DNA from: Microcoleus sp. FACHB-61
Lineage (GTDB): Bacteria > Cyanobacteriota > Cyanobacteriia > Cyanobacteriales > Microcoleaceae
DNA length: 64,000 nt
Direction of reading: 5' to 3'
NCBI GenBank assembly: GCA_014695295.1
Contig: JACJNY010000076.1
Span: forward strand, 1-64,000
The notes beneath the pieces are model-generated. The model saw only the letters and a program-made list of their open reading frames with translations. It searched no databases and had not been told where the DNA came from. The position numbers and the translations under genes are program-made. Positions 1 through 64,000 of the stretch are shown one piece after another (the stretch's first letter is position 1; each line of letters opens with the position of its first letter).

Positions 1-2180
1 CAGAAACCGTAGAGTTGAGAGAACATCCTCAACCAGAATCAGAACCAGTTCCAGAAACCGTAGAGTTGAGAGAACATCCTCAACCAGAATCAGAACCAGT
101 TCCAGAAACCGTAGAGTTGAGAGAACATCCTCAACCAGAATCAGAACCAGTTCCAGAAACCGTACAGCCGATTAAAGGGAAGCATCTCAGTTTGGGTGTC
201 ACAGGAACCAGATCATCTTACTCGCTACAGATATCTAAACAAGCAAGCAGGATGCTCACTTTTGTAAAAAAAGTTTTTTACAAAAGTGAGATACTCCCGA
301 TAGAACCTTCTCCACCAGAACCGATTGTCCAAAATCTAGAAGTTTCAGAAACCGTAGAGTCGATCGAGCATCATGAACCAGAACCGATTGTCGAAAATCT
401 GCAAGTTTCAGAAACCGTAGAGTCGATCGAGCATCCTCAGTCAGAATCCGAACCAGTTGTAGAAAGGCAAGAGTCGATCGAGCATCATGAACCAGAACCG
501 ATTGTCGAAAATCTAGAAGTTTCAGAAACAGTAGAGTCGGTTGAGCATCCTCAACCAGAATCCGAACCAGTTGTAGAAAGGCAAGAGTCGATCGAGTATT
601 CTCAACCAGAATCCGAACCCATTACAGAAACACCAGAGGAAATAAGCGATTTAGAACCCGGAATGCAACCAGTCGCAGAGTTTCTGGAAACTGTAGAAAG
701 ACAAGAGTCGATCGAGCATTCTCAACCAGAACCGATAGTCGAAAATCAACTCGTTGTCGAAACAGTAGAGTCGATCGAGCATTCTCAACCAGAACCGATA
801 GTCGAAAATCAACTCATTGTCGAAACAGTAGAGTCGATCGAGCATTCTCAACCAGAACCGATAGTCGAAAATCTAGAAGTTTCAGAAACGGTAGAGTCGA
901 TCGAGCATTCTCAACCAGAACCGATAGTCGAAAATCTAGAAGTTTCAGAAACAGTAGAGTCGATCGAGCATTCTCAACCAGAACCGATAGTCGAAAATCA
1001 ACTCGTTGTCGAAACAGTAGAGTCGATCGAGCATTCTCAACCAGAACCGATTGTCCAAAATCTAGAAGTTTCAGAAACAGTAGAGTCGATCGAGCATCCT
1101 CAACCAGAACCGATAGTCGAAAATCTAGAAGTTTCAGAAACGGTAGAGTCGATCGAGCATCCTCAACCAGAACCGATAGTCGAAAATCTAGAAGTTTCAG
1201 AAACAGTAGAGTCGATCGAACATCCTCAACCAGAACCGGTGGTCGAAAATCTGCTCGTTGTCGAAACAGTAGAGTCGATCGAACATCCTCAACCAGAACC
1301 GATAGTCGAAAATCTGCTCGTTGTCGAAACAGTAGAGTCGATCGAGCATCCTCAACCAGAACCGGTGGTCGAAAATCTGCTCGTTGTCGAAACAGTAGAG
1401 TCGATCGAGCATTCTCAACCAGAACCGATTTTAGATTCACCAAAGTCGATCGAGCATTCTCAGCCAGAACCGATTGTCGAAAATCTTCTTGTTGTCGAAA
1501 CGGTAGAGTCGATCGAGCATTTTCAACCAGAACCAGAACCGATTTTAGATGCACCAAAGTCGATCGAGCATTCTCAACCAGAACCAGAACCGATTTTAGA
1601 TGCACCAAAGTCGATCGAGCATTCTCAACCAGAACCGATTGTCGAAAATCTTCTTGTTGTCGAAACGGTAGAGTTGATCGAGCATTCTCAACCAGAAGCA
1701 GAACCGATTTTAGATGCACCAAAGTCAATCGAGCATTCTCAACCAGAACCAGAACCGATTTTAGATGCACCAAAGTCGATCGAGCATCCTCAACCAGAAC
1801 CGGTTGTCGAAAATCGGCTTGTTGTCGAAACGGTAGAGTCGATAGAACGTTCTCACCCAGAATCCGAACCGATTTTAGATACACCAAAGTCGATCGAGCA
1901 TTCTCAGCCAGAACCGATTGTCGAAAATCTTCTTGTTGTCGAAACGGTAGAGTCGATCGAGCATTCTCAACCAGAACCGATTGTAGATGCACGAAAGTCG
2001 ATCGAGCATCCTCAACCAGAATCCCAACCAGTTGTAAAAAATCGGCCGCTTAAAAAAAAGCCACAACCGAGTAGCGATTCTCGACCAGAAGAGCCACCTA
2101 TTACCAAAAAGCGACAAATAGAAAAAAAGCAAAAGGATAGCGACGACAGCGAAAAACCAGCCGCAGGCGACTCAGAATGA
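1..2180 (+). CDS. Glu/Pro-rich tandem-repeat protein, 5' end outside window
   Basis: The frame is open from the window edge, so the true start lies upstream; the first possible internal start is a TTG at 15. The visible part is over 720 residues, almost wholly repetitive. It has three 17-residue units (REHPQPESEPVPETVEL type) and then some two dozen units of about 21 residues (core SIEHSQPEPIVEN). The end is Lys-rich. The composition is strongly acidic, with no membrane segment and no recognisable fold. A non-repeat island at about 165-310 contains a hairpin. The next gene starts 40 bases downstream on the same strand and is an ABC permease. In related cyanobacteria the ATPase of this system precedes the permease, so this may be a repeat-expanded C-terminal tail of that ATPase; that is inference. 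A separate repeat protein is equally possible. Confidence 0.6.
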   Translation, partial: ETVELREHPQPESEPVPETVELREHPQPESEPVPETVELREHPQPESEPVPETVQPIKGKHLSLGVTGTRSSYSLQISKQASRMLTFVKKVFYKSEILPIEPSPPEPIVQNLEVSETVESIEHHEPEPIVENLQVSETVESIEHPQSESEPVVERQESIEHHEPEPIVENLEVSETVESVEHPQPESEPVVERQESIEYSQPESEPITETPEEISDLEPGMQPVAEFLETVERQESIEHSQPEPIVENQLVVETVESIEHSQPEPIVENQLIVETVESIEHSQPEPIVENLEVSETVESIEHSQPEPIVENLEVSETVESIEHSQPEPIVENQLVVETVESIEHSQPEPIVQNLEVSETVESIEHPQPEPIVENLEVSETVESIEHPQPEPIVENLEVSETVESIEHPQPEPVVENLLVVETVESIEHPQPEPIVENLLVVETVESIEHPQPEPVVENLLVVETVESIEHSQPEPILDSPKSIEHSQPEPIVENLLVVETVESIEHFQPEPEPILDAPKSIEHSQPEPEPILDAPKSIEHSQPEPIVENLLVVETVELIEHSQPEAEPILDAPKSIEHSQPEPEPILDAPKSIEHPQPEPVVENRLVVETVESIERSHPESEPILDTPKSIEHSQPEPIVENLLVVETVESIEHSQPEPIVDARKSIEHPQPESQPVVKNRPLKKKPQPSSDSRPEEPPITKKRQIEKKQKDSDDSEKPAAGDSE
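255..290. repeat. Perfect 17-bp inverted repeat inside a coding frame
   Basis: Arms at 255-271 and 274-290 are exact reverse complements with a 2-base loop, centred on CTTTTGTAAAAAA / TTTTTTACAAAAG. It looks like a small intergenic hairpin element, yet it is translated in frame (around MLTFVKKVFYKSE) between two repeat blocks of the acidic protein. Confidence 0.85.
334..2010 (+). repeat. 63-bp tandem repeat array inside coding sequence
   Basis: The unit is 63 bases (21 codons), seen clearly from about 720 to 1420. Shorter variants occur where GATTTTAGATGCACCAAAG replaces the GTCGAAAATC segment. A block of three 51-base units precedes it at about 1-165. All units keep the reading frame. Neighbouring units are nearly identical, which suggests recent expansion by slippage or unequal exchange. 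Confidence 0.9.
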
Positions 2181-2220
2181 ACCAATTACCAATGACCAAT
2201 TACCCATTCCCAATTCCTAA

Positions 2221-3021
2221 ATGTTAGTAATGATTAGTAATATTGTCGCAATTTACCGCAAAGAACTACAAAGCTATTTTGCCTCGCCATTAGCCTATGC
2301 CATCGCAGCAGTCTTTTGGCTAATCACCGGATACTTTTTAATAGCCATCCTCCTCGCCCCCGACGGGTTAATTCCCCAAATCGGCCAGCGAGACCAAATG
2401 GGAATTACCGAACCTCCCATCGACGTAGCCTACGAATTCCTGCAACTCTTCCTGCGAATCATGGGTTCCCTTTCGTTGTTCGTACTACCCGCACTCTCAA
2501 TGGGACTTTACGCAGAAGAACGCAAACGCGGCACCTTAGAACTATTAGCCACATCGCCCTTAACAAACTGGGCAGTTGCTACCGGCAAACTCCTCGGAGT
2601 TTTAACCTTTTATACCACAATGTTGCTGCCTCTGCTGTTCTGCGAGGCGATCGTCCTCAGTTCCTCAACCCCACCCGTACCCCCCGGAGTTCTTCTGCTA
2701 GGACACGCCGGCTTAATCTTACTAGCAGCAGGAGTATTGTCGCTCGGAATGTTTATTTCCTCCCTCACAGACAGCACAATTTTATCAGCCATCCTCACCT
2801 TCGCTCTAGTATTATTTCTCTGGGTGATCGATGCAGTCGCCGTCAGTATAGGTGGCCCCTTCGGAACAGCATTAGGACATTTGTCGCTCCTAACAAATTA
2901 CACCAATCTTGTCAAGGGAGTTTTCGATACCAGCAGTTTAATTATGTTTGCCAGTTACATCATTTTAGGAGTATTTTTGACCGCCCAATCCATCGATGCC
3001 CTGCGATATCAGCGTTCTTAA
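2221..3021 (+). CDS. ABC-2 type permease, GldF-like
   Basis: Integral membrane permease of 266 residues. It has six hydrophobic segments at about 25-45, 76-97, 121-146, 158-181, 186-208 and 239-257. The ABC-2 signature loop [17 protein letters not shown] follows the second segment. Proteins of this type pair with a cytoplasmic ATPase and a GldG-type auxiliary protein, which is encoded at 4114. The substrate is unknown in cyanobacteria; the GldF/GldG names come from Bacteroidota gliding genes and do not prove a role in motility. The start is ATG 2221; ATG 2230 is an alternative. Confidence 0.85.
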
Positions 3022-3108
3022 AAATATTAGGAAAGGCTGCGGGGAATCTAGAGGAAAGAGTGGGAAAGTAGGAGAGTTGGAGAGTCGCACATTAACAGAG
3101 AAACCACC

Positions 3109-3153
3109 AATTCCCAATTCCCAATTCCCAATTCCCAATTCCCAATTCCCAAT
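3109..3153. repeat. Heptamer array AATTCCC
   Basis: Six tandem copies of AATTCCC sit just upstream of the nuclease gene at 3187. This is a short tandemly repeated heptamer of the kind common in filamentous cyanobacteria. Related ATTCCCC units recur inside the gene at 30387. Confidence 0.9.
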
Positions 3154-3186
3154 CAATGTTAGTTATTCCACTAATTTCTTGAAATA

Positions 3187-4089
3187 ATGAGATTTATTAA
3201 CCCAAAAATCGACTTTGCGTTCAAAAAAATATTCGGTTCCCGCGACAGCAAAGACATCCTGATTAATTTTTTAAACGCCATCCTTTATGAAACACAGCAG
3301 GTCATCGAAGACTTAGAAATAATCGACTCCCCGCCAGAAAATCCAACTCTCGGAGTCCAAGACACACACCTAGATGTCAAAGCCACAATTAACGGCGGCA
3401 GAATCGCCCTCGTTGAAATTCAACTGATCAACGTGCCTTCCTTCGGGAACAGAGTTTTGTACAATGCTGCCAAAAGCTACAGCCAGCAATTAACAGGAAA
3501 AGAACGCTACGAAAGACTAAAAACAGTAATTTCCTTGAAAATTGCCGACTTTGAAATGTTTGAAAATCAGCCCGAATTTATGTCGAGGTTTGTTTTTCAA
3601 GAAAAAGAGCAACAGTTTGAGAGTCCAGATACTGAAATAGAATTAGTATTTATCGAACTGCCAAAATTTAGTAAGGAATTAGAAGCATTAGAAACCACCG
3701 CCGACAAATGGATTTACTTTCTCAATAACACCAGCACTCTGGAGACAATACCAGAAAGATTGAGTGCAGTTCCAGAAATTCAGAAAGCTTTGACAATTGC
3801 CAACGAAGACAACTTCACTCAGAAAGAATTAAATGAATTGCAGAAGCAAGAACTGTGGATTCAAGACCAGCAGATTGCCATAGATGTAGCAAGAGAACAG
3901 GTGACAAAAGCCGCTCAACTTTCGTTAATATTGCGTCAGCTAGTGAGGCGCTTAGGCACAATACAACCGGAAACCGAAAACTGCATCCGTCAATTAGGCA
4001 TAGAGGAATTAGAAGAACTAGGAGATGCCGTGCTCGATTTCAACCATCCGTCAGATTTAACAGCATGGTTGCAAGCTAATGCTATATAG
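3187..4089 (+). CDS. Rpn family PD-(D/E)XK nuclease / putative transposase
   Basis: Protein of 300 residues of the Rpn (recombination-promoting nuclease, PDDEXK_2) family. The N-terminus [15 protein letters not shown] is the family hallmark. The catalytic core is visible as Asp63 in HLDVKA and Glu77-Ile-Gln79 in VEIQ. The C-terminal third is helical and charged. Rpn proteins cleave DNA and promote RecA-independent recombination in E. coli; many cyanobacterial copies are uncharacterised. The gene sits between the ABC permease and the GldG-like gene, only 24 bases from the latter, so it probably arrived by insertion into this operon and is co-transcribed. All motif residues are intact. Confidence 0.85.
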
Positions 4090-4113
4090 AATAACATCCT
4101 CAAACCGTACCTT

Positions 4114-6288
4114 ATGAAAATTAGCAAAAGAAATTGGAAATACGTTTTTTTGCTGGGCCCCCTCCTCATCGCAGCGGGGGTAACAGCAGCACTTGTATCC
4201 GGAGTATGGGACGCCCTGACAGTCGGTTTAGTTATTGCCGGAGCAGTGACGATCGCACTTTGGCTGCTATATTTGAGTTACGAACAAAGCTTTTGGGGGA
4301 AGCGTTCCACTCAAGCCAGCACCAACGCCCTGATTGCTACCCTCGCCGTCTTTGTGATTCTCGGAGTAATTAACTTCATAGCAGTTCGCTATCCCGTCCG
4401 CATCGACTTAACCGAAAGCCAACAATTTACCCTCGCCCCTCAGACTCAACAAATACTGCGAAACCTGCAACAAACAGTCAAAGTTTGGGTATTTGACCCC
4501 ACCCAAAATCCCCAAATCAAAGAATTGCTGCAAAGCTACAAACGCGAGGGAGGCGAAAAGTTCCAATTCGAGTTTGTTGACCCGCTAGCCCAACCGGGAA
4601 AAGCGCGGGAATTTAGCATTACCAGCATCGGAGAAGTTTACCTGCAATCCGGCGACAAAAAACAGGTACTGCAAAAAGGCGGCACTGCTTTTGGTAGCGA
4701 CCCGAATCAAGGTCTTTCAGAGATAAAACTTACCAATGGCTTAGAAGAAATCCTGAGCACTCGCGTTGCTACAGTTTACTTTTTGCAAGGCAAAGGAGCC
4801 CGCCCGCTAAAGGAAGGTCAAGGCGGAATTCAGCAAGCTGAAAAAGCTCTGAAAGATAAATACTACAACGCTCAAACGCTGAATTTGACCGAACGCAAAG
4901 AAGTGCCAGAAGATGCAGATGCTTTAATCGTTCCCGGGTTGGAAAAACCGTTTTCCGATACAGAAATTAAAGCACTAAGAGCTTATCTCGATCGCGGCGG
5001 CAGTTTATTGTTAATGGTAGACCCGGCAATTGATACGGGATTAGACAAATTGCTGCAAGAATGGGGCGTAAAACTCGACACCCGTTTGGCCATCGATGCT
5101 TCGGGCACTGGTCAAAGATTTGGCCTCGGCCCCACGGTTCCCACAGTCAGGCGCTACGGCGAACATCCGATTACTCAAAGTTTTGGCAACGGTATTTCAT
5201 TTTATCCGTTTGCGCGTGCTGTGGAAACCTCGCCAGTAGAAGGGATAGAGGAAAAACCGCTGATTTGGACGAGTCAGGAAAGTTGGGCGGAAAGCGATTT
5301 AACGACTAAGAAATTGGAGTTCGATCAGAAGACCGATCGACAAGGCCCGCTATTATTAGGTGTCGCTTTAGTTCGATCGTCCACTGACAGCACTCCCTTA
5401 AAGCCCTCACCTTCACCAACACCAACACCGGTCACGCCTTCACCCCAAGCATCGCCGACAACTTCACCGTCGCCGACAACTTCACCATCGCCGACAGATT
5501 CACCGTCGCCGACAGATTCGCCATCGCCGACAGATTTACCGTCGCCGACAGATTCACCGTCGCCGACAGATTCGCCATCGCCGACAGATTCACCGTCGCC
5601 AACAACTTCGCCATCGCCGACAACTTCGCCATCGCCAACAACTTCGCCATCACCGACAACTTCGCCATCGCCGACAGATTCACCGTCGCCAACAACTTCA
5701 CCGTCGCCGACAACTTCACCGTCGCCGACAACTTCACCGTCGCCGACAACTTCACCGTCGCCGACAACTTCACCAACAGCTTCCCCAATCAGCTATTCGG
5801 TGATTGTCTCGCAAGAAGCTACGCCTCCAGCATTACCGACGACTTCGCCAACACCGGCAGCATCTCCGACAGCATATCCCACAGCATATCCAGAAAGTTC
5901 GCCAACACCGACAGAATCTCCCACAGCATCTCCCACACCGACACCAGAAACATCTCCCACAGCATCTCCCACAACATCTCCCAGTCCCAAGTCAACTCCT
6001 TCTGCGCCTTCAACTCCTAGAAAAACATCGCGAATGATAGTAATTGGCACATCTCAATTTGTGACTAACGGTTGGTTTGACCAACAACTCAATAGCGACG
6101 TGTTTCTCAATTCAGTCAGTTGGTTGAGTAAACCAGACCAACAAAGCTTTTCTATCAGTCCGAAAAAAGCTACCAACCGTCGCATTAACATGACGACCAT
6201 CCAAGTAGGATTGCTGGTGTTAGCTTGGCTAATTTGGCCTTTACTCGGACTGGGAATTGGCGGCGCTATCTGGTGGAAGAGAAGATAA
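4114..6288 (+). CDS. GldG-like ABC transporter auxiliary protein with Ser/Pro/Thr repeat insert
   Basis: Protein of 724 residues of the ABC_transp_aux (GldG-like) family. Three hydrophobic segments lie near residues 10-31, 36-56 and 69-91. A soluble, presumably periplasmic domain follows ([19 protein letters not shown] ... [17 protein letters not shown]). One more membrane segment lies at about 697-718. From about residue 430 to 640 the chain is a low-complexity Ser/Pro/Thr stretch built from the six-residue unit SPTTSP / SPTDSP. Members normally have a short linker there, so the length is a lineage expansion. It belongs with the permease at 2221 and the DUF4340 protein at 6472. Confidence 0.85.
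5450..5775 (+). repeat. 18-bp tandem array coding Ser/Pro/Thr linker
   Basis: About eighteen units of 18 bases (ACTTCACCGTCGCCGAC type) encode (T/D)-(T/S)-S-P-S-P. Units differ mostly at synonymous third positions or Thr/Asp swaps, so the frame is kept. Confidence 0.9.
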
Positions 6289-6300
6289 GTTAGTTGACTG

Positions 6301-6460
6301 TTGTTAGTTGACAGTTGACAGTTGACAGTTGACAGTTGTCATTTGTCATTTGTTAATCCTTTGCTGTGGCTAATAACAAATAACCAATAACATTAATCCA
6401 CAGTCAACAGTCAACAGTCAACAGTTAACAATGCCCAATGCCCAATGCCCAATGCCCAAT
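6301..6460. repeat. Inverted heptamer arrays upstream of the DUF4340 gene
   Basis: Tandem TTGACAG units (about 6305-6338) face tandem CAGTCAA units (about 6401-6428). The two arms are complementary and could pair across a 60-base gap. They are followed by four CCAATGC units at about 6432-6458. These fill the gap between two genes of one operon. Confidence 0.85.
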
Positions 6461-6471
6461 TCTCAGTTACT

Positions 6472-7110
6472 ATGAAATTGCAGAAAAATACATTAGTATT
6501 GATAGCCGTCGCGCTGAGCATGACGGGGTTGGTTGCTTTGTTCGAGATGCAAGTATCTCCGAAAGAGGAAGCGGCTAAGGAAGAAAAACAGAAAATTTTT
6601 GCTTTTAACTCCGATCGCGTACAATTCTTTACAGTCAAAACTCCCGAAAAAATATTGACCTTTGAGCGAGTTTATGCTACAAAAGGAGGCAAGTCTAGCT
6701 GGGAAATGAAATTGCCAGTGCAAGCACACGCGAGTCAGGCATCGGTGGATTTTTTGCTAGACAGGCTGGCAACAGGAAAGAGCGATCGCACAATTAATAT
6801 TACTGCTGCTCAACTGCCAGAATTCGGTCTCGACCAACCCCAAGCTACAGTCACAGTAAAGCTGGACAACCAGGAAACTCACCGCCTAGTTTTAGGCAAA
6901 ACAGACTTTAGCGGCCGCTTCTTGTACGCTCAAGCCAATCCGCCGGAAGCGCCCCCTCAAAATTCCACCCAAAATTTGCCCGTGCTGCTAGTGCCTTTTG
7001 ACTTTAAAAATGCCGTCCAGCGACCTTTGTCAGAGTGGAAAAAAGCAGAAGCACCCAAAACAGACAAACCGCAAAAACCATCTCCCACGCCAAGTCCTGA
7101 GAATAAATAG
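6472..7110 (+). CDS. DUF4340 domain protein
   Basis: Protein of 212 residues from ATG 6472. A longer frame from 6445 is open, but its first codons lie inside the CCAATGC array, so 6472 (MKLQKNTLVLIAVALSMTG) is preferred. One N-terminal membrane segment is followed by a soluble domain with the DUF4340 pattern. That pattern is a FNSDRVQFFTVK segment, a comparison block with LPEFGLDQPQATV, and a small barrel ending in RLVLGKTDFSGRFLYAQ. The C-terminus is Pro/Lys-rich. DUF4340 proteins commonly follow the GldF/GldG pair, as here, and are thought to work with that exporter. The biochemical role is unknown. Confidence 0.8.
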   Translation: MKLQKNTLVLIAVALSMTGLVALFEMQVSPKEEAAKEEKQKIFAFNSDRVQFFTVKTPEKILTFERVYATKGGKSSWEMKLPVQAHASQASVDFLLDRLATGKSDRTINITAAQLPEFGLDQPQATVTVKLDNQETHRLVLGKTDFSGRFLYAQANPPEAPPQNSTQNLPVLLVPFDFKNAVQRPLSEWKKAEAPKTDKPQKPSPTPSPENK

Positions 7111-7159
7111 ATGGCCGATCGATCTGAGATGTTGCACCATTCTCAATAAGCCTTTTATG

Positions 7160-7222
7160 AACAGGCAAGATGCCTGTTCCACAAAGAGTGAATTTTCTTG
7201 TGGAACAGGCATCTTGCCTGTT
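7160..7222. repeat. Perfect 25-bp inverted repeat (cyanobacterial hairpin element)
   Basis: Arms 7160-7184 and 7198-7222 are exact reverse complements around a 13-base loop; the core is ACAGGCAAGATGCCTGTTCC. The arm itself contains the nested palindrome AGGCA...TGCCT. It lies between two operons and could stop transcription. Sequences of this kind are, to my knowledge, dispersed repeats in cyanobacterial genomes. Confidence 0.85.
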
Positions 7223-7365
7223 GCTGACAATGGTGCGCTCTAGGATAGAATTTAAAGAACAAATCCCAAAACCTGTTACATCCAACATTCCTCACCTAAA
7301 ATACAGAAAAGTCTAAACTTAAACTGTATTTAAGTAGCGTGCATTACCCCCAGGAAAGGGCGAAT

Positions 7366-8496
7366 ATGTTTCAGACAGCACTCAACCAAGGTACGACAGC
7401 AACGGATACAGCGCTTGACGTTGAACTCCGCAAGGTCTTTAAGGTATTTAACGGCGAAACCGCAGTCCGCGGAGTAGACCTCAACATCCGCCAAGGAGAA
7501 TTTTTTAGCATCCTCGGGCCTAGCGGCTGCGGCAAGACTACGACGCTGCGGTTAATCGCTGGGTTCGAGACTCCCTCGGCGGGCGAATTGATGATTCGCG
7601 GCCAGTCGATGACCAACACTCCAGCTTACCGCCGTCCGGTAAATACTGTGTTTCAAAGCTATGCTTTGTTCGGACACATGAATGTCTGGGACAATATCGC
7701 TTTTGGATTGCGGATAAAAAAGCTGGGGAAAGCGGAAATTGAAGAACGGGTACGGGAAGTTTTGCAATTGGTGAAAATGGAATCTTTCGCCAACAGGTTT
7801 CCCGGTCAAATGTCGGGCGGCCAGCAGCAGCGGGTGGCTTTGGCGAGAGCTCTGGTAAATCGACCGGCGGTTCTGCTGCTGGACGAGCCCCTGGGTGCTC
7901 TGGATTTGAAGTTGCGCAAGCAGATGCAGTTGGAACTATCGAATTTGCATCAAGAATTGGGCTTGACTTTTGTGATGGTGACTCACGACCAAGAAGAGGC
8001 GATGAGTCTGTCTGACCGGATTGCGGTGATGCACGAGGGCAGGATTGAGCAAATTGGCTCTCCTGAAGAAATTTATGAGTGCCCGCAGACGGCTTTTGTG
8101 GCGGATTTTATTGGGGATACGAATTTGTTTTCTGGTACGGTGGAGTCGATCGACCGATCGACTATCACAGTTCGCACATCAGGCAATCTGAAAATAGTCG
8201 TTCAGCAGTCGGATATGTGGAGTGGTGTCACAGGCGACTCTGTTGTGGTCAGCGTTCGGCCGGAAAAAGTATATTTGAATCTCTACCAGCCGGAAGTGTC
8301 GGTCAACTGTTTTGAAGGGCGGCTCAAAAATACTATGTACATGGGCACGCACGTTCATTACGTGGTTGAGTTGGCGTCGGGCGATAAAATTACTGTACGC
8401 CAGCCAAATACTGGCGGTTCTTTCCCAGATCCGCACACGCCGATTTACGCTTATTGGGGAACTACTGATTGTCTCGCTTTGACCGATCGAGCATAA
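7366..8496 (+). CDS. potA: Spermidine/putrescine ABC transporter ATPase
   Basis: ATP-binding subunit of a polyamine-type importer, 376 residues from ATG 7366, which follows AGGAAAGGG at 7352-7360. A GTG at 7339 would add nine residues without such a site. Walker A is GPSGCGKTT (51-59), the signature is SGGQQQR (150-156) and Walker B is LLLDEP (about 170-175). The H-loop follows in [10 protein letters not shown]. The last third is a TOBE domain. It heads the potA-potD-potB-potC cluster. Polyamine specificity is assumed from family and gene set, not shown. Confidence 0.9.
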
Positions 8497-8506
8497 TTAC
8501 GAAGGA

Positions 8507-8777
8507 AGTTCGGCAACGAACGCGCGATCGAGATTTAACGGATGTCACGGAGGTCGGGAAGTTCGGCAACGAACAGTGTACGGGATTTAACAGATTTAAC
8601 GGATGGATGTTGCAGGAAAGTTCGGCAACGAACAGTGTAGGGGATTTAACGGATTTAATCGAATTTCCCAATCCCTAATGCCCCAATCTAAAATCTAAAA
8701 TCTAAAATCTAAAATCGAATTTCCCAATCCCCAATTCCCCAATCTAAAATCTAAAATCTAAAATCTAAAATCGAACT
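8507..8777. repeat. Dispersed repeats: three GTTCGGCAACGAAC units and AATCTAA arrays
   Basis: AGTTCGGCAACGAAC occurs at 8507-8521, 8560-8574 and 8619-8633. Each is followed by variants of GGGATTTAACGGATTTAACGG. The gap then carries tandem AATCTAA heptamers (about 8690-8772). Diverged copies of the first unit recur in coding sequence at 32681 and 50815. No gene lies here. Confidence 0.85.
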
Positions 8778-9908
8778 GTGCCTCCGACTAACTTACCAAT
8801 TTCCAGGATTTTTCCGGCTAATTCTACACGCCGTCAGTTCCTAAAAAATTCGGCGGCGACAATTTCCGGGTTAGCTGTTTCGAGTTGCGGCTGGCGGCTT
8901 GCAGACGTGCAATCTGCTCCTGCCGTCAAAGGTGCTGCCGACCAACTTTTCATCTATACTTGGGCAGGCTATACCGATGACGCTTTGCTCGATCGCTTTG
9001 CCGAAAAAACAGGCATTCGCGTAGTGGCCGACGTGTTTAGCTCCAACGAAGAGATGCTGGCGAGAGTTCAAGCCGGTGGCGCCCGCGCCTACAGCATCAT
9101 TTACCCGTCTGACTACATGGTGGTTCAAATGACGGAACTGGGGCTGTTGAGTCCATTAGACCACTCGATTTTGGGCGGGCTCGATCGGCTCCGAAAACAG
9201 TTCCAAAACCCTGTTTATGACCCAGGAAACCGCTACAGCGTGCCTTTGAGTTGGGGAACCACAGGCTTGATTTACAACACCGAACAACTCAAAGAAGAGC
9301 CTGAAGATTGGGAGTATTTGTGGCAGCACAAACAGGAGTTAGCAAAGCGAATGACGCTGGCGAGTGATGTTCGAGAAGTCATGGGCGCTGCGTTGCGGAT
9401 GCTGGGCTATTCTCTGAATTCTACGAACCAAGAGCAAGTGAAACAAGCTTACGAAAAGTTGGTGGAGCTCAAACCGGCGATCGCATCTTTTACTACTGAT
9501 GCTTGGCGGCCTCAAATGCTGACGGGGGATTTGAAGGTAGCTATGTGTTATTCTTCTGATGCTAATGAAGTAATTTCAGATAACGATAAATTAAAGTATG
9601 TCGTCCCCAAAAGCGGTTCTTCTCTGTGGACTGACACTTTAGTAATTCCTAAAGGTTCTCCCAATCCCGAAGCAGCTTATAAATGGATTAACTTTATGCT
9701 GCAACCCGATGTCGCTGCTTCTTTAGTAGAGAGGCTCAGTTTTTCAACTCCTTCGGAAGATGCCTTTAGTTTGTTGCCGCCGGAAGTGCGCGAAAACGAC
9801 ATTCTTTTCCCTTCGGAAGCTGTTTTGAAAAAGTGCGAAGGTGTGGCTCCGGTAGGCAAATTTATGGAAGTGTACGATCGCTATTGGACTCAATTAACCA
9901 GCGGCTAA
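8778..9908 (+). CDS. potD: Extracellular polyamine-binding protein, Tat lipoprotein
   Basis: Solute-binding protein of 376 residues. The start is a GTG at 8778 without a clear ribosome site, right after an AATCTAA array. Upstream initiation is required because the twin-arginine motif TRRQFLK begins at residue 17. A lipobox-like VSSC places a lipidated Cys at about 37, so the protein is probably exported folded by Tat and anchored. The mature part begins LFIYTWAGYTDD and contains LLDRFAEKTGIRV, matching the PotD/PotF family. It should deliver ligand to PotB/PotC (10063, 11105) powered by PotA. Confidence 0.88.
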   Translation: MPPTNLPISRIFPANSTRRQFLKNSAATISGLAVSSCGWRLADVQSAPAVKGAADQLFIYTWAGYTDDALLDRFAEKTGIRVVADVFSSNEEMLARVQAGGARAYSIIYPSDYMVVQMTELGLLSPLDHSILGGLDRLRKQFQNPVYDPGNRYSVPLSWGTTGLIYNTEQLKEEPEDWEYLWQHKQELAKRMTLASDVREVMGAALRMLGYSLNSTNQEQVKQAYEKLVELKPAIASFTTDAWRPQMLTGDLKVAMCYSSDANEVISDNDKLKYVVPKSGSSLWTDTLVIPKGSPNPEAAYKWINFMLQPDVAASLVERLSFSTPSEDAFSLLPPEVRENDILFPSEAVLKKCEGVAPVGKFMEVYDRYWTQLTSG

Positions 9909-9920
9909 TCATCAAACCTA

Positions 9921-9976
9921 GGGCGGGTTTTACACGCAATCTCTGATTCTTACCCAATATTTACATAAACCCGCCC
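9921..9976. terminator. Inverted repeat downstream of potD
   Basis: GGGCGGGTTT (9921-9930) pairs with AAACCCGCCC (9967-9976) over a 36-base loop. There is no U-run after it, so it may shape expression between potD and potB rather than end transcription. Confidence 0.45.
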
Positions 9977-10062
9977 CCCTACAGCAGATCGCCCACTCTA
10001 TCCGTATTATATCCGCGTTAATCAGCGTTCATCAACGCTTAAAAACTCAAAAAAATTGATCT

Positions 10063-10974
10063 ATGGCTGTTTCAACTAGAACTCCCCCTCCTATTCCTCC
10101 CAATTCTCCCTTGAAGGCTGAAACTGTTTCCCCGTGGTCGGCGTGGACAGGTCCGCTGGCATTACTCGGCCCTTCTGGCTTGTTGCTGCTTTTATTATTA
10201 GTCATACCAACTCTGGTGATTTTTCAGCTTAGTTTGGTGCCGAATATTAAACCGGGAGATTTGGTGAATCCTTCGGGAATCGGCAATTACCTGCGAGTGT
10301 TTGAGCCGCTGAATTTGCAGGTGATGGGTCGATCGCTTTTTTTCGCAACGGGGACTACTATTCTGTGTTTGCTGCTGGGATTTCCCGTCGCTTACTGGAT
10401 CGCCCTCAATGTCTCGAAAAAGTGGCGAAATTTAACTTTGTTAGGCTTTGTGTTGCCGCTGTGGACTTCTTCACTGTTGCGATCGTATGCTTGGATTACA
10501 ATTCTGCGTCCTACGGGGGTTCTCAACTCGCTGCTGGCACTTGTAGGCATTCCTCCTCTGGAATTGCTTAATCAAAGTTCCGCAGTTTTAATCGGCATGG
10601 CTTACAGTTATTTGCCTTATATCGTGACAATTCTCTACGCTTCTTTGGAAAAGTTAGACCGCAGGTTGCTGGAAGCATCTCAGGATTTGGGCGCGAATCC
10701 AGTGGAAACTTTCTGGAAAGTGACAGTACCTCAGACGATGCCGGGAATTGCTGCGGGCTCTTTGCTAGTATTTATTAGCAGTTTGGGCGATTTTGTCGAT
10801 CCGGAGTTGCTCGGTGGAGCTTCGAGTATGACGGCGGCTCGTTTGATTTACAATCAGTTTTTGGGGGCGACTCAAAATTGGGGCCTGGGTTCGGCTCTGA
10901 GTATGGTATTAATCTTCGCAGTGAGTATCGGAATTGCTCTTTTGCTCAAATATGGCGATCGGAATGCAATTTAG
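10063..10974 (+). CDS. potB: Polyamine ABC transporter permease PotB
   Basis: Inner-membrane permease of 303 residues with a soluble N-terminal tail of about 30 residues and six predicted membrane segments. The cytoplasmic coupling motif (EAA loop) is visible as EASQDLGANPVETFWKVTVP followed by QTMPGI. That loop contacts the ATPase. Family, order and orientation match PotB, the partner of PotC encoded 131 bases downstream. Confidence 0.9.
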   Translation: MAVSTRTPPPIPPNSPLKAETVSPWSAWTGPLALLGPSGLLLLLLLVIPTLVIFQLSLVPNIKPGDLVNPSGIGNYLRVFEPLNLQVMGRSLFFATGTTILCLLLGFPVAYWIALNVSKKWRNLTLLGFVLPLWTSSLLRSYAWITILRPTGVLNSLLALVGIPPLELLNQSSAVLIGMAYSYLPYIVTILYASLEKLDRRLLEASQDLGANPVETFWKVTVPQTMPGIAAGSLLVFISSLGDFVDPELLGGASSMTAARLIYNQFLGATQNWGLGSALSMVLIFAVSIGIALLLKYGDRNAI

Positions 10975-10980
10975 GATGTT

Positions 10981-11100
10981 GAAGGAAGAAGGAAGAAGGA
11001 AGAAGGAAGAAGGAAGAAAACAATCCTAATTTTTCCTATTACCAATTACCGATTACCAATTACTGATTACTAATTACCGATTACCAATTACCGATTACCG
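10981..11100. repeat. Purine repeat and TACCGATTACCAAT array
   Basis: GAAGGAA units (10981-11018) are followed by many variants of ATTACCGATTACCAATT (11037-11100). These fill the potB-potC gap. The GAAGGAA unit recurs inside the gene at 30387. Confidence 0.85.
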
Positions 11101-11104
11101 AGAA

Positions 11105-11950
11105 ATGGAAAATACCGCCGAAAATCCACAGGAGGAAATACAAGCCGATATGTACTTAAAACCTAAATTTAAGATTTCTTGGCAGGTGATATTTGCCGTT
11201 GTGATGTTTTTTTATATGTACCTGCCCATCCTCGTACTAACCTTTTACAGCTTTAACAAATCGCGTTTTAGCGCAGGTTGGGAAGGATTTACTTTAGATT
11301 GGTACGTTAAATTATTTAGCGATACGCGGATTTTAGTTGCCCTGAGAAACAGTTTAACCGTGGCTGTTTGTGCAGTTGCAATCTCTGCTGTACTCGGCAC
11401 TTTGATGGCCGTTGGTTTAGCCCGCTACCGCTTTCCTGGCAAGAGTTTATATCAGGGAGTTTCCTACTTGCCGATTATTATTCCAGATATTGCGACCGCA
11501 GTTGCTACTCTGGTATTTTTAGCGGCGCTGGCTATTCCTCTGAGTTTGTGGACAATTGTCGCCGCTCACATTGTGTTTTGTCTGGCTTACATCGCCCTAG
11601 CTGTTTCTACTAGATTGGCAGATTTAAACCCGTATTTAGAAGAGGCTGCATTGGATTTGGGTGCAACGCCTGTTGAGGCTTTTATTCAGGTTTTGCTCCC
11701 TCAATTAATACCCGGAATTGTTTCGGGTTGTCTGCTTTCTTTTGTCCTCAGCATGGACGATTTTTTGATTGCGAGTTTTACCGCAGGTAGCGGGACTACA
11801 ACTCTGCCGATGGAAATTTTTAGCCGGATTCGGACTGGGGTGAAACCTGATATTAATGCTCTCAGCGTGCTGTTGATAGTAGGTTCGGGAGGATTGGCAT
11901 TTTTAGCCGAATATTTGCGCGGCCGGGGCGAGCAAAAACGGGCTCATTAG
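11105..11950 (+). CDS. potC: Polyamine ABC transporter permease PotC
   Basis: Second permease, 281 residues, with six membrane segments. The first is VIFAVVMFFYMYLPILVLTF. The EAA loop is EAALDLGATPVEAFIQVLLP and then QLIPGI. The conserved SMDDFLIASF stretch of PotC follows. It ends the transporter operon. The start ATG 11105 lies right after the repeat array, so any ribosome site is within repeat DNA. Confidence 0.9.
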   Translation: MENTAENPQEEIQADMYLKPKFKISWQVIFAVVMFFYMYLPILVLTFYSFNKSRFSAGWEGFTLDWYVKLFSDTRILVALRNSLTVAVCAVAISAVLGTLMAVGLARYRFPGKSLYQGVSYLPIIIPDIATAVATLVFLAALAIPLSLWTIVAAHIVFCLAYIALAVSTRLADLNPYLEEAALDLGATPVEAFIQVLLPQLIPGIVSGCLLSFVLSMDDFLIASFTAGSGTTTLPMEIFSRIRTGVKPDINALSVLLIVGSGGLAFLAEYLRGRGEQKRAH

Positions 11951-11986
11951 TCATGAGCCATTGGTTATTGGTTATTAGTCATCAAA

Positions 11987-12015
11987 AAACCCGGTTTCTT
12001 AAAGAAACCGGGTTT
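11987..12015. terminator. Strong hairpin between convergent potC and desC
   Basis: AAACCCGGTTTCTT (11987-12000) is exactly complementary to 12002-12015. It lies between convergent genes and is a likely two-way terminator. The same AAACCCGGTTTCTT family recurs at 23832-23900. Confidence 0.6.
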
Positions 12016-12078
12016 GTGAAGCGGTAAGGTGCGAAGTACGCAGGCTACAGAGGTTCTGCGTCTAGGACTCAATTGCTG

Positions 12079-12894
12079 CTACTTGGCTGGTAATTTCACT
12101 TTAGTAGCCAAACCTAGTGCTTCCAAAACTTGAATAGTCATCCAAGTGAAGTCAATTTCCCACTTTTCCATCCCGTGACGCGCAGAGTATTGATAAGCGT
12201 GGTGGTTGTTGTGCCAGCCTTCGCCGTAAGTCAGGAGAGCCACCCACCAACAGTTAGTAGAACTATCCTTTGTTTCGTAAGTGCGGTAGCCAAATTTGTG
12301 AGTGGCGCTGTTTACAAACCAGGTGCAGTGATACACGAAAATTAAGCGGACAAAAATTACCCAAACTACAAACGGCCAGCCTGCTGCTAAGTAGAGCAAG
12401 ACGCCAAATGCGATTTGAATGGGGAGAAAGTAGTTTTGCAAAAACTGGTAAAAGGGGTCGCTCGAAATGTCTTTTGTGCAGCGGGCAATTTCAGCGTGAG
12501 CTGGACCTTTATATAGCATCCAACCCATGTGACTCCACCAAAAACCCTTTTGGGCATTGTGAGGGTCGAGCGCATTTTGGTCAGAGTGGGTGTGGTGCAA
12601 TCGGTGCAGCCCAACCCAATCAATTATTCCTCCTTGACAGGCAAGGGCTCCGCAAAATGCTAGAAAGTATTCTACGAATTTTGGTGTCTGAAAACTGCGG
12701 TGGGTGAGCAGGCGATGCCATCCGAGAGTTATTCCCAAACCGCCAGTTATCCAGTGCATGAATACTGTTAAACCAACTGCTGTCCAATTGAAGTTACTGG
12801 GTAGCAGTGCGAACAAAGCGCCGATATGAAGTCCTGCTAAACTAATAACGTGCTTCCAATTGTATTGGAGTTTTTCTTGCGTTGCAATTGTCAT
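12079..12894 (-). CDS. desC: Acyl-lipid delta-9 type fatty acid desaturase (copy 1)
   Basis: Membrane di-iron desaturase of 271 residues that introduces the first double bond into fatty acyl chains of membrane lipids using ferredoxin. All three His boxes are intact: HRLLTH, GLHRLHHTH and HNNHH. Four hydrophobic segments surround them (for example HIGALFALLPSNFNWTAVGL). A close paralogue lies 358 bases upstream on the same strand. Regiospecificity is inferred from family. Cold regulation is usual for this family but is not visible here. Confidence 0.9.
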   Translation of the reverse strand: MTIATQEKLQYNWKHVISLAGLHIGALFALLPSNFNWTAVGLTVFMHWITGGLGITLGWHRLLTHRSFQTPKFVEYFLAFCGALACQGGIIDWVGLHRLHHTHSDQNALDPHNAQKGFWWSHMGWMLYKGPAHAEIARCTKDISSDPFYQFLQNYFLPIQIAFGVLLYLAAGWPFVVWVIFVRLIFVYHCTWFVNSATHKFGYRTYETKDSSTNCWWVALLTYGEGWHNNHHAYQYSARHGMEKWEIDFTWMTIQVLEALGLATKVKLPAK

Positions 12895-13252
12895 TCTCTT
12901 TTTGATTTCTGATGAGATGCCGAGCTAGATTCACGCATAATAGTTGGGATTGAACAGTGAACTTTTTTTCTGCACTCTTGCCCAAACTAATAAAGAATCA
13001 ATGATAGATTTGGGATTAGGATTGAAAAAGATTTACGGTTGTATTTTGAAAATAAAAAATTTGGCTGCCAAACAAAATTTTTTCTTCCCAATTATATTAT
13101 AACTGATTCTGGTTTTGGTTGGGTCGATCGCACCAGAGGATTCGACCTTACTTCAACCCAACCTATACCGATCGCAAAAACAGGATTAGCCATTGGTCAC
13201 AAGCCATTAGTCCAGAACTGATGAGCGACAACCAATGACTAATTGCCGATCG
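12895..13252. other. Gap between the two desaturase genes
   Basis: No gene seen. It is AT-rich near 12960-13110 and should hold the promoter of the downstream desaturase on the - strand. Inverted TTGGTTGGGTCGATCG / AACCCAACC segments occur at about 13111-13165. Confidence 0.5.
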
Positions 13253-14065
13253 CTATTTTTCTGCTAATTTCACTTTGGTTGCCAAACCCAGCGATTGCAG
13301 CAATTGAATTGTCATCCAGGTGAAGTCGATTTCCCACCATTGGAGACCGTGGCGAGCCGAGTATTGAAAGGCGTGGTGGTTGTTGTGCCAGCCTTCGCCG
13401 TAGGTGAGCAGAGCCACCCACCAACAGTTGGTCGAGCGATCGCCCGACTCGTAGGTGCGGTAGCCGAATTTGTGGGTAGCGCTGTTAACCAGCCAAGTGC
13501 AGTGGAACACCACTACGATCCGCATAAACACGCCCCAAACCACGAAAGACCAGCCGCCTAATAAATAAAGCAACACACCGAAGACAACTTGGATGGGGAT
13601 AAAATATGCTTGGAGAAACTTGTATACTGGGTCGTCGCCGATGTCTTTAGTAAAGCGGGGGATTTCAACTCTGATCGGAAGATCCGAGAGCATCCAGCCC
13701 ATGTGGCTCCACCAGAAGCCTTGATTGGAATCGTGGGGATCTGTTCCGGTGTCTGAATGTATGTGGTGTAACCGGTGCATTCCCACCCAGTCGATCGGGC
13801 CACCTTCACAGGAAAGAGTACCGCAAATAACTAGAAAATACTCTAGCCATTTCGGTGTTTGAAAACTGCGGTGCGTTACAAGGCGGTGAAATCCGAGAGT
13901 AATTCCTAAACCACCTGTTACCCAATGCAGGAATACTGCTAGCCCGACAGCAGACCAGCTAAAATTACCCGGCAGCAAGGCAAATAAAGCACCGATGTGC
14001 AGAAAGGCCATAAAGCCTACGACAGGCCAATCAGGAGAAGTTTTTTTGGAAGTTGCAATCGTCAT
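13253..14065 (-). CDS. desC: Acyl-lipid delta-9 type fatty acid desaturase (copy 2)
   Basis: Second desaturase, 270 residues from ATG 14065 (MTIATSKKTSPDWP). The frame stays open to 14098, but MTIAT matches the start of the neighbouring paralogue. His boxes are HRLVTH, GMHRLHHIH and HNNHH. It is clearly homologous to the protein at 12079 along its full length, with differences spread throughout, so the duplication is not recent. The two may differ in expression or in substrate. It is divergent from the PLP enzyme gene at 14146. Confidence 0.9.
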   Translation of the reverse strand: MTIATSKKTSPDWPVVGFMAFLHIGALFALLPGNFSWSAVGLAVFLHWVTGGLGITLGFHRLVTHRSFQTPKWLEYFLVICGTLSCEGGPIDWVGMHRLHHIHSDTGTDPHDSNQGFWWSHMGWMLSDLPIRVEIPRFTKDIGDDPVYKFLQAYFIPIQVVFGVLLYLLGGWSFVVWGVFMRIVVVFHCTWLVNSATHKFGYRTYESGDRSTNCWWVALLTYGEGWHNNHHAFQYSARHGLQWWEIDFTWMTIQLLQSLGLATKVKLAEK

Positions 14066-14145
14066 GAATATATTATGTTTACAAACTAGGGGCCGCATCT
14101 ACGCCATAATGAACAGCGCGCACGCAAAGGGTGAGCGAGGTATAG

Positions 14146-15378
14146 ATGAATAGCGTTTCACGGCTACAGGAAGCAGAACAGGCACTCTTTCAGATTTTTT
14201 CTGGTATTGACACTACAGTCAAGCAAAATCTTCAACGAGTCTTAAAAGCTTTTCGCAGCCACCGGGTTGGAGTCCACCATTTTGCAGGGGTTACGGGTTA
14301 CGGCCACGATGATTTGGGTCGGGAGACATTGGACGGGGTGTTTGCCGAAGTGGTAGGGGCCCAGGCCGCGGCTGTCCGGGTACAGTTTGTTTCGGGTACT
14401 CACGCGATCGCCTGTGCTCTTTTTGGCATCCTGCGTCCTGGTGACGAAATGTTGGCAGTGGCTGGTTCTCCCTACGATACTTTAGAAGAAGTGATCGGCT
14501 TGCGGGGGCAAGGTCAAGGTTCACTTGTTGAGTTTGGCATTAGTTACCGTGAGTTGCCTCTAACTCGCGAAGGAAGTTTGGATTGGCAGGCACTGAGCTC
14601 TACTATTTCAGCAAAGACTCGCCTGGTTTTTATCCAGCGCTCTTGCGGCTATTCTTGGCGGTCGAGTTTGTCTATTTCTGAGATTGAAAAAATCGTCGCC
14701 ATAGTCAAACACCAGAATCCTAGCACAATTTGCTTTGTTGATAATTGTTACGGGGAGTTTGTTGATGATTGCGAACCTACTGCTGTGGGTGCGGATCTGA
14801 TGGCGGGTTCTTTAATCAAAAATCCGGGGGGTACGATCGTCCCTGCGGGCGGTTACGTGGCCGGGAGGGCTGATTTAGTAGAGGCGGCAACTTGTCGCTT
14901 GACGGCGCCAGGAATTGGCAGCAGCGGCGGCGCAACTTTTGATTTGAATCGGCTGCTGTTTCAGGGTTTGTTTATGGCTCCGGGTTGTGTGGGCGAGGCG
15001 ATGAAGGGAAATCATTTGACGGCTTATGTTTTTTATAAGTTGGGTTATCGAGTGAATCCTATGCCTTTGGCTAGAAGACGAGATGTAATTCAGGCGATCG
15101 AATTCGGTTCTGCTGATAAGTTAATTGCTTTTTGTCGGGCTGTTCAGCAAAATTCCCCCGTCGGTTCCTATTTAGATCCGGTGCCGGCTCCGATGCACGG
15201 GTATGAAAGTCAGTTAGTGATGGCTGGGGGTACTTTTATTGATGGGAGTACGTCGGAGTTTTCGGCTGACGGGCCTCTGCGGGAGCCTTACGTGGCTTTT
15301 TGTCAGGGGGGGACTCATTGGACTCATGTATCGATCGCCCTTGAGGCTGCGATCGAGGCTGTGGGCCTCGCTAAGTAA
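14146..15378 (+). CDS. Methionine gamma-lyase family PLP enzyme (Met_gamma_lyase, 'aluminium resistance' family)
   Basis: Fold-type I PLP enzyme of 410 residues. Typical features of the family are GVHHFAGVTGYGHDD, the cofactor-ring segment VSGTHAIA, the CFVDNCYGEF Asp that holds the pyridine nitrogen, and the Lys of SLIKNPGG as the Schiff-base candidate. Related proteins are annotated as methionine gamma-lyase or aluminium resistance protein. The natural substrate is uncertain; cleavage of sulphur amino acids is family inference. The ATG at 14146 is close to the divergent desaturase start, so both share an 80-base promoter region. Confidence 0.85.
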   Translation: MNSVSRLQEAEQALFQIFSGIDTTVKQNLQRVLKAFRSHRVGVHHFAGVTGYGHDDLGRETLDGVFAEVVGAQAAAVRVQFVSGTHAIACALFGILRPGDEMLAVAGSPYDTLEEVIGLRGQGQGSLVEFGISYRELPLTREGSLDWQALSSTISAKTRLVFIQRSCGYSWRSSLSISEIEKIVAIVKHQNPSTICFVDNCYGEFVDDCEPTAVGADLMAGSLIKNPGGTIVPAGGYVAGRADLVEAATCRLTAPGIGSSGGATFDLNRLLFQGLFMAPGCVGEAMKGNHLTAYVFYKLGYRVNPMPLARRRDVIQAIEFGSADKLIAFCRAVQQNSPVGSYLDPVPAPMHGYESQLVMAGGTFIDGSTSEFSADGPLREPYVAFCQGGTHWTHVSIALEAAIEAVGLAK

Positions 15379-15446
15379 GTTTGTAGTGAGGACTTCAGTC
15401 TTCTCTCTGGCTGATAGTCAATAAGGACTAAAGTCTTTACTACAAA
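15379..15446. repeat. Imperfect inverted repeat, GTTTGTAGTRAGGACTT family
   Basis: GTTTGTAGTGAGGACTTCAG (15379 on) pairs imperfectly with the complement of CTAAAGTCTTTACTACAAAC (ending 15446). A related single arm, GTTTGTAGTAAGGACTTTAT, lies at about 24630. It is a dispersed hairpin repeat, and its right arm forms the broken end of the devC remnant. Confidence 0.75.
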
Positions 15447-15601
15447 CAATTTTGGTAAACAATCATCAGACCGACAATAAATCCGATGATTGTTCCTAAT
15501 CCGAAAATAAAGCCGATCGGCGTGGCATTTCCCCCATAAGTTTTTTCAATTTCTGCAAATTCTGCTAAAGTCAAAACTTTGACATCATCGGGCAAATTCA
15601 T
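15440..15601 (-). pseudogene. devC-type ABC exporter permease remnant
   Basis: A 53-codon frame reads MNLPDDVKVLTLAEF..EIEKTY..NATPIGFIFGLG and then IGFIVGLMIVYQ before a stop. From memory this matches the start of the core membrane region of DevC (VKVLTLEEFAEIEKKYW, TPIGFIFGLG, GFIVG..IVYQILYTD). DevC is a MacB/FtsX-like permease of about 385 residues. Homology stops exactly where a GTTTGTAGT hairpin repeat begins, so the rest is missing. Its first codon overlaps the stop of the acetyltransferase gene (ATGA), probably by chance after decay. It may not be translated. Confidence 0.7.
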
Positions 15602-16230
15602 TCAGCATTGCTGAGTGCTTGAATATCGCTGTTCATAATCAAATTTACATGGCGCGTAATTTTGTCAATTTCCCAATCCCACCACCGAATTTCTAATAGT
15701 TGTGCAACTTCAGCCTCGCTAAAACGCTGTTTGATTCGATGTGCGGGGTTTCCACCGACAACGGTGTAAGCGGGAATGTCTTTTACTACAACGGATTTGG
15801 CAGCAATAACGGCACCGTCGCCGACTTTGACTCCGGGCAGAATCAGCGATTCATAGCCGATCCAAACATCATTGCCAATGACAGTATCACCTTTACTGGG
15901 CAGTTCCATTAATAAATTCATCGCTGTTTCCCAACCATTCCCAAAAACAGGAAAAGGATAAGTTGAAATGCCGTCTATTTTGTGATTGGCACCGTTCATA
16001 ATGAATTTGACGTTGGTGGCGATCGCACAAAATTTACCAATAATTAATTTGTCGTTTCCGTAGTTATAAAGTACATTTTTTTCAAAATTTTCTGGATCTA
16101 TTGGATCGTCGTAATATGAGTAATCGCCGACGATAATGTTGGGGGATTTAATAAAGTTTTTGATGAAGCATACGCGCCGCTGATCGGCCATCGGATAAGG
16201 TCGGTTTGGATCGGGCCCAATTTCTGTCAT
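15598..16230 (-). CDS. Hexapeptide-repeat acetyltransferase, CatB/Vat (XAT) family
   Basis: Left-handed beta-helix acyltransferase of 210 residues. The family pattern is clear: SYYDDPIDPENFEKNVLYNYG, the acetyl-CoA side IGKFCAIATNVKFIMNGANH with the catalytic His, the STYPF loop, and hexapeptide turns through VIGNDVWIGYESLILPGVKVGDGAVIAAKSVV. XAT enzymes O-acetylate streptogramins, chloramphenicol or sugars. A chromosomal cyanobacterial copy need not give antibiotic resistance. Its real acceptor is unknown. Confidence 0.88.
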   Translation of the reverse strand: MTEIGPDPNRPYPMADQRRVCFIKNFIKSPNIIVGDYSYYDDPIDPENFEKNVLYNYGNDKLIIGKFCAIATNVKFIMNGANHKIDGISTYPFPVFGNGWETAMNLLMELPSKGDTVIGNDVWIGYESLILPGVKVGDGAVIAAKSVVVKDIPAYTVVGGNPAHRIKQRFSEAEVAQLLEIRWWDWEIDKITRHVNLIMNSDIQALSNAE

Positions 16231-16466
16231 AAGTTTCCATCCTTATTCGTTAAGCTGCTGGATTGATGTAGTGTTAGTTCGAGTGAGGTTTGCTTCTGCT
16301 TCATTAACATAGAGTAATAAAGTTTGTCAAGGGGTGGGCGAGAAATTTTGGGTCGATCGCCCTGCAAGAAATGAGACAAAATGGTAAAAGCCAATGTCCA
16401 TCCGTGTTGCGAAGCGGTTAAAAATCCCAAATTAATATTAAAAAAGCGATCGCAGTGAGATAATTT

Positions 16467-16928
16467 ATGAGAGTACGAACCTACGAAATCGGTGATACCC
16501 AACAAATTGTAAAACTGTTTTACGACACCGTACACGAAGTAAACATCCGCGATTACACAAAAGCACAAGTAGATGCTTGGGCGCCAGCAGATATGGATAT
16601 CGAAAGTTGGACTAAAAGTTTAAGCAGTAAATTTACTTTCGTAGCAGAAGAGGGTGATAAAATTGCAGGTTTTGGGGAATTAGAAGCAAGCGGCCATATC
16701 GATCGCTTTTACTGTCATCAAGATTTTCAAAGACAAGGAGTTGGCAGGCTAATTTTAAAACAAATTGAGTCAAAAGCCAAAGACTTAGGAATTAACAAGT
16801 TATTTACCGAAGCCAGCATTACAGCTCGACCTTTTTTTGAAAGCCAGGGATTTATTGTGATTAGAAAACAAGAAGTAGAACGGAGAGGACAAAAATTCAT
16901 CAACTTTCCAATGGAAAAAAATATATAA
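16467..16928 (+). CDS. GNAT family N-acetyltransferase
   Basis: Protein of 153 residues with the GNAT fold: N-terminal YEIGDTQQIVKLFYDTV, a central strand FVAEEGDKIAGFGEL, motif A DRFYCHQDFQRQGVGRLIL (Q/RxxGxG pyrophosphate loop of acetyl-CoA), and C-terminal ARPFFESQGF. The acceptor is not predictable. It is divergent from the acetyltransferase at 15598, with a 236-base gap between them. Confidence 0.88.
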   Translation: MRVRTYEIGDTQQIVKLFYDTVHEVNIRDYTKAQVDAWAPADMDIESWTKSLSSKFTFVAEEGDKIAGFGELEASGHIDRFYCHQDFQRQGVGRLILKQIESKAKDLGINKLFTEASITARPFFESQGFIVIRKQEVERRGQKFINFPMEKNI

Positions 16929-16977
16929 ACAACGAGTTGTGTAAAATTAGATCGAAGAGTTTTACGGAGGAGTTGCG

Positions 16978-17349
16978 ATGGTTACGGAAGCTACAAATGT
17001 GCTGGGCGGAAAGTTAGAGACTTGCTGCACGTCGCCCATGACGGGGTATTATCGAGACGGCAAATGCAATACAGGTGGTGGCGACTTTGGGGCTCACACC
17101 CTTTGCGCTCAACTGACAGAAGAGTTTTTGCAATTCACCAAGTCGAACGGAAATGATTTGAGCACTCCGGTTCCCGAATTTAACTTTCCCGGTTTGAAGC
17201 CTGGGGATTGCTGGTGCTTGTGTGCGTCTAGGTGGAAGGAAGCAATGGATGCAGGAGTTGCGCCTCCTGTGGTTTTGGCCGCGACTCACGCCTTGACTTT
17301 GGAATACGTTTCTTTGGATGAATTGAAGCAGCACGCTGCTGATTTGTAG
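16978..17349 (+). CDS. DUF2237 family protein
   Basis: Small Cys-containing protein of 123 residues matching DUF2237: NVLGGKLETCCTSPMTGYYRDG, then HTLCAQLTEEFLQF..GNDLSTP, FPGLKPGDCWCLCASRW, and VVLAATHALTLEYV. A clear ribosome site (GGAGGAG at about 16967) precedes the ATG. Six cysteines in conserved positions suggest metal or redox chemistry, but the function is unknown. Confidence 0.85.
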   Translation: MVTEATNVLGGKLETCCTSPMTGYYRDGKCNTGGGDFGAHTLCAQLTEEFLQFTKSNGNDLSTPVPEFNFPGLKPGDCWCLCASRWKEAMDAGVAPPVVLAATHALTLEYVSLDELKQHAADL

Positions 17350-17468
17350 GAGGATATTGGTGTGCGATCGCTTTTAGTCAATAAGGGCGATCGGGTTTTT
17401 CTGATGAATAGCAAATTTACCCTTCGTAACTCAAATATTTAAGTGCGATCTGGCGTCACTGTAAAGTT

Positions 17469-18416
17469 TTATGGTTGAGTTTGTGGTTCCCACTTACAGA
17501 TAGACTCTGGTTTGAGAGGGCAAGTTTTGGGAGCGATCGGATTTCCGCTGAGGCTGAACCAAATTAGGTTAGTCAACGAGTTTAAGAGTGTGATGTCGCG
17601 GATTTGATTGTTGTCGAGGGAAAGCTCCATCAGGTTAGTCATGGATTCTAGTGGTTTGATGTCGCTAATTTGATTGTCCCTGAGAGCGAGCGAAGTCAGG
17701 TTAGTCGATGCTAGCGGTTTGATGTCTCTGATTTGATTGTTGTCGAGATCGAGCCAATGTAGGTTAGTCAAGGATGCTAGCGATTTGATGTCGCTGATTT
17801 GATTGTTGTCGAGATCGAGCCGGTTCAGGTTAGTCAAGGATGCTAACGGTTTAATGTCCCTGATTTGATTGTTGCTGAGGACGAGCCGGTTCAGGTTAGT
17901 CAAGGATGCTAGGGGTTTGATATCGCTAATTTCATTTTTGTCGAGGTCGAGCCAATTCAGGTTAGTCAAAGATGCTAGCGGTTTGATGTCGCTGACTTGA
18001 TTGTCCATGAGGATGAGCCGTGTCAGGTTAGTCAAAGATGCTAGCGGTTTGATGTCGCTGACTTGATTTTCAATGAGGACGAGCTCACTCAGGTTAGTCA
18101 AGGATGCCACCGGTTTGATGTCGTTGATTCGATTGAGGCTGAGACTGAGTGTTGTGAGACTAGAAAGTTGGCGATTGGCCGCATCGCACTCCGTAGTCCC
18201 TGCTTTCTCCAAAAGCACCTCAACAGTATGTTTAGCTTCAGGACTCAAATCAGCTTTTTGGCGACACCAATCAGCAAATGTTCGTCGGCTGTTTCCCGAT
18301 CGCACTTCTGCTGCTTTCGCCGACACTCCATTTCCAGATAATGCTAGAAGCACACAACAAGTAAGTGCGATCGACTTTTGTAAATTCATCTGTTTGTGTG
18401 CAACTATGAGTGTCAT
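17469..18416 (-). CDS. Secreted leucine-rich repeat protein, internalin-like (copy A, shortest)
   Basis: Protein of 315 residues. A Sec signal peptide (LQKSIALTCCVLLALSGNG..AKA) is followed by a conserved domain (TFADWCRQKADLSPEAKHTV, then a Cys in TECDAAN). Nine 22-residue LRRs follow (IKPLASLTNLNRLDLDNNQISD type), with a cap ending NPIAPKTCPLKPESIC. Repeat 7 lacks one residue (ASTNL instead of ASLTNL). ATG 18416 has an AGAGGT site upstream; ATG 18389 is an alternative. It is one of three tandem paralogues. LRRs usually bind proteins, so a role at the cell surface is inferred. Confidence 0.88.
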   Translation of the reverse strand: MTLIVAHKQMNLQKSIALTCCVLLALSGNGVSAKAAEVRSGNSRRTFADWCRQKADLSPEAKHTVEVLLEKAGTTECDAANRQLSSLTTLSLSLNRINDIKPVASLTNLSELVLIENQVSDIKPLASLTNLTRLILMDNQVSDIKPLASLTNLNWLDLDKNEISDIKPLASLTNLNRLVLSNNQIRDIKPLASLTNLNRLDLDNNQISDIKSLASLTNLHWLDLDNNQIRDIKPLASTNLTSLALRDNQISDIKPLESMTNLMELSLDNNQIRDITLLNSLTNLIWFSLSGNPIAPKTCPLKPESICKWEPQTQP

Positions 18417-20860
18417 AATCTTGTACCTCTAATTTCCCCAACAGTAAAGTTTGAGCATTTAATTTAAGGGTTCCCAATTACAGATAGACTCTGGCTTGAG
18501 GGGGCAAGTTTTGGAAGCGATGGGATTTCCGTTGAGGTAGAGATCAGTCAGTTTAGTCAAAGATTCGAGCGGTTTGATGCCCTTGATTTGATTGTTATTG
18601 AGGAAGAGAGTTGTCAGGTTACTCAAAGATTCCAAGGGTTGGATGTCGCTGATTTGATTGTTCTGGAGGTCGAGCCCAGTCAGGTTAGTCAAGGATTCTA
18701 GCGGTTTGAGGTTGCCCAGAAGATTGTTGCCGAGGGCGAGCCGAGTCAGGTTAGTCAAGGATTCGAGCGGTTTAATGTCGCCCAGAAGATTTGTTTGGAG
18801 GAAGAGCAAAGTCAGGTTAGTCAAGGATTCGAGCGGTTTAATGTCGCTGATTTTATTGTTGCTGAGGAAGAGAGCAGTCAGGTTAGTCAAGGATTCGAGC
18901 GGTTTAATGTCGCTGATTTTATTGTTGCTGAGGTCGAGCACAGTCAGGTTAGTCAAGGATTCGAGCGGTTTAATGTCGCTGATTTTATTGTTGCTGAGGT
19001 CGAGCACAGTCAGGTTAGTCAAGGATTCGAGCGGTTTAATGTCGCTGATTTTATTGTCGCTGAGGTCGAGTTCAGGCAGGTTAGTCAAAGATTGTAAGGG
19101 TTTTATGTCGCCCAGAAGATTGTTGTGGAGGTCGAGCTCAGTCAGGCTAGTCAAGGATTCTAGCGGTTTGATGTCGCTGATTTGATTGTTTCTGAGCCAG
19201 AGCGTAGTTAGGTTAGTCAAGGATTGCAAAGGTTTGATGTTGCCCAGAAGATTGTCGTTGATAAAGAGAATAGTTAGGTTAGTCAAGGATTGCAAAGGTT
19301 TGAGGTCGCTGATTTGATTGTTGTCGAGGCTGAGCCCAGTCAGGTTAGTCAAGGATTCTAGGGGTTTGATATCGCTGATTTCATTGTTGTAGAGGTTTAA
19401 CTGAGTCAGGTTAGTCAAAGATTCTAGCGGTTTGATGTCGCTGATTTGATTGCCGCCGAGGCTTAACTCCTTCAGGTTAGTCAAGGATTCTAGCGGTTTG
19501 ATGTCGCTGATTTCATTGTTGTAGAGAGCGAGTTCTGTGAGAGTCGAAAGTTTCTGATTAGCCGCATCGCACTCCGTAGTCTCAGCTTTCTCCAACAGCA
19601 CCTCAACAGTATGTTTAGCTTCAGGACTCAAATCAGCTTTTTGGTGGCACCAATCCGCAAATGTTCGTCTCATGTTTCCCGATCGCGTTTCTGCTGCTTT
19701 CGCCGACACTCCATTTCCAGATAATGCTAGAAGCACACAACAAGTAAGTGCGATCGACTTTGGTAACTTCATTTGTTTGTGTGCAACTATAAGTGTCATA
19801 ATCTTGTACCTCTAATTTCCCCAACAGTAAAGTTTGAGCATTTAATTTCAGGGTTCCCAATTACAGATAGACTCTGGCTTGAGGGGGCAAGTTTTGGGAG
19901 CGATCGGATTTCCGTTGAGGTAGAGCTCAGTCAGTTTAGTCAAGGATTCGAGCGGTTTGAGGTCGCTGATTTTATTGTTATTGAGACTGAGCACAGTCAG
20001 GTTAGTCAAAGATTCGAGCGGTTTGATGTCGCTAATTATATTGTTATCGAGGTCGAGTTCTGTCAGGTTAGTCAAGGATTCGAGCGGTTTGATGTCGCTG
20101 ATTTTATTGTTGCCAAGGAAGAGCGAAGGCAAGTTAGTCAAGGATTCGAGCGGTTTGATGTCGCTGATTTGATTATTCAAGAGGGAGAGCGAAGTCAGGT
20201 TAGTCAAGGATTCTAGCGGTTTGATGTCGCTGATTTGATTTTGGTCGAGGAAGAGCACAACCAGGTTAGTCAAGGATTCTAGCGGTTTGATGTCGCCCAG
20301 AAGATTGTTGCCAAGGAAGAGCGAAGGCAGGTTAGTCAACGATTCGAGCGGTTTGATGTCGCTGATTTTATTGCCGGTGAGGTAGAGATACGTCAGGTTA
20401 GTCAAGGATTCGAGCGGTTTGATGTCGCTGATTTGATTGTTGTCGAGGAAGAGTACAACCAGGTTAGTCAAGGATTCTAGCGGTTTGATGTCGCTGATTT
20501 GATTGTCTTTGAGGATGAGAAAAGTCAGGTTAGTCAAAGATTCGAGCGGTTTGATGTCGCCCAGAAGATTATCGCCGAGGCTGAGAGAAGTTAGCTTAGT
20601 TAAGGATTCTAGCGGTTTGAGATCCCTGATTTCATTGTTGTCGAGGTTGAGATCCGTCAGGTTAGTCAAGGATTCTAGCGGTTTGATGTCGCTGATAGGA
20701 TTGTTGCTGAGGCCGAGATACGTCAGGTTAGTCAAGGATTCTAGCGGTTTGATGTCGCTGATTTGATTGCCGCCGAGGCTTAACTCCTTCAGGTTAGTCA
20801 AGGATTCTAGCGGTTTGATGTCGCTGATTTCATTGTTGTAGAGAGCGAGTTCGGTGAGAC
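17560..20860 (-). repeat. 66-bp LRR-coding tandem units in three genes
   Basis: Each LRR is 66 bases. A nearly constant half (GGTTAGTCAAGGATTC on the + strand, coding ESLTNL) alternates with a variable half. The array restarts in each of the three genes and is interrupted by the shared 5' and 3' domains. Confidence 0.88.
18459..19799 (-). CDS. Secreted leucine-rich repeat protein, internalin-like (copy B)
   Basis: Protein of 446 residues with the same plan as copy A: signal peptide, DWCHQKADLSPEAKHTVEVL domain, a half repeat, then about fifteen 22-residue LRRs and the cap ASKTCPLKPESICNWEP. Two adjacent repeats (LTVLDLSNNKISD) are identical in protein and nearly so in DNA, a sign of recent unit duplication. 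The non-asparagine LLGD/LLGN variants alternate with QISD/KISD. The upstream 100 bases closely match those of copies A and C, so each copy carries its own promoter and ribosome site. Confidence 0.88.
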   Translation of the reverse strand: MTLIVAHKQMKLPKSIALTCCVLLALSGNGVSAKAAETRSGNMRRTFADWCHQKADLSPEAKHTVEVLLEKAETTECDAANQKLSTLTELALYNNEISDIKPLESLTNLKELSLGGNQISDIKPLESLTNLTQLNLYNNEISDIKPLESLTNLTGLSLDNNQISDLKPLQSLTNLTILFINDNLLGNIKPLQSLTNLTTLWLRNNQISDIKPLESLTSLTELDLHNNLLGDIKPLQSLTNLPELDLSDNKISDIKPLESLTNLTVLDLSNNKISDIKPLESLTNLTVLDLSNNKISDIKPLESLTNLTALFLSNNKISDIKPLESLTNLTLLFLQTNLLGDIKPLESLTNLTRLALGNNLLGNLKPLESLTNLTGLDLQNNQISDIQPLESLSNLTTLFLNNNQIKGIKPLESLTKLTDLYLNGNPIASKTCPLKPESICNWEPLN

Positions 20861-21116
20861 TAGAAAGTTTCTGATTAGTCGCATCGCACTCCGTAGTCTC
20901 AGCTTTCTCCAACAGCACCTCAACAGTATGTTTAGCTTCAGGACTCAAAGAAGCTTTTTGGCGACACCAATCGGCAAATGTTCGTCTACTGTTTCCCGGT
21001 TGCGTTTCTGCGGCCTTGGCAGACAGTCCATTTCCCGATAATGCTAGGATCGCACAACAAGTAAGTGCGATCAATTTTTGTAAATTCATGTGTTTGTGTG
21101 CAACTGTGAGTCTCAT
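19848..21116 (-). CDS. Secreted leucine-rich repeat protein, internalin-like (copy C)
   Basis: Protein of 422 residues. The signal peptide is LQKLIALTCCAILALSGNG..AKA, then TFADWCRQKASLSPEAKHTV, a half repeat and about fourteen LRRs, then the same Cys-containing cap. Positions outside the Leu/Asn framework vary strongly between units (for example YLGLSNNP, SLSLGDNL, FLILKDNQ). These are the exposed concave-face residues that would contact a ligand. It is the first gene of the tandem trio on this strand. Confidence 0.88.
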   Translation of the reverse strand: MRLTVAHKHMNLQKLIALTCCAILALSGNGLSAKAAETQPGNSRRTFADWCRQKASLSPEAKHTVEVLLEKAETTECDATNQKLSSLTELALYNNEISDIKPLESLTNLKELSLGGNQISDIKPLESLTNLTYLGLSNNPISDIKPLESLTNLTDLNLDNNEIRDLKPLESLTKLTSLSLGDNLLGDIKPLESLTNLTFLILKDNQISDIKPLESLTNLVVLFLDNNQISDIKPLESLTNLTYLYLTGNKISDIKPLESLTNLPSLFLGNNLLGDIKPLESLTNLVVLFLDQNQISDIKPLESLTNLTSLSLLNNQISDIKPLESLTNLPSLFLGNNKISDIKPLESLTNLTELDLDNNIISDIKPLESLTNLTVLSLNNNKISDLKPLESLTKLTELYLNGNPIAPKTCPLKPESICNWEP

Positions 21117-21155
21117 AATCTCGTACCTCTACTTTTCCCAACTTTATACAACAAA

Positions 21156-21174
21156 GACACGGTATTGCCGTGTC
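21156..21174. repeat. Small hairpin GACACGG/CCGTGTC
   Basis: GACACGG (21156-21162) and CCGTGTC (21168-21174) pair over a 5-base loop, in the gap between the LRR genes and the peptidase gene. The form is that of a dispersed cyanobacterial repeat. Confidence 0.6.
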
Positions 21175-21303
21175 CCTGCCAAACATCTATTACAAACTCT
21201 CTTAATCACCTTACTCACGCAACTTATACTAATTTGTAGGTGCGTCCTTTTGCATAATATTCTGTTCCCAGCGAAGATATTTACACGCTCCGCACCCACT
21301 CAA

Positions 21304-22407
21304 CTAATTAATATCAACTCCCACCAAATCTGCCACAACTTTCTCCAATCCAGCTATCACCTTCGTCGTGCGTTCCCAATCAACCTTATCGGGTGTATCT
21401 TGCGCCGTGTGATAGTAAGGATAGCGATAGGGAGCAGTATCTGTCACCATCAGCCCTGGATAACCATGTTGCCAAAAAGACCATTGATCTGACCACCCAA
21501 CACCAGGAATGCCACCCGGAATTGCTGCACCTTCCGAGGGAAATTCAGCATGGCGGCGGAAAGATGCGATCGCCTCTCTAACCAGTTTACTTGAGGATGT
21601 ATTGCCAATAAATCCGATAAAATTTCCCGACGTAGGATAAAAAAGGTTTAATGGTGCTGGATATTTCTGGCTGTTTTTGGCATCTGAGTAATAACCAATT
21701 GTTTCTAAACTGAGCATCGAAACAATTTTTTCATTACGCTCTCTGCATCTTTTCGCATAAACCAAACTCCCCATATCAGCCGTCCAGAAAAAAGGCGGTT
21801 CCTCATTCACAAACTCAACAAAACGCACAGTTTTTTCCGGCTTTTTACCTGCAAACATTCTCGCTAAAGCCAGCACTCCCGCCGCCCCAGTTGCGTTATC
21901 ATTGGCCCCTGGACTCCCGACCACAGAATCATAATGTGCCCCAATTACAACTATTTCATCTGCCTTTTTTCCCCCTGGAATCTCCACTTCTATGTTATAA
22001 TAAAATTTATCATCAATTTTATATCCTTGTCGTTCAACTTTATAGCCAGCAGCTTGAAAAGATGCTTCGAGAAAGTCAGCGGCTTCTCCAAGTTTTTGAT
22101 AGTGTATAAAGTTGCGCTCTCCGATTTCACCAGAGAGCTTTTCCACATCGCGCTGTAAAGCATCTCGGAGCGAGATTTCCTGTGCTGTTAAAGGGGGAAT
22201 TGTCCCGCTGTAGCTTTTCCCTGGCATTGCAATCATACTCAACCATATCCCACTAATCAGACTAATTAAGATCGTACTAAGGATAGCCAGTCTAGGTAAC
22301 GTTCTGCGATTCCATAATTCAATTTTTCCCAATAGCATTTGTTTTCTATCTTTTGCTATCCTTGAGTAGCAGGGTGCATCAGTTAGCGTTATTTTTTCAA
22401 TAATCAA
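21304..22407 (-). CDS. M28 family zinc metallopeptidase, membrane-anchored
   Basis: Protein of 367 residues. One membrane segment near residue 40-60 (LAILSTILISLISGIWLSMI) is followed by an M28 aminopeptidase-like domain. Metal-binding motifs are present: VIGAHYDS (His), GANDNATG (bridging Asp), NEEPPFF (catalytic Glu pair), and YYHTAQDTPD (His) near the C-terminus. A second Glu/Asp ligand is likely in LSLETIGYYS. Orientation suggests the active domain lies in the periplasm. Peptide substrates are not known. Confidence 0.85.
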   Translation of the reverse strand: MIIEKITLTDAPCYSRIAKDRKQMLLGKIELWNRRTLPRLAILSTILISLISGIWLSMIAMPGKSYSGTIPPLTAQEISLRDALQRDVEKLSGEIGERNFIHYQKLGEAADFLEASFQAAGYKVERQGYKIDDKFYYNIEVEIPGGKKADEIVVIGAHYDSVVGSPGANDNATGAAGVLALARMFAGKKPEKTVRFVEFVNEEPPFFWTADMGSLVYAKRCRERNEKIVSMLSLETIGYYSDAKNSQKYPAPLNLFYPTSGNFIGFIGNTSSSKLVREAIASFRRHAEFPSEGAAIPGGIPGVGWSDQWSFWQHGYPGLMVTDTAPYRYPYYHTAQDTPDKVDWERTTKVIAGLEKVVADLVGVDIN

Positions 22408-22436
22408 ACAACTCCTGACTGACGCACCCTACAAGT

Positions 22437-23639
22437 TTACACATCTGGTAACTTATACTGCCCGACAATCCGCTTAGCATATTCCGGCACATGAGCCTCT
22501 AATTTATCCGGGTAATTCCGCTTCACGTACAGATAATTGCGAGTGAAATGAGAATCAATGGAAAACCGAGCATATTCCAAACCCTTCGGGCCAATTCTCT
22601 CAATAAAAACTCCCATTAACTTCGCCGCCCACATCGGCAAAGTCACCCCTTTTTCATAAGCCGGAATGCTTTGCTGAACCGCTTCTTTTCTGTTTCCTTG
22701 AGACATCACCGGCTGAGTGTTAAGCTGATCCGTTACCAAATCTAACATCTCTTGCCCGGTGTCATTTCGCACCACAATCCACTGCCAGCCAAAGGGTGCG
22801 CCCATGTAGCCCACAACTAAATCTGCTAAAGAATTCACATAATCAAAACAGCTCAAACAAGAAGGAGCAAAAACATCTTTCAATTCCTTAGTATTCAGCC
22901 CGAAAAACGGCACTTTCTCGCTCGAACCATCTTCGTGTTTGAAGTGAACGTTAAAGTCTTGCATAAACTCGTAAGACACCACCGTTTCAGGAGAACGGCT
23001 AGTCGTGTCTAGGAATTTCTGCAAGCCTGCACGGCTGACATTATCGACACAGGGAGTTCCCAAAACGTAGAGCTTTTCTAAACCGAGTTTTTTCTCGACT
23101 GTTCGCAAAGCTTGAATTTGACAGCCGACACCAATTACTAACAGCCGCTTCATCCCAGATTTTTCGATTTGTTCTAATACTGAAAGGTTGGGGGAGAGAG
23201 TGGGTTTGTTGACTTTTGCTGCGAGAATCTCTTCACGATTTCTAGCAATTATCGGCATCGGCTGAAAGCGGTCTTCTTTAGTATTTTGGACGCAAACAAC
23301 GCCTTCTACAATTCCTTTTTCGAGCATTTCAATCGCAATTGTGCTGACGATCCCCGTCCACTGAGCACCCTCGATCGGCTCTTTTTTCCGAGCCGCCATC
23401 ATGTTTTGACTGACTCCGAAATACCAATCGTCAGGATTGTCGAGATTGCGCGATCGCCCGTGAATCTCTTCTTCTAATTCCGCGATGTGCTGTGTTAAGA
23501 AAGCACAAGATTCCTTGACATAATGGATGTAATATGTATCGCACAAACCGCACTCGCTGCAAAGTTCTTTAGCAGGGCGGCGGCTACCCGGTTTGAGGGC
23601 CTTGGATTTTTGGTGCTTAGTAGAATCTGTTGCGGTCAT
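22437..23639 (-). CDS. bciB: Ferredoxin-type 3,8-divinyl (proto)chlorophyllide 8-vinyl reductase, F420 hydrogenase beta family
   Basis: Iron-sulphur flavoprotein of 400 residues of the FrhB/HCAR/BciB family. The N-terminal cluster motif is CSECGLC (Cys27, 30, 33), and another Cys pair occurs in APSCLSCFDY. The middle VIGVGCQIQALRTVEKKLGLEKLYVLGTPCVDN is typical. In Synechocystis the homologue Slr1923 is needed to reduce the 8-vinyl group of chlorophyll precursors. 7-hydroxymethyl-chlorophyll reductase is the nearest alternative. Length fits Slr1923. Confidence 0.78.
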   Translation of the reverse strand: MTATDSTKHQKSKALKPGSRRPAKELCSECGLCDTYYIHYVKESCAFLTQHIAELEEEIHGRSRNLDNPDDWYFGVSQNMMAARKKEPIEGAQWTGIVSTIAIEMLEKGIVEGVVCVQNTKEDRFQPMPIIARNREEILAAKVNKPTLSPNLSVLEQIEKSGMKRLLVIGVGCQIQALRTVEKKLGLEKLYVLGTPCVDNVSRAGLQKFLDTTSRSPETVVSYEFMQDFNVHFKHEDGSSEKVPFFGLNTKELKDVFAPSCLSCFDYVNSLADLVVGYMGAPFGWQWIVVRNDTGQEMLDLVTDQLNTQPVMSQGNRKEAVQQSIPAYEKGVTLPMWAAKLMGVFIERIGPKGLEYARFSIDSHFTRNYLYVKRNYPDKLEAHVPEYAKRIVGQYKLPDV

Positions 23640-24034
23640 CTAAATTACTTATTTTATGCAGATATGGCTTTTGTTAGGATATCACAGCAATTTCCGTTGA
23701 TTTACCTCTTTATTCTTTCTTTCATTCCTCGCAGGCGGACGCAAGCTTGTGCGGGAGCAAATTCGGTTCGCCCGAAATTGGCGGTTTTCAAAGCTTAAAA
23801 AATATTAGTCAGGACTTACCTAGGTTGCGCTAGAAACCCGGTTTCTTCCTGAATACCTCACTGTTAAACCTAAGATTTATGGTAAAAACCGGGTTTCTTT
23901 GTGTAGTTTTGGTAAAAAAATTCGGTTTCAGAGCATCGCCGTGCGTCTAGGAGTGTTTGTGTAAGTCTTATTAGTATCAATCCGGATCTAGCGGGCGCTC
24001 GCGCGAATACATTGCCAAATAAAGCTATAAAAAA
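23640..24034. other. Gap with AAACCCGGTTTCTT-type repeats
   Basis: No gene seen. AGAAACCCGGTTTCTT (23832-23847) and AAAACCGGGTTTCTT (23885-23899) are members of the hairpin family found at 11987. The divergent genes on either side need promoters here. Confidence 0.6.
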
Positions 24035-24595
24035 ATGGTAAAAATGTTTGTGACAACAGCCGTCGCTGGCATCATGATGAATCTCGCCATTTCGAGCTTA
24101 GGATTTGCTGCTTTAGTTCGTCCTGTTCCCGCTATGAATCAAACTGTTGTGGCTCTAGAAAGAATGCTCAGCGCGACACAAAAGCCGGCGGGGCTGAACT
24201 ATTCGCGCCTGGGGATTGGCGGCGTTCGGTTGGGGATGCCTGTAGAAGAGGCAAAACGTAAGTTGGGAAAACCGCTGCGCGACGAAACTAAACCTGCTGG
24301 GCCTGGCATCGGCGGCAAGATTCGCACGCTAACCTACTCAGGATTGACGGTAGCAGCATGGGAGGGAAAAGTTTATTTAATTTCTACTACCAATCCCAAG
24401 TTTCTAACAATTGATGGTGTCAAGGTAAGAGATACCAGCCAAAAAGTCGTTAAAACTTACGGTTACGGGTCGCAATCAGTGCAGGGTGGAGTGGCTCGGT
24501 TGACTTACAGCAATGACCAAAAGGCTTCTAATTTGATTGTGGAAATTAAGGGCGATCGCGTGCAAAAAATTATTGTGAGCACGCAGCTCAACTGA
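24035..24595 (+). CDS. Exported protein of unknown function
   Basis: Protein of 186 residues with an N-terminal hydrophobic segment (FVTTAVAGIMMNLAISSLGF) that looks like a signal peptide. The mature part contains GGVRLGMPVEEAKRKLGKP, which resembles the GM(T/S).eV...LG.P turn of BamE/SmpA-like folds, then GKIRTLTYSGLTVAAWEGKVYLIST, also compatible with that two-layer fold. This is fold-level resemblance only. A second ATG at 24044 is possible. It is isolated, with no operon partner. Confidence 0.65.
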   Translation: MVKMFVTTAVAGIMMNLAISSLGFAALVRPVPAMNQTVVALERMLSATQKPAGLNYSRLGIGGVRLGMPVEEAKRKLGKPLRDETKPAGPGIGGKIRTLTYSGLTVAAWEGKVYLISTTNPKFLTIDGVKVRDTSQKVVKTYGYGSQSVQGGVARLTYSNDQKASNLIVEIKGDRVQKIIVSTQLN

Positions 24596-24730
24596 AATAT
24601 TAAAGCACAGTGCAAAAGTCCCGGTTCACAAGTTTGTAGTAAGGACTTTATTCCTTATTTATGAGGATTTTTAGCCTTTCTGTGAGTTAACTGGAGGGCT
24701 TTTTCCTCATGTGCGATCGCCCAAGTCTCC

Positions 24731-24991
24731 TTAATCCTCTTCATCCTCATCCGACAATTTTGTCATTTCCTCAGCAATTAGTGTCTGAAAATCCTCTCCG
24801 CAGTGAACGTTGAGATGGATTGCAGCACTCAGGAACTCTGCTAGAATTTCAGCTTTTTGTCTATCGCTCAAATCAGGTAACTGAAGCTGATGGATTAAAG
24901 TAATCACATTTTGACACTCAGTACCCAATTCATCAATTAACGTTCTCAGTGTATAATTAGTTACAGAAATTGTCCGATCGCTAACTTGCAT
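24731..24991 (-). CDS. Small acidic protein of unknown function
   Basis: Protein of 86 residues, predicted helical, with an acidic end (KLSDEDEED). It contains LSDRQKAEILAEFLSAAIHLNVHCGEDFQ. Its start is 2 bases beyond the stop of the gene at 24994, so the two form an operon. A small basic helical protein followed by an acidic one recalls an interacting pair, but no toxin-antitoxin family is recognised. Confidence 0.55.
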   Translation of the reverse strand: MQVSDRTISVTNYTLRTLIDELGTECQNVITLIHQLQLPDLSDRQKAEILAEFLSAAIHLNVHCGEDFQTLIAEEMTKLSDEDEED

Positions 24992-24993
24992 CT

Positions 24994-25179
24994 TTATTTA
25001 CCCAATCGTTTTAAAGCTTGCTGAATTCCTTTCTCAAAAGCTCGAATTTCAGTTTCCCAATGCCGGATTAAGCCTTCATCGGGAAAATCCTTCTCATATT
25101 CCAGTCTAATCTTTTCTTCATGTTCTGCAATCCGCTTGTTCAACGAACGAAGAGCTTTTTTGTGATTTTTATTCCCCAT
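24994..25179 (-). CDS. Small basic coiled-coil protein of unknown function
   Basis: Protein of 61 residues (MGNKNHKKALRSLNKRIAEH start). It is strongly charged, with heptad-like spacing suggesting one long helix or hairpin (HEEKIRLEYEKDFPDEGLIRHW and then ETEIRAFEKG). It is the first gene of a two-gene unit with 24731, and it lies just downstream of a strong terminator that ends the helicase transcript. Confidence 0.55.
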   Translation of the reverse strand: MGNKNHKKALRSLNKRIAEHEEKIRLEYEKDFPDEGLIRHWETEIRAFEKGIQQALKRLGK

Positions 25180-25203
25180 AGAGTCTCACACCCATAAAAA
25201 AAA

Positions 25204-25231
25204 GTAGAGATGCGATCGATCGCATCTCTAC
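25204..25231 (-). terminator. Rho-independent terminator after the helicase gene
   Basis: A perfect 28-base palindrome (arms GTAGAGATGCGATC) is followed on the - strand by a run of eight T. It contains GCGATCGATCGC. A second hairpin, GGTGCAC/GTGCACC, lies at 25247-25263 between it and the helicase stop. Confidence 0.8.
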
Positions 25232-25270
25232 AAAAATTCTAAATAAGGTGCACATTGTGCACCCTACCAA

Positions 25271-26755
25271 TTAGCTGTTCTGGGGAACAGGAGCACTCGG
25301 GGCTCCTGAAAAAGTCGGCGCTCCAGAATTACTTGGCGCAGCAGTCTTAGCCCGCTTCTTGATCAAGATTGGCTTGACGCTGTTTTCTCCACCAATCGGG
25401 GGATCTTCTTGTTGAGCGTAATCCGCGCCCATCCAAGCAGGACGGCTTTGATCGAAAGCCATTTGCAAAGCAGCAGCGGCGATTGCGTGGGAGTCGTACT
25501 CCTCGGATAACTGAGAAACCAGAGGCAAGAAAGATGCCATCCGTTCGCCAGCCAAAGCTTCGCGAACTTTACCTTGCATCTTTTCCAACTGACGAGCTTC
25601 AATTTGCGCCCGTGTCGGAATGTTTCGTACCGTCAAGCTCGATCGAACGTGACGTTCAATTAAGCGCAGTTTGCGGCGATCGACCGGTTGAATCAGCGTA
25701 ATCGCTGTTCCTTCCCGACCAGCCCGGCCCGTGCGTCCGATCCGGTGAACGTAGCTTTCCACACTGTCGGGCAAATCGTAGTTAATAACGTGAGTCAAGT
25801 GATCCACGTCCAAACCCCGCGCCGCAATATCAGTCGCCACTACCCAGCGCACCTGACATTGGCGGAACCGATGCAACAAACGTTCCCGCTGTGCCTGATT
25901 CAAATTACCGTGATACTCGTCAACGCTGTGACCTGCTGCTTGCAGTTGGCTGGTGAGTTCTGCCGCCGACTGCCGCGTCCGCACAAAAATCAGTGCAGAT
26001 TCCGGGTCTTCCATTTCTAGGATTGGCTGTAAAGCTCTTGCCTTCGACCAGCCACGGGGAATCATGTACACGCTTTGGCTGATGCGCTTCGGCGTTGCTT
26101 TTGGCTGTTCTACGGTGACGTTGACTGGGTTGCGCAAATGCCGCGCCACCAATTTCCGAATGGAAGCTTCCATCGTCGCCGAGAAAAATGCCGTTTGACG
26201 TTCTTTTGGTGCAGCATCCAAGATTTTTTCCACATCTTGGATAAAGCCCATGCTCAGCATTTCGTCAGCTTCATCCAAAACCAGCCATTTTACCTTGTCT
26301 AGTTTCAGGCTGCCGCGGCTCAGCATATCCAATATGCGTCCGGGTGTACCGACAACGACGTGAACGCCGCGCTTCAAACGCTGCATTTGACGATCGATCG
26401 ATTGACCGCCGTACACCGTCAGAACTTGCAGAGAGCGACCCACTTTTACCGGGCCGTCGCTGCTAATGCCGCTCAAATCGCGGATGGCTTCCGTTACTTG
26501 CATCGCCAATTCGCGAGTCGGCGTCAGCACCAGTGCTTGCACCGCAGTTACATCTAAATCAATCCGCTCCAAGATGGGCAACGAGAATGCTGCCGTTTTA
26601 CCTGTCCCTGTTTGGGCTTGACCCACAACGTCGCGACCTGCTAACAGGTGCGGAATTGCTTGTACTTGGATGGGAGTAGGTTCTGTAAAGCCTAGTGTTT
26701 CCAGATGGAGAACGAGTTCTTCCGAAAGACCTAAGCCTTCAAACAATAAATTCAT
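25271..26755 (-). CDS. crhR: DEAD-box RNA helicase, CrhR-like
   Basis: ATP-dependent RNA helicase of 494 residues. Motifs in order are the Q motif GFTEPTPIQ, motif I AQTGTGKT (47-54), PTRELA, DEAD in VLDEADEML, SAT, ARGLD and HRIGRTGRAG. The C-terminal extension is basic then Ala/Pro-rich. Length and layout match Synechocystis CrhR (Slr0083), a redox- and cold-regulated helicase. The gene upstream on the same strand is rimO, the same order as the Synechocystis rimO-crhR operon, which supports CrhR rather than another DEAD protein. The gap between them is unusually long here. Confidence 0.85.
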   Translation of the reverse strand: MNLLFEGLGLSEELVLHLETLGFTEPTPIQVQAIPHLLAGRDVVGQAQTGTGKTAAFSLPILERIDLDVTAVQALVLTPTRELAMQVTEAIRDLSGISSDGPVKVGRSLQVLTVYGGQSIDRQMQRLKRGVHVVVGTPGRILDMLSRGSLKLDKVKWLVLDEADEMLSMGFIQDVEKILDAAPKERQTAFFSATMEASIRKLVARHLRNPVNVTVEQPKATPKRISQSVYMIPRGWSKARALQPILEMEDPESALIFVRTRQSAAELTSQLQAAGHSVDEYHGNLNQAQRERLLHRFRQCQVRWVVATDIAARGLDVDHLTHVINYDLPDSVESYVHRIGRTGRAGREGTAITLIQPVDRRKLRLIERHVRSSLTVRNIPTRAQIEARQLEKMQGKVREALAGERMASFLPLVSQLSEEYDSHAIAAAALQMAFDQSRPAWMGADYAQQEDPPIGGENSVKPILIKKRAKTAAPSNSGAPTFSGAPSAPVPQNS

Positions 26756-27529
26756 TAATGCTCCTAATAACGAGTCTTAGCCTTCTAAGTTGCCCAACTC
26801 GGATGCGGATTTCTGCTCTAGGGCAGGAACTCATAAGAGTTCTTTATGGTGCTGCGCCTGCGCGCACCTTCTTAAATAGCAATCGAGTATAGGGCAGCTC
26901 CGTCGATGGTGACTAATTTACCAATTCGACAGCCGTCTTTGATTTTGTGACATCACCGATACCAACCGCCAGGGGTCGGGTTATAGGCTTCCAACATTCT
27001 TAAAATAGGACATTGGACTTCCTTTGAGGTACTTGCAAGCTTTCCCTCTTGGGCATTTTATAGTGAGGATCATGGCAGCCCCACTTCACTACAACATAGT
27101 AGTAATAGGTTTGTTGGTTCAGGCGCTATCCCGCAATCCGTCGCCTGCGGGATTGAGCAGGGGATGCAGCGACCGTTACCGCCTATCCATCTCAACACTC
27201 TTTCGGGATACCGTTGTGGTGTAGGGCGGACGGCGAAGCAATCTCAAATTGTCCCCGCTTATTTCTGGCTTGTTACTATCATAACTCTTTACATTCAGAA
27301 ACAAAACATTAAATTCGTTAAAATTTTCCGATGTTCTGTAGAGATTACCGCACCCCGACGGGGAGCGTCGATTGCCAGAGAGGCTACTAAAGGTTTATAA
27401 CCCCTTTGCTAGATATCTTTGCACAATCTTGTACAAACCGTTACTTTTGCTGCACAATCCGCTAATCATTTTTGGCTGGTGTCCGGTTTTTGTTCGCCAC
27501 ACCGCCGAGCGCGACAGTTCCAGCAACAC
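26756..27529. other. 774-base rimO-crhR intergenic region
   Basis: No coding frame is convincing. Hairpins occur at 27128-27153 (ATCCCGCA / TGCGGGAT) and 27355-27365 (CCCCG-A-CGGGG). In Synechocystis the transcript between these genes is processed and yields small RNAs. A long 5' leader of crhR transcribed on the - strand is therefore likely, but no conserved element can be named from sequence alone. Confidence 0.5.
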
Positions 27530-28840
27530 TTACACTTGACCGTAGAGGTCGTAGACATCTGCACCAGTAATTTTCACAGATACGATCGATCCCAGTCGCG
27601 CTTCTCCTGTCACATAGACGAGTCCATCTACTTCTGGGGAAAACCGAGCGGATCTACCAATCAACTCGCCTGTCTCTGGTTGTTCTTGTTCTATCAGGAC
27701 ATCAACTACCTGACCGACAGATTCTTGATTCTTCTTCAATGATATAGGTTGTTGTGCCGCCATTACCGCATTGCGCCGCATTTCCATTATTTCTGCTGGT
27801 ATTTGCTGAGGCAAGCTAAAGGCTGGGGTTCCTTCTTCTGGCGAAAATACGAAAACTCCTACGTGATCGAATTCGTGGCGCTTGACAAATTCCAGCAAGT
27901 GTGCTGCGTGTTCGTCGGTTTCGCCGGGGAAGCCGACAATAAAAGTTGTCCGCATCACGGCGCCGGGAAGTGCTGCTTTGAGCCGATCGACTATGGCATC
28001 ATTAATCCCAGCTTGAAAAGGCCGATTCATCGCCCGCAGAATTTCCGGGTGCGAGTGTTGCAGGGGTAAATCCAAATACGGCAAAACGTTGGGCGTTTCG
28101 CGGATGGCTGCGACAACTTGTGGAGTCAAACCTGTAGGATAGGCGTAGTGCATCCGAATCCAAGGCACATCTACTTTACCCAAAGCCCGAAGCAGTTCGG
28201 CTAGTTTGGGTTCGCCATAAATATCTTTGCCGTAGTTGGTGGTAATTTGAGAAATTAAGATAATTTCTTTTACCCCTTCCGACGCCAATTGCTGAGCTTC
28301 CGCGACGATAGACTCGATCGTCCGCGACCTTTGATTTCCGCGCAAGTGCGGGATAATGCAAAATGCACAGCGGTAATCGCAGCCTTCTGCTATACGCAGA
28401 TACGCGACACCTTCCGATGTCGTGCGGTAGCGGGGAGTAGTTTCGTCAGCGATGTAAGTAGGTTCTGAGGAGACGAGGGAAACTCGATCGCCCTTTTCCA
28501 CCTGCTGCATAACATTGACGATTTTATGATAGTCGCCCGTGCCGACAATTGCGACTGCTTCCGGCAATTCGTCCAGCAATTCCTGCTGAAAATGCTGTGC
28601 CATGCAGCCGGTGATGACTACTTTTTTATTAGCTTCTGCCAATTCTACCAAGGTGCGGACTGACTCTTCTCGCGCAGCTTGGATAAAACTACAAGTATTG
28701 ACTACAACATAATCAGCTAATTCTTCATTAGAATCCACTTGATAGCCCGCTTGAGCCAGCAAGCCGATCATGTGTTCGGTATCGATGCGATTTTTTTCGC
28801 AGCCGAGGTGAGTAAATGCGATCGTTGGCTTCGTTGCCAT
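27530..28840 (-). CDS. rimO: Ribosomal protein S12 methylthiotransferase RimO
   Basis: Radical SAM enzyme of 436 residues that methylthiolates an Asp of ribosomal protein S12. The N-terminal MTTase domain has [11 protein letters not shown] and VVNTCSFI cysteines plus a third in VVITGCMAQ. The radical SAM cluster is CDYRCAFC at about residue 155. [20 protein letters not shown] is typical of RimO. The C-terminal TRAM domain ends [13 protein letters not shown]. All cluster cysteines are present. It is the first gene of the rimO-crhR unit. Confidence 0.92.
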
Positions 28841-29069
28841 GCAGTAATAGTTAGTGTTGCGCTATTTCTAAGAACATTTTATGATATCACACTCATTGCC
28901 AATTGGCAAGATTTTTGTCTAATTTGTCGATCGGCTGCGCCCAGTGGAACTTTTACCTTGGGGGGGCAGGATCGCCACCCCACAAGAGTTTTAATATTTT
29001 TCCAGATGCCAACCTTGATGTTTTTTAGCTTAAAAATACTGCTAGCCGAACTTAGGAGGGGATTTGCTC
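28841..29069. other. Gap between ribH and rimO
   Basis: No gene seen. It should hold the rimO promoter on the - strand; a candidate TTGGCAAT / TATCAT pair near 28885-28905 is weak. Confidence 0.3.
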
Positions 29070-29642
29070 CTACGATACATCGGGGGCGATCGCCAGATTT
29101 GCTTCGCCCGAGAGCACTTGAACAGCAGCAGCCTCAGGTAATCGATCGTAAGAATTTCCACCCAAAGTCTTAACTTGGCGCATCAAAGTGCCCATTTCCA
29201 AAGCACTCATCGCATAATTCCAGCCCAAATTGCTTTTAATTCCAGCCCTTTCCAAAGCTTGCTGCATCGTGTCAGTCGTCACCACCCCAAAAATCACCGG
29301 CACCCCTGTCTGAAAAGCAGCCGCTGCAATTCCCTTAGCAACCTCACCAGCCACAAAATCGAAATGAGGAGTTTGGCCCCGAATTACCGCACCCAGACAA
29401 ATTACCGCATCGTAGCGGTGAGAAAGAGCAGCTTGGCGGGCCACCAAAGGAATCTCAAAACTTCCCGGAACCCAAAAAAAGTCCACCTGAGAGCCATGAG
29501 GATTAATATCAACCCCGTGGCGTTTCAAACAATCTTGACATCCCTCCAAAAGTTTGTTGACAACCAGATCGTTAAAACGACCGATGACAATAGCAAATCG
29601 TAAAGATTCTGTCTGAGTAAAAGTTCCCTCGAAGACTGCCAT
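29070..29642 (-). CDS. ribH: 6,7-dimethyl-8-ribityllumazine synthase
   Basis: Penultimate enzyme of riboflavin biosynthesis, 190 residues. It condenses 5-amino-6-ribitylaminouracil with dihydroxybutanone phosphate. Landmarks are [49 protein letters not shown] with the catalytic His, and [22 protein letters not shown]-terminal extension of about 30 residues ([15 protein letters not shown] to the end) exceeds the bacterial norm. psbZ lies upstream on the same strand, the same neighbour pair as in Synechocystis (sll1281-sll1282). Confidence 0.93.
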
Positions 29643-29644
29643 AT

Positions 29645-29858
29645 TTTTCTATTTTAGATTTTAGATTTTAGATTTTTGTTTGCGAGAAGGCAAAAGTCAG
29701 AAAGCAGCAGCATTTAATCGGAATCTCAAGCCCAAAAACATACAGGATCGCGCGGTCTGGAAAAATCCTATCTTCTATTTTCTACCGAATGCCTTGAAAT
29801 TGCGGGCAAATGCCTTCTACCTTCTGCCTTCTGCCTTCTACCTTCTGCCTTCGGTAGT
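29645..29858. repeat. TTTAGAT and CCTTCTG heptamer arrays
   Basis: TTTTAGA units lie at about 29652-29674 and CTTCTGC/CTTCTAC units at about 29815-29853, in the gap between psbZ and ribH. No gene lies here. Confidence 0.8.
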
Positions 29859-29869
29859 GCTGGGCGAAT

Positions 29870-30061
29870 TTAAACCACCAAAAAGTTCAATACACCCACT
29901 GCAATAACCAGCAAAAACCAGAGACCGGAACCCGCAACAATCAGCGCTTTAGATTGATTCCAGTTTTGGGGAGAGGCATAAGCAACCGGGACGCCAACGA
30001 CCATCACAAAAGACAGCAGTACCAGACCCAGTAAAACCACTTGAAACAGAATTGATAACAT
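29870..30061 (-). CDS. psbZ: Photosystem II protein PsbZ
   Basis: Thylakoid membrane protein of 63 residues with two membrane helices ([20 protein letters not shown] and [20 protein letters not shown]). The conserved [15 protein letters not shown] loop lies between them. PsbZ stabilises the PSII-antenna interface. The frame extends to 30130, but the AAAGGAG site at about 30068-30074 and the family start fix the ATG at 30061. The size matches the usual 62 residues. Confidence 0.95.
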
Positions 30062-30177
30062 CTTTTCTCCTTTCGATATAACCGTGCGTTGATCAGAAAT
30101 AGCTTCCCAGAACCGGAAAAAATCTTCCAAATTCTAGTTTTTGACAGTTTCCCGATAGCCGATCGAGAGATTGTCGG

Positions 30178-30396
30178 TTGATTGATAAGAAAGAACCCGT
30201 GCAAATTCGGGCGTTGCGCGAACCGGCGTCAGCGACTTTTGAGATTTTTATCAATTTTATCATTGTTCGTTACAGCACAGAAAACTGGATTCGATACTGG
30301 CTGAAGGTTAAGTTACAGTGCGATCGCCCGGTGTCGGATGCCGAGAAATTGCTACTCTGTGAGTTAGAGATGGGGAATGTTCAAGTATGGACTTAG
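30178..30396 (+). CDS. Small protein of unknown function overlapping the next start
   Basis: Protein of 72 residues (core ALREPASATFEIFINFIIVR, then SDAEKLLLCELEMGN). The only starts are TTG 30178 or nearby rare codons. Its stop overlaps the ATG of the gene at 30387 by 10 bases, suggesting translational coupling. The amino acid pattern is protein-like (amphipathic and Trp-containing). I do not recognise the family. Confidence 0.4.
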   Translation: MIDKKEPVQIRALREPASATFEIFINFIIVRYSTENWIRYWLKVKLQCDRPVSDAEKLLLCELEMGNVQVWT

Positions 30397-33329
30397 TTTT
30401 GTGCCACACAACAGCAGATTTTGACGCCTTGGGAGCGGCGGTGGGACTTTGCGTGCTGCGCCCCGGTAGCAGGATCGTCCTGACTGGCGGGAGTCACCCG
30501 ACGGTGCGGGATTTTTTGGCGCTACACCGCGACGAGTACCCACTGATTGAACGCCGATCGGTCAATCCGCAACAAATTCGATCGATTACTATAGTTGATG
30601 CCTCCCAGCGCGATCGCTTGGGAAAAGCCGCCGAGTGGCTGGATTTGCCGCACCTGAGCGAAATAGCGGTTTTCGACCATCACCTAGAGGCGCATTCAGA
30701 CATCCCCGCTACTGTTACCCAGATCGAAGCAGTCGGAGCCAGCACGACATTAATTGTCGAAAAGCTCAAAAATCAAGCAGAAAAGAGCGACACACCCTTC
30801 CGCCTGCTGCCTTCGGAAGCAACAGTAATGGCCCTCGGCATCCACGTCGATACAGGTTCCCTCACCTTTGAGGGCGCAACTGCGCGAGATGCAATAGCTT
30901 TGGCCTGGTTGATGGAACAGGGAGCGAGTTTGGGGGTAATAGCTGAATATGTAGAACCCGGTTTGTCTCCTCAATTGCAAGATTTGCTGAGAGAATCGCT
31001 GAATAATTTGCGATCGGAAACTTTACACGGTTACAGCGTAGCCTGGGTGCTGCTATCTACTGAAGCTTACGTTCCGGGGCTTTCTTCCCTGGCTTCTCGC
31101 TTGCTCGATTTAACTGAAAGCGATGCTCTGCTGTTAGGCAATGTTTATAACTTTGGCGAAAACGAAAACAACCGCAACATCGATCCCGAATCGCCAGTTT
31201 CCAATCGATTAACTATTATCGGTCGATCGCGCATCGAAGGAACAAACCTCAGCGAATTGTTCCAACCCCTCGGCGGCGGAGGCCACGCCCGCGCCGCTTC
31301 CCTCGCCACCCGCGATGTTGACCCGCTGCTGACTTTAAATCAGTTAGCTGACGAACTCAAAACTCAAATTCCCCACCCTCCGACAGCGCGCGAATTAATG
31401 TCGTCTCCGGTGCGGAGTATTCGCCCGGAAACATCGGTAGGGGAAGCTCACCGTATCCTCCTACGTTACGGACATTCGGGGCTTTCTGTGGTTGATGCGG
31501 ACGATCGACTCGCCGGCATTATCTCGCGCCGCGACATTGACATTGCCCTGCACCACGGTTTCAGTCACGCCCCGGTGAAGGGTTACATGACTCCGCAGCT
31601 AAAAACGATCGCCCCAGATACCTTGCTGCCGGAAATTGAATCTTTAATGGTGACATACGATATCGGGCGCTTGCCGGTATTGGAAAACGGTCAACTGGTG
31701 GGAATTGTGACTCGCACTGACGTGTTGCGGGAATTGCACCAGCAAAAAGCGCGAGACAGGGGAAGCAATGCAGAATTATCTTATTGTGCCGCGCCCGCAT
31801 CGGTTGAGCAGTTGTTGCGATCGCGCATCAGTCCCGAATTGTGGCAATTATTGTCGATCGCCGCCAATATTGCCCAAAACCGCGGCTGGCAACTTTATAT
31901 TGTGGGTGGAGCAGTCCGGGATTTACTCTTAGCCACGGATGATACACTGGCGCTCACAGATATTGATTTGGTTGTGGATGGAAAGTGCGCTTCCGACGAT
32001 TCCGGTGCCGGCGTCGAGTTAGCTGCATCACTGCAAAAACTTTACCCAGACTCGCGTTTGGACGTTCACGGTCAATTTCAAACCGCCGCGCTTTTGTGGC
32101 ACAAAGACTCTGCTTTCGGCTCGCTGTGGGTGGATATCGCTACGGCTCGCACTGAATTTTATCCTTATCCGGCTGCAAATCCTGAAGTAGAAGCGAGTTC
32201 GATTCGCCAAGATTTGTACCGCAGGGATTTTACAATTAATGCGCTGGCTGTGCGGTTGGGTGTTCCTCGCAGCGGCGAATTGTTAGATTTTTTCTGCGGT
32301 TTGCTGGATTTGGAATCGAAGCAAATTCGAGTTTTGCACGCCAATAGTTTTATCGAAGATCCGACGCGAATTTATCGCGCTGTGCGGTTTGCGGTGCGGT
32401 TGGGATTTGAAATTGAGCCGCAGACGGAAGGATACATCCGCAACGCTTTGGCCAGCGGGATTTATTACCGAATTCAGGGGGAAAACGGCCGAGCTCCGGC
32501 TTTGGAAACTCGGCTCAAAAGCGAATTGAAATACATTTTGCAAGCTCCTTACTGGAAAGTTGCTTTGCAAATGCTGGGAGATTTGCAGGCTTTGCGCTGC
32601 ATTCATCCTACTTTGGAGTTGGATCGGGAGTTGTGGCGGCAACTGCGTTTGCTCGATCGGTGTTTGCAAGGAAGGAAGAAGGAAGGTTCGGCAACGGATT
32701 CTGTAACGGATGTAACGGATGTCAGGAAGAAGGAAGAAGGAAGAAGGAAGAAGGAAGAAGGAAGAAGGAAGAAGGAAGAAGGAAGAGACAAGAAGGAAGA
32801 AGGAAGAGACGATTCCCTATTCCCCATTCCCCATTCCCCATTCCCCATTCCCCATTCCCCATTCCCCATTATCAATATTCCCGATTGGCAGATGCGACTG
32901 GAACTTTTGATAGCTTATTTAGCACCGGAATATCGCGGTAAGGTGGCTACAAATCTTCAGTTACCTGCTGACAGCATTAAGCGGTTGGAAGTTTTGGAAG
33001 TCGGAAAGAACCAGTTAGCTGAGGGTTTGCCGAAGTGCAACTTGCCGAGTCAATTGGTGCTGCTGTTGAGGAATTATGAATTGCCGGTGTTAATTGCGAT
33101 CGCCCTACAAAGTCCGCGAAGTGCACGCCTCCAAATTTGGGAATATCTCACCAGGTGGGCGAATGTTGAGCCACCTTTAAATGGCAACGATTTGAAGGCT
33201 TTGGGTTATAAGCCAGGGCCAGGGTTTAAACGAATGTTGGATGATTTGCTGGCGGCGAGGTTGGATGGCGATTTGGGCGATCGGGCTGCTGCTATCTCTT
33301 TCTTAGCACAACGGTACCCTCAAGCTTAG
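30387..33329 (+). CDS. DHH phosphoesterase - CBS pair - tRNA nucleotidyltransferase fusion
   Basis: Protein of 980 residues with three modules. Residues 1-330 are a DHH/DHHA1 phosphoesterase: DFDALGAAV (11-19), FDHH (96-99), GGGGHARAAS near 295. Residues about 335-455 are two CBS domains (MSSPVRSI; VKGYMTPQLKTI). From about 475 on is a class II poly(A) polymerase/CCA-adding domain with VGGAVRD and TDIDLVVDG, the two catalytic Asp being in DID. In Synechocystis the CCA end is built by separate CC- and A-adding enzymes of this class; which activity this one has cannot be read. Residues about 762-831 are a repeat-derived insert (see 32670). Confidence 0.85.
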   Translation: MDLVLCHTTADFDALGAAVGLCVLRPGSRIVLTGGSHPTVRDFLALHRDEYPLIERRSVNPQQIRSITIVDASQRDRLGKAAEWLDLPHLSEIAVFDHHLEAHSDIPATVTQIEAVGASTTLIVEKLKNQAEKSDTPFRLLPSEATVMALGIHVDTGSLTFEGATARDAIALAWLMEQGASLGVIAEYVEPGLSPQLQDLLRESLNNLRSETLHGYSVAWVLLSTEAYVPGLSSLASRLLDLTESDALLLGNVYNFGENENNRNIDPESPVSNRLTIIGRSRIEGTNLSELFQPLGGGGHARAASLATRDVDPLLTLNQLADELKTQIPHPPTARELMSSPVRSIRPETSVGEAHRILLRYGHSGLSVVDADDRLAGIISRRDIDIALHHGFSHAPVKGYMTPQLKTIAPDTLLPEIESLMVTYDIGRLPVLENGQLVGIVTRTDVLRELHQQKARDRGSNAELSYCAAPASVEQLLRSRISPELWQLLSIAANIAQNRGWQLYIVGGAVRDLLLATDDTLALTDIDLVVDGKCASDDSGAGVELAASLQKLYPDSRLDVHGQFQTAALLWHKDSAFGSLWVDIATARTEFYPYPAANPEVEASSIRQDLYRRDFTINALAVRLGVPRSGELLDFFCGLLDLESKQIRVLHANSFIEDPTRIYRAVRFAVRLGFEIEPQTEGYIRNALASGIYYRIQGENGRAPALETRLKSELKYILQAPYWKVALQMLGDLQALRCIHPTLELDRELWRQLRLLDRCLQGRKKEGSATDSVTDVTDVRKKEEGRRKKEEGRRKKEEGRDKKEEGRDDSLFPIPHSPFPIPHSPFPIINIPDWQMRLELLIAYLAPEYRGKVATNLQLPADSIKRLEVLEVGKNQLAEGLPKCNLPSQLVLLLRNYELPVLIAIALQSPRSARLQIWEYLTRWANVEPPLNGNDLKALGYKPGPGFKRMLDDLLAARLDGDLGDRAAAISFLAQRYPQA
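32670..32876 (+). repeat. In-frame insert of intergenic repeats in the tRNA nucleotidyltransferase
   Basis: Three repeat types follow one another in frame: an AAGGTTCGGCAACGGATT unit (32681 on), GAAGGAA/GAAGAAG units to about 32812, and ATTCCCC heptamers (32816-32871). They encode RKKEEGRRKKEEGR and then PHSPFPIPHSPFP. All three types also occur in intergenic gaps of this window (8507, 10981, 3109). Confidence 0.9.
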
Positions 33330-33333
33330 TAAG

Positions 33334-33388
33334 GTGCGTCAGCAGCGCGTTATTTTTTCTAGAATTGATTAGCTAATTGCTGACGCAC
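33334..33388. terminator. Inverted repeat after the fused tRNA nucleotidyltransferase gene
   Basis: GTGCGTCAGCA (33334-33344) pairs with TGCTGACGCAC (33378-33388). A related TGCATCAG...CTGACGCACC pair lies at about 22370-22430, so it is a dispersed element. It may end transcription. Confidence 0.5.
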
Positions 33389-33464
33389 TCTACTAAATTT
33401 TGAGTTTTCAATCCCAAACAGGCTAATCAGGCGATCGCACATTATTGATATTTCGATAATTAAG

Positions 33465-33549
33465 GTAAAGAAACATCCCGATCCTGGTTAAATCGCAATT
33501 GTCCTTTACAATTTTTTTTTACTCTTGACAGTAACTTCTATCGCTTTCC
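33465..33549 (+). pseudogene. DUF2127 membrane protein gene, N-terminal fragment
   Basis: The frame reads (V)KKHPDPG-stop-IAIVLYNFFLLLTVTSIAF and then meets the left end of an IS1-like element. The text matches the first membrane helix of cyanobacterial DUF2127 proteins (PGL.AIVLYK...LLAVTSIA type, from memory). GTA stands where a start codon is expected, and TAA replaces a Leu codon. The C-terminal part resumes in the same frame at 39015. The gene is dead. Confidence 0.72.
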
Positions 33550-34392
33550 GGCGTTGCTGGATTGAGGTATGATAGAGAGCGATCGAGAGTAAAAAAAAAA
33601 CATCAACCGAGAATTAAAATCAGTGGAATTTCCTGAATGTAAGTCAACTCATGTTCACAAGAAGGGACATAAAAAAGGCAAACAAAATTATCTTTGTGTT
33701 AACGGTGGTAGGCAATTTATAGATTGTTATGAAGCTCAGAAAGGATACGTAAAAGAAGTTAAACAACCATGCCTATCGATGTATGTTAATGGCATGGGAT
33801 TTCGAGCGATTGAGAGAGTGACAGGCGTACATAATACAACAATTATGGCTCTTGTTAAACAAGTAGGAGAACTGCTGCCAGATTATTACACTCCAGAGAC
33901 CATACCAGAAGTAGGAGAATTAGATGAACTAGAAACATTTGTTAAGTCAAAAAAAATAAAATTTGGTTGTGGACGGCAGTAAACCACTTTCAAGTAGGTA
34001 TTTTAGGGTGGGTGTTGGGAGATCATAGCGCTCAGACACTTAAACCTTTATGGGATGAGGTAGTTAGCAAATGGAAATGCTATTTTTATGTGACTGATGG
34101 ATGGAAGGTTTACCAAATGTTTATTCCAGATGGAGACCACATTGTTTGCAAAACTTACATGACCCGAGTAGAAGGAGAAGATACCAGACTCAGACACCCG
34201 GATAGCTCGCTTAAAAAGAAAAACTCTCTGTTATTCTCAATCAGACAGCAAGTTGCTCAAACATTCAATTCGATTACTAATTCACTATTCTTTTGTTTAA
34301 TAGTGTTCCCGTTCCCTATTCAATTAATCATTACGATCGAGTGAGATGAAGAGCGATCGCTCGCGCTTATCATACCTTAATCCAGCAACGCC
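33550..34392 (+). mobile_element. IS1-family insertion sequence, left copy
   Basis: 843 bases. Terminal repeats GGCGTTGCTGGATTGAGGTA (33550 on) and its complement ending at 34392 match at 24 of 25 bases. It contains an InsA-like frame and an InsB-like frame joined by a poly-A stretch. Confidence 0.85.
33623..34344 (+). pseudogene. IS1-family transposase (InsA/InsB), decayed
   Basis: InsA part (GTG 33623): zinc-finger-like start with FPECKSTHVHKKGHKKGKQN, HTH in NGMGFRAIERVTGVHN. InsB (DDE) part: LWTAVNHFQVGILGWVLGD and YFYVTDGWKVYQMFIPDGD. Eight A at 33949-33956 would allow -1 slippage to read through as ETFVKSKKNKIWLW. InsB loses its proper frame near 34198 (HP then RIARLKRK in another frame) and again near 34300, so it is inactive. 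Confidence 0.8.
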
Positions 34393-35033
34393 ATGACATC
34401 ACATAACTCTCATTATTCAACCTTACGTCTTTTACTGTTTAATTTCTCCTTGGTTGCAGGTGTTTAAGATTCCTGGCTTCCAACGAGGGTTTCTCAAGTT
34501 AATCAACTTCATGAATCACTTTCGGGTTTCTCCTGCTACTTTGGCGATCGCTGTATGAGTGTTCTGCCTGATTTTACTCTCCCCGAAGTAACAAAAGAGG
34601 GATTAGAAGTGACCCAGGCTTTGCCTAATTTGATACGAACTCGGCAATGTTAGAGCAGGGGTCTGACCAGCTACTCCAGTTCAATCTTCCCCGAAAAAAA
34701 TCGCTCTCCAATAAGCGGGCATTTTTTCAAAAAGGTTTGAGGGCAATGAATCTGATCCAAGCAGCTTTTGGGCTGTTGGTTTTTGCCCTCGTTCAACAAA
34801 GTAAGAGGGAAGGCGAGGTGTACCTCGCCTTCCCCCCCTGTTGATGATTGTCATTATTGATAATCACTTGGCTCAACTGCTCATTCTCAATAGCCCGGTC
34901 AATAAGTGGCATTTTTTGAGGACTCAAGTGGATGAAAATCAAGCTCTGTCAATCTTTTGAGCCGATTGTCACTTTTTGAAGAAGTTTAGAATTCCTGTAG
35001 GAGAGGTCGGAAAGCCTGCATAGTCTATGCACA
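34393..35033. other. Gene remnants and a hairpin between IS1 copy and P450
   Basis: No intact gene. Short protein-like stretches (for example VLPDFTLPEVTKEGLEVTQ near 34558 and FPGFQRGFLKLINFMNHF-like codons near 34470) suggest decayed transposase sequence. A hairpin with 12-bp arms GGAAGGCGAGGT (34808-34819 and 34822-34833) is present. Confidence 0.4.
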
Positions 35034-36284
35034 TTAGAACTTTACGGGCAGCGAATCGAATCCCTTGAAAACTAGGCTGGTATGTCTGGGAATCGCTGGC
35101 TTATCGGGATTGAACTTGAGATTCGGTAGTCTTCTAAGTAATGTGGTGAAACAAATAGTTAACTCCATGCGAGCTAAAACGGCTCCTAGACAAAAGTGAA
35201 TGCCCGGAGCAAACCCAAGGTGTTCGTTGGGCGATCGCATAATATTGAAAACTTCCGGTGAGTTAAACTTTTCCGGATCATGATTCGCTGCCCCAAGTCC
35301 CAAAGCGATGACGCTACCCGCCGGGATGTCCTTACCGCCAATCGTCAGGTCTTGTTTAGCAATCCGAAAGAGAAAAGGAACGGCAGTATCGAAACGGATC
35401 ACTTCTTCCACAGCAGAATTGATTAAAGCCGGATTTTCTTGCAGTTTTTGCAGTTGATCCGGATGATGCAGCAGCGCATTCACCCCATTGGGAATCAGGT
35501 CTGTGGTAGTCAAATGAGCTGCATTTGAGATCATGACGCATTGAGATACCAGCTCCTCAAGATTAAAGCCCTGCTCTTCGTATGCCATAGTCAGCAGGCT
35601 AATCATGTCCGTTCCCGGTTGCCGTCGCCGTTCTTCGATCAACTGCCTGATGAATTCAGAAAACTGTGCGATTGCGAAGTCTGCCTTGCGTGCATATTCC
35701 TCAATATTTGAACTGCCCGGTGCACCCCAAAATGTAGCTATATCGACCCCCCATTTGAGCACGTTCGCTCTGTCAGCTTCTGGTACGCCAAATAGCTCAG
35801 CAGTAATAAGTCCTGGTAATATCACCGACAAATCGGAGACAACATCCATACAGCCGTCATTTTCAACATTATCCAACAAGCGATCGGTAGTGTTCTGGAT
35901 AATGGAGCGCCAGCTTTCTATAGCTCGTGTTGTAAATCCCTGATTGGCTAACTTCCGCACTCGGGTGTGATCTGGTGGATCTCTCTCAATTATCGATTTT
36001 GAGGTCACCCGAATAAAATTCTGGATCAGGTTGATATCCAAAGAACCCAATTGATTGATAAATAACGCTGTCCGGTCCGAACTCAAACGCTCATCCCCTA
36101 GAGCCGCTTCAACATCTCTGTAGCGTGTCAAAACCCAGTATCCGAAAGACTCACTATAATGAACCGGGTCTTCTTCACGCATCCGTTTGTAGAGTGGATA
36201 GCGATTGAGCAGAGCTTCTGGTGAAAACAGATCATACGATTGCGGGTTTGCGAATCCTGTCATATTCTTCTGTTGTGAATTCAT
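35034..36284 (-). CDS. Cytochrome P450
   Basis: Soluble bacterial-type P450, about 416 residues from ATG 36284 (MNSQQKN); ATG 36263 is equally possible and the frame is open to 36389. The haem loop FAPGIHFCLGAVLARME has the thiolate Cys. ExxR is EEVIRFD. In helix I the usual A-G/H-(E/D)-T reads AAHLTTTDL, so the acidic partner of the Thr is Leu. The N-terminal DLFSPEALLNRYPLYKRMRE is typical. No ferredoxin or reductase gene is nearby. It lies inside the IS1 composite, so it is a candidate transferred gene. Substrate unknown. Confidence 0.88.
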   Translation of the reverse strand: MNSQQKNMTGFANPQSYDLFSPEALLNRYPLYKRMREEDPVHYSESFGYWVLTRYRDVEAALGDERLSSDRTALFINQLGSLDINLIQNFIRVTSKSIIERDPPDHTRVRKLANQGFTTRAIESWRSIIQNTTDRLLDNVENDGCMDVVSDLSVILPGLITAELFGVPEADRANVLKWGVDIATFWGAPGSSNIEEYARKADFAIAQFSEFIRQLIEERRRQPGTDMISLLTMAYEEQGFNLEELVSQCVMISNAAHLTTTDLIPNGVNALLHHPDQLQKLQENPALINSAVEEVIRFDTAVPFLFRIAKQDLTIGGKDIPAGSVIALGLGAANHDPEKFNSPEVFNIMRSPNEHLGFAPGIHFCLGAVLARMELTICFTTLLRRLPNLKFNPDKPAIPRHTSLVFKGFDSLPVKF

Positions 36285-36394
36285 TTGCTTAATCTGAATT
36301 AGGAGTGAACTAAAAAAATTGAGGTAGTCAGGCGATCGCGTTAGCGGTAGCGAGTGTGACGCTCGTTCCTCTCTATGGCTTCGCCTCAAGAGCG

Positions 36395-36718
36395 TCAGCG
36401 GTAGCAGTGGAGATGAGAGTAAGCATCTTCGAGCGTCAGCGCAGATCGCGAATGGTTAAGACTTACGTATTCACAGAAATTTGGCCGCCGCCCATCTCCC
36501 AAGGTTTCTGGTCCAATACGGTTGTATCCCCACACCCACTCATAAATCCAACTGCGGCTGTAGCCTGTCACCTCTGCTACTTCAGCGCTGCTGTAACCTT
36601 GAGCCAATAACCAAATTATTTGGTAATGGGTGCGCTCTACTGGAGCTTTTGCTCCTCGGTAGCGCTTTTCTAGCTCATCTATACTCAGGTGCAGTTCGAT
36701 ACTCAGGCGTTTCGGCAT
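36395..36718 (-). pseudogene. IS630-type transposase, N-terminal HTH fragment
   Basis: The first 80 codons (LSIDELEKRYRGAKAPVERT, then IIWLLAQGYSSAEVAEVTGYSRSWIYEWVWGYN and DGRRPN) match the helix-turn-helix start of IS630-type transposases. The DDE domain is missing and the last 25 codons are unrelated. It is a truncated remnant. Confidence 0.7.
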
Positions 36719-36901
36719 TGCAAAGATGCATAGTTCTCCCCAGCGATTATATTATGGTTAATCAACCCGACATGATATTAACCCAAAAGGACGCCTACTT
36801 AGATCCTATCCGAAAACTCCTTTCAGTATGACTCTTTATCTGTGTTAAACTGAAAAACGACCCCGTTGCGGTTCGAGTTGAGCGAGCGATCACTTAATAT
36901 A

Positions 36902-37040
36902 TTATATGCCGCACAAATAGCGATCCCGGTTCGCTTGAGCTGCCTTCAATCCTTCCGTTAAAAGCGATTGCGCTTTGTCTAGCTCTCCTTAAACGCAATA
37001 GCATCTGTGAAAAAGAGCAGCAGATTCAGCTTTTAAGGGT
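36902..37040 (-). pseudogene. Decayed tetratricopeptide-like fragment
   Basis: The - strand frame ending at 36902 reads GELDKAQSLLTEGLKAAQAN before RDRYLCGI and a stop, a TPR-like helix pair. The codons preceding it are out of frame (ESAALFHRCYC near 37020-37040). It is probably the tail of a lost regulator. Confidence 0.35.
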
Positions 37041-37206
37041 CAACTGTAGAGAATTATGTATCCTTTTGCTTTTTCCCAATAGCCGTTCAGGTCAACAGTA
37101 GCAAAATCGTTAGCTTTTTCCTAATTTTTTTATGTTGACTTTTCAATCTTTAAGGGTTTAAATAGAAATCAAGTATTCATTGCTTTTCACTTACATTGAG
37201 GAATAA

Positions 37207-38145
37207 ATGATGTTTAATCCTTTAGTTAATCCAAAAATAGAAAAAGATTTATATTCCATAATTTGCGATTTAATTGATATAAATAAGCCCTATTATGCGC
37301 TTCAAAATCTATCTGAAACTGGGAATGAAGAAGTTTATGCAGAAATTGATGTAGAGCGTCTTGAACATAATGAAGTTTCGCCAATTTCACAGGCAGAAGC
37401 AGGTCGTCACCTTGCGATCTTGGGTTCTTGTGCGTTGAGTCTCATAAATAAAAAGAAATCAAAACACTACTATCTTGCTAGTAAGGCATCTACCTTATTA
37501 CACACCTCTGACATTAGTCAATTCAATGGACAGCAACGAAGAAGATTGAAATGTTTTGCTAAGGCTATTCACTTAGATGAGAAGACTAGGACGGGTTCAG
37601 TATCATCCAGAATTTATACAGAAAATGATCAGTTAATATCGACTCTCGATCTCACCTACTTGATTTTACAGGAGGCTTTGTTTCAAAAAATGTTTAGACG
37701 ACAACAAACAAAAGCACTTCAAGACAACCTCATAGTTGATAACCCATACAAATTTCCTGTAACGCTAAAGGAAATTAGCATTACGGAAAATAGGCTGAAT
37801 TGCAATTTAGGTAAGATTGAGCCTTATCAATGTATTGGACACTTCCCCAACTATCCTGCTCTCCCTGTTGCTATTTTAAGTTCAGCTCTTTTATATTCTG
37901 CTGAAATATTTTTAAAGTCTCGATATCCTGAATGCTGGAAAATTAGAATCAATCAAGTTAGTCTTATAGCAGAAAAGCTAGCTTTTGCGGGAGAACAAGT
38001 TCATATCGAAACTAATTTGCTTGAGTCTAGTGGAAAAACTTACCACTTTTCATGCAATGCTCTTGACGAAGACAAAAATCTTATTGGCAAACTTTATACT
38101 TCAATTGATGTGATAACTCAATCTGATATAAGTAGGTGCAGGTAA
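37207..38145 (+). CDS. Double-hotdog (FabZ/thioesterase-like) protein of unknown role
   Basis: Protein of 312 residues. The N-terminal half carries EVSPISQAEAGRHLAILGS and LKCFAKAIHLDEKTRTGSVS, like a degenerate hotdog repeat. The C-terminal half has GHFPNYPALPVAILSSALLY, which parallels the HFPGxPxxPG helix of FabZ-type dehydratases, then strands KIRINQVSLIAEKLAFAGEQ and SCNALDEDKNLIGKL. A two-hotdog acyl-ACP or acyl-CoA handling protein is inferred. Codon use is more AT-rich than neighbours. It is cargo of the IS1 composite and may have worked with the P450. No family name is certain. Confidence 0.6.
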   Translation: MMFNPLVNPKIEKDLYSIICDLIDINKPYYALQNLSETGNEEVYAEIDVERLEHNEVSPISQAEAGRHLAILGSCALSLINKKKSKHYYLASKASTLLHTSDISQFNGQQRRRLKCFAKAIHLDEKTRTGSVSSRIYTENDQLISTLDLTYLILQEALFQKMFRRQQTKALQDNLIVDNPYKFPVTLKEISITENRLNCNLGKIEPYQCIGHFPNYPALPVAILSSALLYSAEIFLKSRYPECWKIRINQVSLIAEKLAFAGEQVHIETNLLESSGKTYHFSCNALDEDKNLIGKLYTSIDVITQSDISRCR

Positions 38146-38158
38146 ATAAAGTAAAAAT

Positions 38159-39014
38159 GGCGTTGCTTAATTGAGGTATGGTTGAACTATCGAGTGAAAG
38201 AGCCAGAAAATAATGAACATTAAATCAGAATCAATGGAATGTCCTGAAGGTAAGTCAAGTGATGTCAATAAAAATTGGCATAAAAGAGGTAAACAGAATT
38301 ATATATGTGTTGACTGTGGCAGGCAATTTATAGACTGTTATCAATCGCGGGGTTATGCAGAAGAAATTAAACCTGAATGTCTCTCAATGTATGTAAATGG
38401 CATGGGTTTTCGAGCCATTGAGAGAATTAAAGGAGTACATCACACCAGCATTATAAATTGGGTCAAGCAAGTAGGAGAATGGCTCCCTGATGCTTACGAA
38501 CCAGACACAATTCCCCGGGTGGGAGAACTTGAAGAACTAGAAACGTTTGTTGGTAAAAAAAAATAAGATCTGGCTATGGACAGTGGTAAATCACTTTCAA
38601 CCAGGGATTTTAGGATGGGTATTGGGAGATCGTGCGTGCTACAACTTTTCGACCACTATGGGAGGCGCGTGGGCAATTGGAAATGTTACTTTTATATCAC
38701 AGATGGATGGCCAGTTTACCCCATGTTTATTCCCGATGGAGACCAAATTATCTGTAAAAGTTACATGACCCGAGTAGAGGGGGAAAATACGCGACTACGA
38801 CATTACGCAAGCCCGGCTTCATCGCAAGACACTTTGCTATTCTAAGTGGGGAGAGATGCTCAAACATTCAATTCGGTTAGTAATACATTATCTTAAGTTT
38901 TGGGATGTTCCGGTTCCCTATCCAGGGTATCATTTCACTCGCGCTTAAACCAGGCAAATCGGGTAGCCAAAACATCCATTGATCGCACTTATCATACCTA
39001 TATTCAGCAACAGC
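38159..39014 (+). mobile_element. IS1-family insertion sequence, right copy
   Basis: 856 bases. Terminal repeats are GGCGTTGCTTAATTGAGGTA (38159 on) and the complement of TATACC...CAGCAAC ending at 39014, diverged to roughly 16 of 20 matches in the inner part. It has the same layout and orientation as the left copy. Confidence 0.8.
38213..38948 (+). pseudogene. IS1-family transposase (InsA/InsB), decayed
   Basis: InsA: MECPEGKSSDVNKNWHKRGK, CVDCGRQFIDCYQ, NGMGFRAIERIKGVHH. A run of nine A at about 38557 could shift -1 into KKKNKIWLWTVVNHF. InsB then breaks at about 38645 (GDRAC to FDHYGRRVGNWKCYF in another frame) and again at about 38812 (RLRHY to QARLHRKTLCYSKWGEMLKH). It is inactive. Confidence 0.8.
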
Positions 39015-39387
39015 CGCTTTTCTTTCTGCCGTAAATAATCATCAATCTTTAGAGAATTTTGCGCCATCTTATTTGTTACAAAGCCAACTAAAAATTGTTG
39101 AACAATTATTAGACAAATTTTTAAGTATTAAGCCTAACACCTTACTGTTTAGCAGAATTGCTGCCGCACTGTATGCAGTTTTAACTGCTATTGAAGCGGT
39201 TGCCTTATGGTACGAAAAAAGCTGAGCAACACTCTTAGTTTTAGTGCTGCTAGGGCTCAGTATCCCCCCTGCAATATATGAGTTATTTGAGGGTGTCACG
39301 CTACTTAAGTTAGCGGTATTTATCGCAAATCTAGCCGTCTTAGGGTATTTGCTAGACCATTTGCCGAAGCACCGTAAGGGATCTTAA
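39015..39387 (+). pseudogene. DUF2127 membrane protein gene, C-terminal fragment
   Basis: The frame resumes as AFLSAVNNHQSLENFAPSYL, continues RIAAALYAVLTAIEAVALWY, then TGA replaces the Trp of a conserved KSWA, and goes on LLVLVLLGLSIPPAIYELFE to LDHLPKHRKGS and a stop. With the 33465 fragment it rebuilds a DUF2127 protein of about 150 residues with four membrane helices. Confidence 0.75.
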
Positions 39388-39973
39388 AGTTCTGATGATT
39401 CAGAGGAAACTCATTTGGCTTAATAAATGTCAGCATCTTCAATCAGTAGCCACTTTACCATTTTATTTGTGATGCGTTTACCTGATTATTTTAAGTGTCA
39501 ATATGAAATATTCAACTCTTCGGGCGCATTCTTGAGTGTATTCATAGTGTTTTTCATTTTTAATCATAGTTTTCACGCTCTTTATTTCCCCAAGCTGAAG
39601 ATCGCCTTTTTGCAGTTATTATCACAATATTGCTTGAAAGTCAAATAAAAATCTAAATCTTTACAGAAACCGAGCATTTGTAAAGATTTATAAAAGAAAA
39701 GAGGGGTGATACCCCCCATCAGCTATAGTCAAATAAATAGATGCACCCTGATGGCTTTCCCGTTCCACAAGAGCGGGATTTTTATTGGAAAGGAAAGCCG
39801 GAGCGTTAAGTTTCACCATACCTACTACAGATAAAATGACGTGGGGATGCAAAGATTAAAGACATAGCAGAGCTAAAGCTAAAACAAGGGCGCAGCTCGA
39901 TCGAACCTCACCCCAAACTCTGCGAAATAACCCAAAGGCGGTAGCATAGTTTGGGAAACGGCATCAACTGAAG
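39388..39973. other. Gap upstream of the kinase gene
   Basis: No convincing gene. GGCTTTCC (39752-39759) and GGAAAGCC (39791-39798) could pair around a smaller CCCG...CGGG stem followed by ATTTTTATT, a possible terminator on the + strand. Confidence 0.4.
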
Positions 39974-41539
39974 ATGAACTTAGCGCCAGCAACAGTCCTG
40001 CAACAGGGCAAATACATAATTAACGCGACTTTAGGCATAGGAGGGTTCGGGATCACTTACCGAGCTATCAACACCCATTTAAACCAAACCGTCGTACTCA
40101 AAACCCTCAACGAAAGTCTGCGCCAACACCCAGAATCTGCCCAATTTCAGCAGCAGTTTATTGCCGAAGCCCAACGCCTGTCGCGGTGTCAGCATTCCAA
40201 CATCGTCAGAGTAATCGACTTTTTTGAAGAAGCCGGACAGTCTTTTATCGCAATGGACTACATTCCCGGCCAAACTCTCGCCCAAATAGTCGAAACCGAT
40301 CAGCCACTGCCAGAAGCCCAGGCCCTGCACTACATTCGGCAAATAGCCTCAGCCGTAAGTACAGTTCATCACAGCGGATTGCTGCACGGAGATATCAAGC
40401 CAGAAAATATTATCCGGCGAGCCGATTCTCACCTCGTAATGTTAATAGACTTCGGTATTGCCCGCGGCTTTACCGCCGGCACCAAACAGACCCACACTAA
40501 CTTGCTCTCCCCCGGGTACGCGCCGATTGAACAATACCTCTATGACGGTAAATGTACACCGGCCACAGACATCTACGCGATCGCAGCCACCCTCTACTAC
40601 TTACTTTCGGGCGTGGCGCCCGTAGCAGCACCCCTGCGCGATCGCATTCCCCTGGTCGAGTTGCGGCAATTTCAGCCCAATCTCAGCGCGGGAATTGAGC
40701 GAGCTATCCTTCAGGGACTCGAAATCGACCCCCACAACCGCCCTCAGACAGTGGAAAATTGGCTCACCATGCTGCAAGAAACAGAGCGAGTATCAGCAAA
40801 CAGAAAAGGCAAGCAAAGTCTGCGATTGCCTGCACCTCCCCCGCCGCAGTTGACTTTGCTGGCGTTTGTCGTAACGGCTGCAATTGCAGGCTGGATGGGT
40901 TTTGACCTGGCTTGGCGCTACAACAGCAGCAGTCTCAGCAGCAATCGACCCCAAATTGAATCCTTCCCATCTCTCGAAGATTTGCTCAAATCGCGCGATT
41001 TGTCAGGGCCCATGTTCCGGCAGCCGTCTGTCGAAAGCAGCCCTCTCTACCCGATCGAACTCAACAAGCTCCCCAAACCCCCCTTAGAAAGCAGCAACAT
41101 TCCCGAACCGATCGATCCCTCAGAAACTAGCGCCGAACCTTCTGAGTCCCCAAGCCCGGAAACTCTCGCTCCAGAGCCCGAAGCGGAACCTGAGCCATCC
41201 CCGACGCCAGAGCCCCCAGAGGAGCCTTCTGAGTCCCCTATTCCGGAGCCTCAAACCGAAATCGAGCCAGCACCCCAACCAGAAGCAGCACCGGTACCGG
41301 AAGTTGCGCCCCTGCCTGCTGAACAGCCCCCCGCACCCGCCCCGTCTGCCCCTGAGAGTGCTGAAACCTTACCACCCTCGGAATCCGCGCCGCCAGTAAT
41401 AGCGTCGCCGATCGAGCGATCGCCTGAACCTGCGATACCGAGCCGCAGCGGCAGCAATTCAGATAGTTCGATCGAACCTTACTCACCACCCCCTGTGGCA
41501 GAGCCCACTGTGCCTATTCCTGAACCTGCCGCAAATTAG
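39974..41539 (+). CDS. Serine/threonine protein kinase with Pro/Glu-rich tail
   Basis: Protein of 521 residues. A Hanks-type kinase domain spans about 14-275: glycine loop GIGGFGITYRA (21-31), Lys43 in VVLKTL, HGDIKPEN (138-145) and DFG (159-161). The catalytic loop has Gly in place of the usual Arg of HRD, so it is a non-RD kinase. A membrane segment LLAFVVTAAIAGWMGFDLAW lies at about 296-315. The rest, about 200 residues, is a Pro/Glu/Ser-rich tail, probably outside the cytoplasm. A PP2C phosphatase gene lies 3 kb downstream. Confidence 0.88.
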   Translation: MNLAPATVLQQGKYIINATLGIGGFGITYRAINTHLNQTVVLKTLNESLRQHPESAQFQQQFIAEAQRLSRCQHSNIVRVIDFFEEAGQSFIAMDYIPGQTLAQIVETDQPLPEAQALHYIRQIASAVSTVHHSGLLHGDIKPENIIRRADSHLVMLIDFGIARGFTAGTKQTHTNLLSPGYAPIEQYLYDGKCTPATDIYAIAATLYYLLSGVAPVAAPLRDRIPLVELRQFQPNLSAGIERAILQGLEIDPHNRPQTVENWLTMLQETERVSANRKGKQSLRLPAPPPPQLTLLAFVVTAAIAGWMGFDLAWRYNSSSLSSNRPQIESFPSLEDLLKSRDLSGPMFRQPSVESSPLYPIELNKLPKPPLESSNIPEPIDPSETSAEPSESPSPETLAPEPEAEPEPSPTPEPPEEPSESPIPEPQTEIEPAPQPEAAPVPEVAPLPAEQPPAPAPSAPESAETLPPSESAPPVIASPIERSPEPAIPSRSGSNSDSSIEPYSPPPVAEPTVPIPEPAAN

Positions 41540-42061
41540 TATTGTTTTTGTTGGTTAAAAGTGCGGACAAATACTTGATTTTATGAGTCAGCAAATATCG
41601 GCTCGGTAGGGGAGATAATACTGCTTTTTCTAGCCAACGACTATCTCGCAAAACCTTCGATCCAATCGGACAATGGCAACAGTCACCGTCTGAGTTTATC
41701 CAATATTTCCTATTCCCTCTGCAATCCAAATGCCCGCATCAAAAAAAAGCAGGAATGTTTGATATTTTGATTTGAATTATGTTATAATAGGTACCCGAGG
41801 CTGAGGTAGTGTCATGTCGTTTATTACTGTTGCCAAGCTTCAAACATTTTTGTACAAAGCAACCCCAACATCGAATTTCAGCGAGTGTCAGCCAGGCTTT
41901 TTGGCTAAGCCGTTGCGCCTTAGACTGTTCAAATTCTCAACAATCCCATCCCCGACAAAGGGGTGAGATTGTCAATTGCCCCAAACTTCCTTCCTTTGGG
42001 AGCAAGCATCATCGGGGACAAGCAAGTTATAATTTGTTGCGGAAGCGCATAGAGATTTTTT
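41540..42061. other. Gap upstream of the DUF6825-like gene
   Basis: No reliable gene. An 86-codon frame at 41809 has no homology I recognise. The AT-rich stretch 41755-41795 with TTGATT...TATAAT (TATAAT near 41784) is a fair + strand promoter candidate. Confidence 0.4.
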
Positions 42062-42391
42062 ATGACTAAACCCCCAGTTCATGCTTTTTTTGTAGGCAGA
42101 GCACTTGCCGAAGCACTGTACGAGCAATTAGAAAGCGCAGCAACCAACGCCTTCTCTGAACTCGGTAAATTTGACGCAGAACAAAGAGAACGCCTGCGAC
42201 AGTTCACCGATCGAGTTGTGGAACGGGCAAACAGAGCTGCGGATGAGGCGGTGCAGACCAGAACTGGCACTGCAACCACCACCATTCAAGACATCCATCC
42301 CGCAGAGTTGCAAGCGACTATTGACGAGCTGCGCGCCGAAGTGGCGATGGTGCGATCCCAATTGCAGCGCTACCGCAGCAGTTTGCCCTAG
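42062..42391 (+). CDS. Conserved cyanobacterial protein, DUF6825-like
   Basis: Helical protein of 109 residues: VHAFFVGRALAEALYEQLES, ELGKFDAEQRERLRQFTDRV, and a C-terminal coiled coil ELQATIDELRAEVAMVRSQL. It resembles a cyanobacterial and plastid family (DUF6825) of unknown function, recalled from memory. The ABC1 kinase gene follows 102 bases downstream on the same strand, so both may be in one transcript. Confidence 0.7.
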   Translation: MTKPPVHAFFVGRALAEALYEQLESAATNAFSELGKFDAEQRERLRQFTDRVVERANRAADEAVQTRTGTATTTIQDIHPAELQATIDELRAEVAMVRSQLQRYRSSLP

Positions 42392-42493
42392 CGCTCGATC
42401 CGACCACAACTATTATTTACGACTACGTGAGCGCAAAGCACTGCGCTCCTGCGCTCCTACCTGCAATCAAAGCAACAACATAAAATAAGCAAT

Positions 42494-44272
42494 TTGGGAA
42501 CCCAAGTGTCTGCTCTCCTTGATGACTCTGTTAATCGCCAGCGCTCCAGAAAGCACGCTGGCGACGGCGATGAGCCAAAAACTGCTGGTAAATCCTACAA
42601 AAGTAAAGCTTATCGCTGGAATCGCGAAAAATACTCTCGAAAGCGACGCTTCTTCGATATTTGGGCCTTTGTCTTGCTCTGGCTGGCTTCGCTGTGGCTC
42701 GACAGCAAAAATTGGAGCTACTGGGGAGGCGTGACTGAAGAAAAGAAAGTTGCCAGACGCCGCTTTCAAGCTATCTGGGTTCGAGAAACACTCTTGGAAT
42801 TGGGGCCCACTTTCATTAAAGTTGGGCAGTTATTTTCCACCCGCGCCGATTTGTTCCCGGCAGAGTTTGTCGAGGAACTTTCTAAGCTGCAAGATAAAGT
42901 GCCTGCTTTCAGCTACGAGCAGTTAGAGGTAATTGTTGAGCAAGATTTGGGCAAGACAGTTCAAGAACTTTACCGCAGCTTTGACCCGGTGCCCCTGGCC
43001 GCAGCAAGTCTGGGCCAGGTACACAAAGCTCAACTGCATTCGGGCCCGGAAGTGGTGGTCAAGGTGCAGCGACCGGGACTGCGGAAGCTGTTCGAGATCG
43101 ATTTGCAAATTCTTAAGGGAATTGCCCGCTACTTTCAAAACCATCCTAAGTGGGGCCGCGGCCGAGATTGGATGGGGATTTATGAGGAATGCTGTCGCAT
43201 TCTGTGGCTGGAAATTGACTATCTCCATGAAGGCCGCAATGCTGATACTTTTCGCCGCAATTTTAGCAACTGTGACTGGGTGCGGGTGCCGAGGGTTTAT
43301 TGGCGGTACGCGGCTCCGCGAGTGCTGACTTTGGAATACCTGCCCGGGATTAAAATCAGCCACTACGAAGCTTTGGAAGCGGCCGGTATCGATCGTAAAT
43401 TAATCGCTCAGTTGGGGGCAAAAGCTTATTTGCGGCAGTTGCTCAACGACGGCTTTTTCCACGCTGACCCACACCCCGGCAACATCGCTGTTAGTGCTGA
43501 CGGTTGTCTGATTTTCTACGATTTTGGCATGATGGGGCAAATCCAGTCGAACGTCCGCGAAGGACTGATGGAGACGCTCTACGGCATTGCTTCCAAGGAT
43601 GGACAGCGGATTATGGATTCTCTGATCAATTTGGGAGCTTTGGTGCCTACGGGTGATATGAGTCCGGTGCGCCGATCGATCCAGTATATGCTCGACCACT
43701 TCATGGACAAGCCTTTTGAAAATCAGTCGGTGAGCGCGATTACGGACGACCTTTACGATATTGCCTACAACCAACCTTTTCGCTTCCCAGCTACTTTTAC
43801 TTTTGTAATGCGAGCTTTTTCTACCATCGAAGGGGTGGGCAGAGGTTTAGATCCCGAGTTCAACTTTATGGAGGTGGCACAACCTTTTGCCATGCAGCTT
43901 ATGAGTAATGGAAATGGTCATGATACAGGTAGCAGCATTTTTAACGAAATCGGCCGTCAGGCAGCTCAGGTGAGTTCGACTGCTTTGGGTTTGCCCCGCC
44001 GGATTGAGGAGACTATTGACAAACTCGAACAGGGAGATTTGCGGATTCGCGTCCGTTCTGCCGAAACAGAGCGCTTGCTCCGCCGCATGAGCAGCGCTCA
44101 AATGGGCACGAACTATGCTTTGCTGATGAGTGCTTTTACTTTGTCGGCGACAATTTTGTTTGTCAGTAATCAAGTCTGGCCGGCTGTGGCTGTGGCAGTG
44201 CTGGCGGCGGGTGCAGGGTTTGCTCTTATGCGTTTGTTCAAGCGGATCGATCGTTTAGACAGGATGTCATAA
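42494..44272 (+). CDS. ABC1/AarF/UbiB family atypical kinase
   Basis: Protein of up to 592 residues. Diagnostic motifs are ELGPTFIKVGQLFSTRADLFP (KxGQ), the Ala-rich AAASLGQVHKAQL, KVQRPG, DYLHEGRNADTFRRNF, NDGFFHADPHPGN and YDFGMMG. Two C-terminal hydrophobic helices (YALLMSAFTLSATILFV and VWPAVAVAVLAAGAGFAL) suggest membrane association. Family members control quinone, lipid or thylakoid metabolism. The start is uncertain: TTG 42494 or GTG 42506, with no good ribosome site. Confidence 0.88.
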   Translation: MGTQVSALLDDSVNRQRSRKHAGDGDEPKTAGKSYKSKAYRWNREKYSRKRRFFDIWAFVLLWLASLWLDSKNWSYWGGVTEEKKVARRRFQAIWVRETLLELGPTFIKVGQLFSTRADLFPAEFVEELSKLQDKVPAFSYEQLEVIVEQDLGKTVQELYRSFDPVPLAAASLGQVHKAQLHSGPEVVVKVQRPGLRKLFEIDLQILKGIARYFQNHPKWGRGRDWMGIYEECCRILWLEIDYLHEGRNADTFRRNFSNCDWVRVPRVYWRYAAPRVLTLEYLPGIKISHYEALEAAGIDRKLIAQLGAKAYLRQLLNDGFFHADPHPGNIAVSADGCLIFYDFGMMGQIQSNVREGLMETLYGIASKDGQRIMDSLINLGALVPTGDMSPVRRSIQYMLDHFMDKPFENQSVSAITDDLYDIAYNQPFRFPATFTFVMRAFSTIEGVGRGLDPEFNFMEVAQPFAMQLMSNGNGHDTGSSIFNEIGRQAAQVSSTALGLPRRIEETIDKLEQGDLRIRVRSAETERLLRRMSSAQMGTNYALLMSAFTLSATILFVSNQVWPAVAVAVLAAGAGFALMRLFKRIDRLDRMS

Positions 44273-44668
44273 TTGTGCAATTTGGGATTTGAAATTTCAG
44301 GTTTGAGATTTCTCGCCAGCCAAAATTTGACCTCGAATGTTAAGTTTTGGCTGGCTGACAACAGATTGCTAAAATTTACCGCACTTAGAGGCTTTGACGC
44401 TAACAACCCGGTTGCTTCCTAGATTTCTCCCCAGCCAAAACTCTGAGTTTGGGTAGAAATCCAGTTTTTTTTTGCAGCCACGGCTTAATTTACTGGATTT
44501 ACCGAAATTTTAAGACGGGATTACCATCATAACGATCTACAATATGAGGTCAAGGAAGTGCAATTTTTCCCAAACTCTCGATCGCAGGTGGCAGAAATTT
44601 CAAGTCCCCTTTGCGATTTAAGTTTTGGAAGAAAACATTGCACCACTTAAATCAAACTTTTAAGTTCG
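44273..44668. other. Gap between ABC1 kinase and PP2C genes
   Basis: No gene seen. Repeated CCAGCCAAAA motifs occur at 44318, 44433 and as the complement near 44348. It should hold the PP2C promoter. Confidence 0.4.
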
Positions 44669-45421
44669 ATGAGTCCAATCAGGCAATCTATGAAACGCTC
44701 TTTCGCAGGTAAGACAGACACAGGGCTAGTTCGTTCAGTAAATCAGGATTCATACTACATAGACTCTGACGGGCGATTTTTCATAGTGGCCGACGGGATG
44801 GGAGGACACGCCGGAGGTCAAGAAGCCAGCCGGATTGCGACTCAGGCGATTCAATCTTATTTGCTCGAACATTGGGAAGGGCCTGAGGATTCTCCGCTGT
44901 TGTTGGAAAAGGCTTTTTTAATTGCCAATCAAGCAATTTTGACGGATCAGCTAGACCACCCTGAGCGTGCTGATATGGGCACTACGGCTGTGGTTCTCAT
45001 GTTTAGGGATGAGGGCCAACCTTGGTGCGCTAATATCGGGGACTCTCGCTTATACCGGCTGCACGGCTCTCGCTTAGAGCAGATTACTGAAGACCAGACA
45101 TGGGTGGCTCAGGCTGTGAAAAGAAAGGCCCTAACTCCCGACCAGGCTCGCAGTCATCCTTGGCGTCACGTTTTGTCCCAGTGTTTGGGTCGCGATGATG
45201 TGCGGGAAATAGATATTTTGCCGGTGGAGGTGCAGCCTGGGGATCGCTTGCTGCTGTGCAGCGACGGCTTGACTGAGGAACTTTCCGATCCTTTGATTGC
45301 TTCGCCTCTGAAGTCGATTCGCGCCTGCGAGGGCGCTGCAACTGCTTTGATTCAAGCAGCTAAGGATAAAGGGGGACGCGATAATATTACTGTGGTGATC
45401 GTGACGCTCGACCTTAAATAA
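44669..45421 (+). CDS. PP2C-type protein phosphatase
   Basis: Protein phosphatase of 250 residues that should reverse Ser/Thr phosphorylation. Metal-binding motifs are all present: RSVNQDSYY, VADGMGGHAGG, GTTAVVL, GDSRLYRL, SDGLTEELSD and GGRDNITVV. ATG 44690 (MKRSFAGKTDTG) is the commoner family start; ATG 44669 adds seven residues. Two kinase-like genes nearby (39974, 42494) make a local signalling group possible, but they are not obviously one operon. Confidence 0.9.
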   Translation: MSPIRQSMKRSFAGKTDTGLVRSVNQDSYYIDSDGRFFIVADGMGGHAGGQEASRIATQAIQSYLLEHWEGPEDSPLLLEKAFLIANQAILTDQLDHPERADMGTTAVVLMFRDEGQPWCANIGDSRLYRLHGSRLEQITEDQTWVAQAVKRKALTPDQARSHPWRHVLSQCLGRDDVREIDILPVEVQPGDRLLLCSDGLTEELSDPLIASPLKSIRACEGAATALIQAAKDKGGRDNITVVIVTLDLK

Positions 45422-45474
45422 ATCGCGCAACCCCCCGGACAATCTAAAATCTAAAATCTAAAATCTAAAATTTA

Positions 45475-46686
45475 ATGACCCGCGTTATCGGTTTGATCAG
45501 CGGCACGTCGGTGGATGGCATTGATGCTGCTTTGGTGGATGTGGTCGGTTCCCAAACAGACTTGAAAGTGCAATTGGTGGCCGGCCAAACTTTCCCTTAT
45601 CCTGCTAATTTGCGATCGCAAATTCTCTCGGTTTGCAGCGGCTCAGCTTTATCAATGGCTGAACTAGCCGAATTAGATGATGCCATCGCCCAAGAATTTG
45701 CCACGGCGGCATTGACAATTCAAGCAGAATATGATAAAGCCGAATTGATCGGCTCTCACGGTCAAACCGTCTACCACCGACCTGCAAGGAAAGTCCAGAA
45801 AGACAGCGCCGATGCGTTCATGGGCTACAGCTTGCAACTCGGGCGGGGCGCGCTAATTGCGGAATTGACAGGCATTACTACTGTTAGCAACTTTCGATCG
45901 GCAGACATTGCAGCAGGAGGTCAAGGAGCACCCTTAGTCTCAATAGTTGATGCCTGCCTGCTGGCGGAACCCAACCTCAGCCTCTGCATCCAAAATCTGG
46001 GCGGAATTGGCAATGTTACCTATCTTCCCGCTACGGGAAAATGGGAAAACAAGGACGAGTCGGAGATTTCCACGATTTCCACTCTTGGGGATGGCATCTC
46101 GGGCTGGGATACAGGCCCGGCGAATTCTCTGTTAGATTTGGCAGTGCAGCACTTCTCAGACGGCACTAAGACTTGCGACGAAGGTGGAGCTTGGGCGGCC
46201 TCGGGAACTCCCTGTCAAGCTTTAGTCGATTATTGGCTGCAGCAAGAGTTCTTCCGCCAAGCACCCCCGAAATCTACTGGGCGAGAGTTATTTGGTGTAG
46301 ACTATTTTGACCGGTGTTTGGTCGAGGCCCAAGGTTACAACCTCAGTCCGGCTGACGTACTGGCTACTCTGACAGAACTGACTGTTGCCTCGATCGTTCA
46401 CAGTTACCAAACTTTCTTACCGGCTATGCCCGATCGAGTTTTACTGTGCGGGGGCGGCAGCCACAATCTCTACTTAAAACGCCGATTGCAATCTCAATTG
46501 CATCCAGTGCAAGTGTTGACTACTTCTGAGGCAGGCTTGAATGTAGATTTTAAAGAGGCGATCGCTTTCGCGGTTTTAGCCGCATGGCGGGTTCGGGGCA
46601 TTCCCGGCAATCTGCCTCAAGTTACAGGTGCCCGGGCACCGGTACTTTTAGGGGAAATTAACTCTTGTTGGCACAGTTGGGCGTGA
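45475..46686 (+). CDS. anmK: Anhydro-N-acetylmuramic acid kinase
   Basis: Cell-wall recycling enzyme of 403 residues. It opens the anhydro ring and phosphorylates to MurNAc-6-phosphate. Motifs: [17 protein letters not shown] phosphate loop, [35 protein letters not shown]-like [26 protein letters not shown], and [11 protein letters not shown] cyanobacterial insert follows GNVTYLP. The AATCTAA array lies directly before the start. A murQ etherase is not in the window. Confidence 0.92.
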
Positions 46687-46766
46687 TAGCATAGAGTCTG
46701 AGGGACAACGGCTGTGCGTTGTTGCACCAGCATTGTAGCCAGCAGGAAAAGCATAGGAACAGCACT

Positions 46767-47216
46767 GTGGCTCACACGTTTTTAATGGAATCGGGCCAAT
46801 GGACGCTCGAAGGAAGTTGGATTGAGCGCAATGGCGTGCCAATTACGGTTAAAGGCAAAACTTTAGTGAGCTGGAACCGAACAGATTGGTTCAGTATGGT
46901 GACGAAGCTCGTGTTTCCTGGAGGCGATCGCGAAGAGATTATTTTGCAGTACCGAGGACACCTCAACAGCGATGAACGGCAGTATACTTTTGTACTCCAA
47001 CACAGCGAACTCGGTCGGGTCGAGGGCGAAGGTTGGATTGCTCCCCAGTCGATCGTGCAGCGTTACTGGGTACTGGGAGACGAACGCCAACGCCGGACGG
47101 GCTTTGATACCCTCCATCGCGTCGATCACAACCGCTACTATCACTCTAGCGGCATCATGTCTGGTCATTACTTGACGAGTACGATGGAGGCGACTTTGGA
47201 ACGTCAGTCGGAATAG
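46767..47216 (+). CDS. Protein of unknown function, beta-rich
   Basis: Protein of 149 residues from GTG 46767 (VAHTFLMESGQWTLEGSW); the frame opens at 46719 but the extra codons are not protein-like. Alternating strands (ITVKGKTLVSWNRTDWFSMV; EIILQYRGHLNSDERQYTFV; GRVEGEGWIAPQSIVQRYWV) end with YYHSSGIMSGHYLTSTMEATL. The pattern suggests a small lipocalin-like barrel. The family is not identified. It lies just after anmK on the same strand. Confidence 0.65.
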   Translation: MAHTFLMESGQWTLEGSWIERNGVPITVKGKTLVSWNRTDWFSMVTKLVFPGGDREEIILQYRGHLNSDERQYTFVLQHSELGRVEGEGWIAPQSIVQRYWVLGDERQRRTGFDTLHRVDHNRYYHSSGIMSGHYLTSTMEATLERQSE

Positions 47217-47762
47217 CTTTTTCTAGAGTTACCACCTACGAGTTCTAGCGTTTGATGTGAAAATTGAAGGTTTTGCTAGTCGGAGATCGTGCTCAGGTGT
47301 CCGACTACCGCATTTTTGTGAAACCTTATCGGCTGTAACTAAATACAAATATTTTATTTGGTTAAAAACTTCACACTTACGATCAAAAAGTATCAAATTT
47401 TTGAATCTAACCGCGATAAATTATTTTTGCGAGCTCTTTCTGTGCACTTAATAGATTACTGCGATCGGCTTCCCAAAGTTAGTGCAATCAAGAAAAAAAC
47501 TGTCAAATTTTCCTGATTGACGATGAGTCTGTGCAGATGCTTTCTACCTTCTATAGCAACCACGCCTGACTTTTAGGACGTTCTTAATTGCTCAACCCCT
47601 GGATTTTATTGCTTCTGACTTCTGAGGTAGATAACTAAAGCTTTCTCTGATAGGTAACAAAAGCCCTCTTCCTTGTGCCTTCGAGTGACGCCCCATCACC
47701 CCCAACTCCTTTCCACCTGAGGAAGAGAGTAAGAGACAGAGGTCGCCGACTGCGACTCTTTG
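47217..47762. other. Gap between an unknown gene and nblA
   Basis: No gene seen. AT-rich, with GTGAAAATTGAAGG-type decay near 47257. It lies between convergent genes and needs a terminator, but no strong hairpin is obvious. Confidence 0.35.
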
Positions 47763-47960
47763 CTACTCAACGCCTGGGTTTGGTTCTAGGCCCCAATGAT
47801 GTTTCAGAAAATGGCGGTACATGGTTTCGCGAAGCATCATTTGCTCGTAAAGCTTCACCAAAAATTCCTGAGCTTGTTCGCGGCTCATGTCACTTACCTG
47901 TGTTTTGAAGGAACACAGGCTAAATTGCTGCTCCAAAGACAATTCTGCTGGTTGGCTCAT
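47763..47960 (-). CDS. nblA: Phycobilisome degradation protein NblA
   Basis: Small helical protein of 65 residues. It acts as the adaptor that targets phycobiliproteins for proteolysis during nitrogen or other starvation. The family pattern is clear: ELSLEQQFSLCSFKTQVSDM, SREQAQEFLVKLYEQMMLRE, then HFLKHHWGLEP. The start ATG 47960 follows an AGAGGAG site. It is monocistronic. A promoter with an inverted repeat lies upstream (48086-48122). Confidence 0.95.
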   Translation of the reverse strand: MSQPAELSLEQQFSLCSFKTQVSDMSREQAQEFLVKLYEQMMLRETMYRHFLKHHWGLEPNPGVE

Positions 47961-48085
47961 GACTTTGACTCCTCTGTAAGTAAAGGTGACTTAAAAGTGA
48001 ACACCTGGATTAACCAGATTTGTAAACTGTTTCAGCGATCGGCCGTTGGTTTCGGGATGCCCGATGACCCATAGGGCTTTAGTAT

Positions 48086-48122
48086 ATATTACAAAAGGTA
48101 ACAATTATTTGACAAAGTTACC
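48086..48122 (-). promoter_or_regulatory. Candidate nblA promoter with overlapping inverted repeat
   Basis: On the - strand TTGTCA (48110-48115) and TAATAT (48086-48091) are 18 bases apart. GGTAAC (48097-48102) and GTTACC (48117-48122) form an inverted repeat spanning the -35 and spacer. It differs from the NtcA site GTA-N8-TAC. The stretch GTTACCTT-TT-GTAATATA partly resembles an RpaB HLR1 box. The leader would be about 120 bases. Confidence 0.45.
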
Positions 48123-48295
48123 ATCTGTCCCAGGAAATAGCTTAGGGATAAAGATGGCCAGATGTCTGCAAAAGTTCCTTCCGCAGGCATATACAACTGT
48201 ATCTACTTGTCAAGAGAAAAAAGGCTCAGTACGAACCAAAAGAATTGAAGCGCTTTATACCAAATCGGGCGGAGCTTCTCTCCGCGAGGGGGAGA

Positions 48296-48520
48296 GCTGA
48301 AGAGCGGGAGAGGCGGAGATTGGAAGATGAGGAGAGGCGGAGAGGCGGAGATTGGAAGATGAGGAGAGGCGGAGAGGCCGAGAGCGGAAGATGGGGAGAG
48401 GCGGAGATTGGAAGATGAGGAGAGGGGGAGATGAGGAGAGGGGGAGAGGCGGAGATTGGAAGATGAGGAGGGGGAGAGGTGGAGAGCGGAAGATGGGGAG
48501 AGGCGGAGATTGGAAGATTG
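48296..48520. repeat. Purine-rich GAGAGGCGGAGATTGGAAGA array
   Basis: Units of about 24-32 bases built from GAGAGGCG and GAGATTGGAAGATGAG fill the gap after exbD. The + strand is almost pure purine for over 200 bases. GAAGGAA-type units (as CTTCCTT) follow at 48546-48577. Confidence 0.9.
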
Positions 48521-48581
48521 GGAGAATTTCTATTTCTCTGTTCTCCCTTCTTCCTTCTTCCTTCTTCCTTCTTCCTTCTGA

Positions 48582-49310
48582 CTAATTCGAGGGCCCGCCA
48601 TCCTGCGGTGGAGTGGCCGCTCCGGGTCTGAAATTGGGAGCAGCGGGTGCAGGCGAAACAGGAGGAATGCCCTGATTTCCTCCAAAGTTGCTAGGCTGCT
48701 GTGGAGCCGGGAGAGGAGATTGAAACTGATTGGGATTGAACTGCTGCTGCCCCGGAGCGGGGAGAGGAGATTGAAACTGATTGGGATTGAACTGCTGCTG
48801 CCCCGGAGCCACAGGAGACGGCAGGGGTTGACCGGAATTGCCGATCGCAGGTGCCGCAGGAATGCCAGAATTGGGAACCGAGGGATTCGGCAGCGGGGAG
48901 GAAGCCGAACTAGGAAGAGTTGCTAGGGCGACTCGATCGCCCCCTACCTCTCTCAATTTGTCTAAAACCTCAACAACTTTGGCATATCTAGCATTTTGAG
49001 GAGCGTACAGCACCATCAACCCCGTAGGATTTTTGCTTTGGAAACTCTTTAAAACTCGATCGAGCTGTTGGTAATTAACAGGCAATTGGTCGATATAAGT
49101 TTGCCCAAAATCGTCAATGCTGACAATCAGCATCTCTCGCATCTGTGTTTGTCCCGTCTTCGCCTTAGGCAAATCGACATTAATTGCTTGCTGGCGAGTC
49201 AGTTGCAGAGCCGCCAGCAGAAAAAACGTCAGAATGCAAAAGATCACGTCAATTAAAGGCACCAGTTCAATCCGAGCCTCTTCAGCAGGAGTATCTAGAT
49301 TAATCTTCAT
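48582..49310 (-). CDS. exbD: ExbD/TolR family biopolymer transport protein
   Basis: Protein of 242 residues. One membrane helix (ELVPLIDVIFCILTFFLLAAL) includes the proton-path Asp of PLIDV. The periplasmic domain (VDLPKAKTG...MLIVSIDDFGQTYIDQLPV) follows. The last 90 residues are a Pro/Gln/Asn-rich tail with a perfect two-fold 17-residue repeat (PGQQQFNPNQFQSPLPA). It pairs with the channel protein encoded 15 bases upstream. No TonB gene is in the window. Confidence 0.88.
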   Translation of the reverse strand: MKINLDTPAEEARIELVPLIDVIFCILTFFLLAALQLTRQQAINVDLPKAKTGQTQMREMLIVSIDDFGQTYIDQLPVNYQQLDRVLKSFQSKNPTGLMVLYAPQNARYAKVVEVLDKLREVGGDRVALATLPSSASSPLPNPSVPNSGIPAAPAIGNSGQPLPSPVAPGQQQFNPNQFQSPLPAPGQQQFNPNQFQSPLPAPQQPSNFGGNQGIPPVSPAPAAPNFRPGAATPPQDGGPSN

Positions 49311-49325
49311 CAGTTCTGTGGAGTT

Positions 49326-50111
49326 TTAATTATTAGAAGGTGAATCTTCAGCCGGATCAGAACCTTTCAATTTCGGCTCCCGGTTCCGTTCTACCGATTC
49401 TTGAGAATTAAGAGAACGCCTGTTCAAACCATCGGAACCAAAGGAAGAATTGCTGTATTCTGCACCGGGCGATCGACCCTTAGCATTAGCTGCCGGCCAG
49501 TATTGCCTGTAAAGCAATTCCAGTTCATTTCCAGCTTTACGAAATATTTTTGCCTGGTTGAACAAAAAAGCTTGAAATATCCGATAAAACACCAAGGTAA
49601 AAATTGCTACTACCATCCCAGTAGCAGTTGTGATCAGAGCTTCGCTAATCCCCAAAGTTACGCCAGTTGTTGCCGAGGTGCCGATGTCGCCCAGACGGAT
49701 GGAACTGAGCGAGTTAATCAAGCCCAAAACTGTTCCCAGCAAGCCCAGCAAAGGGGCTAGAGCGATCGTAGCTTCCAAGATTTTGTCGCCTCGGCGCATC
49801 GAAGCCAACTCTTCATCGGCTGCGGCCTCGAGTGCGAGTCGAAATAAGTCTGGTTCAGGATTGTAAAGGCGCAGAGGTGCAGATAGAAACCGCCCGATCG
49901 GCTGTCGGTTAGCTTGTCTTGCCATCTCGTTAGCCGCGCCCCAATCGCTGCGAGCGGCTTCAAGAATACGGTTAACAATCTGCTTTTCTTTGCTCAGGAG
50001 GCTCGCCCAAAACCACAAGCGCTCGATAATTGTACTCAAAGATAGAATCGATAACAGCAACAGGGGCCACATGGCGGGGCCGCCTTTTTGAAACAGTTCT
50101 TGAATATTCAC
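49326..50111 (-). CDS. exbB: MotA/TolQ/ExbB proton channel family protein
   Basis: Inner-membrane protein of 261 residues with three hydrophobic helices: [40 protein letters not shown], and [18 protein letters not shown]. The channel motif GLLGTVLG is typical. The C-terminal 60 residues are charged and Ser/Asn-rich. With ExbD it should form a proton-driven motor that energises an outer-membrane process. Confidence 0.9.
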
Positions 50112-50246
50112 AGTATTTTTACTCCTGCATAACCCGCTTGGCTTTGCTTCTGTTGTACTTTTTTTAACAAAGTTAAGGCCATTTAATTTTAGCTATTAAT
50201 GTACTGTGTTCCGGGGCCGATCGACCGATCGCGATCGACTAATTCC

Positions 50247-51497
50247 TCACAACTCGTCTAAATCTTGACACATATCTTGCAGCGACTGGTGTTGAACGCG
50301 GCGGGAAGAGCGGCGATATTTTTTAGTTTGCAGCTTCGGTTCGTAATGCTGCGTACCATCCGACTTGGTTTGCTGTTTCAAACTCGCCTCGGCACTGCTG
50401 GAGTTTTGCTCTTGTTGCTGGCGGACGATCGCCTCTTCGAGAAAAGTCAAGTAATAATCGTAGCGCTCCCAACCGCCCCGCACCACACAGTTAGGCTCGT
50501 CTCGGTGCGAACAGTCGCTAAACTGGCAGCTACCCAAAGCCAGCCTCTGGCGCGCTTCTGGGAAATATTCAGCTAACTCGGACGGGTCGCATTCGAGAGC
50601 CGGCTGATTAAAGCCTGGAGTATCGGCCAAAAGTCCGCCGCCGGGGAGTTCAAATAGTTCTACGTGGCGAGTCGTGTGGCGCCCGCGGCCGAGTTTGCCA
50701 GAAACAGCGTTCACTCGCAGATTCAGGGCCGGGATCAGTTGGTTGATCAAGCTGGACTTGCCGACCCCTGAAGGGCCACAAATTACCGTTATTTTCCCCT
50801 GCAGGTGCGCCAGAAGGAAGTTCGGTAACGGGCCATGTACGGGATTTAACGGCTCTAATCGATCGACCGCATTTGCAAGCAGGGGGTTGTCCTTAGAACT
50901 CACGGTAGATAGCTCTATTTTCTCCGTTAACTCATGGGAAGCTGCTTCTGGTGCAGAAACTTCATTTTGACTTTCTTTGTTGGCTTCCTGGACTCCTGCG
51001 CCGCTGCGGACGCTAATAAACATTGGTTCGTAGCCCCAGCCTGAAAGCCGATCGCGCCACTGTTCCAACTGCTGGGGCGTGACCAAATCGCATTTGTTCA
51101 GGCACAAACTCACCTCTAAACCTGTAGATTCTGCCTTGACTAAAAACCGAGTTAATGATGCGGGGTCTAAATCGGGTTCAGCGAGGGCAAAAACCAGGAG
51201 AATGCGATCGGCATTAGCTACAGGCGGGCGGTTGAGTTCTGTTTGGCGCGGGAAGACTTCAGAAATTGCACCCCGGCGGTCAGTCCAGTCCGGTTCGTCT
51301 ACCACCACGCGATCGCCCACCATCACCTGTTGGCCAATTTTTTTCAGTCGAGTGCGACGAGTGCACAGGAGAGTCGGAGAATCAGCGAGGGGAGCATTTT
51401 TCCCGTCAATGGAGACAGCGGGATCTAACCTCACTTGGTAGAAGTTAGCCTGAACAGCAATTACAGTACCGACGATGGAGGGCGAATTCAGGCTCAT
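50247..51497 (-). CDS. rsgA: Ribosome small subunit-dependent GTPase RsgA
   Basis: Circularly permuted GTPase of 416 residues for 30S subunit maturation. It has an OB-fold N-terminus, then G4 NKCDLV (about 134), G1 GPSGVGKSS (about 239) and G3 DTPG. The C-terminal zinc knuckle is C-x5-C-x-H-x5-C (CQFSDCSHRDEPNC, about 320). Between the ISVRSGAGV segment and LLAHLQGK lies an insert of about 60 residues, the last 16 coded by a dispersed repeat (50815). A C-terminal 70-residue basic tail is also extra. Its start overlaps the tusA stop by 4 bases. Confidence 0.92.
   Translation of the reverse strand: MSLNSPSIVGTVIAVQANFYQVRLDPAVSIDGKNAPLADSPTLLCTRRTRLKKIGQQVMVGDRVVVDEPDWTDRRGAISEVFPRQTELNRPPVANADRILLVFALAEPDLDPASLTRFLVKAESTGLEVSLCLNKCDLVTPQQLEQWRDRLSGWGYEPMFISVRSGAGVQEANKESQNEVSAPEAASHELTEKIELSTVSSKDNPLLANAVDRLEPLNPVHGPLPNFLLAHLQGKITVICGPSGVGKSSLINQLIPALNLRVNAVSGKLGRGRHTTRHVELFELPGGGLLADTPGFNQPALECDPSELAEYFPEARQRLALGSCQFSDCSHRDEPNCVVRGGWERYDYYLTFLEEAIVRQQQEQNSSSAEASLKQQTKSDGTQHYEPKLQTKKYRRSSRRVQHQSLQDMCQDLDEL
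50815..50860 (-). repeat. Dispersed GTTCGG(C/T)AACG repeat inside rsgA
   Basis: GAAGTTCGGTAACG...TGTACGGGATTTAACGG matches the intergenic unit at 8558-8603 at most positions. It is in frame and encodes RLEPLNPVHGPLPNFL. Confidence 0.85.
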
Positions 51498-51784
51498 CCT
51501 GCTTCCTGGTGTTCTGGGCGCTGCACTTTCATTGAAAAAAAGCCCGACTCCGGCTGATCCCCGACAAATTGCGTTTCCAGAATCTCGTAGCCTTCCATTT
51601 TGAGACTATCGGGCACTTGTTCGATCGGCTCTCCAGCGTCCAGCCAAACCTCCAAAACAGCACCCGGTGCCATTTGCTCCAAGCGCAGTTTAGTGCGGAC
51701 AAAATTGAGAGGACACGGAGTGCCCCGCAGATCGATTTTGGCATCTGGGGATTTAGGATTTTCAATTTTGGATGTTGAATTCAT
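51494..51784 (-). CDS. TusA/SirA family sulphur carrier protein
   Basis: Protein of 96 residues from ATG 51784 (MNSTSKIENPKSPDAKIDLR); the frame is open to 51832. The family motif RGTPCPLNFVRTK carries the active Cys (about residue 24) that accepts persulphide sulphur. LEQMAPGAVLEVWLDAGEPI and VPDSLKMEGYEI complete the fold. The ATGA overlap with rsgA shows translational coupling. Confidence 0.88.
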   Translation of the reverse strand: MNSTSKIENPKSPDAKIDLRGTPCPLNFVRTKLRLEQMAPGAVLEVWLDAGEPIEQVPDSLKMEGYEILETQFVGDQPESGFFSMKVQRPEHQEAG

Positions 51785-51859
51785 AATGCTTTTTGCAATC
51801 TCAAATCCTGAAAGCCTTAGTTTTTTAAACAAGTTGTCTCGAAACTGGAGAATCTAAAA

Positions 51860-51932
51860 TTTTGTGTCCAATTGCACACAGATTATTATTTTTTCTCGAA
51901 GTTTTGTGTCCTATTGGACACAGATTATTATT
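51860..51932. repeat. Direct duplication of a 31-base hairpin unit
   Basis: TTTTGTGTCCAATTGCACAC (51860 on) and TTTTGTGTCCTATTGGACAC (51902 on), each followed by AGATTATTATT, are 31-base copies with 2 differences. Each is nearly palindromic (GTGTCC/GGACAC). It sits between tusA and the dnaJ terminator. Confidence 0.85.
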
Positions 51933-51938
51933 TCCTCT

Positions 51939-51972
51939 GGAAAAAGTGAGCGCAATTGCGCTCACTTTTTCC
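51939..51972. terminator. Perfect 34-bp palindrome directly after dnaJ
   Basis: GGAAAAAGTGAGCGCAA and its exact complement abut the dnaJ stop codon (51973-51975). The terminal A/T run gives a U-tract on the - strand. A strong terminator is likely, separating dnaJ from tusA-rsgA. Confidence 0.75.
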
Positions 51973-53100
51973 TTATTTCTGAAACAAATTTCCCAGAAAT
52001 CCTTCCAAACCGCCTTTACCGGTACGATCGCCCTTCAGCTTAGCAAGCTGCATCAGCAACTCCCGTTCCTCAGCCGTCACCTTAGTCGGAATGTCAATAG
52101 ACACCGTAATCAAATGATCGCCGCGACTGACTGGATTTCCCAACCGAGGCACCCCTTTTTTCTCCAGAGTCAGAACAGTATTTGCCTGAGTTCCGCTAGG
52201 AATCAACAATTCCGTCGGCCCGTCTACGGTTTCCACTTCCAACCGGCACCCTAAAATAGCTTGCAAATAACTAATCTTAACTTCCGAGTTAACGTTAGTG
52301 CCGTCCCGCTTAAATAGCGGGTCTTCATTCACGGCCAAGAACACGTAAAGATCCCCGGGCGGCCCGCCCAGTTTGCCGGCATCCCCTTCATTGGAAACCC
52401 GCAAGCGAGTACCGTTGTCAACCCCAGCCGGAATTGTGATTTTCAGCTTTTTCATCACTTCTTTCTGGCCTCGGCCACCGCAAGTTTCGCACTTATCCTC
52501 AATCACTTGCCCGGTGCCGTTGCAAGTGGGGCAAACTGAAACTTGAGTAAAGCTGCCGAAAGGAGTGCGGGTAGCGCGTCGGACTTGACCGCTGCCGGTA
52601 CAAGTCGAGCAGGTTTGGGGCCGGGTTCCCGGTTTTGCGCCGGTACCGGTGCAAGTTTCGCAGGTTTCTAGATGCTTGATGCGGAGTTCTTTTTCCCCAC
52701 CAAACACTGCTTCGCGAAAGTCCAGCCGCAAATCGAGACGCAAATCGTCTCCGCGCACTGGCCCGCTGCGCCTGCGACCTTGCTGTTGCCCGCCCGGTCC
52801 GCCCTGAAAACCCTGAAAGAAGCTTTCAAAAATATCGGCAAAGCTGTCGCCGAAGTCTTGGAAGCCCGGAGCGCCTGCACCGCTCACGCCTGCTTCGCCG
52901 AAACGGTCGAAACGGGCGCGGGTTTCCGGTTCTGAGAGTACCTCGTAGGCCCGGTTAATTTCTTTAAACCGTTCCTCGGCACCGTCTGTTTTGTTGACAT
53001 CTGGATGGTACTTGCGAGCTAGGCGGCGGTAAGCACGCTTAATTTCTTCTTTGTCTGCGCTACGAGAAACGCCTAATATTTCATAGTAATCACCGGCCAT
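51973..53100 (-). CDS. dnaJ: Molecular chaperone DnaJ
   Basis: Type I J-protein of 375 residues. The J domain has HPD at 32-34, followed by a Gly/Phe-rich stretch. Four zinc-binding repeats come next: [32 protein letters not shown]. The C-terminal substrate domains end the protein ([19 protein letters not shown]). It stimulates the ATPase of DnaK, encoded just upstream. It is full length. Confidence 0.95.
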
Positions 53101-53175
53101 AGAGCTGCTTGCCTGGAGGTAAATAACAAAAAGTGTACGAAAAAGAAACGGGCGACCTTTCCTGAAATTACAGAT

Positions 53176-53220
53176 TAAAAATTAAAAATTAACAATGAGA
53201 ATTTTTAATTTTTAATTTTT
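53176..53220. repeat. AT inverted repeat between dnaK and dnaJ
   Basis: Tandem AAAAATTAAAAATT (53177-53190) faces AATTTTTAATTTTT (from about 53200). The hairpin lies in the 132-base gap and may lower read-through from dnaK to dnaJ or stabilise the dnaK end. Confidence 0.6.
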
Positions 53221-53232
53221 AGCTTTTCAGTT

Positions 53233-55407
53233 TTAAAGGAAAGGATTCATATCATCAACTTCAGGTTCGGGAACCTTCGGTTTTTGTTTTGACTGTGGAT
53301 TTGACTGTGGATTTGGCTGTCGCTTTGACTGTCGTTCCGGCTTTGGTTCCGGCTTTGGTTCCGGCTTTGATTCCAGCTTTGGTTCCGGCTTTGGTTCCGG
53401 CTTTGATTCCGGCTTCGGTTCCGGCTTTGGTTCCGGCTTTGATTCCAGCTTCGGTTCCGGCTTTGGTTCCGGCTGCGCTTGGGGCGCCACCAGCAGCTCT
53501 TCTGTCACCGAAATGCTGTCCGAGGTAGCTGCAACCTCTTCTTGTTCTGACATCATCTCGCTTTCAACCGCTCCTCCTGACGGGGCTACCCCGCTGCGGG
53601 CTACCGAATACACTGCTGTCCCGAGGGAGTATAGCAGTTGCTTGAAAGATTCGATTGCAGGCGTGAGTTCCTCGACTGTGAGGTCGGGGTTAGCAATCGC
53701 CTCCCGTAAGGCTGCTGCTGCTGTTTCGGCTTCGGCCTTAAGGTCGTCGCTTAGCAGTTGCGCGTTGGTTTTTAAAGTTACACCACAATTATAGACCAGG
53801 GTGTCAGCTTGATTTTTGAGTTCGACGAGTTGAGCGCGCTTGATGTCCTCCTCGGCGTAAAGTTCTGCTTCTTGCCGCATCCGCTCGACTTCGGTTTCGC
53901 TCAATCCCCCTGTATTGGAAATTTGGATGCTTTGTTCTTTTCCGGTTCCCTTGTCTTGAGCGGCAACTTTGAGAATCCCGTTGGCATCGATTTCAAAGGT
54001 AACTTCGATTTGAGGTACGCCGCGGGGGGCTGGGGGAATGCCTTTGAGCAGGAACTTGCCGAGACTTTTATTGTCTTTAACCAATGCCCGCTCGCCTTGG
54101 AGCACGTGAATTTCTACCGAGGTTTGCCCGTCTGCCGCCGTGCTGTACATTTGCCCTCGGCTGGTGGGGATAGTTGTATTGCGATCGATTACTTTCGTGA
54201 ACACCCCGCCCAAGGTTTCGAGTCCCAAGGAGAGCGGCGTCACGTCGAGCAGCAGCAAATCTTTGACCTCACCGCCCAACACCCCGGCTTGAATTGCCGC
54301 GCCTACGGCTACAGCTTCGTCGGGATTGACCGATTTATCGGGAGAAACGCCCCCAAAATACTTGCTAATTGCTTGTTGAACTGCCGGAATCCGGGTTGAG
54401 CCTCCCACTAAAATAATTCTGTCTATATCTTTCGGGGTCAAACTTGCATCTTTGAGGGCTTGAGTCACCGGATCGATCGTCGCCTGCACCAAATGACCCA
54501 CCAGTGTTTCAAACTTAGCTTTGGAGAGTTCCATTTCCAGATGCTTCGGCCCTTTTGCGTCAGAGGAGATGAAGGGCAAATTGATTGAGGTGGATTCGCG
54601 GTTGGAGAGTTCGATTTTCGCTTTTTCCGCAGCTTCTCGGAGGCGCTGCAAGGCCATTTTGTCTTGTGAGAGGTCACTGCCTTCTTGAGTCCGGAAAGCT
54701 TCTACCAGCCACTGGACTATGCAGTCGTCAAAGTCATCTCCTCCGAGATGGTTGTTACCCGAGGTAGCGTTGACTTCAAAAATTCCGTCTCCCAGTTGCA
54801 GGATCGAAACGTCAAAAGTACCGCCGCCCAGGTCAAAAACTAAGATTTTCTGTTCTATATTTTGCTTGTCCAGTCCGTAGGAAAGGGCGGCCGCCGTCGG
54901 TTCGTTGACGATCCGCAAAACTTCTAGGCCGGCGATCGTACCGGCGTCTTTAGTAGCTTGCCGCTGGGCGTCTGTGAAGTAGGCGGGCACTGTAATAACG
55001 GCTTGGGTAACAGTTTGTCCCAAATAAGCTTCAGCATCTTGCTTTAGCTTTTGCAGTACCATTGCCGAGATTTCCTGGGGTGTGTGAACCTTGTTCCGAA
55101 TTTGGACGTTAACGGTGTCGTCTTTGCCTTTTATGCAGGTATACGGAGTCCGCGCTCGTTCTTCTTCCGTGTCGTCCCACCTGCGTCCGATAAATCGTTT
55201 GATGCTGTAGACAGTATTTACAGCATTAGTTACAGCTTGCCGCTTGGCCAATTGACCTACTAAGCGATCGCCCGCCTTGCCAAATCCTACTATACTCGGA
55301 GTTGTGCGGCCGCCCTCGGAATTGGCGATCACGACGGGTTTACCGCCCTCTAACACAGCTACGCAACTATTAGTCGTGCCTAAGTCAATTCCAATAATTT
55401 TTCCCAT
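53233..55407 (-). CDS. dnaK: Molecular chaperone DnaK (Hsp70) with repeat-expanded tail
   Basis: Hsp70 of 724 residues. The ATPase domain carries [18 protein letters not shown], the phosphate-2 loop [18 protein letters not shown] and [11 protein letters not shown]. The linker is [13 protein letters not shown]. About 70 residues near the end are a Lys/Pro/Glu/Ser repeat (KPEPKPES type). The C-terminus is DDMNPFL rather than the EEVD-like or ETK ends of other DnaKs. Cyanobacteria have several DnaKs; adjacency to grpE recalls Synechocystis sll0057-sll0058 (DnaK1). Which paralogue this is remains uncertain. Confidence 0.92.
53335..53475 (-). repeat. Lys/Pro/Glu tandem repeat in dnaK tail
   Basis: 12-base units GGTTCCGGCTTT (complement codes KPEP) are repeated about twelve times, with TTTGATTCC variants coding ES. 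They are confined to the extreme C-terminal region. Confidence 0.9.
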
Positions 55408-55708
55408 AGCGCCTCATAAAACTTTGTGGGATGTTTGGAAACCTCCAACTACAAGTTGGGGGAAAAAAAACTACTCAGCTTGTTCAAACAAGCATCACCA
55501 GACCAGATTTTTAGGAAATAAACTAGATGTCCTAAGGCAATATCAAGGCAATATCAAAGACGGGTAAAAACATTTTTCAGAATTTTTTGAGCAAGCGCTG
55601 ACCTGCTTTTAGTCATCAATTAAGAAGTTGGTGAGTCTGCCACCTTCGGGCCCCCGAATAGAATTCGGGGGTCAGTGACTTTGAGGAATGCAGTAGCTTG
55701 TATCCCGA
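55408..55708. other. grpE-dnaK gap with a strong hairpin
   Basis: CCCCCGAAT (55651-55659) and ATTCGGGGG (55663-55671) form a 9-bp stem with a 3-base loop. There is no U-run, so it may be an mRNA processing or stability element. No CIRCE element (TTAGCACTC-N9-GAGTGCTAA) is visible. Confidence 0.6.
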
Positions 55709-56500
55709 TTAACTTTCCGAACTATCGGGATTTTCATCTGAGGCTACCACAGATAGCCCAGCCGCTGCAACTTTCACTTTGGCGTGCCGCAAGACGCGAT
55801 CGCCCAGAGTGTAGCCGCGTTCTAGTTCTTGGATAATTGTTCCTTCCTCGTGTTCGTCAGTTGGCTCGCTTAGCAGAGCTTCGTGGAGGTTGGGGTCAAA
55901 CTGTTCGCCTTCGGGGCGCATCGGAGAAACCCCGATTTGCTTGAGGCCGTCTACCATTTGCTTGTAAACGCTTTGGTAGCTTTTGTGAATGTTCATTTCG
56001 CCATCGGTTTGCGGCTTGATGTGCGATCGAGCGCGCTCAAAATTATCAATTACCGGCAACAGGGGTTTGATTGTCAGACACCTTGCCTGTAAATCTAGCT
56101 CTTCTTTTTCCTTTTGGGTGCGCCTGCGGAAGTTCTCAAAATCTGCGGCTAGGCGGAGATTTTGATTTTTCAGCTCTTCTAGTTGAGCGGATGCGGCTTG
56201 CAACTGAGTTTTTAAAGCCTCTTTTTCATCGTTTGCCTGGGCCAGTTCCCTCTTCCAAGGCTCCGCCGCGTCGGCAGTCGGACTGTTGGTTGAACTGCCG
56301 GTGACGGTAGGCCCGGATGCGTTTGCTGGCGAGCGATCGCCCTGAGCACTTTGATAAGCTCGAGCAAGTTCGAGCTCCCAATCGGCAGATCCGTTCGAGT
56401 TTCCTGGTGCCGGCGGATTTTCGCTTGCCATTGGCGAACCCTCTGGGGTTTCCCCAGTTGAGTTAGGATCTTGATCTTGCTGTTTTTCGTCGTCAATCAT
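55709..56500 (-). CDS. grpE: Nucleotide exchange factor GrpE
   Basis: Protein of 263 residues from ATG 56500 (MIDDEKQQD); the frame opens at 56527. A long disordered N-terminus rich in Ser/Asn/Pro precedes the coiled coil ([20 protein letters not shown]). The GrpE core follows: [33 protein letters not shown], and [11 protein letters not shown] at the end. It releases ADP from DnaK. First gene of grpE-dnaK-dnaJ. Confidence 0.94.
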
Positions 56501-57944
56501 AAAAGCTGCGCGACAGAACCCTATCAATTCTAGCAGATACCTTTAACGAGGTAAATCTACAGGGTTCGAATTTACTGTGTATGGCACAATGTAAAAAGAG
56601 GAAATCTCGCCAGATGTGGAGGCATTTCTCAAAGCTTTCAATAAAATCTTCAAAGGGCAGTTTAGATATTTACCTATAGTCTGACAGCAGTCGGGGGCAA
56701 CCGAATGTTTGTTGCTTCCTAATTTTGGATTAACGCGAGCGCATTGAGAACAAGTTTTATAAGTATATTCTGCTATTACCTCTCCTAAAACCTTTCCCCA
56801 TTAGCAGGCTTGATGCTTCAACGTTTGCTTAAAACTATAGTGGCTTAAAGTTATCATCGGTCTGGCTGTTTTCGTCGCAACCTGACGCTTGCATTTTTTA
56901 CCCTTTGCTGCATTTCCCAAGTCGGGAGAAAGAGGAATTTGTATTTAGTGACTAAGTAGTTAGCTGTGTGCTTGTGTAACTCAGATACAATTGTTGTTAA
57001 TCTTGATGCGAATTGGGGCTGTTGTTTTTTCGTTTCGATACCGCAGAAGTCGCTTGAAGTCTATAATTTTTGCCAGCCAAATCAGAGACATTAGCTGGTT
57101 TTGCGGAAGTGCTAATCTGTAGATACGATTGATATCTAATTTGCCTATTTCCAAGATTTGTGAACCGTCAAGCTTACGTCAGCCTATTTGAGATTTGAGA
57201 CTTCCGCGTGATCCCTCAGCCGAATGATTTGAGATTTACCCCACAGATAAATCTGGGAGATGGAACAAGAGTCTAAAATTTTGGGCGGCTGGGGACTCCT
57301 GTCGGAAACTTGTATCCGTTTTCGGGCGGGGTGACAAAGATTCAGACACCAGGCTACAATCAGAGTAATATTGCCTTACAAAAAACTAGACATCCTCAAA
57401 ATCTGTGCTGGAAACTCATGTAGATGATCGGGCAGTGCCCGATCGCAGATAATTCATCAAAATATATTTCAAAAGACCGATCGAGACTTTCGTAAAAGCT
57501 ATCATCACAAAACATAGCTCATCTTTAATTTAGTACAGCTAACCGCGCCACCACGGGCGCTGTGATTTGACCAAAGAATTTGGGACAATAAAATGAGCGT
57601 GGGAAGGCGACACACCCCACCACGCTTTTGTCTCCCAGTACGGGCAATCCCCAAGTGATGTGCCCGGACGCTATAACGAGAGTATCCCGCAAGTTAATCA
57701 GGTAAGTAAGCAACTTAGCACTTAACGAACAAGATCTGATTGCAAGCACCGGCACATCCCTCCAACGTCTCGTCAATTTGTGGATGAAAATTAGAGGGGA
57801 CTGCAAGCTTACACTTTACAGATAGGGATTGAGCAAGAACATGATAGCTGATCCATAAGCAAAGAATACGGGGGTTAAAACCCCGCGTTGGTTTTCCTCT
57901 CAGCACTCTTTGTGACTGAGTTTCCCACCTATTGAGTGTTTTTT
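56501..57944. other. 1.4-kb non-coding region between grpE and pilB
   Basis: No convincing gene, tRNA or hairpin array found. It must contain divergent promoters for grpE and pilB. A 93-codon frame on the - strand near 57525-57806 has no recognisable family. Short tracts such as TTGAGATTTGAGACTT (57188 on) are simple. A long pilB leader or a small RNA gene is possible. Confidence 0.5.
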
Positions 57945-59954
57945 ATGACTAGCACATCCCACGGGTCTCGCTCCACATCGATAGTTGCTCTGAGCACTTT
58001 TACTCCGGCTCTCAACAAGATGATTCAGGCGGGTTACGTCAACGGCGACCAACTGAAGCAAGCTCAAATTGAAAGCCAGAAGTCTGGTAAGCGGTTGACG
58101 GAGGTATTAGAAGCACTTACCGGGCAGCCGTTGCCCCCAGAATTGCTGCGGCTTTACAAGAAGCAGCAGATGTTTGAACGGAAGATAGTCTACGGGGTTG
58201 AAGCATTTGACCCGGAGATGAGCGAAATGTCTAACGAGCAACTCGGAGCTATGCTCGACGGGTTGAAGATTTCGATCGACATTTGTAACCAAGGTCGGTT
58301 TTTACCCGTAGCGAAGACTGAAACTCAGCCGGCAGCGGTTTTAGTGGCAATGGTAGATCCCGACAACCTCAACGCCATAGAAGATTTGCGGCGGATTTTA
58401 CAGCCTCACGGCTTGGCTTTGCAGCGACGGGTGATTACGCCAGACGACTATCAGGACATAACTTCGGCCTATCAAGAGGACCAAGTTAAAGTAGCAGCCA
58501 AAATAGCAGCAGCCGAAAAGCAGAGAAAGCTAGAGCTAGGGGAGGGAGATTTTGGCGAGCTCTCACTAGAAGAGGAGAGTGCCGACCAAGAAGACCTAGC
58601 TAACACCTTGGACGATGCTGAGGCGGCTCCGGTAATTAAGGCTGTCAACATCATTTTGGCTAAAGCTTTGTCGGAAAAGGTGTCTGACATCCACGTAGAA
58701 CCTCAAGAAGAGTTCATGCGGATTCGGATGCGGAAAGACGGGGTGCTGCAAGAGTATTTCCGATTTCCCAAGCAGGTAGTCGCATCGATTACGGCTCGTT
58801 TCAAGATTATTGCCAACCTGGACATTGCCGAACGCCGACAAGCTCAAGACGGCCGCATCCGCCGGGTGTTTGAGGGACGCACGGTGGATTTCCGGGTGAA
58901 TAGCTTGCCTTCCCGGTACGGCGAAAAAATCGTGCTGCGGATTTTGGACAGTTCCAGCACTCAGTTGGGTTTGGGTTTGTTAATCTCCGACCAAGAAACT
59001 CTGGCTTTAGTGCGAGAGAGTGCTAGCCGTCCGTTCGGACTGATTTTGGTGACGGGGCCGACGGGTTCGGGCAAGTCCACTACTCTGTACTCGATTCTGG
59101 CGGAACGGAACGATCCGGGGGTTAATATCAGTACGGCGGAAGACCCGATCGAATATGCTTTGCCAGGAATTACCCAATGTCAAGTAATTCGGGAAAAAGA
59201 CTTGACTTTTTCCAACATTCTGCGGGCATTTTTGCGGCAAGACCCTGACGTAATGCTGGTGGGGGAAACGCGGGACAAGGAAACGGCCAAAACTGCTCTG
59301 GAAGCTGCTTTGACGGGACACTTGGTACTGACGACGCTGCACACGAACGACGCGGCTGGGGCTGTCGCGCGTTTGGCCGAAATGGGCGTAGAACCGTTCA
59401 TGGTTTCGGCCGCTCTGTTGGGCGTGTTGGCTCAGCGTCTGATGCGGCGCGTTTGCGACAAATGCTGCACTCCTTACCAGCCTACTGCCGCAGAGCTCGG
59501 CAAGTACGGTCTGTCGGCTTCTCAAGAAATTGATCTGACTGTTTACAAAGCCAACACCGTACCGGTGGAGCAAAGGAAGGAACTGGCAGAACGCGAGGAA
59601 CTTTGTCGGAAGTGCGGCGGCCTAGGCTACAAAGGACGGGTAGGGGTTTACGAGTTCCTGAAAAATACTGAGCGGCTTCAAACCCTGATCACTCAAGGAG
59701 CTCCCACAGAGCAGATTAAGGAAGCAGCAGTAGAAGAAGGGATGAAAACGTTGTTGGCTTACAGCTTGCAGTTGGTGCGGGAAGGCGCGACTACCTTTGA
59801 AGAAGTCGAGCGGGTGACGTTTACTGACTCGGGCCTGGAGGCGGAAATGAAAGCCAAACGCAAGCAGGGACTTACCTGCAAAACTTGTCGGGCGGAATTG
59901 AAGCCGGAGATGTTGGATTGTCCTTACTGCTTGACGCCACGCTTTTTGGATTGA
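57945..59954 (+). CDS. pilB: Type IV pilus extension ATPase PilB
   Basis: Hexameric GspE/PilB ATPase of 669 residues that drives pilus assembly. The N-terminal MshEN-type domain (MIQAGYVNGDQLKQAQIESQ, SGKRLTEVLEALTG) is followed by the ATPase: Walker A GPTGSGKSTT (about 370), Asp box, Walker B DVMLVGETRD and His box TLHTNDAAG. A tetra-Cys zinc site lies in CDKCC...CRKCGG. A second C-terminal CKTCRAELKPEMLDCPYC knuckle is an extra feature. ATG 57945 is preferred over GTG 57936. First gene of pilB-pilT-pilC. Confidence 0.94.
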   Translation: MTSTSHGSRSTSIVALSTFTPALNKMIQAGYVNGDQLKQAQIESQKSGKRLTEVLEALTGQPLPPELLRLYKKQQMFERKIVYGVEAFDPEMSEMSNEQLGAMLDGLKISIDICNQGRFLPVAKTETQPAAVLVAMVDPDNLNAIEDLRRILQPHGLALQRRVITPDDYQDITSAYQEDQVKVAAKIAAAEKQRKLELGEGDFGELSLEEESADQEDLANTLDDAEAAPVIKAVNIILAKALSEKVSDIHVEPQEEFMRIRMRKDGVLQEYFRFPKQVVASITARFKIIANLDIAERRQAQDGRIRRVFEGRTVDFRVNSLPSRYGEKIVLRILDSSSTQLGLGLLISDQETLALVRESASRPFGLILVTGPTGSGKSTTLYSILAERNDPGVNISTAEDPIEYALPGITQCQVIREKDLTFSNILRAFLRQDPDVMLVGETRDKETAKTALEAALTGHLVLTTLHTNDAAGAVARLAEMGVEPFMVSAALLGVLAQRLMRRVCDKCCTPYQPTAAELGKYGLSASQEIDLTVYKANTVPVEQRKELAEREELCRKCGGLGYKGRVGVYEFLKNTERLQTLITQGAPTEQIKEAAVEEGMKTLLAYSLQLVREGATTFEEVERVTFTDSGLEAEMKAKRKQGLTCKTCRAELKPEMLDCPYCLTPRFLD

Positions 59955-60043
59955 TTCAGCAGTTAACTGTTGACTATTAACTGTTGACTGTTAACTGAGC
60001 TAGATTGGTCAATAACTATAAATTCGATCGAGGAGAGGTATCT

Positions 60044-61141
60044 ATGGGTCTGATGATTGAAGACGTACTGGAGTCCCTGGTAGAGCAAGGGGGTTCGGAC
60101 ATACACATCCAAGCGGGCGCGCCTATATTCTTCCGAGTCAGCGGTAAACTAACTCCTCAGACGCAATACGGCGACATTCTGTCTGCTGAGGAAGTGCAGA
60201 TCCTAATTTTCCAAATGCTCAACAATATGCAGCGCAAGCAGTTGGAAATGGAGTGGGAACTCGACTGCGCTTACGGCGTTCGGGGATTGGCTCGGTTCCG
60301 CGTTAATGTCTACCGGGAGCGGGGTGCTTGGGCTGCTTGTATGCGGGCTCTGGCTTCTAAGATTCCTAATGCAGATGCTTTAGGCGTGCCGCAAATTTTG
60401 CGGGATCTGACGGAAAGACCCAGGGGTATGCTGTTGGTGACGGGACAAACGGGTTCCGGGAAAACTACTACGATGGCGGCTTTGTTGGATCTGGTCAACC
60501 GGACGCGGGCGGAACACATTCTCACAGTTGAAGATCCGATCGAATACGTGTTTCCTAATATCAAGAGTTTGTTTCACCAGCGCCAAAAGGGCGAAGATAC
60601 TAAGAGCTTTGCTAATGCGCTGAAAGCGGCTTTGCGCGAAGATCCTGATGTAATTCTGGTGGGGGAAATGCGGGACTTGGAAACGATCGGTCTGGCAATT
60701 TCGGCTGCAGAAACGGGTCACATGGTGATGGGAACGCTGCACACTAATTCGGCGGCTGCAACAATCGATCGGATTTTGGACGTGTTCCCGCCCATTCAAC
60801 AACCCCAAGTTCGCGCCCAGGTGTCTAACTCTTTGGTGGGAATTTGCAGCCAAAATTTGGTAATAAAAGTTGGGGGCGGCCGCTGCTGCGCTATGGAAAT
60901 CATGGTGAATACTCCAGCTATGGCTAACTTGATCCGGGAGGGCAAAACTCCAATGATTTACTCCCAAATCCAAATGGGGGCGAAATTGGGCATGAGGACG
61001 ATGGAAATGGCCCTCGCTGAACTTTACAAGAGCGGTAAAGTCACTTGGGAATCGGCAATGGCCAAGGCTTCTAAGGCTGACGAACTCGAACGCTTGATCG
61101 GCCCGGCACCTGTTGGCGGCGCCAAGGTAGGAGCTCATTAA
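60044..61141 (+). CDS. pilT: Type IV pilus retraction ATPase PilT
   Basis: Protein of 365 residues. ATG 60044 follows the ribosome site GAGGAGAGG; an earlier TTG is not needed. N-terminal VEQGGSDIHIQAGAPIFFRV, Walker A GQTGSGKTTT (about 134), Walker B DPDVILVGEMRD, His box GTLHTNSAAATID. The PilT retraction motif NLIREGK is present. It powers pilus depolymerisation and twitching or phototactic motility, and also DNA uptake. Confidence 0.94.
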   Translation: MGLMIEDVLESLVEQGGSDIHIQAGAPIFFRVSGKLTPQTQYGDILSAEEVQILIFQMLNNMQRKQLEMEWELDCAYGVRGLARFRVNVYRERGAWAACMRALASKIPNADALGVPQILRDLTERPRGMLLVTGQTGSGKTTTMAALLDLVNRTRAEHILTVEDPIEYVFPNIKSLFHQRQKGEDTKSFANALKAALREDPDVILVGEMRDLETIGLAISAAETGHMVMGTLHTNSAAATIDRILDVFPPIQQPQVRAQVSNSLVGICSQNLVIKVGGGRCCAMEIMVNTPAMANLIREGKTPMIYSQIQMGAKLGMRTMEMALAELYKSGKVTWESAMAKASKADELERLIGPAPVGGAKVGAH

Positions 61142-61242
61142 TTCCGTCAGCAGTCATTAGTCAGGAGTCTGCCGACTGAATTAATGACTGATGACTGATG
61201 ACTGATGAGTCATAAATTTTAATAAATTTTCAGAGGTGAGCT

Positions 61243-62370
61243 GTGGCTACCAACGTTATCCGCCAAAAACCGAAAGGTGGCTTTGATTTCAGTAAGATTC
61301 AGGAGCAAATCGAGTATAACCTTACCAGTCTTACTGTTAAGGATATGGCTATTTTTGCTCGTCAGTTTGCGGCTATGTTTAATGCAGGGGTGGCGATCGT
61401 TAGATGCCTTTCTGTGCTGCACGAGCAGTGTTCTAATGCTAAGTTGAAGCGAGCGCTCAGGAGCATGAATGCTGACGTGCAGGAAGGGATAAACTTGGCC
61501 GAGGCGATGGCTAAGTTTCCTGATGTTTTTGACCAACTGTTTATCAGTATGGTTGCGGCGGGAGAAGTCGGGGGGGTGCTAGATGAAACCCTAGACCGTC
61601 TGGCGGTGATGATGGAAAAAAACCACAAGACGGAGGCTGAAATTAATTCGGCGATGTCTTATCCGAAGACTGTGTTCTTTATTGCGATCGTGATTTTTTT
61701 CGCAATGACCATATTCTTGCTGCCAACTTTCGCTAAAATATTTAAGGATATTGGTGCCGATTTGCCCGCTTTTACGGTGATGATGTTGGCAATTAGTACA
61801 TTTTGTACGGCTTGGCCTCCCATTCAACAGATAACAGTTATTGGGGTGATTATAGCGCTCAAAATTGCCTTCGATATGTACTACAAAACTCCCATAGGTC
61901 GCCTACAAATTGATAAGATTGCGATGAAATTGCCGATTTTTGGAGATTTGATCGAAAAATCGGCGGTGGCTCGGTTTTGCGTGATATTTGGGTCGCTGAC
62001 GCGATCGGGCGTGCCGATTCTCAATTCTTTGGAAATTGTGCGAGATGTGGCTGGGAATCAGGCGATATCTAATGCGATCGAATATGCCAGACAGGAAATT
62101 CAAAGCGGCGGCATGATCAGTATTGCTTTGCAAGAACAAGCTGTTTTTCCGTCTTTGGCCATTCAAATGATGGCAATTGGCGAGGAGACAGGGGAACTTG
62201 ACAAGATGCTGATGAAAGTTGGCGCTTTCTACGAAACGGAAGTGGAAGAAGCAGTAAAAGGGCTTACCAGTATGCTAGAACCTCTGATGATTGTTGTCGT
62301 CGGTGGTATCGTGGGTTCGATTTTGCTGTCGATGTATCTGCCGATGTTCGCAGTGTTCCAGAAGCTGTAA
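61243..62370 (+). CDS. pilC: Type IV pilus inner-membrane platform protein PilC
   Basis: GspF/PilC family protein of 375 residues. GTG 61243 follows the ribosome site AGAGGTGAG. Two T2SSF domains are seen: MAIFARQFAAMFNAGVAIVR and SAVARFCVIFGSLTRSGVPI. Membrane segments are VFFIAIVIFFAMTIFLLPTF, QQITVIGVIIALKIAF and EPLMIVVVGGIVGSILLSMY. It anchors the pilus machine and contacts PilB and PilT, encoded just upstream. Confidence 0.93.
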   Translation: MATNVIRQKPKGGFDFSKIQEQIEYNLTSLTVKDMAIFARQFAAMFNAGVAIVRCLSVLHEQCSNAKLKRALRSMNADVQEGINLAEAMAKFPDVFDQLFISMVAAGEVGGVLDETLDRLAVMMEKNHKTEAEINSAMSYPKTVFFIAIVIFFAMTIFLLPTFAKIFKDIGADLPAFTVMMLAISTFCTAWPPIQQITVIGVIIALKIAFDMYYKTPIGRLQIDKIAMKLPIFGDLIEKSAVARFCVIFGSLTRSGVPILNSLEIVRDVAGNQAISNAIEYARQEIQSGGMISIALQEQAVFPSLAIQMMAIGEETGELDKMLMKVGAFYETEVEEAVKGLTSMLEPLMIVVVGGIVGSILLSMYLPMFAVFQKL

Positions 62371-62431
62371 AAAAGGGCTAATTAGTTATTAGTTATTAGT
62401 TAGTAGCAATTAACGCGTGACCAATGACTAT

Positions 62432-62549
62432 TCCAAAGGTCTTCCCAGGCAGAGCTTGGGAAGACCTTTGGAGGAGACACAGCCTCGATTAAAAAAGAAC
62501 AATTTGGATGCAGAGCCTTCAAATCTTCATTACCAGGGTCTTCCTGGTA
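62432..62549. repeat. Two hairpins after pilC
   Basis: TCCAAAGGTCTTCCCA (62432-62447) is exactly complementary to 62457-62472. A second small palindrome, TACCAGG/CCTGGTA, lies at 62531-62549. No U-run follows. They lie in the gap before the next gene. Confidence 0.8.
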
Positions 62550-62610
62550 ACGAAAAGCGCTCGATCAGCAATTAGCAGCAATTAATAATTACTTATTCTT
62601 TGGTTTGAAA

Positions 62611-63225
62611 ATGTCTGTTAAACAATCACATTACGAGGCCTTACTAGCAGAATACAGCGAATCTTCTGCCGCGATCGCCCTGCTGAAAAAATATCGGGTT
62701 TACATGGAAATGATTCCGAGTATCCGCCGCGCCCATGAGAGTTTAATCACAATTCCTTTGCCAATTGCGCGCTTGCGGGACGGGGTTTCTTATGCGGGAA
62801 GAGGCGGCACTAGCATATCGCCCGGACAGGCAGTTTGTTTGCCCTGCGATTTGGCGATTTTGATGTGCGATCCTGAATGGAAAGTTAAAATTGGGGTGGA
62901 AATTTTGATTTTCATTCATCGTCCGGGCGAAGAGTTTTCTGAGTTGCTCGGCCGCTGGCGGCAGTCTCAGGTTTGGCTGGATAAAGATTACGAATGGGTG
63001 ATGCCGCAGCGCTACAGACATATTTACAGCGATGAAGCTGAGGCTGTTCATCCGCTATTTGTTTTGTTTGACGAAACGCCGGAACTGATTCAACGGGGTT
63101 TGATGGCCGCTGGTTTGCCGTTTGTGGTGGAAAGTTTCGACTCTGGGATTGAGGAAGTAGAGGAGGAAGAGTTTCTAGGTAGCGGGGAACTGGGAAGTAT
63201 TGGTGAAGAGAGTTTAGATTTGTAG
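62611..63225 (+). CDS. Conserved-looking protein of unknown function
   Basis: Protein of 204 residues from ATG 62611; TTG 62605 is the only earlier start. Soluble, with AIALLKKYRVYMEMIPSIRR, an LPCDLAILMCDPEWKVKIGV core, and an acidic Glu-rich end (EEVEEEEFLGSGE). No family is recognised. It follows pilC on the same strand after 240 bases with hairpins, so it is probably its own transcript. Confidence 0.6.
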   Translation: MSVKQSHYEALLAEYSESSAAIALLKKYRVYMEMIPSIRRAHESLITIPLPIARLRDGVSYAGRGGTSISPGQAVCLPCDLAILMCDPEWKVKIGVEILIFIHRPGEEFSELLGRWRQSQVWLDKDYEWVMPQRYRHIYSDEAEAVHPLFVLFDETPELIQRGLMAAGLPFVVESFDSGIEEVEEEEFLGSGELGSIGEESLDL

Positions 63226-63604
63226 GGTGGGTGCGATCGCATATAGCCATCGTATTGGTTGATGTAAAGTAGATTTTTTTCAACGAACCGCAGAGGGCGC
63301 TCTTGGCGCAGAGAAAGAGAAAAGAAATAAATATTGATGTTTGCCAATCCTAAATCGGGTTGTTATATGCAGATATTCAAAGATATTTTGGGTGGGGAAA
63401 GGAATGTTTATGATCCACAGGTAGATCGCATTTCCAACAATCGAATTAATCGATCGCTATGCCATTTGTGACCCGCCCAAAAACGGATACAAGCCCCCGA
63501 TGTCGTGGAGAAATCAAAATTTTAGACGCAAGTTAAAGCTCCCAGATCCACCTGTGGAGTAAATCTCAAATCTCAAATCTCAAATCTCAAATCTAATGAC
63601 CTCT
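63226..63604. other. Gap between two unknown genes
   Basis: No gene seen. It ends in four AATCTCA heptamers (63565-63595). GATCCACAGGT (63413) and ACCTGTGGA (63550) are distant complementary segments. Confidence 0.5.
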
Positions 63605-63913
63605 CTAGCTGGGCCGCAAACGTTGGCTTTTATGCTGGTTGGGTAGCCTAAAGTAAAGGTCTGAGTTGAGATTTTGCCCTCGAATGAATGTGCGATCGGT
63701 AATTTGGATGTTGGTGCTCAGGGGTTTTTTGGAATTGCGGGTATGGACGACGCCGCCGAGTGTGACTCGATCGCGATCGCAAATCCCCGCCAATTCCAAC
63801 ATGATCTCATCGGCGTGTTCCAGATTTTCTAGCTTCAATAAACCGCCGGTGCTATCTAACAGTGCTTCCACTTCTGCATCAGTTATTGCTTGGGCTTTTG
63901 GTACGTCATTCAC
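63605..63913 (-). CDS. Small protein of unknown function
   Basis: Protein of 102 residues: [40 protein letters not shown], and [20 protein letters not shown]. The pattern is protein-like, with good coding density, but no family is recognised. It may be a short regulator or a remnant. Its start is near the window end. Confidence 0.5.
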
Positions 63914-64000
63914 GGGGCTTTCTTGAGAGCGGACAATTTTTTATGATCTGTCAATAGGGGACAAGTGAAGAATATATTTAGATTCTGTTTGGTTTTAATT

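Follow-up and report, generated by a model that had tools for sequence, protein, structure and literature searches.

The interrupted DUF2127 gene and its contents

In the window, which is the whole 64,000-nucleotide stretch analysed here from Microcoleus sp. FACHB-61, a DUF2127 gene is split by a block of 5,465 bp at 33550-39014 (contig C74), which the first-pass annotation had regarded as an IS1-type composite element. The reading frame halts at the left edge of the block and continues past its right edge. That annotation had placed the stop at 33549 and the resumption at 39015, and this is borne out: a read-through frame search of the own genome returned two DUF2127 matches, both at the 33474-33549 / 39015-39387 locus, and Pfam PF09900 matched the read-through at 3.1e-25. 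The existence of another DUF2127 gene elsewhere in this genome was rejected, since the same search found no second copy. The features of the locus, in window positions, are the following.

30387..33329, + strand: left neighbour gene, which we take to be of CCA-adding/CBS-DHH type; used as a locus marker in relatives
33474..33549, + strand: 5' piece of DUF2127, carrying an in-frame TAA and a small deletion
33542..33549, no strand: left copy of the target duplication, 8 bp, CGCTTTCC
33550..34392, + strand: IS A, an 843-bp IS1-family copy with both ends, 24/25 alike
33623..33982, + strand: insA-type frame of IS A, scoring 107.7 bits with NF033558 (cutoff 100)
33967..34344, + strand: insB-type frame of IS A, at -1 relative to insA, with an extra base near 34200
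34393..35033, no strand: interior debris with no clear gene, whose matches in the rest of the genus are all short
35034..36287, - strand: cytochrome P450, open frame; the ORF start is possible up to 36389
36395..36718, - strand: helix-turn-helix part of an IS630-type transposase remnant (Pfam and NCBIfam profiles)
37207..38145, + strand: hotdog-like protein of 312 aa, open frame, rare family, C-terminal half FabZ-like
38159..39014, + strand: IS B, an 856-bp IS1-family copy, ends 18/25 alike, several frameshifts
39015..39022, no strand: right copy of the target duplication, 8 bp, CGCTTTTC
39015..39387, + strand: 3' piece of DUF2127, carrying an in-frame TGA
39974..41539, + strand: right neighbour gene, presumably of Ser/Thr kinase type; used as a locus marker in relatives

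The interior of the block is a patchwork that includes the IS630-type remnant, on which Pfam HTH_29 exceeded its cutoff and the NCBIfam IS630 profile reached 29 bits, below its cutoff of 100. This remnant and the debris could postdate the insertion, a point that weighs against a composite reading of the whole block. The P450 recognised in the first pass was confirmed by its open frame and its heme-Cys motif, HLGFAPGIHFCLG; compared with a paralog on contig C63 of the same genome, it shows dN 0.15 and dS 0.40. The hotdog gene likewise has a paralog, on contig C58 (dN 0.16, dS 0.27). The profile of its protein matched FabZ at E 2.7e-4 over the C-terminal half, and the GHF His is conserved. Hotdog dehydratases of the FabZ kind have a catalytic His and a catalytic Glu, and in the column of the FabZ Glu the present protein has other residues. 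The single-sequence structure model of this protein, with a mean pLDDT of 37.2, was unusable. The earlier designation as a double hotdog is therefore supported for the FabZ-like C-terminal half only.

The empty site and the target duplication

Our search for DUF2127 covered 98 genomes, the present one included, and gave a match in 32. Among the 28 other genomes of the genus, 16 carry a full-length, open-frame DUF2127 gene (the TAG present in the G023 copy was taken as its terminal stop), three carry decayed copies (G002, G018 and G020), three carry short pieces (G011, G014 and G026), and six gave no match, some of these assemblies being incomplete. Within the stretch examined, the left neighbour was found at 14 of the 16 open copies and the right neighbour at 14 (one a weak match), and each open copy has at least one of the two window neighbours beside it. 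The 16 open and three decayed loci were aligned to the joined window flanks, the short pieces being excluded, and in all 19 the alignment is ungapped up to 20 columns from the junction. The alignment with related genomes, which had been proposed as a check, thus revealed an uninterrupted DUF2127 gene at the same place and between the same two neighbours. The contrary outcomes that the first-pass annotation had named, namely a relative with an intact DUF2127 gene at another locus and the P450 and hotdog genes here, or junctions at odds with the empty site, were not seen in the relatives compared. None of the three decayed relatives has the in-frame TAA of the window, nor do G018 and G020 have its TGA, the stretch concerned being missing in G002.

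The two 8-bp copies at the junctions agree at 7/8 positions, the sole difference being at position 7. The window copies have C and T there, neither of which is the base of the relatives, G in 17/19 and A in 2/19 of the aligned loci (CGCTTTGC in 7/19). Therefore, both copies have mutated, and the duplication is 8 bp long. A 7/8 agreement arose by chance in 220 of 400,000 draws of random pairs from window 30000-45000, and in 218 of 350,464 pairs around the two junctions, about 6e-4. When the four IS flanks were paired in the five other ways, 0, 0, 1, 2 and 3 of 8 positions agreed. Position 7 of the relatives and the chance test uphold the earlier view of the 8-mers as an IS1-type target duplication, and the chance test, together with the ungapped alignment of 19/19 relatives, led us to reject a coincidental match.

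Other IS1 copies were tested for duplications where both ends could be placed (n=12; two of these, L062 and L064, have common flanks and are probably one insertion). A perfect 8-bp duplication surrounds 2/12, both belonging to the group of IS B: TAAATACA around the copy on contig C41 of the present genome, and GATTTTAC around a G020 copy. The other 10 have no duplication of at least 7/8 with end shifts of up to 3 allowed, and this scarcity is one of the observations that tell against a composite reading. The earlier statement that neither IS of the block has a duplication of its own agrees with the flank pairings, but it supports a joint movement weakly, because 10/12 of the other IS1 copies also lack one. 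The outer duplication common to both ends of the block is, in contrast, strong evidence.

The insertion sequences and the cargo

IS A and IS B lie in identical orientation. IS A has one break only, the extra base, which disrupts the C-terminal part of InsB; this InsB scored 87.3 alone with NF033558 and 36.9 with PF03400 (cutoff 24.1). IS B is broken at the same InsB spot, and its InsB carries further frameshifts in the N-terminal portion. Its InsB piece reached 21.3 on PF03400, below the cutoff of 24.1, and its family placement rests on the DNA match to other IS1 copies. Given that both transposase genes are broken, the element cannot now make its own transposase, unless the frames are recoded. 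The two IS are 73% identical overall (66-77% per 150-column block) and fall into different clades, IS B grouping with copies of G020, G021, G028 and C41 (82-87%) and IS A grouping elsewhere. At this identity, they are separate elements rather than duplicates of a single IS, and in a sliding comparison neither had the appearance of an A/B hybrid along its length. The outer ends of the block, the left end of IS A and the right end of IS B, are 20/25 alike. The right end of IS B is GCAACAGC, whereas most other copies have GCAACGCC; this departure from the usual last bases and the low identity of the pair both speak against a composite reading. Composite transposons usually have near-identical IS copies, which is not known to be a strict requirement. 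The first-pass description of two directly oriented IS1-like copies with inverted ends is accordingly right as to orientation and ends, but the copies are of different IS1 types.

In IS A and those of its kin that were read, insB is offset by -1 from insA; the IS B group copies read (the C41 copy and two in G020) show an offset of +1 or -2. In the C41 copy, which has its own 8-bp duplication, the insA and insB frames are both open, and judging from these frames it is a candidate source of transposase.

The cargo proved to be rare. Of 98 genomes searched for the hotdog gene, the 97 besides the present one gave no match, and of 59 searched for the P450 at 1e-60, the 58 others gave none. A phylum sample of 386 genomes gave two matches to the hotdog gene besides its own, G122 at 1.6e-43 and G248 at a weak 6e-4, and two to the P450 at 1e-100; G122 has a relative of each gene, on separate contigs. 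No named relative of the hotdog gene emerged from a scan of genome contigs, and among plasmids three Deinococcus records matched it, with 22-27% identity. For the P450, 33 named loci were found, the best being Coleofasciculus sp. S288 (79%, on a 3.5-kb contig), followed by Brasilonema angustatum (77%) and Nostoc foliaceum (63%). The seven best bear cyanobacterial genus names, and the other 26 are more distant, at 27-39% identity. A hotdog match at 1e-4 was absent from all 33 loci, and the genes beside the P450 differ in the six named loci whose ORFs were compared. A Nostoc linckia plasmid typed as conjugative carries a DNA relative of the P450 (70%), and cyanobacterial genus names stand on the best 20 of 24 plasmid records matched. 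Because the cargo is absent in the genus and the P450 is present in Coleofasciculus and Brasilonema, the cargo probably reached the Microcoleus lineage horizontally.

On C58, two inverted repeats of ~104 bp each, 99% alike, enclose the hotdog paralog, a gene that we take to be lipocalin-like and the initial 115 nt of a P450. The P450 piece has 95% DNA identity to the P450 of the window, and the Coleofasciculus gene has 90% there. This unit is 2,686 bp long and has TA at both outer ends in the present genome. Among the 26 relative loci compared, the flanks were joined in three, G008, G013 and G019, where they meet at TA; the other 23 aligned with one flank or neither. The paralogous cargo of C58 thus entered as a MITE-cargo-MITE unit at a TA, and no transposase gene was recognised inside it. 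The P450 paralog of C63 sits between two genes, presumably for an ABC transporter and a dehydrogenase, that adjoin in G002. No IS1-type match was present within the 18-kb stretches examined near the C58 and C63 paralogs. The suggested search for the same cargo between other IS1-like copies therefore found none, either in the genomes searched or at these two paralogs, and its presence between IS1 copies elsewhere was rejected.

Origin of the block and its relation to known systems

Our analyses make it highly probable that the block represents an ancient composite transposon of the IS1 type with mixed ends, which moved into the DUF2127 gene as one unit and is now without its own transposase. 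The empty site and the 8-bp outer duplication indicate that the block came in whole, bounded by the left end of IS A and the right end of IS B, in agreement with the earlier proposal that the whole unit moved once. Two different IS1-family elements would have come to flank the P450 and the hotdog-like gene, both facing the same way. An IS1-type transposase, perhaps supplied by an intact copy elsewhere or by one of the two IS before they decayed, would then have taken the outermost ends, left of IS A and right of IS B, and moved the 5,465 bp into DUF2127, duplicating 8 bp of the target. All of the present interior may have travelled in this one event. No second copy of the whole block was found, which speaks against this reading.

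It is unlikely, but deserves consideration, that a smaller element with two IS and other or less DNA between them arrived first, and that the P450, the hotdog gene or the IS630 pieces were added or rearranged later. Such a history would fit the patchwork interior with its IS630-type remnant, as well as the orientation of the P450 and hotdog genes, which point apart in the block and in the same direction on C58. However, neither gene is marked by a duplication or boundary indicating later entry, and the occurrence of the hotdog gene and a P450 piece together on C58 argues that they were linked already. The outer duplication would also be expected if a single IS1 had inserted into DUF2127 and a circle with the cargo and another IS1 had then entered by homologous recombination. 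This very improbable course should have left A/B hybrids or two like copies, whereas both IS keep one type throughout and differ by 27%, too much for ordinary recombination; the sliding comparison led us to reject it.

We give hardly any credence to two independent IS1 insertions combined with an unrelated gain of genes, which would make the matching 8-mers coincidental. An adjacent pair of IS without duplications would not be odd, given the 10 such copies among the 12 tested, but the 7/8 match is as rare by chance as stated above, and joined flanks that align ungapped with 19/19 relatives are not expected from separate insertions. The probability of an assembly artefact at a repeated IS is practically negligible. 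The genome is in 81 contigs, yet the search of it turned up no near-identical long copy of either IS: the best long matches reach 73-74% (IS A) and 83% (IS B), besides a ~300-bp end piece at 91%. In addition, the flanks continue one reading frame.

Beyond the composite origin of the block itself, we judge the chances to be evenly divided on a broader proposal, in which the cargo lineage, the P450 and the rare hotdog-like protein, was captured and inserted in this genome by two unrelated composite kinds: a mixed IS1 pair with an 8-bp duplication on C74 and an inverted IS630-type MITE pair with a TA duplication on C58. A third P450 relative would lie in a sugar-transport operon on C63, and the IS1 transposase would have acted on the ends of two IS1 types. 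In that case, a composite would need no closely matching IS copies. The block and the C58 unit offer a natural test case for how far paired IS ends may differ and still work, and for the spread of orphan P450 genes among cyanobacteria.

In its structure the block is a composite transposon, an established class of element, whose IS pair is here mixed. Two IS flank it, and one target duplication for the whole unit lies at an otherwise empty site; the two IS, being 73% identical and in different clades, are not copies of the same element. Composite transposons are known mostly with resistance genes, and in Tn9 the IS1 copies around the passengers move with them as a unit, leaving one outer duplication. 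The block therefore resembles Tn9-type and ISAba3-flanked composites in its passenger genes between two IS1-family copies, its probable movement as a unit and its single outer target duplication, and differs in the 73% identity of its IS pair, both broken, in its P450 and hotdog-like passengers and in its cyanobacterial host. IS1/Tn9 and the IS1-family ISAba3 platform figure in an excerpt of PMC9330008. Among the literature matches listed, no title concerned an IS1 composite in a cyanobacterium, and one could still be in print. What the present case documents, with an empty site and a target duplication, is a composite with metabolic-type genes in a cyanobacterium, bounded by two IS1 types 27% apart.

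The usual target duplication of IS1 is 9 bp, and those found here are 8 bp. A further difference from the IS1 family is that insB lies at +1 (or -2) of insA in the copies of the IS B group read, not at -1. The family likeness lies in the InsA- and InsB-like frames around an A run, in the matches to the IS1 transposase models NF033558 and PF03400 (IS A), in the ~25-bp ends and in the presence of a short target duplication, here of 8 bp; the IS1 frameshift at A6C is treated in an excerpt of PMC12428005. The C58 unit, with its paralogous cargo between inverted ~104-bp repeats and its entry as a unit at a TA, is comparable to MITE-bounded units, such as the MITE at the origin of mcr-5 acquisition named in a title cited in PMC10969869. 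It is set apart from these by its metabolic-type cargo, its cyanobacterial host and an interior in which no transposase gene was recognised.

Paralogs of the cargo genes elsewhere in the genome

Genes related to the two cargo genes of the IS1-bounded block, a cytochrome P450 gene and a hotdog-like gene, occur on two other contigs of the Microcoleus sp. FACHB-61 assembly:

Contig C58, stretch L052, 7214-9901: MITE-cargo-MITE unit of 2,686 bp
Contig C63, stretch L053, 8282-9758: P450 paralog

The cargo of the C58 unit consists of a hotdog paralog and a 5' piece of a P450; a TA stands at both ends of the unit, and its site is empty in three other genomes (G008, G013 and G019). On one side of the C63 P450 paralog is a gene that we take to encode an ABC transporter, and on the other one that we take to encode a mannitol-dehydrogenase-like protein; in G002 these two genes directly adjoin each other. 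A search of the paralog's edges for IS1-type sequence, the only type sought, found none.

Decay of the interrupted gene

The DUF2127 gene that holds the block is decayed in three close relatives (G002, G018 and G020), apparently independently of the decay in the window, and is partial or without a match in nine further genomes of the 28 compared; it therefore seems to be dispensable. A neighbouring gene, presumably of the CCA-adding/CBS-DHH type, includes at about 32640-32900 of the window a low-complexity region that keeps the reading frame and consists of RRKKEEG and IPHSPFP repeats.

Reading frames and integrity of the IS1 copies

Some IS1 copies, at 85865-88074 of contig C38 of this assembly and at 5072558-5074590 and 1383879-1385819 of G020:C1, are interrupted by inserts of ~1.1-1.4 kb, which are probably nested insertions.

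At the A run where the two transposase frames meet, insB lies in the -1 frame of insA in IS A, L060 and L061, and in the +1 (or -2) frame in L003, L066 and L071, which belong to the IS B group. The InsB gene also carries an extra base at one shared spot (7 bases versus 6) in IS A, IS B and several IS1 copies from other genomes of the genus:

Window 34190-34210: extra-base spot, IS A
Window 38798-38815: extra-base spot, IS B

The 7-base sequences differ between copies (TTACGCAA, CCGGATA). Over the 36 codons 3' of this spot, the 21 pairwise comparisons among seven IS B group copies comprised 17 with dN < dS, three with dN > dS and one tie. The spot may be a mutational hotspot, or it may serve as a second site of recoding.
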